Part shown: in pieces, positions 1 through 64,000 of the stretch
How the letters are laid out: each line of letters begins with the position of its first letter
How positions within the stretch are numbered: the stretch's first letter is position 1
DNA from: Verrucomicrobiia bacterium
GTDB lineage: Bacteria > Verrucomicrobiota > Verrucomicrobiia > Limisphaerales > JAEYXS01
Length of the DNA stretch: 64,000 nt
Reading direction: 5' to 3'
NCBI GenBank assembly: GCA_036405135.1
Contig: DASWYF010000020.1
Coordinates: 1-64,000 of the forward strand
Program-made: the position numbers and the translations under genes
The notes under the pieces: model-generated
Told to the model about the DNA's origin: nothing
The model's database searches: none
The model's input: only the letters and a program-made list of their open reading frames with translations

Positions 1-224
1 TCTTCCAAATGCAGGTCATCAAGGAACTGGACCTGCGTGAAAATCAAACCCAACCAGTTCCTAAAACCTGATGCACTGGCCAACTCAAAATGTGTCCACC
101 ATGTCCCCGCACACCTGTCCACCATCTCTCCAGTCTTTACAGGGAGAAGGCCGGGATGAGGGGAAAGGGACTGGTTTAACTTGAGACGCGTTAGATTCTT
201 TCAACACCTACAAAACTTTTCATC
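1..224. other. Upstream region with no gene seen
   Basis: No convincing coding region lies before the first flagellin promoter. An inverted repeat with arms GCAGGTC and GACCTGC lies at about 11-36 but has no T-tract. A degenerate copy of the GGCCGGGGTGAGGGG repeat family is at about 139-164. Short reading frames on both strands here have no good start or recognisable product. Confidence 0.5.
139..164 (+). repeat. Degenerate copy of GGCCGGGGTGAGGGG-type intergenic repeat
   Basis: The stretch with core GAAGGCCGGGATGAGGGG resembles better copies at 29887-29924 and 50339-50377, with an inverted relative near 29972-30014. All copies are outside coding regions. It is shorter than the others because the 5' pyrimidine-rich arm (CCCTCTCCCC) is missing. 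Confidence 0.45.
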
Positions 225-251
225 TCAAGTCTTCCGCCACCCTGCCGATAA
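225..251 (+). promoter_or_regulatory. Sigma-28 (FliA)-type promoter of flagellin gene 1
   Basis: The sequence reads TCAAGTCT, then 11 bases, then GCCGATAA. The enterobacterial sigma-28 consensus is TAAAGTTT-N11-GCCGATAA, so the -10 matches at all 8 positions and the -35 at 6 of 8, with exact spacing. Transcription would begin near 257-259, at the first base-paired leader hairpin. A flgM-like gene at 13463 supports sigma-28 control. No fliA gene is in the window. Confidence 0.8.
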
Positions 252-397
252 CCCTCGTGTCGCAAGACACTGGCGGCCGACGGCCTGAAACAGCCGGCGG
301 GGAAAATGGTGGCAGCCTCTGTAAAAGAGCCACCCGCAGCATGGACGCTGCGATCAAATAAAGTCCCCGTATTCCGGGGCAACTCACGGATAGAGTT
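252..397 (+). ncRNA. Structured flagellin mRNA leader, copy 1
   Basis: The leader folds into a series of hairpins that align with the leader at 9240-9386. In order these are: GTGTC-GCAA-GACAC (257-270, GNRA loop); a GC-rich hairpin around 272-284 whose loop can pair with CAGCCGGC at 291-298; GGTGGC/GCCACC (308-313/329-334) whose loop CCTC (316-319) can pair with GGGG at 299-302; CGCAGC-ATGGAC-GCTGCG (335-352); a CCCCG/CGGGG hairpin near 365-379; and AACTC-ACGGATA-GAGTT (381-397), directly abutting the ATG. Two apical loops carry A[U/C]GGA, the core of CsrA/RsmA binding sites, and the second holds the ribosome-binding position. Pairing and covariation are seen in sequence. CsrA binding is inferred. 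Confidence 0.7.
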
Positions 398-1201
398 ATG
401 GTCATCAATACAAACATCTCGGCCCAGAATGGCGCACGCCTGCTGGGGGAATCATCGGCTATGTTGAGCAAGTCGCTTGCTCGTTTGTCCTCCGGATCGA
501 AAATCGTTTCGCCGGAAGATGACGCTGCAGGTCTCGCGGTCGCGACGCGTTTTGATGCGCAGATCAGCCGCACAGGTGCTGCCAAAAACAACGTTGGCAA
601 CGCGACCTCGTTCAACCAGACGCAGGACGGTTTCCTGGGCAAGGTGGCAAAGGCGCTCGATCGTATGAGCGAGCTCACCATTCTGGCGCAAGATGTGACA
701 AAGACCGACGCGGACCGGGCCCTGTACAACCAGGAGTTCAGCACGCTGGGTTCTTATGTTAACAACGTAGCCACAAAAGACTTTAACGGCGTCAGCCTCT
801 TTGGCGGTGCAAGCCTGAGCGTTACGACGGACGGAGACGGCGGAAGCTTCTCCATGACTGGGGTGAATCTGGGTGCCAGTGCCTATACCACGGCCACCAG
901 TTCCACCATCACCTCCACGACCAACGCGGCGACGGCTCTGACCAATGTCAAAGCGGCCATCGTGCAACTGACCACGGACCGTTCCAATGTGGGCGCTAAC
1001 ATCGCCCGCTTGAACTCCACGGCGGAACAGTTGGGCGTGTTGAAGGACAACCTTGCCGCGGCGAACAGCCGTATCAAGGATGTGGATGTGGCCGAAGAAA
1101 GCACGCAGCTCGCCCGCTACAACATATTGGTGCAGTCGGGCACCGCGATGCTCTCCCAGGCGAACTCCACGCCGCAGTCAGTGCTGCGTCTGTTAGGCTA
1201 A
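398..1201 (+). CDS. fliC: Flagellin 1
   Basis: This 267-residue protein is the structural subunit of the flagellar filament, exported by the flagellar type III system and polymerised beneath the FliD cap. The N-terminal D0/D1 region (from MVINTNISAQNGARLL) has the typical LSSGSKI..PEDDAAGLAV segment at about residues 30-48. The C-terminal D1/D0 region has the A.SRIKDVDVAEES..LAR motif and ends in SVLRLLG. The middle (about 140-185) is short and rich in Ser/Thr/Gly, so the outer D2/D3 domains are essentially absent. That Ser/Thr-rich surface would suit O-glycosylation. The start is set by the adjoining leader hairpin and by alignment with flagellin 2. It is followed by a strong terminator and then by the giant glycosyltransferase gene. 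Exact allele naming (fliC, flaA) is arbitrary. Confidence 0.95.
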   Translation: MVINTNISAQNGARLLGESSAMLSKSLARLSSGSKIVSPEDDAAGLAVATRFDAQISRTGAAKNNVGNATSFNQTQDGFLGKVAKALDRMSELTILAQDVTKTDADRALYNQEFSTLGSYVNNVATKDFNGVSLFGGASLSVTTDGDGGSFSMTGVNLGASAYTTATSSTITSTTNAATALTNVKAAIVQLTTDRSNVGANIARLNSTAEQLGVLKDNLAAANSRIKDVDVAEESTQLARYNILVQSGTAMLSQANSTPQSVLRLLG

Positions 1202-1233
1202 GCCAAGAGCGTGTCCTGACCCGGACCGATCAC

Positions 1234-1263
1234 AAAACCCTCTGGAGCAATCCAGAGGGTTTT
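1234..1263 (+). terminator. Rho-independent terminator after flagellin 1
   Basis: A perfect 13-bp stem (AAAACCCTCTGGA with TCCAGAGGGTTTT) is closed by a GCAA tetraloop and followed by CTTTTG. It sits 33 bases after the flagellin stop, so the downstream giant gene probably needs read-through or its own promoter. Confidence 0.9.
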
Positions 1264-1414
1264 CTTTTGTGCAGTGTAGTGGGACAGTCGCCATCGCCTG
1301 TCCAGTCTCGTAATTGTCGTCGTCCTCGCACCCTCAATCCGTAGCCACGGACATTAGTCCGCGCTAACTATAATTCCAGTGTTACCTATGTCCTGACTGT
1401 GCCCTGCGCCCTCC

Positions 1415-1452
1415 CCCTCTGAAAACTGAACACTGAAAACTTGAAACTCCTC
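1415..1452. repeat. Degenerate GAAAACTGAA-type repeat
   Basis: A short tract of reiterated units such as CTGAAAACTGAACACTGAAA lies in the 1264-1588 gap. It resembles the units at 29018-29131 inside larE (GAAACCAGAAACCCAAAAC). The rest of this gap holds nothing else I recognise apart from a possible promoter for the giant gene, which I could not define. Confidence 0.45.
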
Positions 1453-1588
1453 ATGGCACATTCTTCCTCCCGCCCCCTCTCCACCCGGAACTTTTTGCCG
1501 CCACACCTCCTCTTTCATCCCTAAACCCCTGCAATTAGGCATCTTTAGCCGGTTGGCATCGTCGTTGCTAAGCAACCGCCGCAATCCC

Positions 1589-4500
1589 ATGACGGGATTT
1601 GCCGCCTATACGACCATGAGCCAAAAGATAGATGCCGCCAGCCAGACAGGATTGTCCACCCGCGCCCTTCATGTTCCCACCTGGTTGTCCGGGACGGATC
1701 TATCCGCCCTCAAGCACGCCGAAGATATCCTGCAACGCATCCGTGGCCGCATCGCCATCGTCGGCAACGCCACCCCCAAGCGCGCCTACGGCAAGCTCAT
1801 CGACAGTTACGATTGCATCATCCGCTTCAACAACTTCCGCCTCGAAGGTTTCGCCGATCTCGTGGGCACCCGCACCGATCTTCGCTGCACCACGGGCTGG
1901 CATGACATCGAGCACCGCGAGGGCCTGATCGAGTTCAGCCCCTTCACCGCCGATTCCCGCGAAGCCAGCAACCTCGCCACTTTCAGCGCGGCCAATCACC
2001 GCCCTGTCCTCGCCGCTCGCACGGACATTCACCCCTTGGTGACTGAAACGCCCAATCCCTCCTGCGGCCTCGCACTCGTCCAACTGTTGAATTCCCTTGG
2101 CATAGAAGCCGACCTCTTCGGCTTCGATGGTTTCCAGACCAGCCACTACTGGAATGCTGGGCAAAAGGTCGAGACCTCGCACACGTTGCGCGAGATGGAC
2201 ATCGTCCTCAGCCGTCCGAACATAATTCTGATCGGCGACACTTACCCCTATGCCGAGCTTTACCAGTTCTGCCATGCCGAACACACGGACTACGATGAAA
2301 ACGTCGGTGCCGAACTCTTTCGCCGCCTGAACAAGAAGGTCACCGGTAAGAAGATTCTGGAATTCGGTGCAGGTAATGGCGGCCTCAGCGCGCAATTGGA
2401 GAAATGGGGCAATGAAGTCACCGCCTTTGAAGTCGCTACCAATGCTTTCGACAAGATCCAGTGCTCGCACAAGGTGAACGACTCCGCACTGGGCTTGCCT
2501 TACGTCACCGAGAAGCACGATCTCTTCGTCTCCGCTGATGTGCTCGAGCATCTCACCGAGAATGACATCCGCCTCGTGCTGCGCGAAGCCGCCCGCACGT
2601 GCAGTGAAATCTTCCTCGCAGTCTCCACACGCCCGAGCGGTTTGCTCGGACCCAAGGGCGAGAATCTGCATCTCACGGTGCGCCCGAATGAATGGTGGGT
2701 GCAACAGGTCGGCCGCTGGTTCGAGGTGAAAGCCTATCCCGGCTACGGCCAAGGCCAGCTCGTGCTCGAAGGCGCTCTGCATCGCCGCTCCGCTCTCGCC
2801 TACAATCTGTCATCTATTCCCAACGCGAGCGAAACCGTGAAATCCCTCGCCTTGCCGGAAACCTATAAATCCCGCCCAGTCCCTGAATATTTCGAAGACT
2901 CGGTCACGCAAGACACCGGCATCATCTGGCAGCCCGAGGTCTATCCTTACGCCGCCTGGCTGGCGAAAGAACTGGGCTGCCACCGCATCATCGATGTCGG
3001 CTGCGGGCGCGCGGGCAAACTCGTGAAGATGTCTGCGGAGTTCGCCATCACCGGCCTCGACTTCGGCAGCAACCTGGAATTCTGCCGCACGAATTATCCG
3101 CAAGGCCAATGGCGCGAGATCGATTTCGACCAAGCCTCCGATTGGGGTCTGCCCCTCGCCGACTTGAACGACGCTGTGATGATTTGCGCCGATGTCATCG
3201 AACATTTGCGCGATCCGCGCCCCTTGCTCGCGAACTTCCGCCGCTGCCTCGCACACTCGCCCGCGTTGATCATCTCCACCCCGGAACGCGAGCTCACTCG
3301 CGGTGTCCGCCATGCGGGTCCGCCAGATAATCCCGCGCACACGCGTGAGTGGTCGCTGGAAGAACTCGTGAAGTTGCTGCAAGCCGAAGGCTTCAGCGTG
3401 GACTACGCCGGTCTCACACCGAGCAATGACCGCGAACCCGAACATAAAACCATCCTCTGCGTCATCAGCTTGGCCGAAAACAATACGGCTGCACGCTGGT
3501 CCACGAAGCATAGTGAAAACGCCTTCGCACCCTTCGCCTATCGAATCGCTCTGCGCGAGCGTAACGGTGACACGTTCGCTGCGAACCCAGTTTTGCCTGC
3601 ACCAGCTACTCCCGGCGAACTGCTCGCCCAGGGCCGTATCGCTCTGCAGAAGCAAGACCTCGTCACGGCAAAAACCTCTCTCGAACAAGCCGTTCAATTC
3701 GGTATTAACGACAAAGACATCTGGACCGCACTCGCCGAATTGCGTCAACGCGCCGGTGAACGCCAGCCTGCGATTGAAGCTTGGCACGAAGCACTTTCCC
3801 TCGGCTGCAACGCCAAGGAAGCCTTCTCCGCTCTCGGCTATCTCCACACCGAGCTGGGTCATTTCGATGCCGCCATCACAGCCTATCTTAGCGCCTTGGA
3901 CGAAGAGCTGACGAATGTGCCGCTGCGCATTCGCCTCGGCTTCGTGCTGCTGCAAGCCGGTCGTCCTATGGATGCCCTGAATGTCTTCCAACAACTGCTC
4001 ACCGAAGAGCACGAAGAAGTCGAAGTCTTCTGGGGCATGGCCAAGTGCTGTGCCGCTCTTGCTGATTTCGCCACCGCCAAGACCGCGTGTGAATGCGTGC
4101 TCGCCGTGCAACCTGATCACACCGAAGCGGAACGTCTCTGGAATCGCCTGAGTGGAAATAGTTCGCAAGCCAAGCAACGCGAATCCGGTTGGTCCTTCTG
4201 CCTCATCACGAATGGTAAGCGCCCGCAAAAACTTCAAGCCGAGATCGATTCCATCCGCGCCCTGAACATTCCTGCGTATGAGATTCTCATCGCCGGTGAA
4301 GCTCCGGAAAATCTCGATGCCGGGGCGAAATTCATCCCTGCCGTCGATGCCGCTCGTAATGGCCGTCTCGGTGAGATGCGCAATCGCCTCACTGAACAAG
4401 CCCGCTTCGATCACCTCGTTGTCGCCGATGATGATCTTCTTTTTCACGGTGATTTCTACACCGGTTTGCAGCAATACGGTGATGCTTGGGATGTCCTCTG

Positions 4501-7500
4501 CGTGCGTTTTCTGAATCCCGATGGCACGCGCTTCTGGGATTGGGCCACACACGGCGGCATCCGCGGTCACAAGCTGCTCGCCTACACCGAGACGGATGAA
4601 CACGTCTATGTCACCGGCGGTCTGTGCGTGCTGAAAGCCTCCATCGCCGATCGTGTGCAGTGGGATGACGGCCGTGGTTTCTACCAAGGTGAAGATGTTG
4701 ATTTCTCTGCCCGTTTGAAAGCCGCTGGCATCACGCCGAAGTTCAATGAACTCAGCACCGTGACACATGACGACGACCGCTACACACAGCGTGAAAACGT
4801 CGTGGTGCGCGATTCACTCGAAGTAAAACGCTCCGTGCGCTGGTATGGCCCCATCTTCAACCCGAGCGGTTACGCGAGCGAAGTCATTAACTTCGTCGTG
4901 CCGCTCAAGGGCAAGCTCGATCTCGGCATCCATCACCAGAACAACCTCTACTCCGAGAAATTCGTCCAAGGTCTTGCTGCCGATGAGCGCGAAACGCTCT
5001 TCGCTCAACGCGACCGCTTCGCTGGCATCAAAGGTGGTATCGCCATTTCGCACAATCCGGCCAATGGTTTCCTGCGTCTGCCGGATGCCGACTACCAGAT
5101 CGGCCGCACGATGTTCGAGACAGACCGCATTCCCAAAGGCTGGACCCAAGCATGCAACCGCATGGACGAGATCTGGGTGCCGAGCCAGTTCAACGTGGAG
5201 ACCTTCGCGGCTTGCGGCGTGGAGCGCGACAAACTTGTGATCATGCCCGGTTCGGCGGATGAACATTTCTTCGACCCGAAGAAGCATCAGCCCTTGGCGC
5301 TAAAGAATCGTGCTGCCTACAATTTCCTCTCCATCTTCGAGTGGTCCTCGCGCAAAGGCTGGGATGTTCTGCTCGCCACCTATCTGCGCGAATTTTCGGC
5401 GGAAGATGATGTGTGCTTCCACCTCCGCACTTATCTCTTCAGCAAGCCGGATGAAGATCCGCGCACGGCGATCGAACGCCGCATCCGCGAATTCGCCGCC
5501 ACGCTGAACCTTGGCAACAAGCCGTTGCCTCGTATCGAGATCATTGCCGATCAAGTGCCGAGCGCGCAGTTGCCTGCATTCTATCTCGCTGCCGATTGCC
5601 TGCTCGCGCCGAGTCGCGGTGAAGGCTGGGGCCGCCCGCAGCATGAAGCCATGCTCATGGAGCGTCCGGTCATCGCAACGAACTGGAGCGCGAACACCGA
5701 GTTCATGGCGGATGAGTTCAGCTACCTCATCGACTACGAGATGGTCGAGGCGAAATTGCTGGAGCCGGAGCTGTGGCACTATCGCGGTCATCGCTGGGCA
5801 AACCCGAACGAGACGCATCTGCGCAAGCTGTTGCGTCACGTGCAGCAGAATCCCGAAGAAGGTCGCACCAAAGGTCGTCTTGCTCGTCAGCACATGGTCA
5901 AGCACTACGGTCGTGAAGTGGTGGCGAACAAAGTCCTGCGCCGCTTGAACGCGATCGAAAGCAAACTCTCCGCACCTTACCTGCCTGCTGTCACCGCACG
6001 GACATTGGCGGAAGCCAAAGAAACTAAGTTCCCACAACGCGAACCCGTGGTTTCCTGGGAAGGCACGTATCTCGATTACGGCAGCCTCTCGCACGTGAAC
6101 CGCGAATTCACTGCCAAGCTGGTCGAGCAAAAGAGCCTGCGTCTGCATCGCGTTTCGCGCCAAGCGAAGCCGACGGTCATTGCTCCCGAGTTCCAACGTC
6201 TCGCCAAGCAGATCGCACCGCAAGCGCCGCGCAATGTGGAGATCACCTTGCGCCATGCGTGGCCGCCGGATTTCTCTGCACCGGCTTCTGGCGCGCTAGT
6301 CGTCATGCAACCGTGGGAGTTTGGCGCTTTGCCTGCCGAATGGACGAAGGCCATGGAACGTGTGGATGAAGTGTGGGTGAACTCTCAATACGTCCGCCGC
6401 GTGTATCTCGATTCGGGTGTCGAACCCTCAAAGGTCAAATACCTGCCGCTAGGCATCAATCCGGATCGCTTTCGCCCGGATGTGAAACCGCTGCCGTTGA
6501 ACACACAGAAGAAGTTCAAGTTCCTCTTCGTCGGCGGCACGATCCATCGCAAAGGCCCGGATCTACTATTACAAGCCTACCTCAGCAAATTCACCGCTGC
6601 CGATGACGTTTGCCTCGTGATCAAAGATTTCGGCGGTCAATCCGTCTATGCTGGCCAGACGCTAGCGGAACAGATTCGCACCGCTCAAGCCACGCCGAAC
6701 GCGCCGGAGATTTTGTATCTCGATCAAGAGATGCCCGCAGAAGATTTGCCGCGTCTCTACGTAGCGTGCGATTGCCTTGTGCATCCTTATCGCGGCGAAG
6801 GTTTCGGTCTGCCCGTGCTAGAAGCGATGGCGTGCGCCTTGCCCGTCATCGTAACGGGTGGCGGCTCCACGGATGATTTCGCTTCCGCCGAAGTTACCTA
6901 CCGTATCCCGGCTGTGCGTGCCGCATTGGGTAATGAAGTTTCTGGCATGAAGCTGGTGCAGGGTGGCTGGTGGCTCGAACCCATATTCACCGATCTGCAG
7001 AAGACCATGCGTGAAGTATTCGAGAATCCGGCGGAAGCCAAGGCGCGTGGCGTGAAGGCGAGCGAGATTGCTCGGCGTGATTGGACATGGGCACAAAGCG
7101 TGAAAGCCGCTGAACTGCTCTTGCTCGATCTCGCCGGACGCCGTGAAGCGGCGCAACAGGCTGAGTTAGCCAAACGCTTCGCCAAAGCCCCCGCGATCCA
7201 TCTGCCCCGGGCTGCGTTGCTCGGCGATTTGCGCGGAGCGCGTGAAGCGATGGACAAGCGCGTGTTGCCTCTCGCTTGGGAACGCACGGTCAAGGCGTTG
7301 AATGAACGTCCCTTCCATCCTGAAGCGTGGTTGCTGCTTGCTGATGTCGCGCAAGCCATGGGTGACATCACCATGGCCATTCATTGCGCGCATGAAGCAA
7401 AGAAACTCACGCCTCGCTGGAAAGAAGTGCAGCGCAAGCTAGGTTCTCTGGATGAACGCAAGCAGGCCGGTTACTTCACCTGGCCCGCCTTGCCGGTGAA

Positions 7501-9133
7501 ACCCACTGAACCGCGTGTCTCGGTCTGCCTCATCACCAGGAACGAAGAGCGCTTTTTGAAGCAATGCCTCGAATCGGTGAAAGACCTCGCCTGGCAGATC
7601 GTGGTGATGGATACCGGCTCGACGGACAAGACAGTGGAGATCGCCAAGTCATTCGGTGCCGAGGTTTATCATACCACGTGGCAAAACGATTTCAGCGCCG
7701 CACGTAATGCCGCCATGGAATATGTGCGCGGTGATTGGGTGCTATCGCTAGATGCAGATGAGGAATTATTGCCCGAAGCCAAAGCGACATTGCGCAAGGA
7801 GATTCAGAGCGGTGATGCCATCGCGTATCGTCTGCCCATCATCGACATCGGTCGCGAAGACGAAGGCTGCAGCTACATCCCGCGCCTGTTCCGCAATGCG
7901 CACGGCCTCTTCTACGTGAGCCGCGTGCATGAGCAGATCTTCAGCAGCGTGGAAGTGCGCCGCCGCCAGTGGTCCATGGAGAACAAGCTCAGCACAGCTG
8001 CTATTCGCCACCATGGCTATCAGGAGCAGATCGTGCGCAATCGTGAGAAGAGCGCGCGCAACCTCAAACTGCTTGAACTCGCCCTCGAAGAATGGCCGAA
8101 CGAGCCGAATCTGCTCATGAGCATGGGCCTTGAACTGGCACGCATCGGCCAGATTGAAGACGGCCTGAGCTTTTACCTCGAAGCATTCCAAGTCCTGAGC
8201 CATAAGCCCGCTGATGAAGTGGCGCCGGAATTGCGCGAGACGTTGCTTTCGCAATTCACCACGCAACTCATGGCCACGCGCCAGTTCGGTGAGATCGTGC
8301 AGGTTCTCAATTCGCCGCTGGCCTTGAGCCAGACCGGATTGGTGGCATCGCACCATTTCACCATGGGGCTCGCATTCATGGAGCTGAAGCAACCGGCGCA
8401 GGCCATCGAGCAATTCCGCAAATGCCTCGCCAAACGCGAGCAACGTTCGCTCGCACCAGTAAATAAAGAGATCCACAAGGCGGGCCCGCATCACTGCCTC
8501 GCCAACTGCCTCGCACAACTCGGCAAGAAGGATGAAGCACGCGCGTCTTATGAACAGGCACGCAAGCTCGCCCCTGAATCTGTCGCCGTATTGTTTGACT
8601 ACGCTAAGTTTGAGCAGAGCTTGGGACATCCGGTGGAAGCGTTGCAGTTATTGCATGCTTTGATTTCGCTGGAGCCGCGACAAGAAGCCTTCTGGGGCTT
8701 GGGCGGTCAGATCGCCTTGAGCCGCGCAGACTTCTATGAGTTTGCTGCCGACTGGTCCGCAGAGGCGGTGAAGCATCATCCGAATTCACTACTACTTGCC
8801 CGTCAACACGCGGAGGCACTCACGCTCAACCGTAACCTCACTGAGGCGCTCACGTGGTGGAAGCAATCCCAAGGAGCCGCGCAACCCGCTGGCCGCGCTG
8901 CCATCGTGATCTGTGAACTTGCCGGGGGCATGCCGCTCACGCCTTTGGAGACGCGTCATCAGGAGCTTGTGAGTCGGGAATTCATCCAATGGTATCGCCG
9001 CCTGGTGGAAGCTCAGGCGCTCGACACCGTCGAGAAGATCAACCGCCGTTTGGAGCATTTGGAGACGGTTTTGCCGTCAGCCGCACAGGCACTCACTGCC
9101 GTTCTACAAGTGGCTGAAGTGACTTCTGCGTGA
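1589..9133 (+). CDS. Giant multi-domain glycosyltransferase/methyltransferase/TPR protein between flagellin genes
   Basis: This protein of about 2514 residues combines many modules. In order: a sialyltransferase-like GT29 segment (IVGN at about 57, IIRFNNF at about 77); two SAM-methyltransferase domains with glycine motifs LEFGAGNGG (about 253) and IDVGCGRAG (about 465); a TPR block (about 675-850); a GT-A-like glycosyltransferase with a DDD motif (about 944); two GT4/GT-B domains with EGWGRPQHEAM (about 1341) and EGFGLPVLEAM (about 1734); a GT2 domain (SVCLITRNEERF about 1974, LDADEE about 2052); and C-terminal TPRs (about 2155-2514). The upstream TTG at 1553 is a weaker start and ATG 1616 is also possible; none has a clear ribosome-binding site. 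There is no signal peptide, so it is probably cytoplasmic. Domain calls come from motifs. A role in flagellin glycosylation is inferred from its position between two flagellin genes. Confidence 0.85.
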   Translation: MTGFAAYTTMSQKIDAASQTGLSTRALHVPTWLSGTDLSALKHAEDILQRIRGRIAIVGNATPKRAYGKLIDSYDCIIRFNNFRLEGFADLVGTRTDLRCTTGWHDIEHREGLIEFSPFTADSREASNLATFSAANHRPVLAARTDIHPLVTETPNPSCGLALVQLLNSLGIEADLFGFDGFQTSHYWNAGQKVETSHTLREMDIVLSRPNIILIGDTYPYAELYQFCHAEHTDYDENVGAELFRRLNKKVTGKKILEFGAGNGGLSAQLEKWGNEVTAFEVATNAFDKIQCSHKVNDSALGLPYVTEKHDLFVSADVLEHLTENDIRLVLREAARTCSEIFLAVSTRPSGLLGPKGENLHLTVRPNEWWVQQVGRWFEVKAYPGYGQGQLVLEGALHRRSALAYNLSSIPNASETVKSLALPETYKSRPVPEYFEDSVTQDTGIIWQPEVYPYAAWLAKELGCHRIIDVGCGRAGKLVKMSAEFAITGLDFGSNLEFCRTNYPQGQWREIDFDQASDWGLPLADLNDAVMICADVIEHLRDPRPLLANFRRCLAHSPALIISTPERELTRGVRHAGPPDNPAHTREWSLEELVKLLQAEGFSVDYAGLTPSNDREPEHKTILCVISLAENNTAARWSTKHSENAFAPFAYRIALRERNGDTFAANPVLPAPATPGELLAQGRIALQKQDLVTAKTSLEQAVQFGINDKDIWTALAELRQRAGERQPAIEAWHEALSLGCNAKEAFSALGYLHTELGHFDAAITAYLSALDEELTNVPLRIRLGFVLLQAGRPMDALNVFQQLLTEEHEEVEVFWGMAKCCAALADFATAKTACECVLAVQPDHTEAERLWNRLSGNSSQAKQRESGWSFCLITNGKRPQKLQAEIDSIRALNIPAYEILIAGEAPENLDAGAKFIPAVDAARNGRLGEMRNRLTEQARFDHLVVADDDLLFHGDFYTGLQQYGDAWDVLCVRFLNPDGTRFWDWATHGGIRGHKLLAYTETDEHVYVTGGLCVLKASIADRVQWDDGRGFYQGEDVDFSARLKAAGITPKFNELSTVTHDDDRYTQRENVVVRDSLEVKRSVRWYGPIFNPSGYASEVINFVVPLKGKLDLGIHHQNNLYSEKFVQGLAADERETLFAQRDRFAGIKGGIAISHNPANGFLRLPDADYQIGRTMFETDRIPKGWTQACNRMDEIWVPSQFNVETFAACGVERDKLVIMPGSADEHFFDPKKHQPLALKNRAAYNFLSIFEWSSRKGWDVLLATYLREFSAEDDVCFHLRTYLFSKPDEDPRTAIERRIREFAATLNLGNKPLPRIEIIADQVPSAQLPAFYLAADCLLAPSRGEGWGRPQHEAMLMERPVIATNWSANTEFMADEFSYLIDYEMVEAKLLEPELWHYRGHRWANPNETHLRKLLRHVQQNPEEGRTKGRLARQHMVKHYGREVVANKVLRRLNAIESKLSAPYLPAVTARTLAEAKETKFPQREPVVSWEGTYLDYGSLSHVNREFTAKLVEQKSLRLHRVSRQAKPTVIAPEFQRLAKQIAPQAPRNVEITLRHAWPPDFSAPASGALVVMQPWEFGALPAEWTKAMERVDEVWVNSQYVRRVYLDSGVEPSKVKYLPLGINPDRFRPDVKPLPLNTQKKFKFLFVGGTIHRKGPDLLLQAYLSKFTAADDVCLVIKDFGGQSVYAGQTLAEQIRTAQATPNAPEILYLDQEMPAEDLPRLYVACDCLVHPYRGEGFGLPVLEAMACALPVIVTGGGSTDDFASAEVTYRIPAVRAALGNEVSGMKLVQGGWWLEPIFTDLQKTMREVFENPAEAKARGVKASEIARRDWTWAQSVKAAELLLLDLAGRREAAQQAELAKRFAKAPAIHLPRAALLGDLRGAREAMDKRVLPLAWERTVKALNERPFHPEAWLLLADVAQAMGDITMAIHCAHEAKKLTPRWKEVQRKLGSLDERKQAGYFTWPALPVKPTEPRVSVCLITRNEERFLKQCLESVKDLAWQIVVMDTGSTDKTVEIAKSFGAEVYHTTWQNDFSAARNAAMEYVRGDWVLSLDADEELLPEAKATLRKEIQSGDAIAYRLPIIDIGREDEGCSYIPRLFRNAHGLFYVSRVHEQIFSSVEVRRRQWSMENKLSTAAIRHHGYQEQIVRNREKSARNLKLLELALEEWPNEPNLLMSMGLELARIGQIEDGLSFYLEAFQVLSHKPADEVAPELRETLLSQFTTQLMATRQFGEIVQVLNSPLALSQTGLVASHHFTMGLAFMELKQPAQAIEQFRKCLAKREQRSLAPVNKEIHKAGPHHCLANCLAQLGKKDEARASYEQARKLAPESVAVLFDYAKFEQSLGHPVEALQLLHALISLEPRQEAFWGLGGQIALSRADFYEFAADWSAEAVKHHPNSLLLARQHAEALTLNRNLTEALTWWKQSQGAAQPAGRAAIVICELAGGMPLTPLETRHQELVSREFIQWYRRLVEAQALDTVEKINRRLEHLETVLPSAAQALTAVLQVAEVTSA

Positions 9134-9172
9134 TGTAAGTTGCTACTTCGCATCATTCTCCACCATCCAGAA

Positions 9173-9200
9173 ACCCCTCTTTGGTCCGCCAAAGAGGGGT
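9173..9200 (+). terminator. Rho-independent terminator after the giant gene
   Basis: A 12-bp stem ACCCCTCTTTGG/CCAAAGAGGGGT with TCCG loop is followed by GTTTGTTG. The T-tract is weak but the stem is perfect and lies 39 bases after the stop, before the next sigma-28-like promoter. Confidence 0.75.
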
Positions 9201-9212
9201 GTTTGTTGTACC

Positions 9213-9239
9213 TAAAGGAAATCCACAGGCATCCGATAC
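9213..9239 (+). promoter_or_regulatory. Sigma-28-type promoter of flagellin gene 2
   Basis: TAAAGGAA, an 11-base spacer, and TCCGATAC match the consensus TAAAGTTT-N11-GCCGATAA at 6 of 8 positions in each box, with exact spacing. It lies at the same distance from the conserved leader hairpin as the promoter of flagellin 1, which strengthens both calls. Confidence 0.75.
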
Positions 9240-9386
9240 CTTCAGTGTCGAAAGACAGGTCTCCGGCGACCACCAACAGCCGGGCAGGATAAAACGGTGA
9301 TGCCTGGAACAAGTTCACCGCACGGCATGGAAGCCGTGTAAACCCAAAAATCCCCGCAAGGGGTGACTCATGGAAGGAGTCTAGTT
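9240..9386 (+). ncRNA. Structured flagellin mRNA leader, copy 2
   Basis: The elements match copy 1 in order. They are TGTC-GAAA-GACA (9246-9257); GGTC-TCCGGC-GACC (9258-9271) whose loop CCGGC can pair with GCCGG (9279-9283); CGGTGA/TCACCG (9295-9300/9315-9320) whose loop CCTG (9303-9306) can pair with CAGG (9285-9288); CACGGC-ATGGAA-GCCGTG (9321-9338); CCCC-GCAA-GGGG (9352-9363); and GACTC-ATGGAAG-GAGTC (9365-9381). Most stems differ in sequence from copy 1 but keep pairing. The Shine-Dalgarno GGAAGGAG (9372-9379) lies inside the last hairpin, so folding or a bound protein would hide it. Confidence 0.72.
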
Positions 9387-10190
9387 ATGGTCATTAATAC
9401 CAACACATCGGCCCAAAACGGCGCACGCCTTTTGGGGGAATCCTCGGCAATGTTGTCCAAGTCGCTCGCGCGCTTGTCCTCCGGCTCAAAGATCGTTTCG
9501 CCGGAAGATGATGCCGCAGGCTTGGCGGTCTCTACGCGTTTCGACGCGCAGATCAACCGCATCTCCGCCGCGAACAGCAACGTCGGCAACGCCATCTCGT
9601 TCAATCAGACCCAGGACGGTTTCCTGCAAAAGGTGACCAAGGCCCTGGACCGTATGAGCGAGCTGTCTGTGCTGGCGCAGGACGTCACGAAGACGGACGC
9701 TGACCGGACCCTCTACAACTCCGAGTTCGCGACCCTCGGCGCTTACGTGAACAACGTGGCCACCAAGGACTTCAACGGCGTGAGCCTCTTCAGCGGCACG
9801 TCCCAGGCGGTGACGACCGACAGCGATGGCGGTACGTTCAGCATGAGCGGTGTGAACCTCGGCGCGACCACCTACACGACGGCCACGTCATCGACGGTCA
9901 CCTCCACCACGAACGCAGCCACCGCGCTGACGAACGTGAAGGCGGCGATCACACAGCTCGCCTCTGACCGCGCCACGATCGGCGCTAACATCACCCGCCT
10001 GAACTCCACGAGCGAACAGCTGGGTGTGCTGAAAGACAACATGTCCGCTGCCAACAGCCGCATCAAAGATGTGGATGTGGCGGAGGAAAGCACGAAGTTC
10101 GCACGCTACAACATCCTGGTCCAGGCAGGCACGGCGATGTTGGCGCAGGCCAACTCCACGCCTCAGTCTGCCCTCCGTCTCTTGGGTTAA
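9387..10190 (+). CDS. fliC: Flagellin 2
   Basis: This second filament subunit is 267 residues, exactly as long as flagellin 1 and nearly identical in the first 50 residues and in the C-terminal SRIKDVDVAEES..FARYNILVQ region. Differences cluster around residues 55-65 and in the Ser/Thr-rich middle. An in-frame GTG exists at 9363, but ATG 9387 is preferred because GGAAGGAG lies 7 bases upstream and because the product then begins MVINTN like its paralog. Two near-equal flagellins with separate promoters allow mixed or ordered filaments. It belongs to the late (sigma-28) class and is followed by fliD. Confidence 0.95.
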   Translation: MVINTNTSAQNGARLLGESSAMLSKSLARLSSGSKIVSPEDDAAGLAVSTRFDAQINRISAANSNVGNAISFNQTQDGFLQKVTKALDRMSELSVLAQDVTKTDADRTLYNSEFATLGAYVNNVATKDFNGVSLFSGTSQAVTTDSDGGTFSMSGVNLGATTYTTATSSTVTSTTNAATALTNVKAAITQLASDRATIGANITRLNSTSEQLGVLKDNMSAANSRIKDVDVAEESTKFARYNILVQAGTAMLAQANSTPQSALRLLG

Positions 10191-10214
10191 TCCCCGAGGT
10201 CACGGCTCTCAGAT

Positions 10215-10257
10215 TGAGCGGCTGTCCCGGACGGTGTTCGCGCACCGTCCGGGCTCA
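10215..10257 (+). terminator. Hairpin after flagellin 2, probable transcript end
   Basis: CCCGGACGGTG and CACCGTCCGGG form an 11-bp stem (10226-10236/10243-10253), extended by TGAGC/GCTCA outside. There is no T-tract, so intrinsic termination is uncertain. It may stabilise the 3' end of the flagellin mRNA instead. Confidence 0.5.
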
Positions 10258-10263
10258 GCGGCA

Positions 10264-10311
10264 GGGAGGCGGATAAATTTTCTTCAAGTTTCTCCGCCTC
10301 CCAGCCGATAA
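10264..10311 (+). promoter_or_regulatory. Sigma-28-type promoter of fliD inside an inverted repeat
   Basis: The -10 GCCGATAA (10304-10311) is a perfect match and TCAAGTTT (10284-10291) matches the -35 at 7 of 8 positions, with a 12-base spacer instead of 11. A 10-bp inverted repeat, GGGAGGCGGA (10264-10273) and TCCGCCTCCC (10293-10302), encloses the -35. The repeat could be an operator or the remains of a terminator. Confidence 0.7.
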
Positions 10312-10359
10312 GGGCGATAACCGATATCAGCGGCCGGCCATGCCGACCGCCCGGCTTTT

Positions 10360-12081
10360 ATGGACCTAAGTTTGTCAGGATTGGCATCTGGCTTTGACTG
10401 GAAATCCCTTGTGGACCAGTTGACGGATGTGGAACGTACTCCGCAAAAGCGCCTGTTCAGCGAACAGTCGCTCATAAACCAGCGGAACAACGCCTATTCC
10501 AGCATCAAGACCCAGCTCGGTGTGCTCACCAATCGCATCAACGCGCTGAAAGACCCTGCGCTGTTCGATTCGCGCTCGGCTTCGAGCACGGATGCGACCA
10601 TTGCCAGCGCTTCAGTCACCTCCGGCGCTCCCGCTGGACAATACGCTTTCGCCGTCACTCAATTGGCTTCCTCCGCTCGTCAGTTGGGCACCACTGATGC
10701 TGGGGCCTCTCTCAGCGCGACAAATGACGTCTCCGGTGTCGTTCTGGGTTCTGCCGGTTTCAGCACGGCGATCACTGCGGGAAATATCACGGTGAATGGC
10801 AAGCAGGTCGCCATCACTACTACAGATACCTTGCAAGATGTGTTCAACCGCATCGGCACAGCGACTGGTGGCGTCGTAACCGGCAGTTACGATTCGGCCA
10901 CAGACAAGATCAGCCTCACCAGCAGCAACGGCAATGTCGTCCTCGGCAGTGCTACGGATACGAGCAATTTCCTGGCCGTCACCCGGTTGAATAACAATGG
11001 CGCGAACACGGTGAGCAGCTCTGCCAAGCTGGGTGGATTGAAACTCACAGGTGCGTTGTCCTCGGCGAATTTCGGCACCGCCCTCAGCGATGGCGGCAGT
11101 GGCGCAGGACAATTCAAGATCAACGGTGTGGCCATCTCCTTCAACGCCACGTCAGACAGCCTCACGAATGTCCTTGATCGTATCAACTCTTCCACCTCCG
11201 GGGTGAATGCGAGTTACGATGCTGTGAATGATCGCCTCGTGCTCACCAACAAAGTCACCGGCGACATCGGCGTGGCGATGGAAGACGTGACGGGCAATTT
11301 CCTCGCCGCGAGTGGATTAAGCGGCGGCACTTTGGAACGCGGTAAAAATCTGACCTACAAAGTGGATGATGGCCCGGAACTCACGAGCCAGACCAATACC
11401 ATCACGCAGACCAGTTCTGGCATCACCGGTCTTTCTCTTTCCGTGCTGAAAGAAGGAACTGTAAAGATAGCCGTGTCCAGCGACACCTCGAAGATCAAAA
11501 CCGCCATCACGGATTTCATGGCGGAATACAACCGTCTGCAAACGGTTGTGGATGGACAGACCGCCAGCACGACGGATGCGAAGGGCAAAGTGACGGCGGG
11601 CATCCTCGCGAATGATTCCACCGCTTATGATGTCGGTGCTTCTTTGCGCGCGGAAACGAACAGGATCGTCAACAGTTTGACCGGCTCGCTCAAGCGGCTC
11701 GATGACCTGGGCATCACTTCCAACGGTAAAGATAATGCGTTGGCTTTGACCACTTCCACGGCCCTGGACGAAGCGCTCGCGAACAATCTCGCCGGTGTCA
11801 AAAAACTTTTTACCGACAGCTCAGATGGCATCGCGACCCGCCTCTCCAAATGGATGGATAAGACCACTGGGGATACAGGCACGTTGACGACCAAGCAAAA
11901 CAATCTGACCAAGGAAGCAGCCAATCTCGACACCCAGATGCTGGATCTGGAACGCCTCGTGCAGGCCAATAAAAATCGCCTCACCGCCAGCTTCGTGGCG
12001 ATGGAAGTGGCGCAGGCCAAGATCAAGCAGCAGTCACAATATCTCTCACAGAAATTCGGCAGCTCCACAACTTCGGGCTGA
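10360..12081 (+). CDS. fliD: Flagellar filament cap protein FliD (HAP2)
   Basis: This 573-residue protein forms the cap at the filament tip and helps flagellin monomers fold into the growing end. The N-terminal FliD_N segment (LSGLASGFDWKSLVDQL, from residue 3) and the C-terminal coiled region (about 480-560, including SRLSKWMDKTTGDTGTL and QMLDLERLVQANKNRL) are typical, with a repetitive Ser/Thr/Ala-rich centre. It starts shortly after its own sigma-28-like promoter but lacks a clear Shine-Dalgarno sequence. The stop overlaps the next start by one base (TGATG), so the following gene is probably translationally coupled. Confidence 0.93.
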   Translation: MDLSLSGLASGFDWKSLVDQLTDVERTPQKRLFSEQSLINQRNNAYSSIKTQLGVLTNRINALKDPALFDSRSASSTDATIASASVTSGAPAGQYAFAVTQLASSARQLGTTDAGASLSATNDVSGVVLGSAGFSTAITAGNITVNGKQVAITTTDTLQDVFNRIGTATGGVVTGSYDSATDKISLTSSNGNVVLGSATDTSNFLAVTRLNNNGANTVSSSAKLGGLKLTGALSSANFGTALSDGGSGAGQFKINGVAISFNATSDSLTNVLDRINSSTSGVNASYDAVNDRLVLTNKVTGDIGVAMEDVTGNFLAASGLSGGTLERGKNLTYKVDDGPELTSQTNTITQTSSGITGLSLSVLKEGTVKIAVSSDTSKIKTAITDFMAEYNRLQTVVDGQTASTTDAKGKVTAGILANDSTAYDVGASLRAETNRIVNSLTGSLKRLDDLGITSNGKDNALALTTSTALDEALANNLAGVKKLFTDSSDGIATRLSKWMDKTTGDTGTLTTKQNNLTKEAANLDTQMLDLERLVQANKNRLTASFVAMEVAQAKIKQQSQYLSQKFGSSTTSG

Positions 12082-12743
12082 TGAATCCCATGCGCCACCA
12101 CCTCACATTCAAGATCAAGCTGTTTCCCGCCCAAGTCACCTTGGACGGCGAAGTGGTGGCTTTGCCGGTGGAGGAGCGCAAATCACTGCGCAGCATCAAA
12201 TGCGCGCTGGAAGGGATGGCGCTGCAACGCGAGCGCGTGCTGATCTCGATGGTGGTGGATGGTGTGCCGGTCAGTTTGCAAAGCACGCTCAAAGAAAAGA
12301 TCGATTTCCGCTTTGTCGCGGGACGGACAGTGAGCATTGATTTTCTCGGATTGGAATTGCTTGTGGCGGCAAGACGCCAGGTGTTGGACTTGATCGACCG
12401 CTCGCGCCTCAACGCACTGCAAGTGCTTATCAATCCGCCCACGATCAGTCGCAAGCTCTGGCAGGAGATGCAACCGGACCTGCGTGAACCGTTGCTGACG
12501 CTCAGTTTCATGCCGGAGATCGGCTTGGCCTCGGTGGAAGGCCTGCCTGTGATGGCTCCTTCTCTGACTGCTCTCGCAGAAGACCTGCTCGCACTTTCGC
12601 GCCGCATGGAACTCCTGATCTGCGAGGAGCAGGATGTCTATGTGCTCTCCGAAGGATTTGAACTGATCGTCTGCTGGCTGGAAAACCTCCAAGAGGCGAT
12701 CATGCGCGCCCGGAATTCGTTATATGCTGTGTCATTTGACTAG
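12081..12743 (+). CDS. Unknown protein coupled to fliD
   Basis: This 220-residue protein is of no family I recognise. It has no signal peptide or membrane segment. The first 60 residues look beta-rich, and residues 90-215 look helical and leucine-rich, with acidic segments (LICEEQDVYVLSEGFELIV). The start overlaps the fliD stop by one base; ATG 12090 is an alternative. Its end overlaps the next candidate start at 12724. Position in the fliD-flgM-fliS string suggests a flagellar accessory role, perhaps a chaperone or length/assembly factor, but this is inference only. It does not resemble FlaG, FliW or CsrA by eye. Confidence 0.7.
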   Translation: MNPMRHHLTFKIKLFPAQVTLDGEVVALPVEERKSLRSIKCALEGMALQRERVLISMVVDGVPVSLQSTLKEKIDFRFVAGRTVSIDFLGLELLVAARRQVLDLIDRSRLNALQVLINPPTISRKLWQEMQPDLREPLLTLSFMPEIGLASVEGLPVMAPSLTALAEDLLALSRRMELLICEEQDVYVLSEGFELIVCWLENLQEAIMRARNSLYAVSFD

Positions 12744-13551
12744 ATTCCTGAAGGTGTTCATCGCACTGTTGCCCGGTGTGTGCGCTCTCTTCGTGGGAAC
12801 TGCGAAGGGCGCAGAGGTGCGGAACTATTTCCAGGCAGAAGGCACAAACGCCCATCCCAAGCGCGTCGTCCTGCTGCCGCTGACTTTTGCTGCCGGTTAT
12901 CCGGATGAAGGCTGGGCACGAACCAAACTGGAACCGCTTGTGCGAGAAAAGTGGCAACGGATGGAACGGTTTGAGGTGGTCACTGTTTCTGGCGATCAGC
13001 TTAAGCGCTGGACCGGCAAGCCGGAGTGGTTGAGCGAGGAGAGATTGCCGCCACGGCTGCTCGAACGTCTGGAATCAGAAACCGGTTGTGATGCGGTCAT
13101 CTTCACCCATGTGCTGGGTTTTACCGCTTATCCGCCATTATCCCTCGGTTGGAAGATGCGGATGGTGACCATTGCGGAGGCCAAAACTCTTTGGGCCGTG
13201 GAATCCTGGTTTGATGGCAAACCGGAGCGCAAAATCGGCAGCCTCTTCAAAAATATCAGCCTTTTTGATGCTTTGGAAGCCTCAGGCTGGAAAGAGAGGA
13301 ATTCGCCAGAGTTGTTGGCCCGCAACAGTTTAGACAAAGCTCTTCTCACCTTGCCATATCCACAGCTTATTTTGCCTAAAGTTTCTGCCAAACCTGCCGA
13401 TACCCAAGCAAGAGTTGGCGCGAACCAACAGCAACCTCGCCTGCCAGCGAAGGAAAAGAAGTATGGAAATCAATCTGAACCAGCCACTGGTACCGCTACC
13501 GCGGACGTCGGGTCCGGTTCCGTCGAAAGCCCCGGCGAAGTCGCCGACTGA
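12724..13551 (+). CDS. Secreted protein of unknown function in the flagellar operon
   Basis: This 275-residue protein has a cleavable-type signal peptide (hydrophobic FLKVFIALLPGVCALFVG, then AKGAE) and no lipobox. The mature part contains RVVLLPLTFAAGY and LESETGCDAVIFTHV, an alternating pattern like periplasmic proteins of the CsgG/FlgO/TolB-N class that bind at the envelope, but I cannot assign a family. The last 60 residues are low-complexity (Gln/Pro/Ala/Gly). The 3' end overlaps the flgM start by 89 bases in another frame, which suggests the tail arose by read-on into flgM. It might be an envelope factor for the flagellum. Confidence 0.7.
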   Translation: MLCHLTRFLKVFIALLPGVCALFVGTAKGAEVRNYFQAEGTNAHPKRVVLLPLTFAAGYPDEGWARTKLEPLVREKWQRMERFEVVTVSGDQLKRWTGKPEWLSEERLPPRLLERLESETGCDAVIFTHVLGFTAYPPLSLGWKMRMVTIAEAKTLWAVESWFDGKPERKIGSLFKNISLFDALEASGWKERNSPELLARNSLDKALLTLPYPQLILPKVSAKPADTQARVGANQQQPRLPAKEKKYGNQSEPATGTATADVGSGSVESPGEVAD

Positions 13552-13729
13552 TGAGACGGCCTTTGACCGCTCTCAATCCTTGGACCGCGCCTTGGCGCAG
13601 ACCCCAGATGTCCGAGCCGATGTCATCGCCCGGGCCAAGAAGCTGGTGGCAGACCCGGCTTACCCGCCCACGGAAACAATCCGCAAGATCGCCAACCTGT
13701 TGGCTGTGAATCTAGAAAACGGCAACTGA
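13463..13729 (+). CDS. flgM: Anti-sigma-28 factor FlgM
   Basis: This 88-residue protein is a small, Pro/Ser-rich, probably disordered N-terminus followed by a C-terminal helical segment, DVRADVIARAKKLVADPAYP and PTETIRKIANLLA, that fits the sigma-28-binding end of FlgM. FlgM holds FliA inactive until the hook is complete and is then exported. The start ATG 13463 is chosen because AAGGAAAAGAAG lies upstream; a longer frame from 13415 would begin with a poor basic stretch. The family is short and weakly conserved, so this is a motif and context call. Its place between flagellin-cap genes and fliS fits. Confidence 0.75.
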   Translation: MEINLNQPLVPLPRTSGPVPSKAPAKSPTDETAFDRSQSLDRALAQTPDVRADVIARAKKLVADPAYPPTETIRKIANLLAVNLENGN

Positions 13730-13760
13730 CCTGAAATCTGACGTCCTCAAAAAACCTCTT

Positions 13761-14201
13761 ATGCGTCAAACCAATCTGCTCCGTTCCTATCGCCAGGTGG
13801 CCACCCAGACCGCTCCTCCGGGACAACTCGTCTTGATGCTTTTTGAGGGCGCCATCCGGTTTTTGGAACGGGCCATGACGGGCTTCGAGCTCGAAGACCC
13901 GATCGATTGCAACGAGACGATCAGTAACAACGTCATCCGCGCACAAGCGATCATTCACGAGTTGAATGTGTCGCTGAACATGGAAGCTGGCGGGGAATTT
14001 TCCCAGACGATGCGCCGGTTGTATAACTACCTCGACTATCGCCTGATGGAGAGCAACCTGAAGAAGGAGCCTGCGGGCATCAAAGAATCGCTTGCCCGCC
14101 TCATCACCTTGCGGGATGCGTGGGCCACCATGCTGTCCGGCCAGGGCCCGGCCCAAGCGGTCCAGGAAACGCCTGCTCCGGTGAACATGGCCGCCGCCTG
14201 A
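13761..14201 (+). CDS. fliS: Flagellin export chaperone FliS
   Basis: This 146-residue helical protein binds the C-terminus of flagellin in the cytoplasm and prevents early polymerisation. FliS hallmarks are NLLRSYRQVATQTAPPGQLV (about 4-24), LMLFEGAIRFLERAM (about 25-40), NVIRAQAIIHELNVSL and YNYLDYRLMESNLKK. The C-terminal 25 residues (Ala/Pro-rich) extend beyond the usual fold. It lies 31 bases after flgM and 11 before the FliT-like gene, the usual fliD-fliS-fliT order with insertions. Confidence 0.93.
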   Translation: MRQTNLLRSYRQVATQTAPPGQLVLMLFEGAIRFLERAMTGFELEDPIDCNETISNNVIRAQAIIHELNVSLNMEAGGEFSQTMRRLYNYLDYRLMESNLKKEPAGIKESLARLITLRDAWATMLSGQGPAQAVQETPAPVNMAAA

Positions 14202-14212
14202 CCTGATTTGCC

Positions 14213-14572
14213 ATGAACACCGCATCTATCTGGTACGACTGGTTGAGCACGTGGCAGGACCTGACCATGGAGGAAGGTAACGCGATCACGGCCGAAGATT
14301 GGCCCCGCGTGGCCGAAGCTCAACTGCGCAAAAGCCTTTTGCAGGTGGAGATGGAAGCCTGCCTTGACAGCCAGCCCACCGGGCCTGAATGGTCCAACGA
14401 ATGGCAGCGTGTGATCCGGTCGGAGCTGCACAATTCCGAGCTGTTGGAAAGCATCTACCAACGGCGCCGGGCAGAAAGCCGGGAGCTGGAAACATCGAGT
14501 CAGAATTTGAAATCAGTACGCCGCACTTATGGTGGCGGAAAGGCACTGGCCGGGTGGCAATCCTATGGCTGA
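14213..14572 (+). CDS. FliT-like flagellar chaperone (putative)
   Basis: This 119-residue, mostly helical and charged protein follows fliS directly. It has an N-terminal helix with WYDWLSTWQDLTMEEGNAI, a second with AQLRKSLLQVEMEACL, and a third with ELLESIYQRRRAESRELE. Size, heptad-like pattern and position match FliT/FlgN-type chaperones, which share little sequence. The basic Gly-rich tail (SVRRTYGGGKALAGW) is unusual. A FliT role is inferred from context. Confidence 0.6.
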   Translation: MNTASIWYDWLSTWQDLTMEEGNAITAEDWPRVAEAQLRKSLLQVEMEACLDSQPTGPEWSNEWQRVIRSELHNSELLESIYQRRRAESRELETSSQNLKSVRRTYGGGKALAGWQSYG

Positions 14573-14687
14573 TGCCGGATCAAAAAGCTCTGGACGGAAA
14601 CGGATAACGGGAGGAAACTCTGCCTAACGTTCCGGGAGGGCTTGCTCAGGCAGCAGCGTCGTCGTTTGACGACTTGGAAAGATTCAC

Positions 14688-16679
14688 ATGAGCCCGGCCT
14701 TGGAACAGCGCAGCAGCAACATGACCGTACGAGCGACAGGGTTGAGTTCCACCGCCAGGTACAATGGAAGTGCATCCGTCTGGCTGGAGGCGGGGCACGT
14801 GGTGGTGGACCATCTGGGCAAGGTCGTACATCTGGGTGACTCGATGGCCCGTTGGCTGGGATTGAAACAGTTCACGCCGGGCCAAAGCCTCGAACAAACT
14901 CTTGCCCCCCGCTTTCCCATCCTGCCGCTGGTTTTTCACGAGATATTGCAGAGCGAGTCGGGTGGTGCGGTTGAATTACGCTCGAGCGATTCCGAATCCG
15001 CCGCATGGGTGCAATGCGAAGTGGTGCCCGGTCCCGCCTGCCAGTTCCTGCGGTTCGCTTCCATTTTGCCTCCCCTGTCAGAACTGAGCGAAGGCGCTTG
15101 GGATCAGCATTTGCAGAGTGATGCCGCCGTACGCGAGATGTTCCTGCGATCAGTGCGCACCGAAGCACAACTGGGGAGCATCACGCAACGCTGGCCGGGT
15201 GTGATCTTCAGCCAGAGTGCGGATTACGGTTTCAGTTTCGCCAGCCAGCGCATCGAGGAGCTTACAGGTTATACGTTGGAGCAATTGCGTCATCGTCCGG
15301 GCTTGTTCTGGCAGATGGTCCACGAGGCGGATGCTGACGATTTGCAAACGCAATGGTCCAAGCTGGACCGCCAGAACTCATCCATATCCGTCTCTTACCG
15401 TTTGCGTCACGCCACGACGGGACGGGTGGCTTACATCATGGATCAGCGCGAAGCCATTTTTAGCGAGAATGGATTGTTGCTCGGTTTTGAAGGGGTCTGG
15501 CTGGATGTCACCCGCCAGACGATCGCGGAACGGCGGCTCTCTTCGGCTGCCTGGAAAGAAACCATCGCCGTGCTGACGATGGGATTGGCCCATGATTTCA
15601 GCAACATCATGGCCGGCATCCATTCGCTCAGTGAGGCATTCACGGCGGAACTGGACTCTTCCCATCCCCACCATGAAGGTCTGGCGCTCATCCGCCAGAA
15701 TGCGATGCAAGCAAGTCATCTCGTTCGCCGCATCCTGAGCCTGCACAATGACAAAGTGGGCGAGCTCAATTACTACAATCTTAACGAGGTGGTGGCAGAC
15801 ACGGTAGAACTGATGCGCAAAACAGTCCCGCGTCGCATCGACATCCGCACAGTGTTGCATGCCGAAGGACTGCCGCTCTTCGTCGATGCCGTGGAACTGC
15901 GCCAGGTGGCGATCAATCTCATGGTCAATGCCATGGATGCGATGCCGTTGGGCGGTATGCTTGAAGTATCCACATCATTGCACGAGAACGTGGATGCCGC
16001 CGGACTCGTGATCGGTCATGTAGGCCGTTCGCCCGTGATCTGCCTGACGGTGAAGGACACCGGTTGCGGCATCCCGCAGAGCAAACTCGGTTCTATCTTC
16101 GATCCGTTCTTCACCACCAAGGCGGTGAACAAAGGCTCGGGTCTTGGTCTTTACAACGCCCGGCTTTTCGTGGAGAAACATCACGGTGCGATCAGCGTGG
16201 ACTCGCATTTGGGCGCGGGCGCGACATTCAAAGTCTGGCTGCCGCAGGCGGATTTCACGGAGAACGACCGTGTGGAGCCCACGGGCCTGCCGGTGAGACA
16301 CACGATCCTGCTGTTGGGGCGCAGCGGCCGTCCGATGGAGCGCATGCTGCAATATCTGCGCGAACACGGGCTCTATGTGGTAGGCTGCCTCAGCGCGGAT
16401 TCCGCGCAAGAAGCCTTGAGCAGTCCGCAGTATCAGTTCGCCGCTGTGCTGGGATTGTGTGACCGGGACAGTGAATGGATATGGAGCTTTCTGGGCACCC
16501 AGCGCCAGCTGCGGAGCCCGTTGAAAGCGGCTGTTCAAATCTTGGGCCATAATGTCGATGAGTTGAACACTCAGTTCATGACGGGGGCAGACATGATATT
16601 TTCTCCAGACACATCCGAGCTGGAATTGCTGACGCGGTTGCAGAGCCTGCTGCCTGCCGCTGAACCGCCGACGCCATGA
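14688..16679 (+). CDS. PAS-domain sensor histidine kinase with degenerate receiver
   Basis: This 663-residue protein has no membrane segment and is probably cytosolic. Residues about 20-130 look like a PAS-type fold, and a clear PAS/PAC lies at about 165-285 ([20 protein letters not shown]). The dimerisation/phospho-acceptor box is [20 protein letters not shown] (His about 303), followed by HATPase_c motifs [16 protein letters not shown] and [10 protein letters not shown]. The C-terminal 120 residues look like a receiver domain without the acidic phosphorylation pocket. The end overlaps the REC-HD-GYP gene by 4 bases (ATGA), so they probably form one signalling unit. The signal sensed is unknown. 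Confidence 0.85.
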
Positions 16680-17956
16680 GCACGTCCACAGCCAACAACA
16701 CTTCGCCACACCGCATCCTCATCGTAGATGACGAGGAGATCGTGATGGTCGGCCTGCGCGAGACGCTCACGCGCGCGGGGTATCAAGTAAAGACATCTTC
16801 AAATCCTCTGCCCGCCTTGGAACTGCTCCAGCAGGAACAGTTCGCCGTGATCATCTCGGATCATCAGATGCCGCAGATGACGGGTTTGGAATTCCTGGCA
16901 TTGGCCAAGCAGATCCAGCCGGATGCCACACGCATCTTGATCACTGCAGTGTTGAGCCTCGATACGGTGATCGATGCCATCAACAAGGGAGAGATATACC
17001 GTTTCATCGTCAAACCGTGGCTCCGGGAAGAATTGCTGGCGACCGTGAAGAATGCCGCCCAGCGCTTCGACCTCTTGTGCAAGAACGCTTTGTTGCAAGC
17101 GACCACGCTGGCGATGAACGACAAGCTCACCCAGTTGAACCGCGAGCTTGAAGCGCGTGTGAAGCAGGTGGATGAACAAAACCAGCGTCTAGCTGTGTTG
17201 AATGAAGCGCTGCAGACGAACCTGTTCCGTTCCGTGGAATTGTGCCTGCATACGATGGAGTCTTTTTATCCCACGTTGGGCAGCCAAGGCCGTCGAGTGC
17301 ATGATATCTGCGATGCGATAGGCCATTCACTGAATTTCCCGCCTGAGCAACAACAGGCTTTTGAGATCAGCGCCTGGCTGCACGACATCGGTCTTGTAAG
17401 TGTTCCGCGCCAGATCATCCGCAAGTGGCAGACGGAACCTCACAAGCTCAATGAGAGCGACAAGGCGATCATCCGGCAGCATCCCATCTTGGGCCAGGAG
17501 CTTGCCCGCTTCGTGCACGATCTCGAGATTGTGGGCCTGATCATCCGTTCGCATCACGAGCGCTTTGATGGCCAGGGCTATCCCGACATGCTCCAGGGTG
17601 AGCAGATCCCATGGTCCGCACGTCTTCTCGCGGTGGCAGTTGGCTACGCGGACAGCATCTATTTGACGGATAAGGACGCGCTCGAAGCCGTCAAACTTGG
17701 CAGCGGCAAAGCTTACGATCCAGAAGCAGTCCGGGCATTTCTGCGGGCCTTGCCCGATGCTCAAATACCAGCGCGCCAGCGTGAAGTGCTTTTGAGTGAA
17801 TTGCGTCCCGGCATGGTGCTCGCCCGCGGCATCTATACTCCCAGTGGCATTCTCCTCATCCCTGAGGGGCAGCAGTTGAATGGGCCCTCCATCGATAAAT
17901 TGCTAAACCACAATCAAATTAATCCGATAAGCCAGTCGTTAGTAGTCTATTGCTAA
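16676..17956 (+). CDS. Response regulator with HD-GYP domain, probable c-di-GMP phosphodiesterase
   Basis: This 426-residue protein has an N-terminal receiver (ILIVDDEEIVMVG, phospho-acceptor Asp in ISDHQMPQMTG, Lys in FIVKPW), a coiled linker (about 140-180) and an HD-GYP domain. The domain has HDIGLVSVP (about 237), HPILGQELA (about 265) and HHERFDGQGYP (about 295), covering the metal ligands and the GYP triad. It hydrolyses c-di-GMP in known family members and would link the neighbouring kinases to motility. The gene overlaps the kinase before it by 4 bases and the hybrid kinase after it by one base (TAATG). Confidence 0.9.
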   Translation: MSTSTANNTSPHRILIVDDEEIVMVGLRETLTRAGYQVKTSSNPLPALELLQQEQFAVIISDHQMPQMTGLEFLALAKQIQPDATRILITAVLSLDTVIDAINKGEIYRFIVKPWLREELLATVKNAAQRFDLLCKNALLQATTLAMNDKLTQLNRELEARVKQVDEQNQRLAVLNEALQTNLFRSVELCLHTMESFYPTLGSQGRRVHDICDAIGHSLNFPPEQQQAFEISAWLHDIGLVSVPRQIIRKWQTEPHKLNESDKAIIRQHPILGQELARFVHDLEIVGLIIRSHHERFDGQGYPDMLQGEQIPWSARLLAVAVGYADSIYLTDKDALEAVKLGSGKAYDPEAVRAFLRALPDAQIPARQREVLLSELRPGMVLARGIYTPSGILLIPEGQQLNGPSIDKLLNHNQINPISQSLVVYC

Positions 17957-20241
17957 TGACTTCCGGAAGCAGGTTGGCTGGCGCACCGTCGCCGGCTGAG
18001 TCTGACGGAGCGCGTGCCCAGTGGTGGCGCAATCTGTTCGAAGGCTCAGATGATGCCCATTTTGTCTGCCGTTCCAACGGCGAAGTGGTCGAAGCAAACC
18101 GCCGTGCCCGCGAGTTCTTCCCCTGTCCGCCAGGTGAGCGGTTGAATCTCCTCGATTTGTTGACGGATCAGGTGGCTGCGAGAGTCCGTGGTATCCTGGC
18201 GCGTCGGCGCGATCATCAGGAAAGCATCAGTGGTGTCTCCCTGCTCACGCATGGACGGCTTACGCTCATCGCCGATCTCGTGCTCACTCCGCTGGGGCCG
18301 ACGTGTGCTTTGTTGACGTTGCGGGATGCGACACGTCGCTGGCGGATGGAATCGCATATGCAGCGCCTTGCCACGGCGATCGATTCCACTTCAGATGTCT
18401 TTTATCTCACGGATGCCGAGTGCCGCATCACGTTCGTCAACGCTGCATTCCAAGATGTCACCGGGCACAGCATCGAGGATGCCTTGGGGCGCGATTCCAA
18501 TTTCCTGCGTGCTGAGCACCAGGAGAAGACGGTCAAAGAATATCTAAAAGCCGTTCAGGGAGGACGCGACTGGTCTGGCGAGCTGGTGAATGTGCGCAGT
18601 GATGGCAGCACGTATCCCGTCGCGGCCACCATCTCACCGATCAATGATCGCAATGGTGAATTCATCGGGTTCGTGGCGAATGAACGCGAGATCACCGCCT
18701 GGAAGCGGCTGCAGGATGAAGTGCTGATGGAGCGCAATTACGCGCGCAGCATCATCGATTCCATCGAGTCCGCGATCTACACGGTGGACCGGCACCTCAA
18801 GTTGACGCATGTGAACGAAGCATGGCGCAAGTTTCCCGCCGAGCATGGCTGGCTTGATATGAAGCAGGCACCCAGGACGGGCGCATATCTGCTGGATCAC
18901 GTCCGCAGTTTAGAACAGAAGGAGCAGTTGCGCGGCTACTTTGAGCAGGCGCTTTACACACGCCAGCCGGTGGAGTTCCAGACGAATTGCGGCGGGCGTC
19001 ACTGGTTCTCGCGCATCTCCCCCTGGCTGCATGCGGGCGAGGTGATCGGCCTTATCTATCAGGTTTCAGACCAGACGGGTTTTCATAAGTTGCAGAACCA
19101 GCTCTATCAGGCGCAGAAGATGGAGACGGTCGGTACACTGGCCGCGGGTGTCGCGCATGATTTCAACAATCTGCTGCAAGTCATCCGCGGCAATACGACC
19201 TTGCTGGGCATGAACAAACAGTTGTCTGAGGACGTGCTGGCACGTCTGCAACAGGTTGATCGCGCCGCTTCCCGTGCCGCCGAGATCACACAGCAGCTGC
19301 TCTCTTTCAGTCGCGCTTCCGAGGAGAAGATCACGATCTTCGATTTCAACCAGGCGATCGAGGAAGCCAGCCAGTTGGCGCGAAGGTCTTTGCGTGGAAA
19401 CGTGGACCTGCTGCTGATGCCCTCGCCCGTGCCTGCTTGCGTGAAGATGGATGCGACACGTGCGAGCCAGTTATTGCTGAACTTGTGCGTGAATGCCCAG
19501 GATGCCATGCCTCAGGGCGGACAGCTTGCGCTGACCAACGGTGTCTCCGTCCTCTCCCATGAGCAGGTCACGCAGCATCGCCTGCCGATCGGCTCGCGGT
19601 TCGTGAAATGCAGCGTACGGGACACGGGCACCGGCATTCCGGCGAATGTGCTGCCGCGTATCTTTGACCCATTTTTCACGACCAAGGGACCGGGCAAAGG
19701 CACTGGCCTGGGACTGGCCGTAGCACACAGCGTGGTGCGACAAGCGGGTGGTTTCCTCGAAGTGGAAACGGCGGCCGGCGAAGGCACCACGTTTCATATC
19801 TATCTGCCGTTGGTGGAGGGAGGAAACACGGCTTTCGTTAAGAAAGCCCCGAGCACTTTGCCGAAAGGATGCGGTCGCATCCTGATCGTGGATGATCTGG
19901 ATATGATCCGGGATTTCGCGGCGAATTTCCTCACGGCAGCAGGGTTTGAAGTCGTCGCCGCCTCCGATGCCGATGACGCGACGACGAAACTGCACATGGC
20001 CGAGCAGCCTTTCGACCTGATGTTGACGGATTATAACATGCCGGGCCGTAACGGCGTGGAACTGATCCATCATGCAGCAGTGGAATGGCCGGAGATGAAG
20101 TTTATTCTGGCATCGGGTTATCTGGAAGAGGAGGAGCGGCAGGCGATCGAGAAATTCCGGGACGTTCGTGTGTTGCGCAAGCCTTACAACATGCATGAGG
20201 CGGTCTCGCTGATCATGAACCAGTTGCAGAAAGGGCATTAA
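17956..20241 (+). CDS. Hybrid PAS sensor histidine kinase with receiver domain
   Basis: This protein of about 761 residues begins at the ATG overlapping the HD-GYP stop; an in-frame TTG lies at 17950. PAS domains lie at about 20-120, 130-260 (SDVFYLTDAECRITFVNAAF) and 260-370. The phospho-acceptor box is GVAHDFNNLLQVIRGN (His about 398). HATPase motifs are NAQDAMPQGG, DTGTGIPANV and GTGLGLAVAH. A C-terminal receiver (RILIVDDLDMIRDF; Asp in LMLTDYNMPGRNG; Lys in VLRKPYN) follows. No membrane segments are visible. With the upstream kinase and regulator it makes a three-gene phosphorelay set. Confidence 0.9.
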   Translation: MTSGSRLAGAPSPAESDGARAQWWRNLFEGSDDAHFVCRSNGEVVEANRRAREFFPCPPGERLNLLDLLTDQVAARVRGILARRRDHQESISGVSLLTHGRLTLIADLVLTPLGPTCALLTLRDATRRWRMESHMQRLATAIDSTSDVFYLTDAECRITFVNAAFQDVTGHSIEDALGRDSNFLRAEHQEKTVKEYLKAVQGGRDWSGELVNVRSDGSTYPVAATISPINDRNGEFIGFVANEREITAWKRLQDEVLMERNYARSIIDSIESAIYTVDRHLKLTHVNEAWRKFPAEHGWLDMKQAPRTGAYLLDHVRSLEQKEQLRGYFEQALYTRQPVEFQTNCGGRHWFSRISPWLHAGEVIGLIYQVSDQTGFHKLQNQLYQAQKMETVGTLAAGVAHDFNNLLQVIRGNTTLLGMNKQLSEDVLARLQQVDRAASRAAEITQQLLSFSRASEEKITIFDFNQAIEEASQLARRSLRGNVDLLLMPSPVPACVKMDATRASQLLLNLCVNAQDAMPQGGQLALTNGVSVLSHEQVTQHRLPIGSRFVKCSVRDTGTGIPANVLPRIFDPFFTTKGPGKGTGLGLAVAHSVVRQAGGFLEVETAAGEGTTFHIYLPLVEGGNTAFVKKAPSTLPKGCGRILIVDDLDMIRDFAANFLTAAGFEVVAASDADDATTKLHMAEQPFDLMLTDYNMPGRNGVELIHHAAVEWPEMKFILASGYLEEEERQAIEKFRDVRVLRKPYNMHEAVSLIMNQLQKGH

Positions 20242-20242
20242 G

Positions 20243-20395
20243 AATGACCAATGAGGAAACCTGAACGACCAAGGAATGAAGCAATGACAAGTATCTAATC
20301 GCCGTGTTTTCCACGAGTTCTGGAATCTAAAGCCAAGTTTGCTCTCATTTCATGTCTTCATTCGTCATTTTTCATTCTTTCGTCATTAACCTGCA
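20243..20395. repeat. Degenerate palindromic AATGACGAA-type repeat
   Basis: The 230-bp gap before cheA has a left arm on the + strand built from units such as GAATGACCAATGAGGAAAC and a right arm whose complement reads TAATGACGAAAGAATG and similar. The two arms form an imperfect large inverted repeat with a 55-base centre. No coding potential is seen. It is the same style of low-complexity palindrome as the one inside larE, with a different unit. Confidence 0.5.
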
Positions 20396-20470
20396 GGTTC
20401 ACAAAGATTCCTTAAGGCCAGCTTTTCTCCTGCCGATACAGCTTCTGAGTAATGTTGCGCTATTGCACTT

Positions 20471-22591
20471 ATGACTGATCTACCTGTCGCGTTGGGTCGC
20501 CTTGCCGACCAGATTGCCTTGGAGCTGGCTTTTGCCGAGCCGGGCAAGGACAATGGTCTGCTGCCGATCAACAGTATGCTGGGCCAGGTCGAAGATTTGC
20601 TGGCTGAAACGCCCGACGCAACCGTGACCGAAGGCCTGGTCTTTGCCAGAGAGGTGCTGGATAGAACTTTTTTGGAAAGCGGACTGTTCACCACTGAAGT
20701 GCTCGCTCAGCTCAACCTCTGGACTCAGTGGTTGCAAATGGCAGCCAAGGCTTTGGAGGCCGCCACCAAGCCGGCTGCATGGGGCGTCCCCGGCGAGATC
20801 TCCTGCAAAAAGGAAAGCCCGCCTGCAAACCCGGCTTCGCCCACTGGAGATGAATTCATCGAAGAAGCGCTGACGCTCAATCTGGAGAATGATGCCGAGT
20901 TGTTGCGCGAGTTCATCAATGAATCGCACGAACATCTTCAAAACATCGAGCTGGGCGTGCTCACGCTTGAGGAACATCCGACGGATGGAGACACGCTTAA
21001 CTCCATCTTCCGCGCGTTTCATACTTTCAAAGGCGGTTCTGGGTTCCTGAATCTCCGGCCCATCAACAAACTGGCGCATGAGCTGGAATCCCTGCTTGAT
21101 CTCGCCCGTCAGCACAAGCTCGCCATCACGGCACCGGTCATCAACTTGATCCTTTCCGGTGGTGATACGTTGAAGCGTTTCGTGCAGCAGATCGACGCGC
21201 AGATCAGCGGTAATGCACCGGAGACGCCGGTGGTCATCCCCATCGGTGGGTTGCTGGCACGAATCAAAGCGGTCATCGAGGAGGGCGGCAAAGCTGAAGC
21301 AATGGCGCCCGTTGTCGAAGAGAGAGCAGTCATCGCTCCGGTGGGAACTGCTCAAGCCATTCAGGCGGACAACGCAACTGCATCTGAAACCACGCCCAAG
21401 GCGGGCATGAGCGCGTCTTTCGTGAAGGTGGATACCGTCAAGCTCGACAGTCTCGTGGATCTTGTCGGTGAGATGGTCATCGCGCAATGCATGGTGGCGC
21501 AGGATAAAGAAATCGTACGCAATGCGAATCCGTTGCTGACACGGAATCTGGCCCAGCTCGGTCGTATCACGCGTGAACTGCAACGCACAGCGATGTCGCT
21601 TCGCATGATGCCGATCCGCTCGACGTTCCAGAAGATGACGCGACTGGTCCGCGATCTTTCCCAGAAGGCCGGCAAGCAGGTGGAGTTGCACCTGAGCGGA
21701 GAGGACACGGAACTGGACCGCACGATCGTGGAAGAGATCAGCGATCCGTTGATCCACATGGTTCGAAATGCCGTGGATCATGGTATCGAACGTGCCGAGA
21801 AGCGGATGGCACAGGGCAAAGCGCCTTTCGGCAAAGTGTGGTTGCGTGCGTATCATAAAGGCGGCAGCATCGTCATCGAGATCAAGGATGATGGCGCGGG
21901 GCTCAATGCAGAGCGGATCAAGCAGAAAGGCATTGAGAAGGGCCTGCTGGCACCGGATGCGAACCCGACGGACAAGGAGATTTTCAATCTTATCTTTGCA
22001 CCAGGTTTCTCAACGGCTGAAAAGATCACGGACATCTCTGGCCGTGGTGTAGGCATGGATGTCGTGAGGCGGAACATCGAACATTTGCGCGGACGTGTGG
22101 AGATCGAATCCGTGCCGGGGCAGGGAACGACGTTCGCGATCTATCTGCCTCTGACCTTGGCGATCATTGATGGATTGCTGGTAAGCGTGGGTACTGAAAA
22201 ATTCATTCTGCCGACTCTGTCGGTGCGCGAGTCTTTCCGCCCAGCACCGCAGATGATCTCCAGTGTGCAAGAGCGCGGTGAGATGGTGAACGTGCGCGGA
22301 CGTCTGCTGCCTTTGTTGCGTTTGAACCGTCATTTTAACATCACCACAAAAGCATCTCGTGCGGAAGAAGGCGTGATCGTGGTGCTCGAAGCCGACAACG
22401 AAAGCCGTTGCGTGCTGGTGGATGAACTGCTGGGCAAACAGGAAGTCGTGATCAAGACGCTGGGCAGCATGTTCAAGGAGAGCCTTTCGCTCGCTGGTGC
22501 CGCTATCTTGGGAGACGGCCGCGTGGGCTTGATCCTGGATGTGAACCATCTCGTAAAACTCGAAGCTGACGTGCTCTCCCGAGCCGCTTAA
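20471..22591 (+). CDS. cheA: Chemotaxis histidine kinase CheA
   Basis: This 706-residue kinase phosphorylates CheY and CheB in response to chemoreceptors. It opens with about 130 residues of unknown, helical N-terminal extension. The Hpt domain follows (FINESHEHLQNIELGVLTLE; phospho-His in FRAFHTFKGGSGFL, about 195). Next come the dimerisation segment (VDTVKLDSLVDLVGEMVIAQ, about 318) and HATPase_c (HMVRNAVDHGIERAEKRM, DDGAGL, DISGRGVGMDVVRR). A CheW-like domain lies at the end (LPLTLAIIDGLLV to about 700). CheY-docking P2 is not evident. It lies 18 bases before cheW. No receptor gene is in the window. Confidence 0.92.
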   Translation: MTDLPVALGRLADQIALELAFAEPGKDNGLLPINSMLGQVEDLLAETPDATVTEGLVFAREVLDRTFLESGLFTTEVLAQLNLWTQWLQMAAKALEAATKPAAWGVPGEISCKKESPPANPASPTGDEFIEEALTLNLENDAELLREFINESHEHLQNIELGVLTLEEHPTDGDTLNSIFRAFHTFKGGSGFLNLRPINKLAHELESLLDLARQHKLAITAPVINLILSGGDTLKRFVQQIDAQISGNAPETPVVIPIGGLLARIKAVIEEGGKAEAMAPVVEERAVIAPVGTAQAIQADNATASETTPKAGMSASFVKVDTVKLDSLVDLVGEMVIAQCMVAQDKEIVRNANPLLTRNLAQLGRITRELQRTAMSLRMMPIRSTFQKMTRLVRDLSQKAGKQVELHLSGEDTELDRTIVEEISDPLIHMVRNAVDHGIERAEKRMAQGKAPFGKVWLRAYHKGGSIVIEIKDDGAGLNAERIKQKGIEKGLLAPDANPTDKEIFNLIFAPGFSTAEKITDISGRGVGMDVVRRNIEHLRGRVEIESVPGQGTTFAIYLPLTLAIIDGLLVSVGTEKFILPTLSVRESFRPAPQMISSVQERGEMVNVRGRLLPLLRLNRHFNITTKASRAEEGVIVVLEADNESRCVLVDELLGKQEVVIKTLGSMFKESLSLAGAAILGDGRVGLILDVNHLVKLEADVLSRAA

Positions 22592-22609
22592 ACCTCAACC
22601 AATAAATTT

Positions 22610-23128
22610 ATGGCAACCACATTGAATGAAACGGCCGCTACGACCGCACGTGCGGTGGCGGGCAAATATCTGACATTTGCGCTGGGACGCGAGTCCTACG
22701 GCGTAGCCGTCCTGAAAGTGCGCGAGATCATCCGCGTGGTGGATATCACCGCCGTGCCGCAGATGCCCGAGTATGTGAAGGGCGTGATCAACCTGCGTGG
22801 CAAGATCATCCCCGTGGTGGATTTGCGCATCAAGTTCGCCCTCGCCAAGGCGGAGACGACCGAGAGCACGTGCATCGTGGTGGTGCAGATCCAAGGTGCG
22901 AGCGGGCTCAAGACGCAGATCGGACTCATCGTGGATGCGGTGGAAGAGGTCACAAACATCGCCGCCTCGGACATCGAGGAAACGCCCGACTTCGGCACCA
23001 GCCTGGATACGGAATACATCCTCGGCATGGCCAAATTGAAGGGTGGCGTGAAGACGCTGCTGGACATTGACAAAGTCCTGCTGGCCGGGGCCATCGAAAA
23101 GATCACGCAGAAGGCGCAGCAAGGTTGA
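22610..23128 (+). CDS. cheW: Chemotaxis coupling protein CheW
   Basis: This 172-residue adaptor links receptors and CheA. After a short Thr/Ala-rich start the CheW fold is clear: YLTFALGRESYGVAVLKVRE, PEYVKGVINLRGKIIPVVDL (about 50-70) and VDAVEEVTNIAASDIEETP. The last half has the usual GMAKLKGGVKTLLDIDKVL. It is in the same direction as cheA and converges on gspK, with 7 bases between the stops. Confidence 0.95.
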   Translation: MATTLNETAATTARAVAGKYLTFALGRESYGVAVLKVREIIRVVDITAVPQMPEYVKGVINLRGKIIPVVDLRIKFALAKAETTESTCIVVVQIQGASGLKTQIGLIVDAVEEVTNIAASDIEETPDFGTSLDTEYILGMAKLKGGVKTLLDIDKVLLAGAIEKITQKAQQG

Positions 23129-23135
23129 GCCGGGG

Positions 23136-24197
23136 TCACTTCCAGTACTGCATCAGCACCTTCACGTCACGCTGGTCGTTACGGCGGAGGATGGCCACCA
23201 TCTCGCGTTGCTTGTTGTTGATGGAGACAGTGACCGTCACCCGGAAAGTGACGCTGCGGGTGGAGAGAATGCGCCCCAGATTGCTGATGCCCTGGGCACT
23301 GAAGCCCGGTACGCTGGCGAGTTCACCGACATTGCGGAACGGTGTGTCGTCCTCGGTGCCCTCCGCGCCATCAAGTCCGCTGCGTGTGGTGATGATGGAT
23401 TGCGCGGTCGCTTCATCAATGCCCGGGATGAGCCGCAGCACGTTGGCCGGGGCGGTGTTGATGTTGATGACGCGTGCCGAGATGGGTGTGAAAAGGTCCT
23501 TCAAACCGACAATCACCACGTTGTCCGGTCGCACGCCCAGGTTCCGGTTATACGGTGTCTCGACCACATTGCTGCCGGGTCCGTAATATAGCTCCGGCGT
23601 GATGCCCTTGATGCGCAGCAATTCGTCCAGGTCATCGATCGGTCCGTTCTTGGGCGAGTACGGCGGAGACTGGGAGAGATAGTAATCTGACTCCGCACCA
23701 TTCAGCATCGTGGCATCATCCGTATCCCGCCAGTCGAGGATGCAATCGACGGCTTCCGATGCGAGCGTGGGGTCCAGGCCGGCGACTTCCATGGCGAGCT
23801 TCAGCGCGACATCGTCCGCGAGGTTGATGTTATAATAGCGTTCGAGGTCGATGATCTTGATGGAGAAAGTGCCCGACCCGACTTGGTTGTTCTCCAAGGA
23901 CAAGGCCGCGAGGATATCATTGGTGCCCATGGGGCCGCCCGCCCATTTCTGATTCAACGCATCGTAGTTGCCCTCGTTCGGCACGGTCATGTGCTGGCCA
24001 AGGATGTAGCGGGCGAACTCCACACCGGAACGCCCCAGCCACTCGGTCTCAGTATCAAAGCTGGCGTTTCGCGCGAGCTTCACCTCCACCGCCATGGACT
24101 TGGCGAAGCCGAACGCGATCACCCCGAGCACGGTGATGACCATGAGCACCATGATCAGCGCGATGCCGGAGCGATGAGACTGTGAGCGTAACTTCAT
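23136..24197 (-). CDS. gspK: Type II secretion minor pseudopilin GspK
   Basis: This 353-residue protein sits at the tip of the pseudopilus. It has a prepilin-like N-terminus (RSGIALIMVLMVITVLGVIA), then the GspK helical insert with DCILDWRDTDD (about 158), DLDELLRIKGI and the helix-hairpin-helix-like ININTAPANVLRLIPGI. The start overlaps the gspJ stop by one base. As in other GspK proteins, the Glu after the pilin cleavage site is not evident. It is the last gene of the gspF-H-I-J-K operon. Confidence 0.85.
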   Translation of the reverse strand: MKLRSQSHRSGIALIMVLMVITVLGVIAFGFAKSMAVEVKLARNASFDTETEWLGRSGVEFARYILGQHMTVPNEGNYDALNQKWAGGPMGTNDILAALSLENNQVGSGTFSIKIIDLERYYNINLADDVALKLAMEVAGLDPTLASEAVDCILDWRDTDDATMLNGAESDYYLSQSPPYSPKNGPIDDLDELLRIKGITPELYYGPGSNVVETPYNRNLGVRPDNVVIVGLKDLFTPISARVININTAPANVLRLIPGIDEATAQSIITTRSGLDGAEGTEDDTPFRNVGELASVPGFSAQGISNLGRILSTRSVTFRVTVTVSINNKQREMVAILRRNDQRDVKVLMQYWK

Positions 24198-25018
24198 TAT
24201 TGGCGTGGAGGTCGAATCACTGGTCCCGTAGGCGGACCGGTCGGTGGTCCAGGATTGTTAGGTTGTTGGGGATTGTTGCGGTCCCGGTTATTATTGTTAC
24301 GCTCGCGGTTGTTATTGTTCCGATTATTCGATCCCCCCGCCGCATCCGGAAACTGGTAATCTTTAGTGATCGCCGTGCCCGCCAGATAGATCGTCTTGGC
24401 CTCGATCGGCACAGAGGAGCCGTACACCCCATTCTGCCCGCCAAATGCCAGTGATACCCGGATCATGCGCGGAACCGAGTTCGTCTCCAGCCACTCATAA
24501 GCCCACTCCTGAGCCTGATCATCCCAGAACTCCAGCGCGAACTGGCTGATGTTCGTGGAGAGCGTCACGGTGTAAGGCTCCTCGGTATCCTGCAGTATTT
24601 GCATGGTGGAGGATTGCAGCAGTTTCAACTCGTTGTTGCCGCCAGCACCTTGCACCACTTGGAAGGCCACGCGGCGGATCGGGTCGTTCGGGAACAAGCC
24701 GCTGCCCGGAAAGCTTGCCGGTGGACGGGTTACGAAACTTAGATAGGCGAAGTCCGATGAAGTATCCGTCTCGAAGCTGTAAAAAGCCGCGTTCTCCGTG
24801 AAATAGACCGTGGAAGCCAGGGCATCTTCCAGGCACTTCACTGTGATGCGATTCCGCTGCACTTCGGCGGCGGCTTTTGCACCCGCGCGGGAACTTCTCA
24901 GGATGGCAGCCCAGCTCGCGTAGATGGCGCCGATGATCACCATGAAAATGCCCATGGCGATGAGGATCTCCACGAGGGTGAAGCCCCTTTTCCCATATCG
25001 TTTGCAGGCTATTTTCAC
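24197..25018 (-). CDS. gspJ: Type II secretion minor pseudopilin GspJ
   Basis: A GTG start at 25018 is preferred. It lies 5 bases after the gspI stop and gives MKIACKRYGKRGFTLVEILI, with the prepilin peptidase site G/FTLVE. The longer reading frame to 25216 lies inside gspI and is not credible. The product is about 273 residues. The middle has a GspJ-like beta region (VQRNRITVKCLEDALAS). The C-terminal 45 residues are an Asn/Arg-rich tract (NNRNNNNRERNNNN) followed by Pro/Gly, encoded by repetitive DNA. That tail is not a normal GspJ feature. Confidence 0.8.
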   Translation of the reverse strand: MKIACKRYGKRGFTLVEILIAMGIFMVIIGAIYASWAAILRSSRAGAKAAAEVQRNRITVKCLEDALASTVYFTENAAFYSFETDTSSDFAYLSFVTRPPASFPGSGLFPNDPIRRVAFQVVQGAGGNNELKLLQSSTMQILQDTEEPYTVTLSTNISQFALEFWDDQAQEWAYEWLETNSVPRMIRVSLAFGGQNGVYGSSVPIEAKTIYLAGTAITKDYQFPDAAGGSNNRNNNNRERNNNNRDRNNPQQPNNPGPPTGPPTGPVIRPPRQ

Positions 25019-25023
25019 GGGCT

Positions 25024-25470
25024 TTATCTTTGTCTCACGGAGTTTCCCGTCGCACCCCGGCCGGTGGCCGTCGTGGATTGCCCTGCTTGCGGCGCGCCTT
25101 GCGGGCGGAACATCAGTACTGTCAGCGGGGTCTCCACCAGTTTGCCGCTCAGCGGCTGGCTCACCACGATGTCCACCTGGAACAGGCCGTTTGAGGATAC
25201 TTCGGTTGCCGTCCACGTGTATTGGATCTCCGGATGTTCCGGGCCCAGATCGCCGGACTCGCTGGTCTCTTCCAATTGGTTCGTGAGCGCTATCATCGAG
25301 GCGACCACGCCCGGATCTGCCATTGGCGTCTGCAAGGCGCGCGCCAGCTTGAGATTGCGCGAGGTCAGCTCCAGGATCGCGAAGATGGCCATGAAAAACA
25401 CCGCGATGGCGATCATCACCTCCATGAGGGTGAACGCTGTAGCAGGGTGTTTTTTGATGGCGATCCTCAT
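25024..25470 (-). CDS. gspI: Type II secretion minor pseudopilin GspI
   Basis: This 148-residue protein has a classical type III prepilin signal (HPATAFTLMEVMIAIAVFFM) followed by a single long hydrophobic helix and a small globular domain with YTWTATEVSSNGLFQVDIVV. It nucleates the pseudopilus tip with GspJ and GspK. It starts 7 bases after the gspH stop. The last 20 residues are Gly/Thr/Gln-rich. Confidence 0.82.
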   Translation of the reverse strand: MRIAIKKHPATAFTLMEVMIAIAVFFMAIFAILELTSRNLKLARALQTPMADPGVVASMIALTNQLEETSESGDLGPEHPEIQYTWTATEVSSNGLFQVDIVVSQPLSGKLVETPLTVLMFRPQGAPQAGQSTTATGRGATGNSVRQR

Positions 25471-25477
25471 TTGTCCA

Positions 25478-26038
25478 CTACTTCATGGCCGCCAGCTCGG
25501 CTTCTGTTTTCATCTCGGCATGGCCGGTGACGACATCCAGATGCACCATGCGCCGTTTGTTCGTCGAAGGCTCAAACATCACCGCCGTGAATTCATCGCA
25601 TGTCCCGTTCGGGTAGAAACGCACACGCACCACGCCTTCGCCCGATTGGACGGAGTCCTGAAAATTCACTGCCAGCATCTCGAAGGCGATGCCCTCGGGC
25701 ATCTGCGCCGTGAACCCCGAGCTGTCCGCAGTTCCCGCTCCGCCATCTGCTGAGACAGAACTGCCCGCCGCACTGCTTTGCACACGCAGGCTCGTGCCCG
25801 CCTCCGAGGCCGAGATGACGAACTCCGCAGGTGTTCCCGTCAAAATCGCCGCCGCCCGTGCCGAGGCACAGCCCTCCATGAAATCATTCACCGCCTGCTG
25901 CAGCGGTTGACGTTTGAAAGTCTGCACAAACGTCGGCAGGCCCCAAGCCGCGATCATGCCCACGAGCATCACCACGATGATGATTTCCACCAGGGTGAAC
26001 CCGTGGCGGCGCTTATGTGACTGTGGGCGGAGGCGCAT
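25478..26038 (-). CDS. gspH: Type II secretion pseudopilin GspH
   Basis: This 186-residue protein has the prepilin site RHGFTLVEIIIVVMLVGMIA and a GspH-like C-terminal beta domain (FMEGCASARAAAILTGTPAE). It includes a Ser/Gly-rich loop (about 90-110). The ATG overlaps the gspF stop by one base. GspG, the major pseudopilin, is not in this operon. Confidence 0.8.
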   Translation of the reverse strand: MRLRPQSHKRRHGFTLVEIIIVVMLVGMIAAWGLPTFVQTFKRQPLQQAVNDFMEGCASARAAAILTGTPAEFVISASEAGTSLRVQSSAAGSSVSADGGAGTADSSGFTAQMPEGIAFEMLAVNFQDSVQSGEGVVRVRFYPNGTCDEFTAVMFEPSTNKRRMVHLDVVTGHAEMKTEAELAAMK

Positions 26039-27327
26039 CAGGAACTTTGCATGTTGATGTTACCCGTGATCGAGAACATGGCGCCCAGCACGCAGTATAG
26101 GAGGAAGCCCACGAAAACGGCGATGCACACGATCATCACCGGCTCGATAAGGTTCGTCATCACGCGTAGGCCGATCGCCAGTTCGCTCTCATAAGTGTCA
26201 GCCAGATTCTCCAGCGAGCCCGGTACATCACCCGTCTCTTCGCCGATCTTGAGCAGGTCGATCATCAGTTGCGGGAAGAGGCCGCTTTTGGCCAGCGGTT
26301 GGGCGATGGTTTTGCCATCCGTCACCTCTTCACGCGTCACGGCGATGGCTTCCTTGATCATCACGTTTGGCATCACCTGTTCGGTGATCTTCAAGGCATT
26401 GAGCACGGGCACCCCGTTGCGCAAGAGGGTGGCGAGAGTGCGGCAGAACTGGCCGAAGAGGTTCAGTTTCACCACCGGCCCCAGCACCGGCACCTTCATG
26501 CTCCAGCGATCCAGCGTGCGCCGGCCCGAGGGCGAATTCTTGTAACGGTAGAAGATCAGGTAAACCGTGATGGCCCCCAGTATCATGAGCCACCACCACT
26601 TGCTGAAGAAATTGCTCGTGCTGATCAGGAACTGCGTGGCTGCGGGCAGCGGCGCGTTCAGGCCGTTGAAGATCTCCATGAATTTCGGCAGCATGAACGT
26701 CATGAAGAAAAAGATGATCACCACGCCCACGCACGCCACCATCGCCGGGTAGATGAGCGCGGAGATGAACTTGGACCGCACCTCCGAGAAGCGCTCATAG
26801 TGGGCGGACAGGCGCCGCAAAACTTCCTCCAGCGCGCCGGATTGCTCACCCGCCCGCACCATGTTCACGTACAGGTCCGTGAAGATCTCCGGCTGCTTGG
26901 CCATGGCAGTGGAGAGGCTCTTGCCCTCCACCACATCCTGTCGGAGCTGCTTGGCCACACTGGAAGGGATACCCTTGGAGCTGATGCTGGACATGCTGTT
27001 CAGCGCCGAGGCCAGCGGCATGCCGCAATGCAGCAAATTCGCAAGCTGTTGGGTGAAGCGCGCCAGTTCCTGGAGCTTGGGCTTGCGCTTGCGGCTCAGA
27101 AACTTTTGTACCCCTGCAGGCAGAACCATGGCGGAAGACGCAGCGGAACTGCTGCTCTCCGGGCGGATGACCACACCGGCACCGCCGCCCTTGGAGGCAG
27201 TGACGCTCACCGGGAACAAACCCAGCTTTTGGATCTGCAGCAGTGCGGCTGGCCGGTCGACCACGTCCAGCATGCCCTCCACAATCTCTCCGGTGCGCTT
27301 GCGCGCACGATATGCAAACTGCGCCAT
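26038..27327 (-). CDS. gspF: Type II secretion/type IV pilus inner-membrane platform protein GspF (PilC)
   Basis: This 429-residue protein has two copies of the T2SSF domain (about 95-215 and 300-420; LARFTQQLANLLHCGMPLAS and LNLFGQFCRTLATLLRNGVP), each followed by membrane segments. The N-terminal AQFAYRARKRTGEIVEGMLD segment is typical. The platform links the ATPase GspE to pseudopilus growth. It heads the operon. No gspE, gspD or gspG is nearby, so the cluster must work with genes elsewhere. Confidence 0.92.
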   Translation of the reverse strand: MAQFAYRARKRTGEIVEGMLDVVDRPAALLQIQKLGLFPVSVTASKGGGAGVVIRPESSSSAASSAMVLPAGVQKFLSRKRKPKLQELARFTQQLANLLHCGMPLASALNSMSSISSKGIPSSVAKQLRQDVVEGKSLSTAMAKQPEIFTDLYVNMVRAGEQSGALEEVLRRLSAHYERFSEVRSKFISALIYPAMVACVGVVIIFFFMTFMLPKFMEIFNGLNAPLPAATQFLISTSNFFSKWWWLMILGAITVYLIFYRYKNSPSGRRTLDRWSMKVPVLGPVVKLNLFGQFCRTLATLLRNGVPVLNALKITEQVMPNVMIKEAIAVTREEVTDGKTIAQPLAKSGLFPQLMIDLLKIGEETGDVPGSLENLADTYESELAIGLRVMTNLIEPVMIVCIAVFVGFLLYCVLGAMFSITGNINMQSS

Positions 27328-27714
27328 ATAAAGTCTCTAATAATGCACTAGGTTCAAAACCGGTCGCGGCCAAAAGTTCTCATCCGGTGTCCCTTTCCTA
27401 TCCCACCGTCCAGCCCCGCTGGCAAGCCAGCTTCTTGGGGGCACGCGACAACTTACCATGCTCCCAAGGGCAATGCAGGGATTTTCAACGGTTTTTCTAC
27501 TGGCAAAACCCTTCATTTTTACGATCCTCTTTCCTCTCCTTTTCACTGCCCATAATCTCGCACGCATCGGCCACTTGAATTGTCACACTTTTGTCATTCT
27601 TTTCAGAGCCTTTCCCGGTCTCCACTTTTTCTGGCCGCTGCTTTATTACTGGCCATTCTCATCGTGTTCCACCAAACTTTCCCATGTGCCAAGGCACCTG
27701 AAAAAAGCCGTATC
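27328..27714. other. Divergent intergenic region
   Basis: This 387-base gap separates gspF from the + strand gene at 27715. A reading frame in phase with the latter extends up to ATG 27580 and would add a hydrophobic stretch (PLFLAAALLLAILIVF), so part of this gap could be coding. I see no repeat, RNA gene or clear promoter. Confidence 0.4.
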
Positions 27715-28785
27715 ATGAATTCATCCACCCCGCCTCCCCTCGATTTTCAGCCGGCCAACTACGAGTCACCTGCGAAAGCGCTTATGGCCGCCAAAGTGGC
27801 GATGGCCGCGCCTGCGGTGATGTTTTTGTTCAATCTCGCCTTCGGCACTGCCAAGCGCAGTTTTCCGGAGGGCGTGCCTCATGCCGTAGTGCTTGTCCAG
27901 GAAGGTGTATGCTTATTGCTCATCAGCGTCGGCCTCATCGCCGCCATTTATGCCCTGGTTTCCGTCCGCAAATTTGGCAGTCGCGGCATTTTGGGCCGCG
28001 GCATCGGCGGCCTGCTGCTGAACGGCTTTTTCCTCTTCATCTTTGTCACCAATTTTAGCGCCGCCCGGCAGAACCGCCTTCAGGCGAGGCAGGAGATGGA
28101 TCAATTGGAATCTGCACTCGGCGATATGCGTGCGGACATGCGGAAGGAAATGGAAGAGACGGGCACGCTCGCCTCCGATGATGCTCATATCAAGCGCATT
28201 GAGAGCCAGTTCACCAAAGCCAGCGAGAAACTCTCTGGCTCGCAGAAGGCCCTGATGGAAGCCGGTGCCGCCTTTGCCCAGGCCATGCAGTTGGAGCTGA
28301 AAAAATACAATGAGGCGCTGGAAGACTTTCAGGCCGCAGACGCCTTCAACGGTGAAGGGATCACATCCAAGGAACAGATCGCCAAGAAACGCACCGCTGT
28401 GGAGAAGTTCATGAAGGTCAACCAGTCTTTCACCGCCTACCTCAGTGACTTGCCCAAGGTTTTCGAGAAAGAATTGCGTTCACGCAACATCTCCGAAGCA
28501 GAGGTGAACCAGGCCATGAAAGGCTTCATGGCCCAGAACCGCCGCCAAAGCCCCCTCATGAAGGAGATCCGCGCGTGCGATGACCGCGTGGGCAAGGCCG
28601 CCTTGGGGGTGCTGTCACTTCTCGACACTCAGTTCGGCAAATGGAAATACGACACGGCGCAGCAACAGATCGTTTTCCCGGATGACAAATCCATCGAAGA
28701 GTTCAATGGTTTTCTGGATGAAGTCCACAAAGCCGCAGAAGACCAGACGGCTGCCCAGCAAAAGATGCTGGCATTGGAAAAGTAA
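27715..28785 (+). CDS. Membrane protein with long coiled-coil domain, unknown
   Basis: From ATG 27715 the product is 356 residues. It has three hydrophobic segments (VAMAAPAVMFLFNLAF, VCLLLISVGLIAAIYALVSV, GIGGLLLNGFFLFIFVTNF), then about 240 residues of charged helical sequence (from RQNRLQARQEMDQLE). An upstream in-frame ATG at 27580 would give a 401-residue form with an extra hydrophobic helix. There is no clear ribosome-binding site for either. I do not recognise the family. It is not in an obvious operon. Confidence 0.65.
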   Translation: MNSSTPPPLDFQPANYESPAKALMAAKVAMAAPAVMFLFNLAFGTAKRSFPEGVPHAVVLVQEGVCLLLISVGLIAAIYALVSVRKFGSRGILGRGIGGLLLNGFFLFIFVTNFSAARQNRLQARQEMDQLESALGDMRADMRKEMEETGTLASDDAHIKRIESQFTKASEKLSGSQKALMEAGAAFAQAMQLELKKYNEALEDFQAADAFNGEGITSKEQIAKKRTAVEKFMKVNQSFTAYLSDLPKVFEKELRSRNISEAEVNQAMKGFMAQNRRQSPLMKEIRACDDRVGKAALGVLSLLDTQFGKWKYDTAQQQIVFPDDKSIEEFNGFLDEVHKAAEDQTAAQQKMLALEK

Positions 28786-28832
28786 ACATCTCAGGCGATT
28801 CCAAACGTCATCCGGAGAAATCAGGGATGATC

Positions 28833-29822
28833 TCAGTGGGGCGCAGTTTGCACTGCGCCAGCCACCTTCTCATTCAAACTCCCGCGCCGATACCCCTCCA
28901 GGTCCAGCGTGACATGCGCATACCCGATCTCCTTCAACTGCGCCGCCACCTGCCCATAAGACTCACCCGCCAGCAATCTCGGGATCTCACTCGGACCTAC
29001 CTCGATACGCGCAAGGTGCTTCGTATTCGTTTCTGGTTTCTGGTTTTTAGTTTCTAGTTGGTGGGCTTGCGGTTGCCGGTTGTCTCTCGCTTGACTCGAA
29101 ACCAGAAACCCAAAACTCGAAACACTTCCCCCCAACTCATGATGCCTCACCCGCACATCGTAGAAACCCAGATCGCGTAAAACTTTCTCCGCTTTCTCGA
29201 TCATCCCCAGCTTCACCCGCGTGACCGGTTCACCATAAGGGATGCGCGAGCTGAGACACGCCATTTGCGGTTTATCCGCCGTGGGCAGGCCTAGCTCTGC
29301 TGAAAGCTCGCGAATCTCCACTTTCGTCAATCCGGCTTCTTTCAATGGCGCACGCACTTGAAACTCCTTCGCCGCCTGCGCACCCGGACGGAAATCTCCC
29401 ACATCGCTCGCATTCTCGCCGTAGCAGATCACCGCGAATTTTTCCTTCACCGCGATCGGTGCCAGCTCCGTGAACAGCTCGTGCTTGCAGAAGTAGCAAC
29501 GGTTCACCGGGTTCGCCAGATACTCCGCATTGTTGAATTCATCCGTGGCGATGACCCGCACGGGAAATTGAAAACGCTCCGCCAGCTCCAAGGCCTCCGC
29601 CAGCTCCTCACGCGGCAGACTCGCGGAATCCGCGATCACCGCCAGCATCTTGTCCCCCAGCACCTGATGCGCCACCACGGCGAGAAGCACGGAATCCACC
29701 CCGCCGGAATAGGCGATGAGGCAGGAACCGTAACCGCGCAGCAACTCGCGCAAAGCCTGTAGTTTCAACTGAGCCACACAAGCAAAGTGCCATGAAGCAC
29801 CGCCCCTCGCAATGGCCTTCAT
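28833..29822 (-). CDS. larE: LarE-family ATP-dependent sacrificial sulfur transferase with repeat insertion
   Basis: LarE proteins donate sulfur from a cysteine to the pyridinium cofactor of the nickel-pincer nucleotide. The PP-loop SGGVDS, the ERFQFPV segment and the RCYFCK cysteine motif are present, then ACLSSRIPYGEPVT. Between RHHELGG and ARIEVG lies about 38 residues (GFLVSSQARDNRQPQAHQ and more) absent from normal LarE, encoded by a palindromic repeat. The first confident residues are KLQALREL. ATG 29822 is taken as start, but GTG 29777 is equally possible; the former lies only 9 bases from a MITE-like element. No larB or larC is in the window, so the acceptor is unknown. Confidence 0.8.
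   Translation of the reverse strand: MKAIARGGASWHFACVAQLKLQALRELLRGYGSCLIAYSGGVDSVLLAVVAHQVLGDKMLAVIADSASLPREELAEALELAERFQFPVRVIATDEFNNAEYLANPVNRCYFCKHELFTELAPIAVKEKFAVICYGENASDVGDFRPGAQAAKEFQVRAPLKEAGLTKVEIRELSAELGLPTADKPQMACLSSRIPYGEPVTRVKLGMIEKAEKVLRDLGFYDVRVRHHELGGSVSSFGFLVSSQARDNRQPQAHQLETKNQKPETNTKHLARIEVGPSEIPRLLAGESYGQVAAQLKEIGYAHVTLDLEGYRRGSLNEKVAGAVQTAPH
29018..29131. repeat. In-frame palindromic repeat inside larE
   Basis: The left arm begins GTTTCTGGTTTCTGGTTTTT and the right arm reads CGAAACCAGAAACCCAAAAC. The arms are imperfect reverse complements around a centre of about 37 bases. The unit resembles the degenerate tract at 1415-1452. The reading frame stays open through it, so larE remains complete. 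It looks like an inserted intergenic repeat that did not break the gene. Confidence 0.65.
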
Positions 29823-29830
29823 CTTCACTA

Positions 29831-30097
29831 GAGCCTGTCATGAACTTTGAAGGAGAAAAGCGCGTGAGAAAGTTCGAGGTATAGCACCCTCTCCCCTTGG
29901 AGGGAAGAGGGCCGGGGTGAGGGGTGCCGGGGCTCCCGTCAATAAACACGGCCGATTCCTGTAAGGGGCACTCCTCATCCTCAATCCTTCTCCCCTCCTC
30001 CAAGGGGAGAAGGACGTAAACGTCCGACACTTGCCTGTGCCTACTATCATGAGCCAGTTTTCTACCGTTTTGCTCCAGAATAGTTCATGACAGGCTC
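29831..30097. mobile_element. MITE-like element with perfect 16-bp terminal inverted repeats
   Basis: Left end GAGCCTGTCATGAACT (29831-29846) and right end AGTTCATGACAGGCTC (30082-30097) are perfect reverse complements, and both flanks carry TA, consistent with a TA target duplication. The 267-bp element has no transposase. Inside are a GGCCGGGGTGAGGGG-type repeat (29887-29924) and an inverted relative (29972-30014). It lies at the 5' end of larE and between larE and an AIM24 gene on the same strand. The TIR style resembles small transposase-dependent elements; the parent IS is not in the window. Confidence 0.75.
29887..29924 (+). repeat. GGCCGGGGTGAGGGG-type repeat nested in the MITE
   Basis: CCCTCTCCCCTTGGAGGG then GAAGAGGGCCGGGGTGAGGG can form a hairpin between the pyrimidine and purine arms. 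An inverted degenerate copy (CTCCTCATCC to CTCCAAGGGGAGAAGG) is at 29972-30014. Better matched to 50339-50377 than to 139-164. Confidence 0.6.
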
Positions 30098-30170
30098 TAG
30101 AGCAGACCGGAAAACGAAAAAAGCCGGCAGCACCCCGTGCCACCGGCTTCTCGTTCTTCTCAAAAACCTA

Positions 30171-30863
30171 CTAATCCCCGCCGCCCTGCGATTTCACCGG
30201 GCGGAACGGATACACCCAGCTTGCAAACGCCCCGAGTTGACGCGTCTGCAACCACAGCCGTCCCTTGCCTGAGAATTTGCACACGAGCCCTTCACCGGAG
30301 AAGAACAGCGATTTGTAACCGCCGACCTTCCCCACGCTGTATTCCAGCCCGTCCGTGAACGCCACGATATGACCGGTATCCACCACGTAATTGCCATCCA
30401 CCTCGATCTCCATCATCGCTCCGTACGTGTTGAACCATAGATCACCCACACCCGAGCAACGCGCGAGGAACAGCGATTCACCGGAGAAGAATCCCTTCAC
30501 CAACCCCTGCCATTTCGACTCGATGTTCACACCCATCGTCGCTGCCACAAAAGCCGCGCTTTGCAGATAGATGATGTCGTTCTCCAGGTAAATGTGCTCC
30601 ATGTCACCCGGTGAACCCGGAGCGATGCCGATCTCACCCGGACCGTTCTCTGCCGAAAACTCGTTGATGAAGAGGGATTCACCCGTGAGGAAGCGTGTGA
30701 GGCCGCCCTTCATCTTCGTCTTCATGCGAAGGTTCGTGTCCATGGTGGCCATGGAGCCCGACTCCACCTTGAGCGTCTGTCCCGCCGGGATCGTGACCGT
30801 CAGGTAACTGAAGTCCGGCTTGCCTGCGAGCTTGTATTGGTATTCAGAATGATCGTTGCGCAT
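30171..30863 (-). CDS. AIM24-family protein, third of three tandem copies
   Basis: This 230-residue protein is of the AIM24/TIGR00266 fold (beta-rich, related to TRAP-like proteins). It has the repeated GESLF motifs (FLTGESLFINEF about 60, FFSGESLFLARC about 126) and the final GEGLVCKFSGKGRLWLQTR. A Gly-rich tail ends it. Function in bacteria is unknown; yeast AIM24 is mitochondrial. The gene lies 16 bases after copy 2 with AAGGAGAACG upstream. The three copies are diverged rather than recent duplicates. Confidence 0.85.
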   Translation of the reverse strand: MRNDHSEYQYKLAGKPDFSYLTVTIPAGQTLKVESGSMATMDTNLRMKTKMKGGLTRFLTGESLFINEFSAENGPGEIGIAPGSPGDMEHIYLENDIIYLQSAAFVAATMGVNIESKWQGLVKGFFSGESLFLARCSGVGDLWFNTYGAMMEIEVDGNYVVDTGHIVAFTDGLEYSVGKVGGYKSLFFSGEGLVCKFSGKGRLWLQTRQLGAFASWVYPFRPVKSQGGGD

Positions 30864-30879
30864 AGGTCGTTCTCCTTGC

Positions 30880-31563
30880 TTAGTTGCGCGGTTTCAACAG
30901 CGAACCCAGTTCCCAGCCGAAGCTGGACGGATTATGCGACTGGCACCAGACCGTGCCTTGCCCCTCGAATTTGCACACGAGCCCTTCACCGCCCATAATG
31001 GCGTTGAGCCAGCTCTTGCCCGGCTTCGTGATCTTGAATTGCAACGTCTCGTCAAACGAAACGATGTGACCGGAATCCACGATGTATTCCCCGTTCACCT
31101 GCTGCGGATAGATCGCACCGAAGGAGCTGAGGATGACCTTGCCCGTGCCCGAGATCTTCAACCAGAACACGCTTTCACCCGAGAGCAACGACTTGAAGCC
31201 CTGCCAGCCGAGGTCGATGTCCACCCCGTCTGAGCATGCCACGAACGAACCGCTCTGCACGATGATCGTCTCGCCTTGCAGGTCCAGTTGCATCATGTCA
31301 CCCGGCAACGTTGTGGCCAGGAACAATTCGCCGCCGTTTGATCCGGCGGTGAAATGGTTCATGAAGAACGATTCACCGGAGAGCATGCGCTTCAAACCGC
31401 TGAGGATGCCTCCGCCTCCGCCGCGCTTCTTCGTGCTGGTCTCGATCGCCATGTCGCCACTCATCGCGATCATCGCGCCGCCTTCCGCAGTGATGGATTC
31501 GTTCGGTCCCAGCGCCACGCGCGCCGCCGAATTGCCCGGTTGGAAAATCAGATCGATATGCAT
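30880..31563 (-). CDS. AIM24-family protein, second of three tandem copies
   Basis: This 227-residue protein shares the AIM24 pattern with its neighbours: MLSGESFFMNHFTAGSNGGE, SGESVFWLKISGTG, IVDSGHIVSFDETLQ and GGEGLVCKFEGQGTVWCQS. Two glycine-rich stretches (KKRGGGGG about 43) are particular to this copy. It sits 19 bases after copy 1 and 16 before copy 3, so the three are co-transcribed. The role is not known. Confidence 0.85.
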   Translation of the reverse strand: MHIDLIFQPGNSAARVALGPNESITAEGGAMIAMSGDMAIETSTKKRGGGGGILSGLKRMLSGESFFMNHFTAGSNGGELFLATTLPGDMMQLDLQGETIIVQSGSFVACSDGVDIDLGWQGFKSLLSGESVFWLKISGTGKVILSSFGAIYPQQVNGEYIVDSGHIVSFDETLQFKITKPGKSWLNAIMGGEGLVCKFEGQGTVWCQSHNPSSFGWELGSLLKPRN

Positions 31564-31582
31564 GTTCGTTTTCCTTCCTGGG

Positions 31583-32245
31583 TTAGATGATGCGCGGGTT
31601 GAGCCAGCTCGCCAGACCTGTAAGGCTGCGCGTCTGGATGACGATCTTGCCGGTGCCCTGGATGCGCGTCACCAGCCCCTCACCGCCGAAGAAGCTCGAG
31701 AAGATGCCGCCCGCAAGCTGCACCTTCAGTTTCAATTGCGGCTCGTAACTGACCAGATGCGCGGTATCCACGATGTACTCGCCTTCCACTTCTTTCTCCA
31801 GCAATTCACCGTAAGCACCGATCCATGCCTTGCCCACGCCAGAGATGGTCAGTTTGAAAAGACCTTCCCGTGCGATGAACGAGGCAAAACCCGCCCACTT
31901 CAACCCCAGCTTGATGCCCGGGGTGGAGCAGATGTAAGCACCCGGTTGCAGGCACAGCGTCTCACCGTTCAGATCCACCTCGCGCATGTTGCCCGGCGTG
32001 GCCTGCACCAGCGTCACCTTGCAGACCTCGCCCGTGTTGTTGATGAATTCGTTCACGAACAGCGATTCACCACCCAGGAACCGCTTGCACAATCCTGAAA
32101 AGAATCCGCCGTTGAATTTCGTCATCATGTCCAGATTGGCCGACATGCTGGACATCGCATCCGCCTCCGCGATGATGCTTTCCCCCGGCTCCAGTAGCAC
32201 ATGCAGATGTGCAAAGGAGGGTGCACCTTTCATTTCTACATTCAT
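31583..32245 (-). CDS. AIM24-family protein, first of three tandem copies
   Basis: This 220-residue protein has the AIM24 motifs FLGGESLFVNEFINN, YICSTPGIKLG, YIVDTAHLVSYEPQLKLKV and FGGEGLVTRIQGTGKIVIQT. Its ATG overlaps the stop of the M48 protease by 4 bases, so translation is coupled to the protease. This pairing suggests a joint job at the membrane, which is inference. Confidence 0.85.
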   Translation of the reverse strand: MNVEMKGAPSFAHLHVLLEPGESIIAEADAMSSMSANLDMMTKFNGGFFSGLCKRFLGGESLFVNEFINNTGEVCKVTLVQATPGNMREVDLNGETLCLQPGAYICSTPGIKLGLKWAGFASFIAREGLFKLTISGVGKAWIGAYGELLEKEVEGEYIVDTAHLVSYEPQLKLKVQLAGGIFSSFFGGEGLVTRIQGTGKIVIQTRSLTGLASWLNPRII

Positions 32246-33495
32246 TGTTTTCCCCCTGGGTTGGTCGCTGGTTTTTCTTCAGCGTTGGTTGATTTTGCCT
32301 CGGTCTTTTCGCCGCCTGTTTTGAGCTTGGCGCGCAGGCTATTTTGGAACGCCTCGAAATTCAAATCGAATCCGGGATACTTCTTGTCCTTTGGCAAACC
32401 CTTCGCCTTCTCCTCCAGCCGGGCGATGCGTTCGCTCGTGGCCGGATGCGTGCTCATGAAGGCCAGAGCCTCCTGCACCTCATGCATCGCCTCGTGCTCC
32501 TTCGCCAGTGTCTCAAAAAAACTGATCATCCCGCGCGGGTTCACATCCGCCTTCACCAGATACTCCCAGCCCATGTCATCCGCCTCCCGCTCATGATCGC
32601 GCGAATGCTTCTGGTTCAGGAGATAACGCGCCTTGGACGTGAACACGCCCACCAGATCGCCCACATCACCGAAAAGGAACTGGAAAAGGAAATACGTCCC
32701 CGTGGATTTCACGATGTTTCGCACGGAATGCCGGTTCGTTACATGCGCGATCTCATGCGCCAGTACCCCCGCCACTTCTTCCGGCGATTTCGCCTTGAGG
32801 ATCAGCTCGCTATGGATCACCACATGCCCGCCCGGCAGCGCGAACGCATTGATCGTCGGCTCTTCCACGATGTGGAACTTGAACGGATACGGCTGCTCCC
32901 CGATGCCCTTAAGCAACGGCCCCGTCAACGCCTCCAGATGCTTCGCCAGCACTGGATCCTCGATCGGCGGATTGGCCGCAGTCATGGACTCGAATACCGT
33001 CTCGCCCAGCTTCACCTCCCATTCCGGCGGAATCTGGTTCGTCACCGCGTTCACCATCGGATCACGCGCCGCGAACAATCCTACCACCAGCGCCAGCACC
33101 ACACCCACCACGCTCAACCACACCGCGAGATTAAAACTCTTCTTCCCCTGCACCTTCGTTAACTGTTCCTTGAAAGCCGGATTCTCATTGATCGCCGTCT
33201 CTTTGAGAATGTTGTGATCCGCCGTGTGCAACGCCGTGTCCGGCATTGAAGGATGCTTGAAGAAAAGTATCCGGTCAGAAGCCCCGCCCAGCGTGATGTT
33301 CAATCCCGCGATCGGCATCTCCAGATCACCCGCCTTCCCTGTGAACCGGATGGCAAGAGAACCCACCGTAATTACGCCACCGCCGCGCCCATTCGGAAAC
33401 GCCGGATGAAACGCGCCCCCTTCATACGTGCGCGCCACCACCGCTCCCACTGGAACCCCGCCACCACCGCCTAGATTGTGTGCCTCCTGGCTCAT
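32242..33495 (-). CDS. M48-family metalloprotease, membrane-anchored
   Basis: This 417-residue protein has a zinc site HEIAH in AGVLAHEIAHVTNRH (about 242-256), with a third-ligand candidate in SRDHEREADDMGWEYL (about 299). One membrane segment (FNLAVWLSVVGVVLALVVGLF, about 120-140) precedes the protease domain, and residues 1-110 form a small extra domain. Family members (HtpX, BepA, Oma1) do envelope or mitochondrial quality control. The C-terminal 30 residues are Lys/Thr-rich. It is the first gene of the AIM24 operon. Confidence 0.9.
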   Translation of the reverse strand: MSQEAHNLGGGGGVPVGAVVARTYEGGAFHPAFPNGRGGGVITVGSLAIRFTGKAGDLEMPIAGLNITLGGASDRILFFKHPSMPDTALHTADHNILKETAINENPAFKEQLTKVQGKKSFNLAVWLSVVGVVLALVVGLFAARDPMVNAVTNQIPPEWEVKLGETVFESMTAANPPIEDPVLAKHLEALTGPLLKGIGEQPYPFKFHIVEEPTINAFALPGGHVVIHSELILKAKSPEEVAGVLAHEIAHVTNRHSVRNIVKSTGTYFLFQFLFGDVGDLVGVFTSKARYLLNQKHSRDHEREADDMGWEYLVKADVNPRGMISFFETLAKEHEAMHEVQEALAFMSTHPATSERIARLEEKAKGLPKDKKYPGFDLNFEAFQNSLRAKLKTGGEKTEAKSTNAEEKPATNPGGKQ

Positions 33496-33615
33496 ATCAC
33501 CTCGTGCTATGGTTCAGTGGACAGAAACCGCCCCGCTAATGCAACCTTTCTCACGCCCATTCTCATCCTCGATTCTCCTCGGTTGAGCTTTGAGCTTCTC
33601 TCCCTGACAGGAGTC

Positions 33616-35034
33616 CTACTCGCCCGTCTCAGCATCATCTTTGCCGGAAACGCCGTATTCGTTCAGTTTGTTGCGCAGAGTACGGATGCTGATGTCGAGC
33701 TTGCGGGCGGCGTGGGTGCGATTGCCTTCGCTGGCTTCCAAGACGCGCAAAATATGTTGCTTCTCGATCTCGGCGAGCGTGGGTAGCTCACCGCTAGCGT
33801 TCGGAACTGCGGCTGTCATGGCGGATGAACCGCTGCTGGAGGTTGGCGGCAGTTCGTTGATGGCGGCACCGGAGAAGCCAAGATGCTCTGGGCGAAGTGG
33901 TTCATTGTCTTCACACAGGATGACGGCGCGTTCGATGACGTTCTGCAATTCACGGACGTTGCCCGGCCAATCGTGAGCGGTCAGTGCAGTCTGGCACGCG
34001 GCTGAAATACCGGCGGCGCGGCTGCCGTGCTTGCGGTTGAAGCGGTGCAAAAATTGTTCAGCGAGGAAATGGACGTCTTCACGGCGTTCACGCAAAGGCG
34101 GCACGGCGATGGGCACGACGTTCAGGCGGAAGTAAAGGTCCTGCCGAAATTCTTTACGCTCCACGCTTTCTTCCAAGTGACGGTTCGAGGTGGCGAGCAC
34201 GCGGACATCCACTTTCACGGTGCGATTACCGCCGACGCGTTCCAGTTCACGCTCTTGGAGGACGCGCAGGAGCTTGGCCTGCACTTGCGGCGAGATCTCG
34301 CTGATCTCATCGAGCAAGATGGTACCGGTATGGGCCAGCTCGAAGCGGCCTTCGCGCTTGGTCATGGCTCCGGTGAAGGCGCCCTTTTCGTGGCCGAAGA
34401 ATTCGCTCTCGATCAAATTATCCGGGATGGCAGCGCAGTTCACCTTGATGAAAGGGGCATTCGCACGCGGGCTTTCACGGTAGATGGCGCGGGCAACGAG
34501 TTCCTTGCCGGTGCCGCTTTCGCCACGGATCAGCACAGTAGCCTGGGTGCGGGCGACTTTACGGATAAGCTGACGGAGCTGCTCCATAGCCGGGCTGCGA
34601 CCGAGCAGTTCGTAACCCGTATCCTCGTCCTCTTCATGGCTGAGATACTGATTCACCCGGACGAGACGGCTGAAATCATCCGCTTTTTTGAGGATGAACT
34701 CGATCTGATCCCAGGAGAAAGGCTTGATGAGGTAATCGAACGCGCCATCCCGCATGCAGCTCACGGCGGATTCCACCGAGCCGAAACCGGTCATGATGAC
34801 GACGAGCGGTTTCTGGGCGCGGGTCTGGATCTCACGCAAGAAATCGGTGCCTTCACCATCGGGCAGGCGGACGTCGGAGAAGATGAGGTCGAAGTTATCT
34901 TTCGCCAGCAATTCCTTCGCGGCGGCGATGGTGCCTACGGCGGCGACATCATAACGGCGCTGGCGGAGTTGTTGCTCCAGATTCTTGCGGACGATCAGAT
35001 CGTCCTCCAGCACGATGATTTTCTCGACGGGCAT
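33616..35034 (-). CDS. Sigma-54-dependent response regulator (NtrC/FlrC-like)
   Basis: This 472-residue protein has a receiver (KIIVLEDDLIVRKNL; Asp in IFSDVRLPDGEG; Lys in YLIKPFSW), an AAA+ domain with Walker A GESGTGKE (about 170), GAFTGA sigma-54 contact loop (about 220) and Walker B GTILLDEIS, and a C-terminal Fis-type helix-turn-helix (NRTHAARKLDISIRTLRNKL). It activates RNA polymerase with sigma-54. It lies 15 bases after the FlgN-like gene in an operon with cheX. A role in middle flagellar gene control, as for FlrC/FlbD, is plausible from context but not proven. Confidence 0.9.
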   Translation of the reverse strand: MPVEKIIVLEDDLIVRKNLEQQLRQRRYDVAAVGTIAAAKELLAKDNFDLIFSDVRLPDGEGTDFLREIQTRAQKPLVVIMTGFGSVESAVSCMRDGAFDYLIKPFSWDQIEFILKKADDFSRLVRVNQYLSHEEDEDTGYELLGRSPAMEQLRQLIRKVARTQATVLIRGESGTGKELVARAIYRESPRANAPFIKVNCAAIPDNLIESEFFGHEKGAFTGAMTKREGRFELAHTGTILLDEISEISPQVQAKLLRVLQERELERVGGNRTVKVDVRVLATSNRHLEESVERKEFRQDLYFRLNVVPIAVPPLRERREDVHFLAEQFLHRFNRKHGSRAAGISAACQTALTAHDWPGNVRELQNVIERAVILCEDNEPLRPEHLGFSGAAINELPPTSSSGSSAMTAAVPNASGELPTLAEIEKQHILRVLEASEGNRTHAARKLDISIRTLRNKLNEYGVSGKDDAETGE

Positions 35035-35049
35035 CGAGTGCTATTACTA

Positions 35050-35454
35050 TCAGACGGATTGGCGGCGGTAAAGTTCCGCGACAAAATGGGGTTTCTGGCG
35101 GGCAGCGGGCGGCACATGGCGGGCGGGAACAAGTCCGCGGCGCAAAAGGGCCTGCTCATTCTCGCGATCCAGCACCAGCACACGCATGATGATATCCTGC
35201 AATTGACGGACCATCTGCGCTGTCTCCGGCGGCAGGGGCTGGCCGGGAGCCATGCCTTGACGCGTAGCGCGGAGGCTTTGCAACGCGGCATCCAGGCGCG
35301 CGAGCAACTGTTTGCGCTGCTGGGCGACCTCGAAAGAGGACGAATTCTCCGTCTGCTTCAAAGCGCTGTTCTCGCGCTCGGTCAGCGCAAGGATCTCTTT
35401 GCACAAGGCCTGTTGCTCTTGGAGAACGGACTGGGTGGCGTCAGATGATTTCAT
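35050..35454 (-). CDS. FlgN-like flagellar chaperone (putative)
   Basis: From ATG 35454 (overlapping the TPR gene stop by 4 bases) the product is 134 residues. It is nearly all helical with two long heptad-like segments (QEQQALCKEILALTERENSA and AQQRKQLLARLDAALQSLRA), then VRQLQDIIMRVLVLDRENEQ. This is the pattern of FlgN-type chaperones, which guard hook-associated proteins FlgK and FlgL. The longer frame to 35532 is less likely. The call rests on pattern and neighbours. Confidence 0.6.
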   Translation of the reverse strand: MKSSDATQSVLQEQQALCKEILALTERENSALKQTENSSSFEVAQQRKQLLARLDAALQSLRATRQGMAPGQPLPPETAQMVRQLQDIIMRVLVLDRENEQALLRRGLVPARHVPPAARQKPHFVAELYRRQSV

Positions 35455-36824
35455 TGGGTGACTGGAGAGGTGGCCGTGGCCGAGATATTCGTGGTGATGC
35501 TGGCGGCGCGCAGAGTGGAATTGGTGGACCACTTGATCTGCCCGAGGCGCCAGCGTGACATATCCACCACCAGGTTCACTGCCGGGGTGGCGTTCGTACC
35601 CAAGGCGGTGGAGACATCCAAAACTTTTTGATAAGCATTCGCCGCGCGCGCGGATTGCTCCAGCTTTTCATTGGCCAGACCGATCTGATAGAAGAGCGGC
35701 GCCTGCCAAACAGGAGACGAATCCAACTCCGTCAAACGCGAATAAATCTCCAAGGCGTTGAGGTAATCGCCATTCTTGTAGAGCTGGTTGCCGATCTCAT
35801 TGCCGGTGCGTTGCTGCCAGTAGCGCCAGAGCTCGGGTTGCGCCCCGGCTTGCGATTGCTGGCCTGAGAGCAAGGTCATCACCTGTGTGGTGGCCTCGTT
35901 GTTGCGGCCCAGTCGGCGCAGTGTGTCGGCCAGAAGGAAGCGGATCTCGGCGATGTCAGCAGATTCAGGGTAACTTTCGAGGAAGAGATTCGCCTGGGCG
36001 ACGGTCTCTTCGTTGCGCTGCAAGGCGGAGAGCGTGCGGATGAGTTTGCCGGCGATCTGCGGTTTGTTCAGGGATTCATCCTGAAGTTTGAGCAGACGCT
36101 TAAAGAAATCGGCCGCTTCCTGATAGCTTCCCCGGAGATAATAAGTATCGGCGATCTCCGTCTGGGCGCGCAAGACCAAGTATTGATAGTGCTGGAGATT
36201 GTCCTGCTTCAAATTCAGCGCCATGCTCATCACGGCGTAAAACTTGCCCAAGGCCATATTTGGAGCGCCCATCTGCCGGTAAATCAGGCCTTGGCGGAGA
36301 TAAATCTCCGGGCCGACGGGATCATCCGGGAACATCGCCAGAAATTGGGCGTAGACCTGTTGGGCACGGACGAGGTTCTGACTTTCCTCGGCGATCAACC
36401 CCAATTCGATAAGGGCATCCCTTTTTAAACTGATAGGGGCCAGGCTTTGCGCCAGCTTCCCCAACACCTGCTCCGCCTGCTGCCAGTCTTTTTCCTGCCG
36501 CAGATTGCGCCCCAGATTCAACTGCGTTTCGTATTCTTCCGTCGGATTCAGTCTGGGCTGGGCTGAGGCATGAAGGTTGGCGGAAACGGGGAGATCCGCG
36601 ACGAGCTTGGCATCAGTCGTTTTCGCCGCGACGTTCATGACGGCTGCGGGTGGCGCAAGAGCGGCCGGTTTGGGTTCGGCATGATTCTCCGAATGGTGGG
36701 GTTTGGGCGCCTCTTCACCTACGGCGATTCCGACGGATGCTGACAGGCATATCACGCAAAGCATGGCGGGAAGCCTCCAGAGGCTTCTGCTGACAGAGCG
36801 CGATGGCACGGTCTCATTCATCAC
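35451..36824 (-). CDS. Exported TPR-repeat protein
   Basis: This 457-residue protein has a signal peptide (SLWRLPAMLCVICLSASVGI, cleavage near VGEEA), a His/Ala/Pro-rich linker (about 40-90), then repeated helix pairs typical of TPR (ETQLNLGRNLRQEKDWQQAE, ALIELGLIAEESQNLVRAQQ, VYAQFLAMFPDDPVGPEIYL and others). It is probably a periplasmic scaffold. Its start overlaps the stop of the preceding small secreted gene by 4 bases. The partner is unknown; flagellar or envelope assembly is a guess from the operon. Confidence 0.8.
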   Translation of the reverse strand: MMNETVPSRSVSRSLWRLPAMLCVICLSASVGIAVGEEAPKPHHSENHAEPKPAALAPPAAVMNVAAKTTDAKLVADLPVSANLHASAQPRLNPTEEYETQLNLGRNLRQEKDWQQAEQVLGKLAQSLAPISLKRDALIELGLIAEESQNLVRAQQVYAQFLAMFPDDPVGPEIYLRQGLIYRQMGAPNMALGKFYAVMSMALNLKQDNLQHYQYLVLRAQTEIADTYYLRGSYQEAADFFKRLLKLQDESLNKPQIAGKLIRTLSALQRNEETVAQANLFLESYPESADIAEIRFLLADTLRRLGRNNEATTQVMTLLSGQQSQAGAQPELWRYWQQRTGNEIGNQLYKNGDYLNALEIYSRLTELDSSPVWQAPLFYQIGLANEKLEQSARAANAYQKVLDVSTALGTNATPAVNLVVDMSRWRLGQIKWSTNSTLRAASITTNISATATSPVTQ

Positions 36825-37282
36825 TTTTTCTCAAAGGTGGCGGTGCTTGAGGGCACGGTAACGGGCGGTGGCGCAAAACCGACTGGTGCCAGGACGGTTG
36901 TGCTGGCCTGGTTCGTCGCCTTGCGGTCGCGAAAAAACTGCATCAACACCGTCGGTGACATCGCTTGCGCCTCGGGCAATGGCGCGATCATTTGTACATT
37001 GGTTGTCCCTGCGTTTGCGGCGGCATCCGCCGGGAGCACTGGAGAGCTTTCCACGACATTTGTGAGCGTGACTGTCACGAAGTTTGTAACTTCGATGATG
37101 TTGGTCACCGTTACCGGCTCATTCGTCGGCATCACCGAGGTAAGCGGCGGCAACTTGGCGCGTCCAGTTGTGCGCGGTTGAAAACGCAAAGCCGGCGGGC
37201 CTTGGCCGGGCAGATACACCGCCTGGGCTGCCAACACTGCTGACAGGCAGAACAGCATGACCAGGGAGCGGTGCATCATCAT
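36821..37282 (-). CDS. Small secreted protein, unknown
   Basis: The start lies among three consecutive ATGs (37282, 37279, 37276), following GAGAAAG, so MMMHRSLVMLFCLSAVLAAQ is the N-terminus, a clear signal peptide. The mature 130 residues are Pro/Thr/Val-rich with a repeated NVTVT-like pattern (VTNIIEVTNFVTVTLTNVVE) and no recognised domain. The start lies 6 bases after the REC-REC-STAS gene stop and the end overlaps the TPR gene, so all are one transcript. Confidence 0.7.
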   Translation of the reverse strand: MMMHRSLVMLFCLSAVLAAQAVYLPGQGPPALRFQPRTTGRAKLPPLTSVMPTNEPVTVTNIIEVTNFVTVTLTNVVESSPVLPADAAANAGTTNVQMIAPLPEAQAMSPTVLMQFFRDRKATNQASTTVLAPVGFAPPPVTVPSSTATFEKK

Positions 37283-37287
37283 CTTTC

Positions 37288-38433
37288 TCAGGCTGCAGCG
37301 AGTGAGACGTTGTTCAAGGCATTCAATGCGTCCTGATAAGTCGCGACAAACGCCCAGTCCTTCGTCTCCTCGTAGTTGCCGCATTCGTTGCAGACCGCTT
37401 CAGAACCGACGATGCGTTGCTTCAACGAAAGCTCATGGCAAAGCTGCATGGCGGAGAGGCCAAGCCGGATGAGGTTCACATCGGCCGTCTTCAGTGCGCT
37501 CATGTCCAGAACGAGCTTGTCGATGCCGGCATCCACAGCTTCGGAAACCTTGTTGCGCAGATGCAGGGTGATCTCGTTCGCGGCGTTCGGGGTGAAGGTG
37601 CCGGGGAACTTGAGCACGAGCACACCATCCTTCTGTTCGAAGTAACGGTAAGAAGTGTCAAGATTCAGCGCCCGACCGAGCTTGCCCTTCAAGTCATCGA
37701 AATCGATAGGCTTGGTGATGAGTCCGGTGAAGCCGGCCTGCTGGGCGCGAACCTGTTCATCAGAAGCAGTTTTCACGCAGAGACCGAAGACCGGCACACT
37801 CTTGGTCTTGGTGCTGGCACGCAACATCTGGAACAGCGTGAAACCGCCGTTATCAGGCAAGGACAGGCTTACGAGGATCACGTCCGGGTTGTTCTGGCTG
37901 CAAAAGTCGATCGCTTCGCCGGTCTGGGAACGGCCTTGGATATTCCAGGGGATATCGGAAAGACCGCCACGGATCTGGTCGAGAATGGCAGGCTTGTCGT
38001 CCACGATAAGTAGGCTGATGGGATCATCGAAGCGCTTGGCGCGGGCAGCAGTGCCACCCTTGGGCTTCAAATCGATGACACGGCTGGACCGCTCGATCAA
38101 CTGCTCTTCTTTGAAGGGCTTGATAAGATAATCCCGCACGCCCATGCGGGCGATGCGAAGTACGTTCTCACGGCCTGCCTCGGCAGTCAGCATGATGACG
38201 GGGATGTTCTTCAGCTCGGGGCTGGACTTGAGCTTCGCGAGCATCTCCGCGCCGTCCATGATCGGCATGGTGAGGTCGAGGATGATGAGATCAGGCTTCT
38301 CGCGGCTGGCCACGGCCAGACCCTCGACGCCGTTGGAGGCTTCGAAGATATCGCAGTCAAAGGGCTTGAACGCCTTGCCCACGATCAGGCGGATCGTCTT
38401 GCTGTCATCTACGGTGAGGATTTTCGGCTTCAT
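37288..38433 (-). CDS. Two-receiver protein with C-terminal STAS-like domain
   Basis: This 381-residue protein has a first receiver of CheY type (KILTVDDSKTIRLIVGKAF; Asp in LIILDLTMPIMDG; Lys in YLIKPFKEE). The second receiver (ISLLIVDDKPAILDQIRGGL, about 140-255) lacks the usual Asp: the site reads VILVSLSLPDNGG. Residues 265-375 look like a STAS domain (LVLKFPGTFTPNAANEITLH, DKLVLDMSALKTADVNLIRL). It lies 3 bases after cheX, which encodes a CheY-phosphatase type protein, so the first receiver is its likely substrate. Confidence 0.8.
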   Translation of the reverse strand: MKPKILTVDDSKTIRLIVGKAFKPFDCDIFEASNGVEGLAVASREKPDLIILDLTMPIMDGAEMLAKLKSSPELKNIPVIMLTAEAGRENVLRIARMGVRDYLIKPFKEEQLIERSSRVIDLKPKGGTAARAKRFDDPISLLIVDDKPAILDQIRGGLSDIPWNIQGRSQTGEAIDFCSQNNPDVILVSLSLPDNGGFTLFQMLRASTKTKSVPVFGLCVKTASDEQVRAQQAGFTGLITKPIDFDDLKGKLGRALNLDTSYRYFEQKDGVLVLKFPGTFTPNAANEITLHLRNKVSEAVDAGIDKLVLDMSALKTADVNLIRLGLSAMQLCHELSLKQRIVGSEAVCNECGNYEETKDWAFVATYQDALNALNNVSLAAA

Positions 38434-38436
38434 GCT

Positions 38437-38934
38437 TTAGTTTAAACGGGAGGCTTGTTCCGCAGAGGTCACATCTTTCAAAAGAAGCTCCACGACGAGC
38501 TGGTTCTTGTGAGATTGGAAACTGAATACACGGCGCTGGGTGGAGCTGACGGGCTCGATGCTCAAGTGCTGGCCACGCACGATTGAAGGAATGGTGAGCA
38601 CGCAAGGCATGCCGCGATCGGACAGGCGGGACTTGATGTTGCCGACGACCATGTTGGCAAGTTCGCCCATGGCGTCGTTAACCATTTCATCACCATCCAC
38701 CTCGTGCTCTTCAAGTCCTAAAAGTTTGCTGGTCATGCACTTGGCGAAGCTGTTGGTCGAGTAAAGAAACACGACGCCGGTAAGGCGTCCGATAAATCCG
38801 ACGGAGCTGGCCACGTGGGGTTCACCATTCTTGATGGGCGTGTCCTTCGGCTCTGGCGCCACTGGCAGGTTCAGCATGGTGCCAAACACCTCGCTGACCG
38901 CTGTCCCGATGAGTTGCTCGATATCCTCAATCAT
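38437..38934 (-). CDS. cheX: CheX-family chemotaxis phosphatase-like protein
   Basis: This 165-residue protein resembles CheX, which dephosphorylates CheY. It has the motif DAMGELANMVVGNIKSRL (about 87-104), containing the E...N acid/amide pair, plus VASSVGFIGRLTGVVFLYST near the start and a C-terminal beta strand QLVVELLLKD. It is the first gene of the - strand operon and is divergent from the HDOD gene, with a 112-base gap between starts. Confidence 0.85.
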   Translation of the reverse strand: MIEDIEQLIGTAVSEVFGTMLNLPVAPEPKDTPIKNGEPHVASSVGFIGRLTGVVFLYSTNSFAKCMTSKLLGLEEHEVDGDEMVNDAMGELANMVVGNIKSRLSDRGMPCVLTIPSIVRGQHLSIEPVSSTQRRVFSFQSHKNQLVVELLLKDVTSAEQASRLN

Positions 38935-39046
38935 GTCGGTGGAGACATCGGCAGGGAGAGCGAAAGACTTTAGCAGGATTTCTTACCCAAGCATCCGTAC
39001 TTTTCCCCTTAGGTATTTCAGGAAGGGTGCCGATATAGCTTCCGAA

Positions 39047-39961
39047 ATGAGTGCCCAAGTGCTTGCCGCAGCCGCAGCCATCCAGTGCCGTCCGTTGACC
39101 GTCGCCGAGATCGAAAGCCGGCTCGCCGGCTGTGCCCGCCTGCCGTCCCTGCGCAGCATCGACAGCGCGCTCCGCGAACTGCTGAGCGCCGACCAGCGCT
39201 ACACACAGCAAATCTCCGAAGTCATCCGCCGCGATCCGAGTTTGACAGCCCGGTTGTTGCGTTTGGTAAATTCGGTCTATTACGGGCTCACTTCGCCGGT
39301 TAAGAGCATCGAGGAAGCCGTTTTTTATCTGGGTGTGCGGCAGATCCGGCAACTGGCGATGGTGACGCCAGTGATCGAGGATTTTCAGAAGCTGGCAGGC
39401 AAGACGCCGTTTGGATGGCGCAAGTTCTGGCAGCATTGCATCGGCACGGCGATCATCACAGGTGAAGTGACGAACCTCGCGGCCACGACTCAGGATGAGA
39501 TGAGCTATGTGGCGGGTTTGGTTCATGATGTGGGTGTGATCGTGATGTCTTCGGCGTTTCCGGACCATTTCCGCCTGATTTATTGCGGTTCGCAGCCTTT
39601 GCTGGATGACCGGAGGCCCTTGGAGCGGGAGATTCTGGGCATCGACCATGCGGAACTCGGGGCTTTGTATTTGCAACAACACCGGTTGCCTGAGGCGATG
39701 GTGGAGAGCGCGCGTTTTCATCATGAGCCGGAGATGGCGCAGAATTACCAGGTGACCGTAGCGGCGGTGCAGATCGCGGATGGCATCGCGCATGACGCGG
39801 GCCTGGATGTGAGCGAGGCACCGGATCGGGATGCATGGAAGAGATTGAGCGGGTGGCAGATCTTGCTGCCGGATCGTTCGGAGGAAGAGACTTCTCTGGC
39901 GTATGCGCAATTGCAGCGGAGTCAAGAACGGTTGCCGAAGATATTGGAAGGCATTGTCTGA
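39047..39961 (+). CDS. HDOD-domain protein
   Basis: This 304-residue protein is a signalling output domain related to HD-GYP but lacking catalytic residues. It has LREL..ADQRYTQQISEVIR (about 40), DPSLTARLLRLVNSVYYG (about 63-80), VKSIEEAVFYLGVRQIRQLA and YVAGLVHDVGVIVMSSAFPD. ATG 39047 is chosen because the upstream extension has no sensible sequence. Such proteins often regulate motility or c-di-GMP-linked transitions. It faces cheX across a divergent promoter region. Confidence 0.85.
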   Translation: MSAQVLAAAAAIQCRPLTVAEIESRLAGCARLPSLRSIDSALRELLSADQRYTQQISEVIRRDPSLTARLLRLVNSVYYGLTSPVKSIEEAVFYLGVRQIRQLAMVTPVIEDFQKLAGKTPFGWRKFWQHCIGTAIITGEVTNLAATTQDEMSYVAGLVHDVGVIVMSSAFPDHFRLIYCGSQPLLDDRRPLEREILGIDHAELGALYLQQHRLPEAMVESARFHHEPEMAQNYQVTVAAVQIADGIAHDAGLDVSEAPDRDAWKRLSGWQILLPDRSEEETSLAYAQLQRSQERLPKILEGIV

Positions 39962-40100
39962 GGTTTGGTCCGGAGCGGATATTCATCAGCTTCAGATCCT
40001 TGTTTCACCCCTTTATGCCCTTTGAAGAGCGGGACGATTCATGACTTCAAGCGGGCCATTCCGGAGCTTTTGAGGGCTTGAAAAGAGTCAAAATAAGGGC

Positions 40101-40129
40101 TTGCATCCGTGCGGGCCGAAGCATACTCT
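40101..40129 (+). promoter_or_regulatory. Candidate sigma-70 promoter of the rpsP operon
   Basis: TTGCAT, a 17-base spacer and TACTCT lie 78 bases before the rpsP start. The match is moderate. The gap 39962-40206 holds no gene. Confidence 0.4.
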
Positions 40130-40206
40130 CACGCTCCTTTTTGAAAGGGTCTGGTTTGGACTGGACGATGTTTATTGTCTAAAACAGGCCGAAAATAGAG
40201 CAGATT

Positions 40207-40464
40207 ATGGCAGTTACAATTCGCTTAAAGCGTATCGGTGCGAAGAACCACCCGTTCTATCGCGTGGTGGTTGCTGACCAACGCAGCCCGCGTGACGGCA
40301 AGTTCATCGAAGAGATCGGAACTTACAATCCTTCCCAGAAGGAGAACAACGTGACGGTCAAGCTGGATCGTGCAGACTACTGGATCAGCAAGGGTGCGCA
40401 ACCCTCTGACACGGTGGCGAGCTTCCTGCGCAAGGCGCGTCGCGCCACGACCGCTGCGGCCTAA
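40207..40464 (+). CDS. rpsP: 30S ribosomal protein S16
   Basis: This 85-residue protein has the S16 signature [20 protein letters not shown], followed by [20 protein letters not shown]. The C-terminal region is short and Ala/Thr-rich. It heads the conserved rpsP-khpA-trmD-rplS cluster. rimM, which often sits between rpsP and trmD, is absent here. Confidence 0.97.
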
Positions 40465-40483
40465 TCCGGTATCGCGATAAGGC

Positions 40484-40732
40484 ATGCAAGCCTTTCTCGA
40501 ATACTTGGTGAAGGGTCTCGTGGATCGACCGGAAGAAGTCACGGTGACTCCGGTCGAGCAAAACGGGGCAACGGTATATGAACTGCGCCTGAACCAGGCC
40601 GATGTCGGCAAGGTCATAGGCAAGCAGGGCTCCACCATCCAGGCCATCCGCGCATTGTTGCAGGTGGGCAGTGCCAAGAAAGGCCTGCGTTGCTCGGTGG
40701 AGATCGTGGAAGATAACAAACGGTCGGAATAA
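40484..40732 (+). CDS. khpA: KH-domain RNA-binding protein KhpA
   Basis: This 82-residue protein has a single KH fold with the GxxG loop in [20 protein letters not shown] (about 42-61). It starts with [20 protein letters not shown], typical of YlqC/KhpA, an RNA chaperone that forms heterodimers with KhpB/Jag. It lies 19 bases after rpsP. Confidence 0.92.
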
Positions 40733-40776
40733 ACAGGCCGAAGGTTCCCCAAGTGGAGCCGGTGGTCCGGCAGAGC

Positions 40777-41487
40777 ATGAAAATCGACGTGCTCACTCTG
40801 TTCCCCGCGATGTTCGCGGGGCCGCTCGATGAAAGCATCGTCAAGCGGGCGCGTAGCGCAGGAATCCTTGATTTGAGGATTCATAATTTGCGGGACTACA
40901 CGCATGACCGGCACCGGACGGTGGATGATAAACCGTTCGGAGGTGGACCGGGCATGTTGTTAAAACCCGAACCGATCTTTGAAGCAGTGGAAAGTTTGGC
41001 GACGGAGCAGACCCATGTGGTGCTGCTCACTCCGGCAGGACGGAAGTTCTCGCAGGGAATCGCCAACGAGCTGAAGCAGCATGAGCATGTGTTGTTCATC
41101 TGCGGCAGTTATGAAGGGTTTGATGAACGGGTGCGTGCGACGCTGGCGGATGATGAGTTATCCATCGGTGATTACGTGCTGACGAACGGCGCGCTGCCGG
41201 CGATGGTGATCATCGATACAGTGACGCGCCTTTTGCCCGGTGCTCTCGGTGACGAGGGCAGTGCGGTGGATGAATCCTTCAGCCACGGTTTGCTGGAATG
41301 CCCGCATTATACGCGACCGGCGGAATTCCGGGGAATGAAGGTGCCGGATGTATTGATGTCCGGCAACCATGCGGAGATCGCCAAATGGCGAGCCGAGCAG
41401 GCGCGACTGAGAACGGTCCAGAAAAGACCGGATTTGATAAAATTTAAAACTGTTGGCGGTGAGCCGAAAGCTCCCGCTCAAGACTGA
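40777..41487 (+). CDS. trmD: tRNA (guanine37-N1)-methyltransferase TrmD
   Basis: This 236-residue enzyme from ATG 40777 ([13 protein letters not shown]) methylates G37 of tRNAs with SAM using the trefoil-knot SPOUT fold. Motifs are [46 protein letters not shown] and [20 protein letters not shown]. An upstream in-frame ATG at 40753 gives 8 extra residues that other TrmD proteins lack. The stop is 6 bases before rplS. Confidence 0.95.
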
Positions 41488-41493
41488 AGACCT

Positions 41494-41871
41494 ATGAGCC
41501 AAGCGTTGTTTGACAAGATCGAGAAGCAGCAATACCGCAAGGAAGCTGCCAACTTTAACGTCGGTGACTCCGTCCGCGTGCACACCAAAGTCGTCGAAGG
41601 CGACAAGGAACGTATCCAGGTGTTCGCCGGCATCGTGATCGGCAAGCGCGGCCATGGTCTGAACGAGACGTTCACCGTCCGCCGTATCAGCTACGGTGAA
41701 GGTGTGGAGCGTATCTTCCCGATTCACTCCCCGCGTGTGGACAAGATCGAAGTGGAACGCCAAGGCCAAGTCCGCCGCGCCAAGCTCACGTATCTGCGTG
41801 GCCGCTTGGGCAAGGGCGCTATGTCCGTGAAGGAAAAGAAAACGAAAGTGGTGGCCGCTGCCGCCGCTTAA
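41494..41871 (+). CDS. rplS: 50S ribosomal protein L19
   Basis: This 125-residue protein has the L19 motifs [40 protein letters not shown] and [18 protein letters not shown]. The C-terminal 15 residues are Lys/Ala-rich. It ends the rpsP cluster and is followed by a strong terminator. Confidence 0.97.
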
Positions 41872-41893
41872 TTTCTGTTCGACATATGATTTC

Positions 41894-41921
41894 AAAAAGC
41901 GAGGCTTCGGCCTCGCTTTTT
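41894..41921 (+). terminator. Rho-independent terminator after rplS
   Basis: A 12-bp stem AAAAAGCGAGGC/GCCTCGCTTTTT closed by TTCG is followed by more T residues. Classical, 22 bases after the stop. Confidence 0.92.
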
Positions 41922-41967
41922 TGTTTTTTAAGGTTGGCGAAAAAGCAGCTTCACGGCAAAAGGACTC

Positions 41968-42636
41968 GTGGCCAAAAAAGCTGCTTCCAGTTCACCCAAA
42001 CGGTTCGCGTATGAACGCGAATTGCTGGAGCGCGGCTGCACGTTGATCGCCGGTGTAGATGAGGCGGGTCGCGGGCCTCTGGCGGGTCCGGTGGTGGCTG
42101 CCGCAGTGGTCTTTTCCGTGGATCAAATCACGCTGGGGTTACGGGGAGAGTGGAAGGAGCTGAACGATTCCAAGCAGCTTACACAGAAGCAACGGGAACG
42201 GTTCTACGAACTCATCACGACGGAGACGGGCATCCAGTATGCCATTTCCATCGTGGATGTGGAGATGATTGATCGCATCAACATCCTCCAAGCGACACAT
42301 CACGGCATGAACGAGGCGCTCGCGAAGCTCTCCGTGCAAGTGCAGCACGTACTGGTGGATGGATTGAAGGTGAAGTCCCTGCGTTGGCCGCAAACTCCGA
42401 TCGTGAAGGGTGATTCGCTCAGTTACTCCATCGCCGCGGCGAGCGTGCTGGCGAAGGTGACACGTGACCGGATGATGCACGCGTATGATGTGGAGTTTCC
42501 GGGATATGGATTCGCCGCGCACAAAGGTTACGGCACGGAGCAGCATCTGGCAGCGCTCGCGAAACAAGGGCCGTGTGCGATCCATCGGAAGACGTTTGCG
42601 CCAGTGCGGATGGAACAAGGCGAGTTGTTTGGGTGA
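41968..42636 (+). CDS. rnhB: Ribonuclease HII
   Basis: This 222-residue enzyme cleaves RNA in RNA-DNA hybrids and removes single ribonucleotides. The DE acidic motif is in LIAGVDEAGRGPLAGPVVAA (about 27-46), with VDGLKVKSL (Asp about 131) and SIAAASVLAKVTRDRMMHAY near 155. A GTG start at 41968 is used (MAKKAASSSPK). No other start before the conserved GVDEAGRG segment is better. Confidence 0.94.
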   Translation: MAKKAASSSPKRFAYERELLERGCTLIAGVDEAGRGPLAGPVVAAAVVFSVDQITLGLRGEWKELNDSKQLTQKQRERFYELITTETGIQYAISIVDVEMIDRINILQATHHGMNEALAKLSVQVQHVLVDGLKVKSLRWPQTPIVKGDSLSYSIAAASVLAKVTRDRMMHAYDVEFPGYGFAAHKGYGTEQHLAALAKQGPCAIHRKTFAPVRMEQGELFG

Positions 42637-42681
42637 TAGTGGTTAGCGCGGACTGATGTCCGCAGCTACGGTCAAAAAAGC

Positions 42682-43113
42682 ATGAGCTGGTGGCAGCGCA
42701 TCAAGGAGCAGTTCGGAGCCGGGAAAACGGTTCCGGAACATTTGCGTCGCGGTACGTTGGGAGAAGCGGCGGCGAAGAAGTATCTGCAAAAAGCGGGACT
42801 GAAATTTCTGACGGCTAACTTTCGCTCGGAGCGTGGTGAGATCGACCTGATCTTTCGCGATGGGGAGATGCTGGTGTTCGTGGAGGTGAAAACGCGATCA
42901 TCGGAAGATTGGGTGCGTCCGGCCGGTGCGGTGAATGCGCGCAAGCGGCGGTTGCTCTCCATGACGGCGCTGGATTACCTGAAGCTGCTGAAGAATCCGC
43001 CCGTGAACATCCGGTTCGATGTGGTGGAGGTGCTGCTGAAGGATGGAGAGGTGCGGGAGATAAGGCATCTGCCCGCGACGTTCACCTTGTCGAAGCCGTT
43101 CCGGTATGGATGA
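42682..43113 (+). CDS. YraN-family (UPF0102) nuclease-like protein
   Basis: This 143-residue protein has a restriction-endonuclease-like fold with GEIDLIFRDGEMLVFVEVKT (about 53-72), containing the D..ExK catalytic-style triad. Also present are GTLGEAAAKKYLQKAGLKFL and RKRRLLSMTALDYLKL. Often next to rnhB, as here. Exact role is unsettled; a link to recombination or DNA processing is known for the family only tentatively. Confidence 0.9.
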   Translation: MSWWQRIKEQFGAGKTVPEHLRRGTLGEAAAKKYLQKAGLKFLTANFRSERGEIDLIFRDGEMLVFVEVKTRSSEDWVRPAGAVNARKRRLLSMTALDYLKLLKNPPVNIRFDVVEVLLKDGEVREIRHLPATFTLSKPFRYG

Positions 43114-43125
43114 GTTTGGAGCGCT

Positions 43126-43674
43126 TTACGCGCTGGTGCCGCCGAACTGGTCGGCCTTGCTCTTGAAGAGCAGGTTGAACGTGGTCATGGAACCATAGCT
43201 GCGCGTGATGTATTGCTGCATCTCCACTTTGTCCCCATCGGTAAGATTCGGGTGCGCGTTGATCTTTTGCTCAAGCACGCGGAGGTTGTTACGGATCATC
43301 ACGATCTTGTGGAAGAAGACTTCCAGCTCTACTTCCTTCGTCGAGAGCGTGGGATCGGCAGGATGCAGGACGCACTTGCCTTTGTTCCAGCGCGCGCCGA
43401 GTTCTTCGATGATGCTGTCATCGCGTTCCATGCCGAGTTGTTGCGCGACGGCCTCAACCGTTTCCGCGATGAGCTGCTTGAGCGGCTTCTCGAGTCCGCT
43501 GAGGCTCGCTTGAGCTTCCGCAGGCACGAGTCCGGCGGAGACGGGCTCCACCTTACGCATACCACCTTCATCGAAGTTCACATCGGCCATGTGTTCCGTG
43601 ATGGATTTCACCGTGCCAATGCCATACTGCGGATGGCGGACCTTCATGCCGATGTTGAGCGACTCGATTTTCAT
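43126..43674 (-). CDS. CarD/UvrD-Tudor-like domain protein, unknown
   Basis: From ATG 43674 the product is 182 residues. The first 55 residues form a small beta domain ([35 protein letters not shown]) like the Tudor-type domains of CarD/UvrD. The rest is helical ([40 protein letters not shown]). The longer frame to 43806 is not credible. It may bind RNA polymerase or nucleic acid. It converges on the yraN gene. Confidence 0.7.
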
Positions 43675-43758
43675 GGGGGCGACAGTTTGTGAAAGAATGG
43701 GAAAATTTCCAGCGCAAACGAAATGGAAATTGGATTTGAACCAAGCTAGTCTGTGACC

Positions 43759-44226
43759 ATGAAAGTCACGCCATCCCAAAGCAGTCGCAGATGGGTGATG
43801 GCACAAACCTTTCTGCTGCTCGCATTGGTGGCGTCCGGACCGCTGGGCAGGGATTATGAGAGGGTGTGGGGTGTGACAGTCGAGCTGGGGGTGATTTTAT
43901 TTGGTATCGGTGCCTATCTCGGCATCGCAGGAGTGCGTCATCTTGGGCAGAACCGCACACCTTATCCTGAACCGTTGGCCGATGGAGAATTGATCACCGC
44001 GGGTATCTATAAACGGTTGCGCCACCCGCTCTACGCCAGCTTGGTTTATTGCGGTTTCGGTTGGGCGTTATTATGGAATAGCAGTGCGGCATTCATCATG
44101 GCGGCGATCACTGCGTGCTATCTTCATGCCAAGGCGCGATGCGAGGAGAGGTTTCTGCTAAAGCGGTATCCTGACTATTCGGAGTATATGAAGAAGACGG
44201 CTCGCTACCTTCCCGGTATCTATTGA
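43759..44226 (+). CDS. Isoprenylcysteine carboxyl methyltransferase (ICMT)-like membrane protein
   Basis: This 155-residue protein has four hydrophobic segments. The C-terminal half holds the phospholipid/ICMT methyltransferase pattern: [31 protein letters not shown] (about 77-96) and [20 protein letters not shown]. The family methylates isoprenoid or lipid substrates with SAM in the membrane. ATG 43759 is favoured over GTG 43753. No partner is evident. Confidence 0.85.
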
Positions 44227-44275
44227 GAGATAGTTTCAGTGGCGGAATAGGGTGCGTTGAACTATTGGTTATCAC

Positions 44276-44887
44276 ATGACCGACGAGGTATTGCCGCCGG
44301 GAGGCGGAGAGGCGCATGCCGCCATCACTGAGGTGCTGGCAAATGTCGCCATGGATGAGGGCACGCTCAGCTATTTCCGCTCGCTCTTCCGCGAGTCGGA
44401 TCGCGGAGCAGTGCTGATCTCGGCGACACGATTGGAGGAGAAGCTGGAATTGCTGCATCGCGCGCACATCGAACAAAAGGTGGCGGAGCCAAAAAAGTTG
44501 CTGGAGGAATTATTCCGCCCTTACGCACCGTTGTCCTCTTTCTCTGCGAAGATACAGCTCGCGCATGCGTATGGTCTCATCGATGCGGAGGATTATGCGG
44601 ACCTGAACATCATCCGTAAGATCCGCAATGACGCGGCGCATACGTCTGTGGAGTTTTCTTTCGAACCGAATGATATCTGCCAGCGCATCACGCATCTTAA
44701 AGCGCCAAGCCGGATGATTCCATTGCTGTCTTTGATGACGGAGATGTTTTCCACTGAAGAGCTTTCGGAGTTAAAAGGTCCCAAGGTGGCGCAGGCACAT
44801 CCTAAGATGTATTACATCATCGCGTGCCTGGCGCTGGAGACTAGGATTGTGAGTACGACGGGCAGGGTGACTGTTGCGGATGATTGA
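44276..44887 (+). CDS. MltR-family protein
   Basis: This 203-residue helical protein matches the MltR (mannitol repressor-like) family: LFRESDRGAVLISATRLEEK (about 40-59), LFRPYAPLSSFSAKIQLAHA and DLNIIRKIRNDAAH (about 108-121). Family members include the mannitol operon repressor and anti-toxin-like proteins. No mannitol gene is adjacent here, so the family name only is given. Confidence 0.8.
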   Translation: MTDEVLPPGGGEAHAAITEVLANVAMDEGTLSYFRSLFRESDRGAVLISATRLEEKLELLHRAHIEQKVAEPKKLLEELFRPYAPLSSFSAKIQLAHAYGLIDAEDYADLNIIRKIRNDAAHTSVEFSFEPNDICQRITHLKAPSRMIPLLSLMTEMFSTEELSELKGPKVAQAHPKMYYIIACLALETRIVSTTGRVTVADD

Positions 44888-45077
44888 AGCGGTTTCAGTA
44901 CAGATCCTTTACCTGCCGGATTCAGTCTGTCCCGATTTTCATTCCGCACCCTCTTATGGTTGAAATAGTACTTACACGTATTATTTTTGTTTGCCATTCC
45001 TAGCATCCTCGCCGATAGTCTTTCCAGTAGAAGCCCCTCACCGGATAACAGTTCCGCGACGCTTCTACCTAAGTATC

Positions 45078-46226
45078 ATGTTGTTAAGCCGACGCCATTT
45101 CCTGGGCGGTACGCTGGCTACGCTGGCGTTAGGCTCTTTGCGCGCTGATGCCGCTCCTGCTCCCGGCCCTACGAAAGACAGTTGGCCCATGTTCCGCGGT
45201 GGACCCGAGCTCACCGGCATCTCTCCCGCCACGCTGCCGAACGATCTGAAACTGCTCTGGACCGCCAAGACCGGTGGCCCCGTGAAATCCTCCGCTGCCA
45301 TCGTGGATGGCAAGGTTTTCATCGGCTCGGATGACATGAAGTTGCACGCCTTCTCCTTGGCGGACGGCAAATCCCTTTGGGAATTCAAGACAGAGAGCAC
45401 CATCGAAGCCTCGCCCCTCGTGCTCGATGGCAAAGTCTACCTCGGCTCCAGCGATAACATCCTCTACGCCGTGGATGCCAAAGAGGGCAAGCAGGTTTGG
45501 AAATACACCACAGAAGATAAGATTCTCGGCGCACCGAACTGGACGAAATCTCCCGATGGCAAGGAGAACTGGATTCTCGCGGGCAGTTACGACACCAAGC
45601 TCCACTGCGTCTCCGCCACCACGGGCAAGAGCGTGTGGACTTACGAGACCGGCAATTACATCAACGGCTGCCCCGCCGTCTCAGATGGCGCAACCGTCTT
45701 CGGTGGTTGCGATGCCTTGCTTCACATGATCTCCGTGGCTGATGGCAAGAAGGTGAAGGAGATGGATGCCGAGGCCTACATCGCCGGTTCTGCGGCCGTG
45801 ACTGGCAATCGCGCCTACGTGGGCCATTACGAAAATGTTTTCCTCTGCTTCGATCTCACCGCGCAAAAGATTCTCTGGCGCTACAAAGATCGCGCGTTCG
45901 CCTATTTCTCCTCGCCCGCCATCACGAAAGACTTCGTCGTCTTCGGCGGACGCGATAAGCGCCTGCACTGTGTGAAGCGCGAGACCGGCGAAGGCGTCTG
46001 GACCTTCGGCACGCGTGGCAAGGTGGACAGCTCCCCCGTGGTCGTGGGCGACAAAATCATTGTCGGCTCCGATGACGGACGCCTCTACCTCGTCTCGCTG
46101 AAGGACGGTAAAGAAATCTGGAACTACGAGATCGGCCAGGCCGTCACCAGCTCCCCTGCCGTGGTGGAGAACCGCGTGGTGGTCGGCAGCGATGACGGGA
46201 ATGTGTATTGCTTCGGCAAAAAATAA
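45078..46226 (+). CDS. Exported PQQ-type beta-propeller protein
   Basis: From ATG 45078 the product is 382 residues. It begins with a probable Tat signal (LSRRHFLGGTLATLALGSLR, RRxFL motif). The rest is seven or eight PQQ-like repeats with the pattern DGKVFIGSDDMKLHAFSLAD, LDGKVYLGSSDNILYAVDAK and DKIIVGSDDGRLYLVSLKD. It lacks an enzyme catalytic domain. It lies 15 bases before the radical SAM gene, and the next gene follows by 23, so the three look co-transcribed. Confidence 0.88.
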   Translation: MLLSRRHFLGGTLATLALGSLRADAAPAPGPTKDSWPMFRGGPELTGISPATLPNDLKLLWTAKTGGPVKSSAAIVDGKVFIGSDDMKLHAFSLADGKSLWEFKTESTIEASPLVLDGKVYLGSSDNILYAVDAKEGKQVWKYTTEDKILGAPNWTKSPDGKENWILAGSYDTKLHCVSATTGKSVWTYETGNYINGCPAVSDGATVFGGCDALLHMISVADGKKVKEMDAEAYIAGSAAVTGNRAYVGHYENVFLCFDLTAQKILWRYKDRAFAYFSSPAITKDFVVFGGRDKRLHCVKRETGEGVWTFGTRGKVDSSPVVVGDKIIVGSDDGRLYLVSLKDGKEIWNYEIGQAVTSSPAVVENRVVVGSDDGNVYCFGKK

Positions 46227-46241
46227 GGATTTGAGATTATC

Positions 46242-47591
46242 ATGAGCACGACGACCGTTGAACCCGCCAAGCCCGTGACCGCTCCGCCGTTGCAAACGCA
46301 GACGACCGCCGGCAATTACTTCGTCTCGAATTACCCGCCGTTCTCCTTCTGGAAGCCCGAGCTGATCCCCGATCTCCAGACCGCGCTCGCCACGCCGCCC
46401 AAGCCGAACACCGATCTCGGCGTGTATGTCCACGTGCCCTTCTGCCGCAAGCGCTGCCACTTCTGCTATTTCAAGGTCTATACGGACAAGGATTCCTCCG
46501 AGATCCGCAATTACATCGATGCCGTCATCAAGGAACTGACCATCTACGCGAGCAAGCCCTTCATCGGCGGTCGCAAGCCCAGTTTCCTCTACTTCGGTGG
46601 CGGCACGCCCAGCTACCTGAGCGTGGACCAACTCAAGCACCTGCTCGGTGAGATGAACAAGCTCCTCCCGCTTGATGCCCTCGAAGAATTCTCCTTCGAA
46701 TGCGAACCCGGCACCTTGACCGATCATAAGCTCAAAGCCATCCGCGACCTCGGCGTCACCCGCTTAAGCCTCGGCGTGGAGAATTTCGATGAGCACATCC
46801 TCGAGATCAATGGCCGCGCCCATCGTGCGAAAGAGATCGATCGCGCCTATGGTTACGCCCGTGAAGTCGGCTTTCCGCAGATCAATATCGACCTCATCGC
46901 GGGCATGGTCGAGGAGACGGAAGAGAACTGGAAAGAGAACATTCGCAAGACTATCGCGATGTCTCCCGACAGCGTGACCATCTACGAGATGGAGATCCCC
47001 TTCAACACCACCATCTACCAGCGCATGAAGGCCGAGGGCAAACTCGTCGCCCCTGTGGCCGATTGGGAAACCAAACGCCGCTGGGTGGATTACGCCTTCA
47101 AGGAACTCGAGAAAGTCGGCTACACCGTGGGCAGCGCCTACACCGCCGTGAAGAACAAGAAATCGGCGACGTTCATCTATCGCGATCGCCTCTGGGCAGG
47201 TGCGGACTTGCTCTCCCTCGGCGTCGCGTCCTTCGGCCACATCGGCGGCGTGCATTACCAGAACCACCACGAGTTCAGCACCTACATCGAACGCATCAAT
47301 AAAGGTGAACTACCGACCTTCCGCGCGCTCACGCCAACGCCTGATGAACGCCTCATCCGCGAATTCATCCTGCAATTCAAACTCGGCCGCAACGATGCCG
47401 GTTACTATCGCCAGAAATTCGGTGTGGATGTCCTACAACGTTTCTCCGAACCCATCCAGCGCCTGAAAGACTGGGGCTTCCTCACGCAAGAAGGCGACAT
47501 GCTTTACTTGAGCCGCGAAGCCCTCCTGCAAGTGGACAAACTCCTGCATGAGTTTTTCCTGCCGGAACACAAAAATACGCGCTACGCCTAA
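46242..47591 (+). CDS. HemN-like radical SAM protein
   Basis: This 449-residue protein has the radical SAM cluster CRKRCHFC (about 67-74), GGGTPSYLS, and SLGVENFDEHILEINGR, the pattern of oxygen-independent coproporphyrinogen oxidase and HemW-like methylases. The C-terminal part (about 360-440) resembles the HemN_C domain with EFILQFKLGRNDAGYYRQKF. The first 50 residues are unusual (YFVSNYPPFSFWKPELIP). No heme genes are nearby, so this is not an assured HemN. Its partner, a chorismate-lyase-like protein, suggests a cofactor or quinone pathway. Confidence 0.8.
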   Translation: MSTTTVEPAKPVTAPPLQTQTTAGNYFVSNYPPFSFWKPELIPDLQTALATPPKPNTDLGVYVHVPFCRKRCHFCYFKVYTDKDSSEIRNYIDAVIKELTIYASKPFIGGRKPSFLYFGGGTPSYLSVDQLKHLLGEMNKLLPLDALEEFSFECEPGTLTDHKLKAIRDLGVTRLSLGVENFDEHILEINGRAHRAKEIDRAYGYAREVGFPQINIDLIAGMVEETEENWKENIRKTIAMSPDSVTIYEMEIPFNTTIYQRMKAEGKLVAPVADWETKRRWVDYAFKELEKVGYTVGSAYTAVKNKKSATFIYRDRLWAGADLLSLGVASFGHIGGVHYQNHHEFSTYIERINKGELPTFRALTPTPDERLIREFILQFKLGRNDAGYYRQKFGVDVLQRFSEPIQRLKDWGFLTQEGDMLYLSREALLQVDKLLHEFFLPEHKNTRYA

Positions 47592-47614
47592 GTGTTAGGA
47601 AACATCTACTGAAC

Positions 47615-48178
47615 ATGTCTCTATCTAACACCAAGTCAGTCGAGCCGCCCTTGGCCTTGCCGATTGCTTACCCGCTCGATGACTTCTATGCGCAGGCCGG
47701 CCGGCCGTTGCCGCGCATTGAAGCCGTGGAAGGTCAGGATGTTCCCCAGCCGTATCAGCAACTGCTCGTGCATCAGCACGATATGACGCCGACTTTGGAG
47801 CGCTTTCATAAATCGACGATTCATCTCGAGGTCCTCCGCAGCCAGCAGCGCGATGATTTCTATTTCCGCGAAGTCATTCTTCTTACTGCGGAAGGCAAAC
47901 CCGTGGAGTTCGGCGCCATCAAAATCAGCCTGAACCTTTTCCCACCCGCTGCACGCACGCAAATCCTTGGTGAACGCATCCCCTTGGGCACGTTGCTCGC
48001 GGAATATCACGTGACTCACACCAGTCGTCCCAAAGCCTTCCTGCGCATCGAGACGGATGACTTTATCAACACCGCTTTCAAGATCACCGGTACCCGCTGG
48101 CTCTATGGTCGCCGCAATACTCTGTGGAATCCCCAGCAGCAACCCTTGGCCGAGATCGTCGAAATCCTCCCGCCATAA
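47615..48178 (+). CDS. Chorismate-lyase (UbiC)-like protein
   Basis: This 187-residue protein shows LLVHQHDMTPTLERFHKST (about 52), FYFREVILLTAEGKPVEFGA (about 85-104) and RRNTLW near the end. These match the UbiC fold, where the REV strand and the late Arg/Glu hold the substrate. Chorismate lyase makes 4-hydroxybenzoate for ubiquinone; many relatives act on other substrates. No signal peptide. The assignment is by pattern and the substrate is unknown. Confidence 0.6.
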   Translation: MSLSNTKSVEPPLALPIAYPLDDFYAQAGRPLPRIEAVEGQDVPQPYQQLLVHQHDMTPTLERFHKSTIHLEVLRSQQRDDFYFREVILLTAEGKPVEFGAIKISLNLFPPAARTQILGERIPLGTLLAEYHVTHTSRPKAFLRIETDDFINTAFKITGTRWLYGRRNTLWNPQQQPLAEIVEILPP

Positions 48179-48257
48179 GGCTTTACCCTACGTCAGGAAC
48201 GGGTGAAATCTGGCTTGCCTAGCTTTCCTCCTCTGCGCGATGCTTCCCGGTATCGCT

Positions 48258-49274
48258 ATGTCGAAAAAGGCTTTGATCACGGGCATCACCGGCCAAGACG
48301 GTTCCTATCTCGCCGAGTTGTTGCTGTCCAAGGGCTACGAGGTTCACGGCATCATCCGCCGCGCCAGCACCTTCAACACCGGCCGCCTGGAACACATCTA
48401 CTCCGATCCCCACGCGCCCAAGCATAAGCTCTTCCTCCATTACGGCGATCTGGCGGATGCCAGCGCGCTTTCCCGTCTCATCGGCAAGATTCAGCCGGAC
48501 GAAGTCTATAATCTCGCCGCGCAAAGCCACGTCCGCGTGAGTTTCGATGCGCCGGAATACACCACGGACATCACTGGCACCGGCGTCATCCGCCTTTTGG
48601 AAGCCATTCGCGAAGTCGGCATCAAGCCGCGCTTTTACCAGGCCTCTTCTTCTGAGATGTATGGCATGGTGCAGGAAGTGCCGCAGAAGGAGACCACGCC
48701 TTTCTACCCACGCAGCCCCTATGGTTGTGCCAAGGTCTATGCCTACTGGATCACGGTGAACTACCGCGAATCCTACGGCATGCACGCCAGCAACGGCATC
48801 CTCTTCAACCACGAATCTCCTCGCCGCGGCGAAACGTTCGTGACTCGCAAGATCACCCGCGCCGTCGCCCATATCCGTGCCGGTCTGCAGCAGAAACTTT
48901 ATCTCGGCAACCTGGAAGCCAAGCGCGACTGGGGTTACGCCAAGGAATACGTGGAAGCCATGTGGCTTATGCTCCAGCAGCCGGAGCCGGATGATTACGT
49001 CATCGCCACGAACGAGACGCATTCCGTTCAGGAATTTCTGGAAGTCGCCTTTGGCTGTGTCGGCCTCGATTGGCGCAAGTACGTGGAGATTGATCCGCGC
49101 TATTACCGCCCGGCAGAAGTGGACCTCCTCATCGGCGATGCCAGCAAGGCGAAGAAGAAACTCGGCTGGGCTCCGAAAACCACTTTCGCAGAATTGGCCC
49201 GATTGATGACGGAATCCGACGTCAAATTGCTGGAAGACCAGCTCGCCGGTCGTGTCCGCAAGAACGAGGAATAA
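48258..49274 (+). CDS. gmd: GDP-mannose 4,6-dehydratase (first copy)
   Basis: This 338-residue enzyme from ATG 48258 ([18 protein letters not shown]) makes GDP-4-keto-6-deoxy-mannose. It has the Rossmann motif [15 protein letters not shown], the active-site [10 protein letters not shown] and the YxxxK pair in [40 protein letters not shown] and [20 protein letters not shown] are typical GMD signatures. It lies 3 bases before a second copy. The longer start at 48240 is weak. Confidence 0.93.
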
Positions 49275-49277
49275 CCG

Positions 49278-50267
49278 ATGCCCAAGGCGCTCATCACTGG
49301 TATCACCGGCCAGGACGGTTCCTATCTCACGGAACTGCTCCTCGCCAAGGGCTACGAGGTGCATGGCGTCGTGCGGCGCACGAGCAGCTTGGATCGTTCC
49401 CGCCTGAAACATCTCTACGGCGATGCAGGCGTCTACAACCAGCGCCTCTTCCTCCACTACGCCGATCTCGACGATCCCACGACCCTGCGCCGCGTTCTGG
49501 TAAAAGTCGCCCCGGATGAGATTTATCATCTCGCTGGTCAAAGCCATGTGGGTCTGAGCTTCGAGATCCCCGAATCCACCTGTGACTCCACCGCCATGGG
49601 CACTTTGCGCCTGCTCGAGATGGTGCGCGATCTGCCGAAGCTGCCGCGCTTGTTCCATGCGTCTACCAGCGAGATATTCGGTCGTCCGCAATACGCTCCA
49701 CAGGATGAGAACACGCCGCGCAATCCGGTGAACCCTTACGGTTGCGCGAAAGCGTTCGCCACGCAGATGGTCGGCATCTACCGCCAGACCTACGGCCTCT
49801 TCGCCTGCAACGGCATCATGTACAATCACGAATCACCCCGGCGCGGTGAGAACTTCGTGACGCGCAAGATTTGCCGCGCGGCTGCCGCAATCAAACTGGG
49901 TTTGCAGAAGGAACTCGTGCTCGGAGACACCTCGGCACAACGCGACTGGGGCTATGCTCCCGATTACGTGAACGCCATGTGGCTCTCGCTTCAGCACAAG
50001 GAAGCGGGTGATTACATCTTCGCCACCGGCATCCTCCACAGCGTGAGCGATGTCGTGACGCTCGCCTTCGAAGCCGCCGGTCTTTCCCACGCAGACCACG
50101 TCAAACAAGACGCGCGCCTCCTGCGCAAAGCCGAGTCGGTGAATCTTCAGGGCAATCCATCGAAAGCCGAAAGCGTGCTCGGCTGGAAACGTACCATGAC
50201 CTTCGAAGAACTTATCCGCAAGATGACCCTGTCCGAGATCGAAGAACTGAAATCCGAACAGCGTTGA
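49278..50267 (+). CDS. GDP-mannose 4,6-dehydratase paralog (second copy)
   Basis: This 329-residue SDR enzyme is close to the first copy but clearly diverged: [40 protein letters not shown] and NPYGCAKAFATQMVGIYRQT (YxxxK kept). It retains [16 protein letters not shown] and the GDTSAQRDWGYAPDYVNAMW segment, so I call it GMD-like rather than a reductase. Two tandem dehydratases are unusual; one may act on another NDP-sugar. The product would feed cell-surface or flagellar glycan synthesis. Confidence 0.85.
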   Translation: MPKALITGITGQDGSYLTELLLAKGYEVHGVVRRTSSLDRSRLKHLYGDAGVYNQRLFLHYADLDDPTTLRRVLVKVAPDEIYHLAGQSHVGLSFEIPESTCDSTAMGTLRLLEMVRDLPKLPRLFHASTSEIFGRPQYAPQDENTPRNPVNPYGCAKAFATQMVGIYRQTYGLFACNGIMYNHESPRRGENFVTRKICRAAAAIKLGLQKELVLGDTSAQRDWGYAPDYVNAMWLSLQHKEAGDYIFATGILHSVSDVVTLAFEAAGLSHADHVKQDARLLRKAESVNLQGNPSKAESVLGWKRTMTFEELIRKMTLSEIEELKSEQR

Positions 50268-50338
50268 GCCTTTCACTTCGTGTACGCTAGGCGCTTCCGA
50301 AAAACTAGCAGCATAGGAAGCAAGATAACGTTCCGCCT

Positions 50339-50377
50339 CCCTCGCCCCCTTGGGGGAGAGGGCCGGGGTGAGGGGGA
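50339..50377 (+). repeat. GGCCGGGGTGAGGGG-type intergenic repeat
   Basis: CCCTCGCCCCCTTGGGGGAG then AGGGCCGGGGTGAGGGGG forms an imperfect hairpin. It lies in the 163-base gap after the second gmd-like gene. Related copies are at 29887-29924 and 139-164. The first arm may also act as a transcript end, but there is no T-tract. Confidence 0.65.
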
Positions 50378-50430
50378 AACAGGCGTAACTAAGCAAACGG
50401 CGTGTTCGACTTAGCCAAAGATTGCCTCCC

Positions 50431-52623
50431 TCACTTCCAATCAAATATCCCCAAAATATTATAGTAATCATCCGACCACACCGGCTGCGTCGGCTCTGGC
50501 TCCAGCTTCTTCCAATACTGATTCCCGGATAACGGTTGCAGCGTTTGCGCATCCGCCGCCATCACCGCCCAATGCGAGGAGTAACGCCCAAACCGCATTG
50601 TCTCCTCTGCCGTCACCCCTTCGTTCAGGCTGTAACCATCCATGTTCAATTCTTTGGCGATATTTCCCAGCACCGGACGGAAATTCAGCAACCGGCTGGA
50701 AATGTTGAAGAGGATGATGCCACCTGGCGCGAGCTTCTGCCGTACTTCTTGCAGCGCCTCTTTCGTGATGAGATGGAGCGGCGGCACATCGGAGCTGAAC
50801 GCATCGCACACGATCAGATCAAAGTGATGATCCGGTTCATCACGCAAGAGCAGGCGTCCGTCACCGATTTTGTGCGTCAGTTTCTTCGCCCCACAGCGGT
50901 TCAAGTAAGTGAACCAATTCGTATCCGACGCGATGCGTAACACCGCGGGATCAATCTCATAGAACGTCCATTCTTCATTCTCCTTCGCGTAAGCCGCCAA
51001 TGCACCCGCACCTAACCCGATCGCCGCCACGCGGCCCACCGTCTTGCGCTTCTGGTAAAAATCCATGATCGCTCCCGCCGGACCATTCGGATGGTAATAG
51101 GAGAGCGGGATGTCTTGCCGCTTCGGGTCCACGAACTGGATGCCATGCACCGTGGTGCCGTGATAGAAACGGCGGATGTGTCCGTCCGGGTCCATCGTCA
51201 CACGTAGCGCGCCGAAGAAATTCCGTTCTGCATGCAGCGTCTGCCCATGTATTGCCGTGTAGAAAGATGCGCCCCAAATAATCGCGCCCAGCGTCAATCC
51301 AAACACCACGGGTCTGCGCGAAAGAAAGAACGCCACCACCAACGGTACGCCAAAGATCAGGAACATCGCGAGTTGATGCGATTGCCTGGACAGGCCCGGC
51401 AGAAACTTCGCCACGATAGCTGTGAGCAGACCGATGGCCACCGGCCATACATATTGCTTCGGCAATTTCTTCTCAGGCAATTTACCATCCGCTGGAGGAG
51501 CCACCAGACACGCGAGTGCGATCGCCAGCGGATACTCCACCACAGATTTGAAAACGAGTGGTGCCACCAGCGCATTCAGCAAACCGCCCAATACACCACC
51601 GATGGACATGCAGAGATAATATTCGGTAAGTTGCGATGGCTCAGGCCGCAACGACGCCAGCTTGCCATGCAGCGCCAGCGTGATGAGGAAGAACACTGCC
51701 AGATGCAAGGGCACCAGGATGCCTGCCGGATGTTTGATCTCACCCAGCAACAGAAATAGTACAATGACCGCTGCGACCGGCAAAACGCGCGCGGCCATCG
51801 GCGTGATGCGTTCGCCGACTTTCGCGAACACGATTATGAACGTGAGCAAATACAGCGCGAGCGGCAGCGTCCAGAGCAACGGCACACTGGCGATATCCGT
51901 GGTCAGATAGGTCGTAAGTCCCAGCATCAGGCTCGAAGGCAACAGCGAGAGCAGAATCCAGATACCCCGTTGTTTCCACGTAGCTTTCTTGCTTTCAGTC
52001 TTCTCGCCCACCGTTTGCGTAGTAGCCCCCGCATCACGTTTCCACATCAAAACTGTGACACCGATGAACGCCAGCAACAGCAACCCATAACCCACGCTCC
52101 ATGACCATGTTTGCTGCGAGAGCCTGAGCATCGGTTCCGCCAGCAATGGATAACCTAGCAGAGCGAGGAAGCTGCCGAAGTTGCTCGCCGCATAAAGAAA
52201 GTAAGGATCCTTCGCCGCCGGATGTCCTGAACGACTGAACCAGTTCTGCAACAGAGGTGCGGAAGCCGAGAGCACTAAGAACGGAATACCCACCAAGCCA
52301 AACAATGTTCCGAGCAACCAGAGCAACGGCTCCTTACCTGCGGGATTCGCATCCGCCGCGAGCGACATCGGCAGGCAGAACAATCCCGCGCCGAGGAATC
52401 CCAGATGCACCAATGACTGACGCCGCACTGTTCCTCTGCCGCTCAGCCAGTGCGCATAGCCATAGCCGCCGAGCAACAGTGCTTGGAAGAAAACCATGCA
52501 CGTGTTCCACACCATCGGCGCGCCACCGAGGAGAGGCAGGAGCAGCTTGGCCACCAGCGGTTGCACCGCAAAGAGCAGCAGAGCGCTCAATAGCAACGTT
52601 AGAGAAAGTGCAGGCAACAGCAT
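50431..52623 (-). CDS. Membrane-fused spermidine-synthase-like protein
   Basis: This 730-residue protein starts with about 13 hydrophobic segments arranged like an MFS-type core (PALSLTLLLSALLLFAVQPL, GGYGYAHWLSG, FGLVGIPFLVLSASAPLLQN) to about 465. The C-terminal 260 residues are a spermidine-synthase-type Rossmann domain (AIGLGAGALAAYAKENEEWT, FYEIDPAVLRIA, DAFSSDVPPLHLITKEALQE). The GxG motif GLGAG and acidic EIDP are in place, although the aminopropyl-transfer signature is not obvious. Related fused proteins are common in bacteria and most have no proven substrate. Confidence 0.82.
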   Translation of the reverse strand: MLLPALSLTLLLSALLLFAVQPLVAKLLLPLLGGAPMVWNTCMVFFQALLLGGYGYAHWLSGRGTVRRQSLVHLGFLGAGLFCLPMSLAADANPAGKEPLLWLLGTLFGLVGIPFLVLSASAPLLQNWFSRSGHPAAKDPYFLYAASNFGSFLALLGYPLLAEPMLRLSQQTWSWSVGYGLLLLAFIGVTVLMWKRDAGATTQTVGEKTESKKATWKQRGIWILLSLLPSSLMLGLTTYLTTDIASVPLLWTLPLALYLLTFIIVFAKVGERITPMAARVLPVAAVIVLFLLLGEIKHPAGILVPLHLAVFFLITLALHGKLASLRPEPSQLTEYYLCMSIGGVLGGLLNALVAPLVFKSVVEYPLAIALACLVAPPADGKLPEKKLPKQYVWPVAIGLLTAIVAKFLPGLSRQSHQLAMFLIFGVPLVVAFFLSRRPVVFGLTLGAIIWGASFYTAIHGQTLHAERNFFGALRVTMDPDGHIRRFYHGTTVHGIQFVDPKRQDIPLSYYHPNGPAGAIMDFYQKRKTVGRVAAIGLGAGALAAYAKENEEWTFYEIDPAVLRIASDTNWFTYLNRCGAKKLTHKIGDGRLLLRDEPDHHFDLIVCDAFSSDVPPLHLITKEALQEVRQKLAPGGIILFNISSRLLNFRPVLGNIAKELNMDGYSLNEGVTAEETMRFGRYSSHWAVMAADAQTLQPLSGNQYWKKLEPEPTQPVWSDDYYNILGIFDWK

Positions 52624-52769
52624 GCGTTTCCAGCATGTGCGAGCAGCAGCTTCCGTGCAAGAAATGCATCAAAATAGAGCGTATCTAAACCAATGGGAGT
52701 GTGGCCTCCCAACTCGATGAAGGGCTAGGCTGGCCGGGCAAAGTCGTAAAAAGTTTGCTATGTTATGGA

Positions 52770-53264
52770 ATGAAAACCAAACGCGCAAATATACCGGCCC
52801 TCGACCTGAGCAGTATCTTGGTTCCGGTCGATTTTTCGGACGATTCGGTCAAGGCGGTGCGCTATGCCGTCGCCATGGCTGAAAAGACCTCCGCCAAGAT
52901 CACGCTGCTGCATGTGATTTATCTGCACTATATCGCAGGTGAACTCGGTCCGGTGGACATACCGGTGCTGGAGACACAGATGAAAGAGACGACGTTAAAG
53001 AAAATGACCACATTTGCCCAAGAGCACGTTCCTGCCCGGCTCCTGCAAGGCACTGCGGTGGTCAATGGCCCGGTGGTTCCTGAGATCACCGCGTTCGCTC
53101 AAACACAAAAGACAGGTCTCATCGTCGTATCCACCCACGGCAACACCGGCTTGAAGCGGTTCGTATTGGGCAGTGTCGCCGAAAATGTCGTGCGCCATGC
53201 TCCGTGTCCGGTGCTCGTGGTTCGCGAGCAGGAACAGGAATTCATCCATGAACAGCGTGCTTGA
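52770..53264 (+). CDS. Universal stress protein (UspA family)
   Basis: From ATG 52770 the product is 164 residues. It has one Usp domain with ILVPVDFSDDSVKAVRYAVA near the start, and the nucleotide-binding G-2x-G-9x-G(S/T) motif in STHGNTGLKRFVLGSVAENV followed by RHAPCPVLVVRE. Such proteins bind ATP and help in stress survival. Its end overlaps the next radical SAM gene start by 17 bases. Confidence 0.92.
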   Translation: MKTKRANIPALDLSSILVPVDFSDDSVKAVRYAVAMAEKTSAKITLLHVIYLHYIAGELGPVDIPVLETQMKETTLKKMTTFAQEHVPARLLQGTAVVNGPVVPEITAFAQTQKTGLIVVSTHGNTGLKRFVLGSVAENVVRHAPCPVLVVREQEQEFIHEQRA

Positions 53265-54141
53265 AGCACCCAATGATGTGTCAACTAATCCCGCAACCAA
53301 ACACCACGCAGCCTTCGGTTATCCCCGGGATTTTTTGAACAACCGTTTTGTTTATCTCGTGGTCTCTCCACGGGCCAGGGGGCTATCTATCGGCATCAAT
53401 CTGAACCCTGACAAACGGTGTGATTTCGATTGCATCTATTGCGAGGTGGATCGCCGGACCGTCGAACCGGGTTTGCATCTTGATGTCAGCCAGTTGGCGG
53501 AAGAGTTCCGTTCGACGCTTGCCTTCGTGATGGCAGGCAAGGTCGCAGAACGTCCTTATTTCCAAAGAATGCCCCGCGAGCTTCTCACGCTAAGACATGT
53601 CACTCTCAGTGGGGATGGCGAGCCGACATTGTGCCCGCAGTTCTGCGAAGTCGTCGAGACAGCGATACACTTCCGGGCGATGGATCGCAGGTCCGCTTTC
53701 AAGTTGGTGCTGTTGACCAATGGGTCGGGACTGGACCGTGATCCAGTCACAGCCGGTCTTAGATACTTCACCATGCATGATGAGATCTGGTGCAAGCTCG
53801 ATGGCGGATCTACTGCTTATCTTACAAAAGTAAACCAGCCTTTGATTCCCTTGCAGCAATCATTTGAGAATATCCTCAACGTGGCTAAACGGCGTCCCGT
53901 GACCATTCAAAGTCTGTTTCCTTCCATCGATGGTGCCGGACCTGGCCAAGAAGAGATTGAAGCCTACGTTCAACGCCTGGTAGAGCTTCAGGCCGGGGGG
54001 GCGAAGATATCTTCCGTACAGATCTATTCTGCCACCCGGCCGATGCACAACGAAGATTGCGGACATCTGCCGTTGCGCACACTCTCCAAGATCGCCCAGC
54101 TTGTAAGGCAGCGGACCGGCATGCCTTGCGAAGTCTTCTAG
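53248..54141 (+). CDS. Radical SAM protein, unknown
   Basis: From ATG 53248 the product is 297 residues. The CxxxCxxC cluster is CDFDCIYCEVDRR (about 57), followed by VTLSGDGEPTL (about 121). It opens with YPRDFLNNRFVYLVVSPRAR. This resembles uncharacterised radical SAM proteins of a GDP-like or wybutosine-type branch but not a named enzyme. Overlap with the usp stop suggests coupling. A terminator follows. Confidence 0.78.
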   Translation: MNSVLEAPNDVSTNPATKHHAAFGYPRDFLNNRFVYLVVSPRARGLSIGINLNPDKRCDFDCIYCEVDRRTVEPGLHLDVSQLAEEFRSTLAFVMAGKVAERPYFQRMPRELLTLRHVTLSGDGEPTLCPQFCEVVETAIHFRAMDRRSAFKLVLLTNGSGLDRDPVTAGLRYFTMHDEIWCKLDGGSTAYLTKVNQPLIPLQQSFENILNVAKRRPVTIQSLFPSIDGAGPGQEEIEAYVQRLVELQAGGAKISSVQIYSATRPMHNEDCGHLPLRTLSKIAQLVRQRTGMPCEVF

Positions 54142-54167
54142 GCACCGGGGTTAAATTCAATGGAGGC

Positions 54168-54194
54168 GCCCAGTCAAAGACTGGGCTCTTTTTT
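54168..54194 (+). terminator. Rho-independent terminator after the radical SAM gene
   Basis: GCCCAGTC, loop AAA, GACTGGGC and then TCTTTTTT. It lies 27 bases after the stop. The rest of the 178-base gap before the next gene holds no gene that I can support. Confidence 0.9.
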
Positions 54195-54319
54195 CCCGGA
54201 TCCACGGTCAAGAGGAGGTCCATTTCCGCCAAAAAATGGAAGGAAGGTTTGTGTGTGCAATGGGAGATTGAACCAGAAACGAAACAGCAGGTCGATAAAT
54301 CAAACAGGGGAGAAATCAT

Positions 54320-54604
54320 ATGATTGCAAAATATCACATCGAGTATCTGGTGGAATTCGGCAGACATCAGCAACCGCATCATTATCAGACCGACGATCCG
54401 GTCGCAGCCGAGGAATTTCTGTCCGAGCTGCTGCAACGCGGTCTGGTGATCCAGCACATTCGCCATGAAGGAGTAGATCTTCCCCGCAACGAGTTTGACC
54501 GCATGATCAAGACTGCTGGCGGTTTGCTGGCTGCCCGGCAGATCCAAAAATCCCTCAAGCTGAGTGCGGAAGAGGAACACTTCCGGTTCGGTTTTGCAGC
54601 TTGA
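54320..54604 (+). CDS. Small conserved-looking protein, unknown
   Basis: This 94-residue protein has a good ribosome-binding site (GGGGAG, 7 bases before ATG). It begins IAKYHIEYLVEFGRHQQPHH and has acidic and basic helices (AAEEFLSELLQRGLVIQHIR, AARQIQKSLKLSAEEEHFRF). No signal peptide. I do not recognise the family. It is on the same strand as the cytochrome gene, 45 bases ahead. Confidence 0.65.
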   Translation: MIAKYHIEYLVEFGRHQQPHHYQTDDPVAAEEFLSELLQRGLVIQHIRHEGVDLPRNEFDRMIKTAGGLLAARQIQKSLKLSAEEEHFRFGFAA

Positions 54605-54649
54605 AGTGAACGCCTGACCCCGGAAAACGCCGGGCGGCAGATAAATGTC

Positions 54650-55060
54650 ATGAAACATTCATTTACCATATTGATCGCAGGAATTCTTACGGCGGCAGGG
54701 TTGATCACCGGCCTGCGTGTGGCTGAGGCCGCTGATCAACCCACCCGCACGGTCATGCAGGTCAAGCTGGTGCATGCGCAAGGCATCATGGAGGGCATTG
54801 CCAAAGAAGATTTCCAGAAGATCGGAGGCAATGCCCAGAAGCTGGTGCAATTGAGCCAGGGCACTGGATGGTATGCCCGCCAGACGCCCGAATACGAACT
54901 GTTCACCATGGAGTTCCGCCGGCATGCAGAAACACTGGTAAAGGCGGCGAAAGATCAGAACATTGATGCGGCCACTGGAGCCTATATGCAAATGACCGTG
55001 AGCTGCGTCAGCTGTCATAAGTATATGCGCGGTGCGAAACCGGTCGTGTTCAGCAAATAG
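54650..55060 (+). CDS. Periplasmic c556-type monoheme cytochrome
   Basis: This 136-residue protein has a signal peptide (SFTILIAGILTAAGLITGLR, cleavage near AEAAD). The rest is a four-helix bundle-like segment, and the heme motif CVSCHK sits near the C-terminus (about residues 121-126) as in cytochrome c'/c556. It is 16 residues from the end, typical of this family. Electron partner is unknown. Confidence 0.85.
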   Translation: MKHSFTILIAGILTAAGLITGLRVAEAADQPTRTVMQVKLVHAQGIMEGIAKEDFQKIGGNAQKLVQLSQGTGWYARQTPEYELFTMEFRRHAETLVKAAKDQNIDAATGAYMQMTVSCVSCHKYMRGAKPVVFSK

Positions 55061-55131
55061 GTTTCGAGTATCAAATGTGGCATCATGAATTCGAGATGGT
55101 TGAAATCAACTTTCTGCATTAGATTGCGCCC

Positions 55132-56823
55132 ATGCTGTTTCGGAGATTGGAAAGCATAGGGCGTACATTTCACCACTTGCAACGGGCGCGAGAGATCGCC
55201 GGGGTGTTCCTCAAGTATGGTTACGAGGATCTTCTCCGCCGGCTCCACCTCCCCGCTCTGCTCGACATCCCGCTCAAACACCTCCACCGGCACGATCCGG
55301 CGGTCGCCCAGCTCTCCCAACCGCAGCGGCTGCGCCGTGCGCTTGAGGAACTCGGTCCTACCTTTATCAAGCTGGGCCAAGTACTCGCCTCACGTTCAGA
55401 CGTATTGCCTGACGAATTCGTGAAGGAATTGACCAAGCTGCAGGATCAGGTGCCCGCCATTCCTTTTCTGGAGATCCGCCGCATCATGCAGGCAGAGCTG
55501 CGCGAACCGTTGGAGAAATGGTATAGCAGTATCGATGAGGTTCCGTTGGGCTCTGCCTCCATCGCCCAAGTTCACAAAGCTGTTTTCCATGACGGTTCTG
55601 CCGTCGTCATAAAAGTTCAGCGCCCGGAAGTGCGGGAGACGGTAAAAGTTGATTTGGAGATCCTCGAACAGCTCGCCGGACTCGCGGAGAAGCATCTGGA
55701 TGGCTGGCGTGTGCACCGCCCCGTTTTGCTCGTGCAGGAGATGGCCAAGACTTTGCAACGCGAGACGGATTTCAATTGCGAAGCCGCCCACGTGGAGCGC
55801 TTCGCGCGTCAGTTCGACAAAGACCCGACGATTCATGTCCCCAAGGTCTACCACGAGGCGACCACGCAGCGCGTCCTCACCATGGAATACATCGATGGTG
55901 CCAAGGCGGCCTCGCTGGTTCCCGAGGCGATCGCCCCCTCCGAACGCAAAATCATCGCGGAACGCATCGGCGATCTGCTCCTGAAGCAGATCTTCGTGCA
56001 CGGCTTCTTCCATGCCGACCCACATCCGGCGAATGTCCACGTGCTCAAAGGCAACGTCATCTGCTTTTTGGACTATGGCATGATGGGATTCATGGATGTG
56101 CGCACGCGAGAGAACCTCGCGGACCTGGTGTGGGGCATCTCCCGGCAGGATGAAGCCAGCGTGGCGAACGCTCTGGTTCGTCTCTCCTCCGCCGATGCCG
56201 ATCCTTCGCGGCCTGAATTGGAAACGGACGTCGCCGAGTTCATGCACCGGCATTTCTATCGTCCCGTGAAAGAGCTGGAGTTTGGTCGTCTCATCATGCA
56301 GTTGTTCCAGCTCACGGGCCGTCATGGGCTCAACATCCCTGCGGATGTGTTCGTGATGCTGAAAGCGCTGGGACTGATGGAAACGATGGTGCGTCGCTTG
56401 AATCCCGAGCACGACATAATCGCCCAAGCGACACCTTATCTGCGCAAAGCTCGCTTGAGCCGTTTGCAACCGAATCGCCTCGTGGGTGCGATCACGAACT
56501 TCGGCCTCGATATGGCGGACATGGTGCGCGAACTGCCCGCGGAAGTCCGTCGTATTGTGGCTCAAGTGAAGAGAGGGGAGGCACGAATGGTCTTCCGTCA
56601 TGAAGGACTCGATCCCGTGATGGAATCAGCCGAGCGCATCAGCAACCGCCTTTCTTTTTCCGTGGTGTTGGCTGCCATGCTTATCAGCTCATCACTCATC
56701 ATTCATGCGGATATTCCCCCAAAATGGCATGATGTCCCCATCATCGGTCTGATCGGTTATCTGATTGCCGCGCTTATGGGTTTCGGGCTGCTCATCTCCA
56801 TTATCAGGCACGGTAAGATGTGA
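55132..56823 (+). CDS. UbiB/AarF-family atypical kinase
   Basis: This 563-residue protein has the ABC1/ADCK motifs: EELGPTFIKLGQVLASRSDV (about 62), VPLGSASIAQVHKAVFHDGS (Ala-rich loop) and VVIKVQRPEVRETVKVDLEI. The HGFFHADPHPANV catalytic-loop segment and DYGMMGF (DFG-like) follow. Two membrane segments close it (LSFSVVLAAMLISSSLIIH and VPIIGLIGYLIAALMGFGLL). UbiB proteins are needed for ubiquinone or lipid handling. A relation to the chorismate-lyase-like gene is possible but distant (7 kb). Confidence 0.93.
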   Translation: MLFRRLESIGRTFHHLQRAREIAGVFLKYGYEDLLRRLHLPALLDIPLKHLHRHDPAVAQLSQPQRLRRALEELGPTFIKLGQVLASRSDVLPDEFVKELTKLQDQVPAIPFLEIRRIMQAELREPLEKWYSSIDEVPLGSASIAQVHKAVFHDGSAVVIKVQRPEVRETVKVDLEILEQLAGLAEKHLDGWRVHRPVLLVQEMAKTLQRETDFNCEAAHVERFARQFDKDPTIHVPKVYHEATTQRVLTMEYIDGAKAASLVPEAIAPSERKIIAERIGDLLLKQIFVHGFFHADPHPANVHVLKGNVICFLDYGMMGFMDVRTRENLADLVWGISRQDEASVANALVRLSSADADPSRPELETDVAEFMHRHFYRPVKELEFGRLIMQLFQLTGRHGLNIPADVFVMLKALGLMETMVRRLNPEHDIIAQATPYLRKARLSRLQPNRLVGAITNFGLDMADMVRELPAEVRRIVAQVKRGEARMVFRHEGLDPVMESAERISNRLSFSVVLAAMLISSSLIIHADIPPKWHDVPIIGLIGYLIAALMGFGLLISIIRHGKM

Positions 56824-56828
56824 GGCGT

Positions 56829-57494
56829 TTATTTTCGGCTGTTGTCCTTTGCTCGCTGGTCTTTCCGATAGCGCCGCACGTCCAATGCCGTTTTTAAAGC
56901 AACCAACAGGAGCAGCACGATGGATGGCGCGTTGAATATCGCCAGCAAAATGCCGCCCAGCAAGATGGCTACATGCAATACGATGACGCGCCCATAAGGC
57001 TCCATCGCGATCTGAGGCAGTGTGGCTTTCCTGTAATCCCCGGTGCGTAGATAATCCCAAAAGAAATAGACGGCATAGCTCGCCACTATGCCCGCTATGG
57101 CCCAACCTAGCTTGGCTTCTTGAACAGCAGGAATCAAATCTCCCGGCCCGGAGTGCATCGGCATAAATCCGTCGCTCCGGCCAAAGAAACTGATCACGAA
57201 CATTCCATGCACGAAGGTAAAGATACCGTAGTGGACACAGAAGAAAGGGAGGAGAAACGCTTTCGCCGCCCATGCCTTCGTCTCCCGCGGACGCGCCAGC
57301 AGCATCCGTAACGCGGTGAATACACCCACGATCACGTTCTCACACCAAAAGAGCAGCATGAGGGTGAACGCCTCCCAGCCAAAGAACATCACACCCACCA
57401 ATGGAACCAGATTGCCAGCGATGATGATCCATAAACCCGGTTCCGCCCAACGCGGCTCCGTTCCTGTCTCAACGATATGCCGCTTTTCCATCAC
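56829..57494 (-). CDS. DUF6498-like integral membrane protein
   Basis: This 221-residue protein has five to six hydrophobic segments, beginning with GLWIIIAGNLVPLVGVMFFG and including FTLMLLFWCENVIVGVFTAL. The family (I take it for DUF6498) has no known function. Its start overlaps the stop of the methyltransferase gene by 4 bases, so they are coupled. Confidence 0.75.
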   Translation of the reverse strand: MMEKRHIVETGTEPRWAEPGLWIIIAGNLVPLVGVMFFGWEAFTLMLLFWCENVIVGVFTALRMLLARPRETKAWAAKAFLLPFFCVHYGIFTFVHGMFVISFFGRSDGFMPMHSGPGDLIPAVQEAKLGWAIAGIVASYAVYFFWDYLRTGDYRKATLPQIAMEPYGRVIVLHVAILLGGILLAIFNAPSIVLLLLVALKTALDVRRYRKDQRAKDNSRK

Positions 57495-58504
57495 GACGGG
57501 TCAGTTCCCTCGCCGTTAGTATCTCCCTCTTCTTCCGTTTCCGCAGCGATACCCACGATGCGATCATCCTGCGTCTCCCATTGCTGCAGCGCCGGGCAGT
57601 TCCCTTTTTTCCACTGTTTGAAAGCCGTTGGAAAATCGCGTTTATGCAGCTCGTAATTCTTCACTCCGCAGGCATTGCACCCTTGGACAGAAGCGTAAGG
57701 CTTGTATATGCGTGGCCGACCGATGACTCGATAGGTATCTGCGGGAAAAGCAGTCTGCGGCCGCTTATCTAAAACCAAATAGCTCACCGGCAGCGAACGC
57801 AGGTCAACCCCCATGAGATGCGCGAACTTGCCCCACTCCGGATCCGTGAAGATATCTGATGGCGGCTCCGCGAAATGATGGCACCAATCGCGCTCATTCC
57901 CCGGCGCCAAGATGCCGCATTGCTCAGTGTGAGGGCAGGGGGCCACGATACTGAATTGGGAACGCAAGCGTTCACGCACGGCGATCAATGTGAGACTGGC
58001 CTCATACATGCCCGGCTCCACCCAGATCACGACTTCTGCCTTGGCGACGTAGTTTGCCAGTTCATCGATCTGCTCCGGTGTCAGTTCCGTAAGCACATGG
58101 CTGAGCAGTAGAATGCCCGGTGTCTCCGGCAGGCCAGATTGCACATTCAGTTTTGAGAACTTTTTGCGCGCTGTCTTTACTGCAAAGTCCATTGCCAGAG
58201 GCGATCGATCCCATACACGCAAACCCGTTACCGCTTCCGCGCCGAAATGATGAAGGAAAGCACGTCCTGCCACGCCGCTGCCACAACCCCAGTCCAGCAC
58301 TTCGCTGTTTGGTGGTGTCCAGCCGAGCGCCTTCAGATCATCCAGCACATAATCCCATTTCCAGCCGATGCGTTGCGCGAACGTCTGGTTGTAGGAATCC
58401 AGATCACTGAAACTCTGCCAGTAATCAGCATTGCCAGCCGATCCGGCGAGGTAACCTTTTCGGAGCCGGTCCAGTGCGTGCCAGTCTATCGTTTCCCAAT
58501 TCAT
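57491..58504 (-). CDS. Rsm22-like small-subunit rRNA methyltransferase
   Basis: This 337-residue protein has a SAM motif LDWGCGSGVAGRAFL (about 72), then VWVEPGMYEASLTLIAVR-like WVEPG (about 168), with Cys clusters in APCPHTEQCGIL and ERDWCHHF, the metal-site pattern of Rsm22 proteins of the mitochondrial/bacterial small subunit. A later CXXC (QGCNACGVKNYELH) is also present. An Fe-S cluster is likely. Substrate has not been established for bacterial members. Confidence 0.8.
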   Translation of the reverse strand: MNWETIDWHALDRLRKGYLAGSAGNADYWQSFSDLDSYNQTFAQRIGWKWDYVLDDLKALGWTPPNSEVLDWGCGSGVAGRAFLHHFGAEAVTGLRVWDRSPLAMDFAVKTARKKFSKLNVQSGLPETPGILLLSHVLTELTPEQIDELANYVAKAEVVIWVEPGMYEASLTLIAVRERLRSQFSIVAPCPHTEQCGILAPGNERDWCHHFAEPPSDIFTDPEWGKFAHLMGVDLRSLPVSYLVLDKRPQTAFPADTYRVIGRPRIYKPYASVQGCNACGVKNYELHKRDFPTAFKQWKKGNCPALQQWETQDDRIVGIAAETEEEGDTNGEGTDPS

Positions 58505-58588
58505 TCAGATGAGCCGTGGAAACATACCACAGCGTTTGAAACGCTGTTTAACAGAAGCACGGCCAAAACCAAGCGGGAAGGAAGACTC

Positions 58589-59374
58589 CTACCTGGATAC
58601 ATTTGTGACTTTCACGCCAGTTTTTCTCAACTGCTTGAGCAACTTGTCATTCGCAGTCGAGGCATCCGTGAAAAGATGATCGACCTCGCTTATGGGACAT
58701 AGCGTACACATGGCTTGCTTGCCGAACTTGGTGTGGTCAGCGAGCAGGGCAACCTGCGAAGCCTGCTCGATCATCACCTTTTCACTGCCCAGCACCGTCT
58801 CTTCGTAATTCGTCGCCGCTTCTGCATCGATGCCCGCAGCGGAGAGGAAGGCCCACTTCGCCCGATACTGGCGCAAGAACGCTTCAGCTTGCGGACCAAC
58901 GACTAAACCCGCTTCAGGCTGAAGTAACCCACCGCATAGATAAACTTCCGCACCACGCTGCGAACCTTTCAAGCGATCGATGGCCTGGGCGATGACAAGG
59001 GAATTCGTGAGGACGCGGATGCGTTTGAGGGCGATGAACTCAGCGAGTTGAAACGTCGTCGTGCCACCATCGATCATCACGACGTCACCGTCTTGCAGGA
59101 GGGCGGAGGCAGCGCGGGCAATGGCGCGTTTGGCTTCGGTATTGTCACCAAGGCGTTTCGCGAAGGCGGGCGGGCCCATCTGCAAGGTACCGCCACCAGC
59201 GAGACGGATGCCGCCCCAAGTGCGCTCTACCTGACCGGTCTGCTCCAATTCCACAAACGCCCGCCGGATGGTGGCGGAGGACGCGCCCAAACGCTCGCAC
59301 GCATCCGTGAGCGAGAGCTCCGGATCGCTCTGCAACAGCGCGAGGATCTGTTTGAGGCGTTGTTTGCGTTTCAT
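58589..59374 (-). CDS. DeoR-family transcriptional regulator
   Basis: This 261-residue protein has an N-terminal winged HTH (LSLTDACERLGASSATIRRA, about 18-37) with the family's VERTWGGIRLAGG wing, and a C-terminal sugar-phosphate-sensing domain (DVVMIDGGTTTFQLAEFIAL about 96). It is divergent from the rhamnulose aldolase gene across a 178-base gap that contains 11-bp direct repeats, so it probably controls that gene in response to a sugar phosphate. Confidence 0.92.
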   Translation of the reverse strand: MKRKQRLKQILALLQSDPELSLTDACERLGASSATIRRAFVELEQTGQVERTWGGIRLAGGGTLQMGPPAFAKRLGDNTEAKRAIARAASALLQDGDVVMIDGGTTTFQLAEFIALKRIRVLTNSLVIAQAIDRLKGSQRGAEVYLCGGLLQPEAGLVVGPQAEAFLRQYRAKWAFLSAAGIDAEAATNYEETVLGSEKVMIEQASQVALLADHTKFGKQAMCTLCPISEVDHLFTDASTANDKLLKQLRKTGVKVTNVSR

Positions 59375-59493
59375 CTTTTAACCTGTAGCAGCCGAGGTAA
59401 CGAGGCTCATGCCGATTCCTAAACCCTGAATCTCGGTCAGAGCCTCCTCGCGTCGGCTTCCACTTTTCAGTATTGACTACGTGACAGAGTTAG

Positions 59494-59526
59494 TCATAAA
59501 TCAATCATAATTCAATCACTTTTTGA
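59494..59526. promoter_or_regulatory. Candidate DeoR operator: three 11-bp direct repeats
   Basis: TCATAAATCAA, TCATAATTCAA and a degenerate TCACTTTTTGA follow each other without gaps. An 11-base period would put each on the same DNA face. TTGATT (59523) and AATCAA (59547) also form an inverted pair next to the aldolase start at 59553. Binding is inferred from position between divergent genes. Confidence 0.6.
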
Positions 59527-59552
59527 TTGGGCAGTTATTTTATTCGAATCAA

Positions 59553-61745
59553 ATGAAGACCTATAAATTCGTCAATGACCTGTGGAAGGATGAGGAAGCC
59601 GCCAAGCTCAAGGGCATGGATCGCCTCGTGTATCGCTCGAACAAGCTGGGTGCGGATCAGCGCATCACGAATACCGGCGGCGGCAATACTTCCTCCAAGT
59701 TGATCGAGAAAGATCCGCTCACGGGTGAAGATGTGGAAGTGCTGTGGGTGAAGGGTTCCGGCGGTGATCTGCGCACGAGCTTGCGCGAGAATTTCTCCTC
59801 CCTCTATCAATCCAAACTCATTGGCTTGCAGAAGTCTTATGGTGCGCGCGCGGACAAGGGGCTGAAGTCGCAGGCGGAAGATGACATGGTGGCGGCGTAT
59901 AACCACACCACGTTCAATCTGAACCCGCGCGCGTCGTCCATCGACACGCCGTTGCACAGTTTCATTCCGGGCAAGTTCGTGGATCACATGCACCCGAACG
60001 CGATCATCTCCATCGCGGCGTCCAGCCGTTGCCAGGAGTTGACGAAAGAGATCTTCAACGGCGAGATGGATTACGTGCCGTGGATGCGCCCGGGCTTTGA
60101 GCTCGGTCTCGCGATGCAGGAGATCGTGAAGAAGAATCCGAAGGCTAAGGCCATCATGATGGGCCAGCACGGGTTCATCTCTTGGGCGGATGACGACAAG
60201 GAATGCTATCACGTGACGCTCGGTTACATCGAGCAGGCGTCCGCTTACATCGAAGCGAAGTATCAGGCTAAGGGCGGCGATGCGGCTGCGTTCGGCGGGG
60301 CGAAATATCAGACCCTCGCGCAGGAGAAGCGCAATGAAGTGTTCGCGGCCATCTTGCCGTGGTTGCGCGGCCAAGTGAGCCAGCAGAAACGTTTCATCGG
60401 TACGGTGCAGGATGACGACAAGATTCTCCGCTATGTGAATTCCAAGGACGCGCCGCGTCTCTCGGAACTCGGCACGAGCTGCCCGGATCATTTCCTGCGC
60501 ACGAAGATCAAGCCCTTGTATGTGGACTGGAATCCGCAGGCGGAAGATCTCGCCGCGCTGAAGACGAAGCTCAAGGCGGGCATCGAGCAGTATCGCAAGG
60601 ATTACGCCGCGTATTACGAGAAGTGCAAGCACGCGAACTCCCCGGCGATGCGTGACGCGAACCCGACGGTCATCCTCATCCCCGGCCTCGGCATGATCGC
60701 GTGGGGCAAGGACAAGAGCGAGAGCCGCGTGACGGCTGAATTCTACAACTGCGCCGTGGAAGTGATGCGCGGTGCAGAAGCTATCGATAAATACATCGCG
60801 CTGCCGCAGCAGGAAGCGTTCGACATCGAGTACTGGCTGCTCGAAGAAGCGAAGCTGAAGCGCATGCCGGCGGAGAAGGAACTCGCCCGCCAGGTCATTG
60901 TCGTGATCGGTGCCGGTTCGGGTATCGGCAAGGAAACGGCGCATCGTCTGGCGAAGGAAGGCGCGCACATCGTGTGCGTGGACTTGAACGCGGACGCGGC
61001 GAACGGCACGGCCAAGGAACTGACCGACAAGCTCGGTCAGGGCATCGGCGTGGCGGGCACGGGCCTAAGCGGTTGCGGACCGGCCATCGGCTTGAAGGCG
61101 AACATCACAGATCGCGCGAGCATCCGCCAGATGTTGAACGAAGTGGCGCTGGCTTACGGCGGGTTTGATTCCATCTGCGTCACCGCCGGCATCTTCGTGC
61201 CGAGCGACACGACGGGTCACATCCCGGATGACAAGTGGGCGCTGACCTTCGGCATCAACGTCACGGGCAGTTACCTCGTGGGTGATGAAGCGGCGAAGAC
61301 GTGGAAAGAACAGGGTCTGCGCGGCAATCTCGTGCTGACGACCAGCGCGAACGCGGTGGTGGCGAAGAAGGGCAGCTTGGCTTACGATTGCTCGAAGGCC
61401 GCCGCGAACCATCTGGTGCGCGAACTCTCCATCGAACTCTCCCCGCTCGTCCGCGTGAACGGCGTGGCTCCGGCCACCGTCGTGCAAGGCTCGGCGATGT
61501 TCCCGCGCGATCGCGTCATCGGCTCGCTCGCGAAATACAACATCCCCTACACGGAAGATGAAGCGACGGATTCGCTGGTGAAGAAACTGGCGCAATTCTA
61601 CGCCGATCGCACGCTCACGAAGAGCCCGATCACCCCGGCCGACCAGGCGGAAGCCTACTTCCTGCTGGTGACGAACCGCCTGAGCAAGACGACGGGTCAG
61701 GTCATCACGGTGGACGGTGGCTTGCACGAGGCGTTCCTCCGTTAA
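59553..61745 (+). CDS. rhaD: Bifunctional rhamnulose-1-phosphate aldolase/alcohol dehydrogenase
   Basis: From ATG 59553 the product is 730 residues. The N-terminal half is a class II aldolase (RITNTGGGNTSSKL, HSFIPGKFVDHMHPNAIISI with zinc-type histidines). The C-terminal 300 residues are an SDR with GAGSGIGKETAHRL (about 459) and YDCSKAAANHL (about 610). The fusion cleaves rhamnulose-1-phosphate to DHAP and lactaldehyde and then converts the aldehyde. No clear ribosome-binding site precedes the start. No other rhamnose genes are adjacent. Confidence 0.92.
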   Translation: MKTYKFVNDLWKDEEAAKLKGMDRLVYRSNKLGADQRITNTGGGNTSSKLIEKDPLTGEDVEVLWVKGSGGDLRTSLRENFSSLYQSKLIGLQKSYGARADKGLKSQAEDDMVAAYNHTTFNLNPRASSIDTPLHSFIPGKFVDHMHPNAIISIAASSRCQELTKEIFNGEMDYVPWMRPGFELGLAMQEIVKKNPKAKAIMMGQHGFISWADDDKECYHVTLGYIEQASAYIEAKYQAKGGDAAAFGGAKYQTLAQEKRNEVFAAILPWLRGQVSQQKRFIGTVQDDDKILRYVNSKDAPRLSELGTSCPDHFLRTKIKPLYVDWNPQAEDLAALKTKLKAGIEQYRKDYAAYYEKCKHANSPAMRDANPTVILIPGLGMIAWGKDKSESRVTAEFYNCAVEVMRGAEAIDKYIALPQQEAFDIEYWLLEEAKLKRMPAEKELARQVIVVIGAGSGIGKETAHRLAKEGAHIVCVDLNADAANGTAKELTDKLGQGIGVAGTGLSGCGPAIGLKANITDRASIRQMLNEVALAYGGFDSICVTAGIFVPSDTTGHIPDDKWALTFGINVTGSYLVGDEAAKTWKEQGLRGNLVLTTSANAVVAKKGSLAYDCSKAAANHLVRELSIELSPLVRVNGVAPATVVQGSAMFPRDRVIGSLAKYNIPYTEDEATDSLVKKLAQFYADRTLTKSPITPADQAEAYFLLVTNRLSKTTGQVITVDGGLHEAFLR

Positions 61746-61770
61746 GCGATAGATATTAAGGATTCAGAGA

Positions 61771-61802
61771 CCGCCGCGTGGAGTGATCTGCGCGGCGGTT
61801 TT
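61771..61802 (+). terminator. Rho-independent terminator after rhaD
   Basis: CCGCCGCG/CGCGGCGG 8-bp stem with a 12-base loop and TTTTG after it. It sits 26 bases after the stop. Confidence 0.85.
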
Positions 61803-61987
61803 GTTTATACAGCGCCAGATTTTACTTTTCATCAGAGACGGTTTGTTCAATATCGCCCAAGAGCAACGGGCTCCCGGTTTCTAAAGCAAAGGAAGGAATG
61901 GCTGAGTAATCAGTATTTAAAAATCTGAATACCAAAACGAACAATTTCATTCGACCAAACAAACCCTAACTCATCACTAAGGAACAT

Positions 61988-62233
61988 ATGGCAATCGCAG
62001 CACTTATCTGCATGTTTATCGGCATCGCAATCGCATTCATATTCGGCATCCAGCTGCTGATCCTCGCATTTCGCACCTCGATTTTGTGGGGCCTCGGCTA
62101 CATCTTTGTGCCGTTCGTGAGTCTTATTTTTGTCGTGGTTCACTGGGATGAGGCAAAGACGCCTTTCTTGCGCGGGCTCCTGTGCATCCCCTTCATGATC
62201 CTCGGAGTGGTGCTGTCCTCTATGGGCAAGTGA
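61988..62233 (+). CDS. Small two-helix membrane protein
   Basis: This 81-residue protein is nearly all hydrophobic: AALICMFIGIAIAFIFGIQL and further GYIFVPFVSLIFVVVHW, then FMILGVVLSSMG. No signal peptide is required. It has an AAGGAAC-like ribosome-binding site ahead (CTAAGGAACAT). Such small proteins are often uncharacterised. It lies between the rhaD terminator and the aromatic leader. Confidence 0.65.
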   Translation: MAIAALICMFIGIAIAFIFGIQLLILAFRTSILWGLGYIFVPFVSLIFVVVHWDEAKTPFLRGLLCIPFMILGVVLSSMGK

Positions 62234-62278
62234 TAACTTCCCGTTGACGAAGGGGCCTTCTCTGCTACGTTGCGATTA

Positions 62279-62368
62279 GTGAGCGCGATCAACACGCGAT
62301 TTTATTGGTTCGGTTTTAACGGCTATTATTATAGCCGGCCGCACTTGCGTGTTGAGATGTCCCGCTAA
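62279..62368 (+). CDS. Aromatic leader peptide of DAHP synthase gene
   Basis: A 29-codon frame starts with GTG (62279) and ends TAA at 62366. Residues 8-18 read FYWFGFNGYYY, eight aromatic residues in eleven. The stretch CAACACGC (62290) pairs with GCGTGTTG (62347), enclosing these codons, and GGCTAT/ATAGCC (62321/62331) makes a small hairpin. A strong terminator follows, then the aromatic-pathway gene. The frame has no strong ribosome-binding site; an in-frame TTG at 62270 is also possible. The codon content and terminator are seen; attenuation by stalling is inferred. Confidence 0.7.
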   Translation: MSAINTRFYWFGFNGYYYSRPHLRVEMSR

Positions 62369-62400
62369 CTGGCGACAATTTCCAGATAAAGAAAACTCAA

Positions 62401-62427
62401 CCGCAGGTGTCACACCTGCGGTTTTTT
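62401..62427 (+). terminator. Attenuator terminator upstream of DAHP synthase
   Basis: CCGCAGGTG, loop TCA, CACCTGCGG, then six T. The perfect 9-bp stem sits 33 bases after the leader stop and 47 bases before the gene start. CCGCA at 62339 near the leader could pair instead with the 3' arm and favour read-through. Confidence 0.85.
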
Positions 62428-62474
62428 GTTTGTCGCCCCGCAGTGTGAGTCATCGGAAAACATAGGCAAAAGAT

Positions 62475-63491
62475 ATGATCATCGTATTGAAACCGAACCT
62501 TAGTCGTAAGGACGAACAGGCCGTGCTCCGCGAGATCCGCAGGCTCGGCTACCAACCGCACGTGATGCGTGGCGTCGCACGCACGGTCATCGGTGCAATC
62601 GGGGACGAGCGCAAGAATCACACGCTGGAAACGCTCACCAGCATGACGCAGGTGGAGAGCGTGATGCCCATCCAGAAGCGCTTCAAGCTGGTGAGCCGCG
62701 AGGCGCATCCGGCGAACTCTACCATCAAGGTGGGCAAGGACATCGTCATCGGCGGCAGCAAGGTGCAGATCATGGCGGGGCCTTGCTCGGTGGAGAGCGA
62801 GAAGCAATTGCTCACCACCGCTCATGCCGTGAAGGCAGCCGGTGCAACCATCTTGCGAGGTGGCGCTTTCAAGCCGCGCACATCGCCCTACGAGTTCCAA
62901 GGTCTCGGCGAGAAAGGACTCAAACTTCTCGCCAAGGCGCGGAAGGAAACGGGTCTCGCGGTTATCACCGAACTGCTCTCCGAACAGCACGTCGAGCTGG
63001 TGGCAGAATACGCGGACATCCTCCAGATCGGCGCGCGCAATGCGCAGAACTTCCAATTGCTCATCGCCGCCGCGAAGACCGGTAAGCCCGTGCTGCTCAA
63101 GCGCGGTCTCTCGATGAAGATCGAGGAATGGTTGCTGGCGGGCGAATACGTCCTGGCGAATGAGAACCCGAACCTGATGTTCTGCGAACGCGGCATCCGC
63201 ACGTTCGAGACCTACACGCGCAACACGCTGGACCTGACCACGGTGCCGATCATCAAAAAAGAATCGCACTGCCCCATCGTCATCGACCCAAGCCAGGGCG
63301 CAGGTCGTGCGGACCTCGTCGCCTCCATGTGCAAAGGTGCCGTCGCCATGGGTGCCGATGCGTTACTCATTGAAGTGCATCCGAATCCCGCCGAAGCCCT
63401 CAGCGACGGCGCGCAGCAAGTCACGCTGGATGGCTTCGCGAAGTTGGTGAAAGAATTGAAGCCGATCCTAGCGGCAGTGGGCCGGGAGTAA
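62475..63491 (+). CDS. aroF: 3-deoxy-7-phosphoheptulonate (DAHP) synthase, type I-beta with ferredoxin-like domain
   Basis: This 338-residue enzyme joins PEP and erythrose-4-phosphate at the start of the shikimate pathway. Residues 1-75 are the ACT/ferredoxin-like regulatory domain (IIVLKPNLSRKDEQAVLREI) of the Thermotoga type, a site for Tyr/Phe feedback. The barrel has AGPCSVES (about 97), RGGAFKPRTSPYEFQGLG (about 123), GARNAQNFQLL, SHCPIVIDPSQGAGRA and LIEVHPNPAEALSDG. The upstream leader peptide and terminator suggest added control by aromatic tRNA charging. Confidence 0.94.
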   Translation: MIIVLKPNLSRKDEQAVLREIRRLGYQPHVMRGVARTVIGAIGDERKNHTLETLTSMTQVESVMPIQKRFKLVSREAHPANSTIKVGKDIVIGGSKVQIMAGPCSVESEKQLLTTAHAVKAAGATILRGGAFKPRTSPYEFQGLGEKGLKLLAKARKETGLAVITELLSEQHVELVAEYADILQIGARNAQNFQLLIAAAKTGKPVLLKRGLSMKIEEWLLAGEYVLANENPNLMFCERGIRTFETYTRNTLDLTTVPIIKKESHCPIVIDPSQGAGRADLVASMCKGAVAMGADALLIEVHPNPAEALSDGAQQVTLDGFAKLVKELKPILAAVGRE

Positions 63492-63532
63492 GCAGGACAT
63501 TTCAAGCGCACGGTCGAGGCATAGACGCAGCG

Positions 63533-63560
63533 AAGCAGGCCGGAAAATTCCAGCCTGCTT
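63533..63560 (+). other. Hairpin after DAHP synthase
   Basis: AAGCAGGC and GCCTGCTT pair around a 12-base loop, 42 bases after the stop. There is no T-tract, so it may only protect the 3' end. The 63561-63691 stretch holds nothing else that I see. Confidence 0.4.
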
Positions 63561-63691
63561 GCTGTTCAGCATTAAGCTGAAATGACGCTGTCCCCTTCTC
63601 CTTACATAGATCAATGAAAGCATTGTCTGCTTGCGGTAGCATGCTCAAATCTTCACGATTCGCATTCATCAGTGTTCATCGTGGTTAACTC

Positions 63692-64000
63692 ATGGCTACT
63701 ACCAAAACATCGGAAGCCCTCATCGCTGCTGCAGCGGATTTGCGTGATGCGGTTGATCACCTGACTTTCGCAGCGCCGATCTCGCATGTTTACAACCCGC
63801 TGGATTACGCGTGGGGACCGCATACCACGTATCTGAAACGGTTCGGGGCTACTAAGAAGCGCGTCATCCTACTGGGCATGAATCCCGGGCCCTTCGGCAT
63901 GGCGCAGATCGGGATTCCGTTCGGAGAGATCGCGGCAGCGCGGGATTGGATGGGGATCAATGAGCCGGTGGGCAAGCCGAAGGATGAAAGCCCAAAGCGT
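63692..64000 (+). CDS. SMUG1-type uracil-DNA glycosylase, 5' part
   Basis: The first 103 codons are present and the frame runs off the window edge. The protein has NPLDYAWGPHTTYLKRFG (about 38), GMNPGPFGMAQIGIPFGE (about 67-84) and DWMGINEPVGKPK, typical of SMUG1, which removes uracil from DNA. GMNPGPFGMAQ is the active-site water-activating loop of the family. The C-terminal His motif is beyond the edge. SMUG1 is less frequent in bacteria than Ung. Confidence 0.88.
   Translation, partial: MATTKTSEALIAAAADLRDAVDHLTFAAPISHVYNPLDYAWGPHTTYLKRFGATKKRVILLGMNPGPFGMAQIGIPFGEIAAARDWMGINEPVGKPKDESPKR

Follow-up and report, generated by a model that had tools for sequence, protein, structure and literature searches.

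The window analysed here (the whole stretch of DNA under study, 64,000 nucleotides long) is part of a 5.8-Mb draft genome and carries two flagellin genes, each encoding a protein of 267 amino acids with both the Pfam Flagellin_N and Flagellin_C domains. The first gene lies at 398-1201 and the second at 9387-10190, counted from the ATG at 9387; both genes, their promoters and their leader elements are on the forward (+) strand. A 2526-amino-acid protein is encoded between them (1553-9133), and it contains two methyltransferase regions, several glycosyltransferase domains (GT2, GT4 and GT29-like) and TPR repeats; a role for this protein in flagellin glycosylation is possible.

Both flagellin genes are preceded by the same series of elements, namely a sigma-28 promoter, a 5' hairpin, two H-type pseudoknots, a hairpin with an CANGGANG loop, a GC-rich hairpin and a hairpin that combines ANGGA with the ribosome-binding site, followed by the ATG. 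In leader 1 the 5'-terminal hairpin P1 (GUGUC-GCAA-GACAC, 257-270) was recognized from its sequence, and the two pseudoknots that follow are supported by covariation: pseudoknot 1 (272-298) is built from helices S1 (272-274 with 283-285) and S2 (276-281 with 293-298, with one A-C mismatch at 280/294), and pseudoknot 2 (299-334) from S3 (299-302 with 316-319) and S4 (308-313 with 329-334). Hairpin P5 (335-352, CAUGGACG) has a loop, AUGGAC, with a near-invariant A and GGA, that provides the first CsrA-type site (ANGGA at 341-345); P6 (365-379, CCCC...GGGG) is supported by covariation, and the conserved hairpin P7 (381-397, loop ACGGAUA) places the second CsrA-type site (ACGGA at 386-390) over the ribosome-binding site. 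The elements of leader 2 span 9246-9381 in the same order: P1 (UGUC-GAAA-GACA, 9246-9257, again from sequence), pseudoknot 1 (9258-9284; S1 9258-9260 with 9269-9271, S2 9262-9267 with 9279-9284), pseudoknot 2 (9285-9320; S3 9285-9288 with 9303-9306, S4 9295-9300 with 9315-9320), the conserved P5 with site 1 (CAUGGAAG, 9321-9338; ANGGA at 9327-9331), the covarying P6 (CCCC-GCAA-GGGG, 9352-9363) and the conserved P7 (9365-9381), which holds site 2 (AUGGA at 9370-9374) together with the Shine-Dalgarno sequence AAGGAG.

The consensus for sigma-28 promoters is TAAAGTTT-N11-GCCGATAA. Leader 1 is preceded by a -35 element (TCAAGT, 225-230) and a -10 element (GCCGATAA, 244-251), and leader 2 by their counterparts TAAAGG (9213-9218) and TCCGATAC (9232-9239); both promoters were identified from their sequence and from a promoter survey of the leaders, in which a sigma-28-like promoter was found 5' of 92/109 leaders as compared with 1.2% of shuffled upstream regions. 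The spacing of these promoters is near-constant, being of the same length in 90 of the 92. The transcript of leader 1 is likely to begin at about 257-260, close to the first hairpin, although this is inferred from the position of the promoter and the start has not been mapped. Since the promoter occupies 225-230 and 244-251, bases 244-256 should fall outside the RNA. A sequence-only reading of the window had proposed the two leaders as one pseudoknotted RNA. Its list of elements and their order held in both leaders, all of them being found where it had placed them, and the stem changes that it quoted between the leaders and its covarying loop contact (GGGG with CCUC in one, CAGG with CCUG in the other) are correct. 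It had overlooked the sigma-28 promoter, and its starting point for the first leader, 244, has been corrected, as 244-251 is the -10 element.

Searches with a covariance model trained on 35 leaders showed that both flagellin leaders of the window (244-397 and 9240-9386) are members of one RNA family, with scores of 92 and 102 bits. The element was detected in 134 of the 293 Limisphaerales genomes searched (E ≤ 0.01, the weakest matches being near noise), and no convincing match was obtained with the model outside this order in a set of 388 genomes from across the phylum; flagellin matches were found in 46 of the 388, the window's own genome not being counted. Where the matches carry names these are mostly Limisphaerales, or Verrucomicrobia subdivision 3, and include Limisphaera, alongside some metagenome bins that are labelled otherwise. 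The same leader is visible by eye 5' of most flagellin genes in relatives at the level of the order, and flagellin genes that lie directly 3' of csrA do not have it. Three matches were rejected: two marginal ones outside Limisphaerales (L156 and L157), one of which precedes a tRNA-like sequence whilst the other lies within a peptidase-like gene, and a weak third match in the window's own genome (C31:76411, 17.9 bits), in or beside an unrelated open reading frame.

Neither leader corresponds to an RNA family listed in Rfam 15. No match to Rfam 15 was found in the window at the family gathering scores, and permissive thresholds (E up to 5) yielded nothing meaningful for either leader; the permissive matches to snoR71, PyrR (which is the preceding terminator) and SAM-III were judged to be due to chance. 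A search of the open-licence literature found no Verrucomicrobiota flagellin leader RNA, and candidate-RNA motifs outside Rfam are not excluded; no report of CsrA-FliW control in Verrucomicrobiota was found in the same literature. The two leaders are best explained as copies of a cis-regulatory RNA, approximately 130-140 nt long, that has not been listed before; this adds a large and strongly covarying structured RNA family that is absent from Rfam 15. The RNA itself is new to the libraries searched, and its mode of action is probably one that is already known.

The flagellin leaders have a conserved fold that goes far beyond chance. In an alignment of 118 covariance-model matches (112 distinct sequences) 93.0% of cells pair; shuffling lowers this to 79.5%, and sliding the partners to 56% or less. 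At 30 of the 35 pairs both partners have changed, and the covariation score of 0.423 stands against 0.185 for shuffles and at most 0.096 for the slid controls, with 0/500 shuffles reaching the observed covariation. A MAFFT alignment of 35 sequences, made without any fitting of structure, retained changes on both sides at 27 of the 35 pairs. When a tree-based null was limited to the 35 proposed pairs, 23 were significant (own script; the null is heavy-tailed), including the pseudoknot pairs 3-12, 28-48 and 29-47; applied to all pairs, the same test passes a single pair at E ≤ 0.05, owing to the heavy tail of its null. The model that was used for alignment did not include helices S1 and S3. The outer pairs of S3 nevertheless vary among G-C, A-U, C-G and U-A, and the third pair of S1 among C-G, U-G and U-A, with C-G replaced by U-A in 13 sequences. 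Covariation is seen at all 6 pairs of S2, all 7 pairs of S4 and all 4 pairs of P6, and the stem of P7 is 95% paired and too invariant for significant covariation pair by pair. Folding of single sequences gave mixed structures with energies that are only weakly unusual (z of -2.3 and -1.3), and it is therefore the comparative evidence that decides the fold.

The unpaired bases that are most strongly conserved identify the probable ligand of the two loops. CsrA/RsmE reads an ANGGAN hexaloop in which it contacts the A and the GGA, the N being variable (PMC7652899), and the leader loops fit this CsrA consensus, CANGGANG, with N free. Across 110 distinct leaders unpaired conservation of approximately 2 bits is found at the A and the GGA of the two loops, and the intervening N takes all four bases. 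Site 1 reads C110 A109 N(A30 C11 G33 T33) G109 G109 A110 N G110, its closing C-G pair being nearly invariant, and site 2 reads A110 N G110 G110 A110. The two ANGGA sites are present in 104/110 and 110/110 aligned leaders respectively, approximately 41 nt apart, and site 2 is always on the ribosome-binding site: in leader 1 ACGGA lies 7 nt 5' of the ATG, and in leader 2 the loop AUGGAAG runs into AAGGAG approximately 7 nt 5' of the ATG. The stem of the second hairpin differs in some families (GACAAAAGGAAUUGUC) with ANGGA retained, and L062 and L075 are among the few leaders with the second ANGGA but without the hairpin. Two hairpin-borne ANGGA motifs near the start codon were found for 31 of the 39 flagellin genes unlinked to csrA, as compared with 0.05% of shuffles, and only 1 of the 20 csrA-linked flagellin genes has any hairpin-borne site. 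A model of the two-hairpin CsrA part also gave 21 weak matches (21-26 bits) in one genome, G048, where approximately 20 copies of a repeat of about 49 nt are spread over many contigs (for example G048:C95:17851-17899); this short repeat was judged to be probably unrelated.

The proteins that such control would require are encoded in the same genome, where fliW, csrA and a third flagellin gene (L312) stand in a row (G000:C48:294082-295174). The CsrA protein (PF02599, 75.8 bits, at G000:C48) retains the RNA-binding residues L4 and R44, and the gene directly upstream of csrA encodes FliW (PF02623, 115.4 bits). Amongst genomes that bear the RNA, csrA is present in 33/34 and fliW in 34/34, as compared with 10/63 and 9/63 of the others; in the single RNA-bearing genome without csrA, the contig breaks off at fliW, just where csrA would be expected. 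This co-occurrence is partly due to motility as such. The fliW-csrA-flagellin arrangement is common in Limisphaerales. The third flagellin gene has an A-rich leader with no evident Shine-Dalgarno sequence or ANGGA hairpin, and for this reason it may possibly escape CsrA.

The sequence-only reading had proposed CsrA control of the two flagellins, and this is supported by the loop consensus, the covariation and the presence of csrA and fliW, with binding itself remaining inferred. It had named observations that would refute it, and every one that could be tested computationally was passed: strong covariation was found, the same fold precedes most other flagellin genes of the lineage, and csrA and fliW are both present in the genome, adjoining the third flagellin gene. 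It had also known of no named flagellin leader RNA of this form and had ruled out the GEMM aptamer, which stands in that there is no Rfam match.

It is very likely that CsrA represses flagellin translation through both loops and that FliW relieves this repression; binding, repression and relief are all inferred, by analogy with the hag and flaA leaders of other bacteria. In the proposed mechanism, sigma-28 RNA polymerase would transcribe the leader together with the flagellin gene, and one CsrA dimer would bridge the two hairpin loops, such that CsrA on the second loop would cover the ribosome-binding site, ribosomes would be excluded and flagellin would not be made. Once the hook is complete and flagellin leaves the cell, FliW would be freed to remove CsrA, and translation would start. 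The 5' hairpin and the double pseudoknot most likely serve as a rigid module at the 5' end, which would protect the message while presenting the first of the CsrA hairpins; this is the least certain step. The CsrA model offers no explanation for the two pseudoknots in the leader.

Among the closest known systems is the Campylobacter jejuni flaA leader, where footprinting, mutants and translation assays have demonstrated the action of CsrA (PMC4894983). It likewise has two ANGGA-loop hairpins, the second over the ribosome-binding site, and a sigma-28 promoter; csrA and fliW are present and a CsrB-type sRNA is not needed (PMC4894983). The flaA leader is only 45 nt long, its sites are separated by 21 nt and no pseudoknots have been reported in it (PMC4894983), whereas the Limisphaerales leader is approximately 140 nt long. 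Its sites are separated by about 41 nt and by an additional hairpin, and they are preceded by a 5' module made up of one hairpin and two pseudoknots. The Bacillus subtilis hag leader is similar in having two CsrA sites 5' of flagellin, one of which is on the Shine-Dalgarno sequence, with FliW acting to antagonize CsrA, a mode of action that is established experimentally (PMC7652899); it is not known to have a comparable pseudoknot domain. The circuit of CsrA, FliW and flagellin, known in detail from Bacillus and Campylobacter, is extended by sequence evidence to Verrucomicrobiota. Termite-flg and Flg-Rhizobiales are flagellin-associated leader motifs, and TwoAYGGAY is named for its two AYGGAY loops (listed in PMC2864571); neither leader matches any of the three in Rfam 15, and all come from other taxa. 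The GEMM c-di-GMP riboswitches are likewise motility-linked leader RNAs, but their fold differs and they gave no Rfam match. Limisphaera is a cultured, motile genus of Limisphaerales (PMC7193930), which makes the function of the leader testable.

Among the alternatives, the most probable is that the leader is a stability or sponge element: the hairpin and pseudoknots would mainly shield an abundant message from 5'-dependent decay, and flagellin mRNA, through its paired ANGGA loops, would titrate CsrA away from other flagellar messages. This remains possible: the first hairpin is at the predicted 5' end, the C. jejuni flaA mRNA has been shown by experiment to titrate CsrA (PMC4894983), and having several leader copies in one genome increases the dose of sites. 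Against it, site 2 is always on the ribosome-binding site, which is expected for repression and superfluous for a sponge. This reading is compatible with CsrA repression rather than opposed to it.

A second alternative, that the leader is a riboswitch with CsrA as its output, the double pseudoknot altering access to the CsrA and ribosome sites upon binding c-di-GMP or another small molecule, is considered unlikely. Pseudoknots with A-rich loops are frequent in aptamers and c-di-GMP is the usual motility signal, and the module is kept across approximately 60 genera of the order. On the other hand, no Rfam riboswitch was matched even at permissive thresholds, conservation at the module's unpaired positions is only moderate and lies below that of the CsrA contacts, and in the 97 genomes searched with the module alone it was found only at flagellin leaders, whereas an aptamer of the riboswitch type commonly serves several genes. 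Ligand binding by the pseudoknots, which the sequence-only reading had offered as its alternative, is hence disfavoured and not excluded. The remaining possibility, that the two leaders are alike merely through duplication of the flagellin gene or by chance and that the helices are meaningless, has in its favour that the genes are paralogues with nearly identical starts to their coding regions, but it is all but excluded by compensatory changes at 30/35 pairs amongst 112 distinct sequences, by the lower values in shuffled and slid controls, and by the occurrence of the element in 134/293 genomes of the order.

Under the preferred reading of CsrA repression, the pseudoknots are best regarded as an added module with a role in the flagellin leader that is probably structural, to which the evidence points without proving it. 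In 97 genomes, a model of the module alone matched nothing but flagellin leaders or the contig ends of such leaders, together with one tandem copy inside a leader, and the strong matches of a model restricted to the CsrA part were at these same flagellin sites. No strictly conserved unpaired residues of the kind that would form a pocket were found in the pseudoknots, where conservation does not exceed 1.5 bits (A19 at 1.5, G44 at 1.3 and A18 at 1.2, against 1.9-2.0 for the CsrA contacts). It is because the module is confined to flagellins and its unpaired bases are modestly conserved that a structural role is favoured over a free-standing aptamer. A bolder reading, in which the double pseudoknot is a sensor, for a small molecule or for a protein such as FliW, flagellin or a ribosomal factor, that gates the access of CsrA to the adjoining hairpin, appears improbable; were it true, flagellin output would integrate two signals on one leader, and the one-pseudoknot leader of a sister order, described below, would be the same device.

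Three individual loci show how the element varies. At L218 (G047:C60:16624-16683) pseudoknot 1 is tandemly duplicated 5' of a complete leader. At L138 (G250:C163:17883-17994, minus strand) a leader with a sigma-28 promoter, pseudoknot 1 and both ANGGA hairpins, and without P6, precedes a CheY-like response regulator rather than a flagellin, so that the element appears to be transferable to another gene. At L144 (G095:C3:44169-44293) the leader lies between two flagellin genes, 5' of an open reading frame (MVTTTS...) without similarity to flagellin, which may conceivably be a decayed flagellin.

Comparable leaders are found in other orders of the phylum: of 20 flagellin leaders there, 18 carry ANGGA in a hairpin, in most cases some 33 nt 5' of the start codon, and the ribosome-binding site typically reads AAGGA. 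Loci L292-L309, mainly of family f66 (which we take to be probably Opitutaceae), represent a second and separate pseudoknotted CsrA leader RNA, with a hairpin, an H-type pseudoknot, an ANGGA hairpin and AAGGA at the ribosome-binding site; 15 of the other-order leaders, nearly all from this one family, share a single H-type pseudoknot directly 5' of the CsrA hairpin, and 17 of the 22 pairs of this pseudoknotted leader show changes on both sides. The f66 leader is not detected by the Limisphaerales covariance model and has no Rfam match. It resembles that of Limisphaerales in its ANGGA hairpin and in the covarying pseudoknot immediately 5' of it, and differs in having only one pseudoknot, no P6 and a second site that is outside a hairpin. 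As CsrA leaders are present in other orders, the two-site CsrA leader seems to be of early origin within the phylum, and the occurrence of pseudoknots directly 5' of the CsrA hairpin in at least two orders indicates that CsrA target leaders are able to acquire elaborate tertiary folds.
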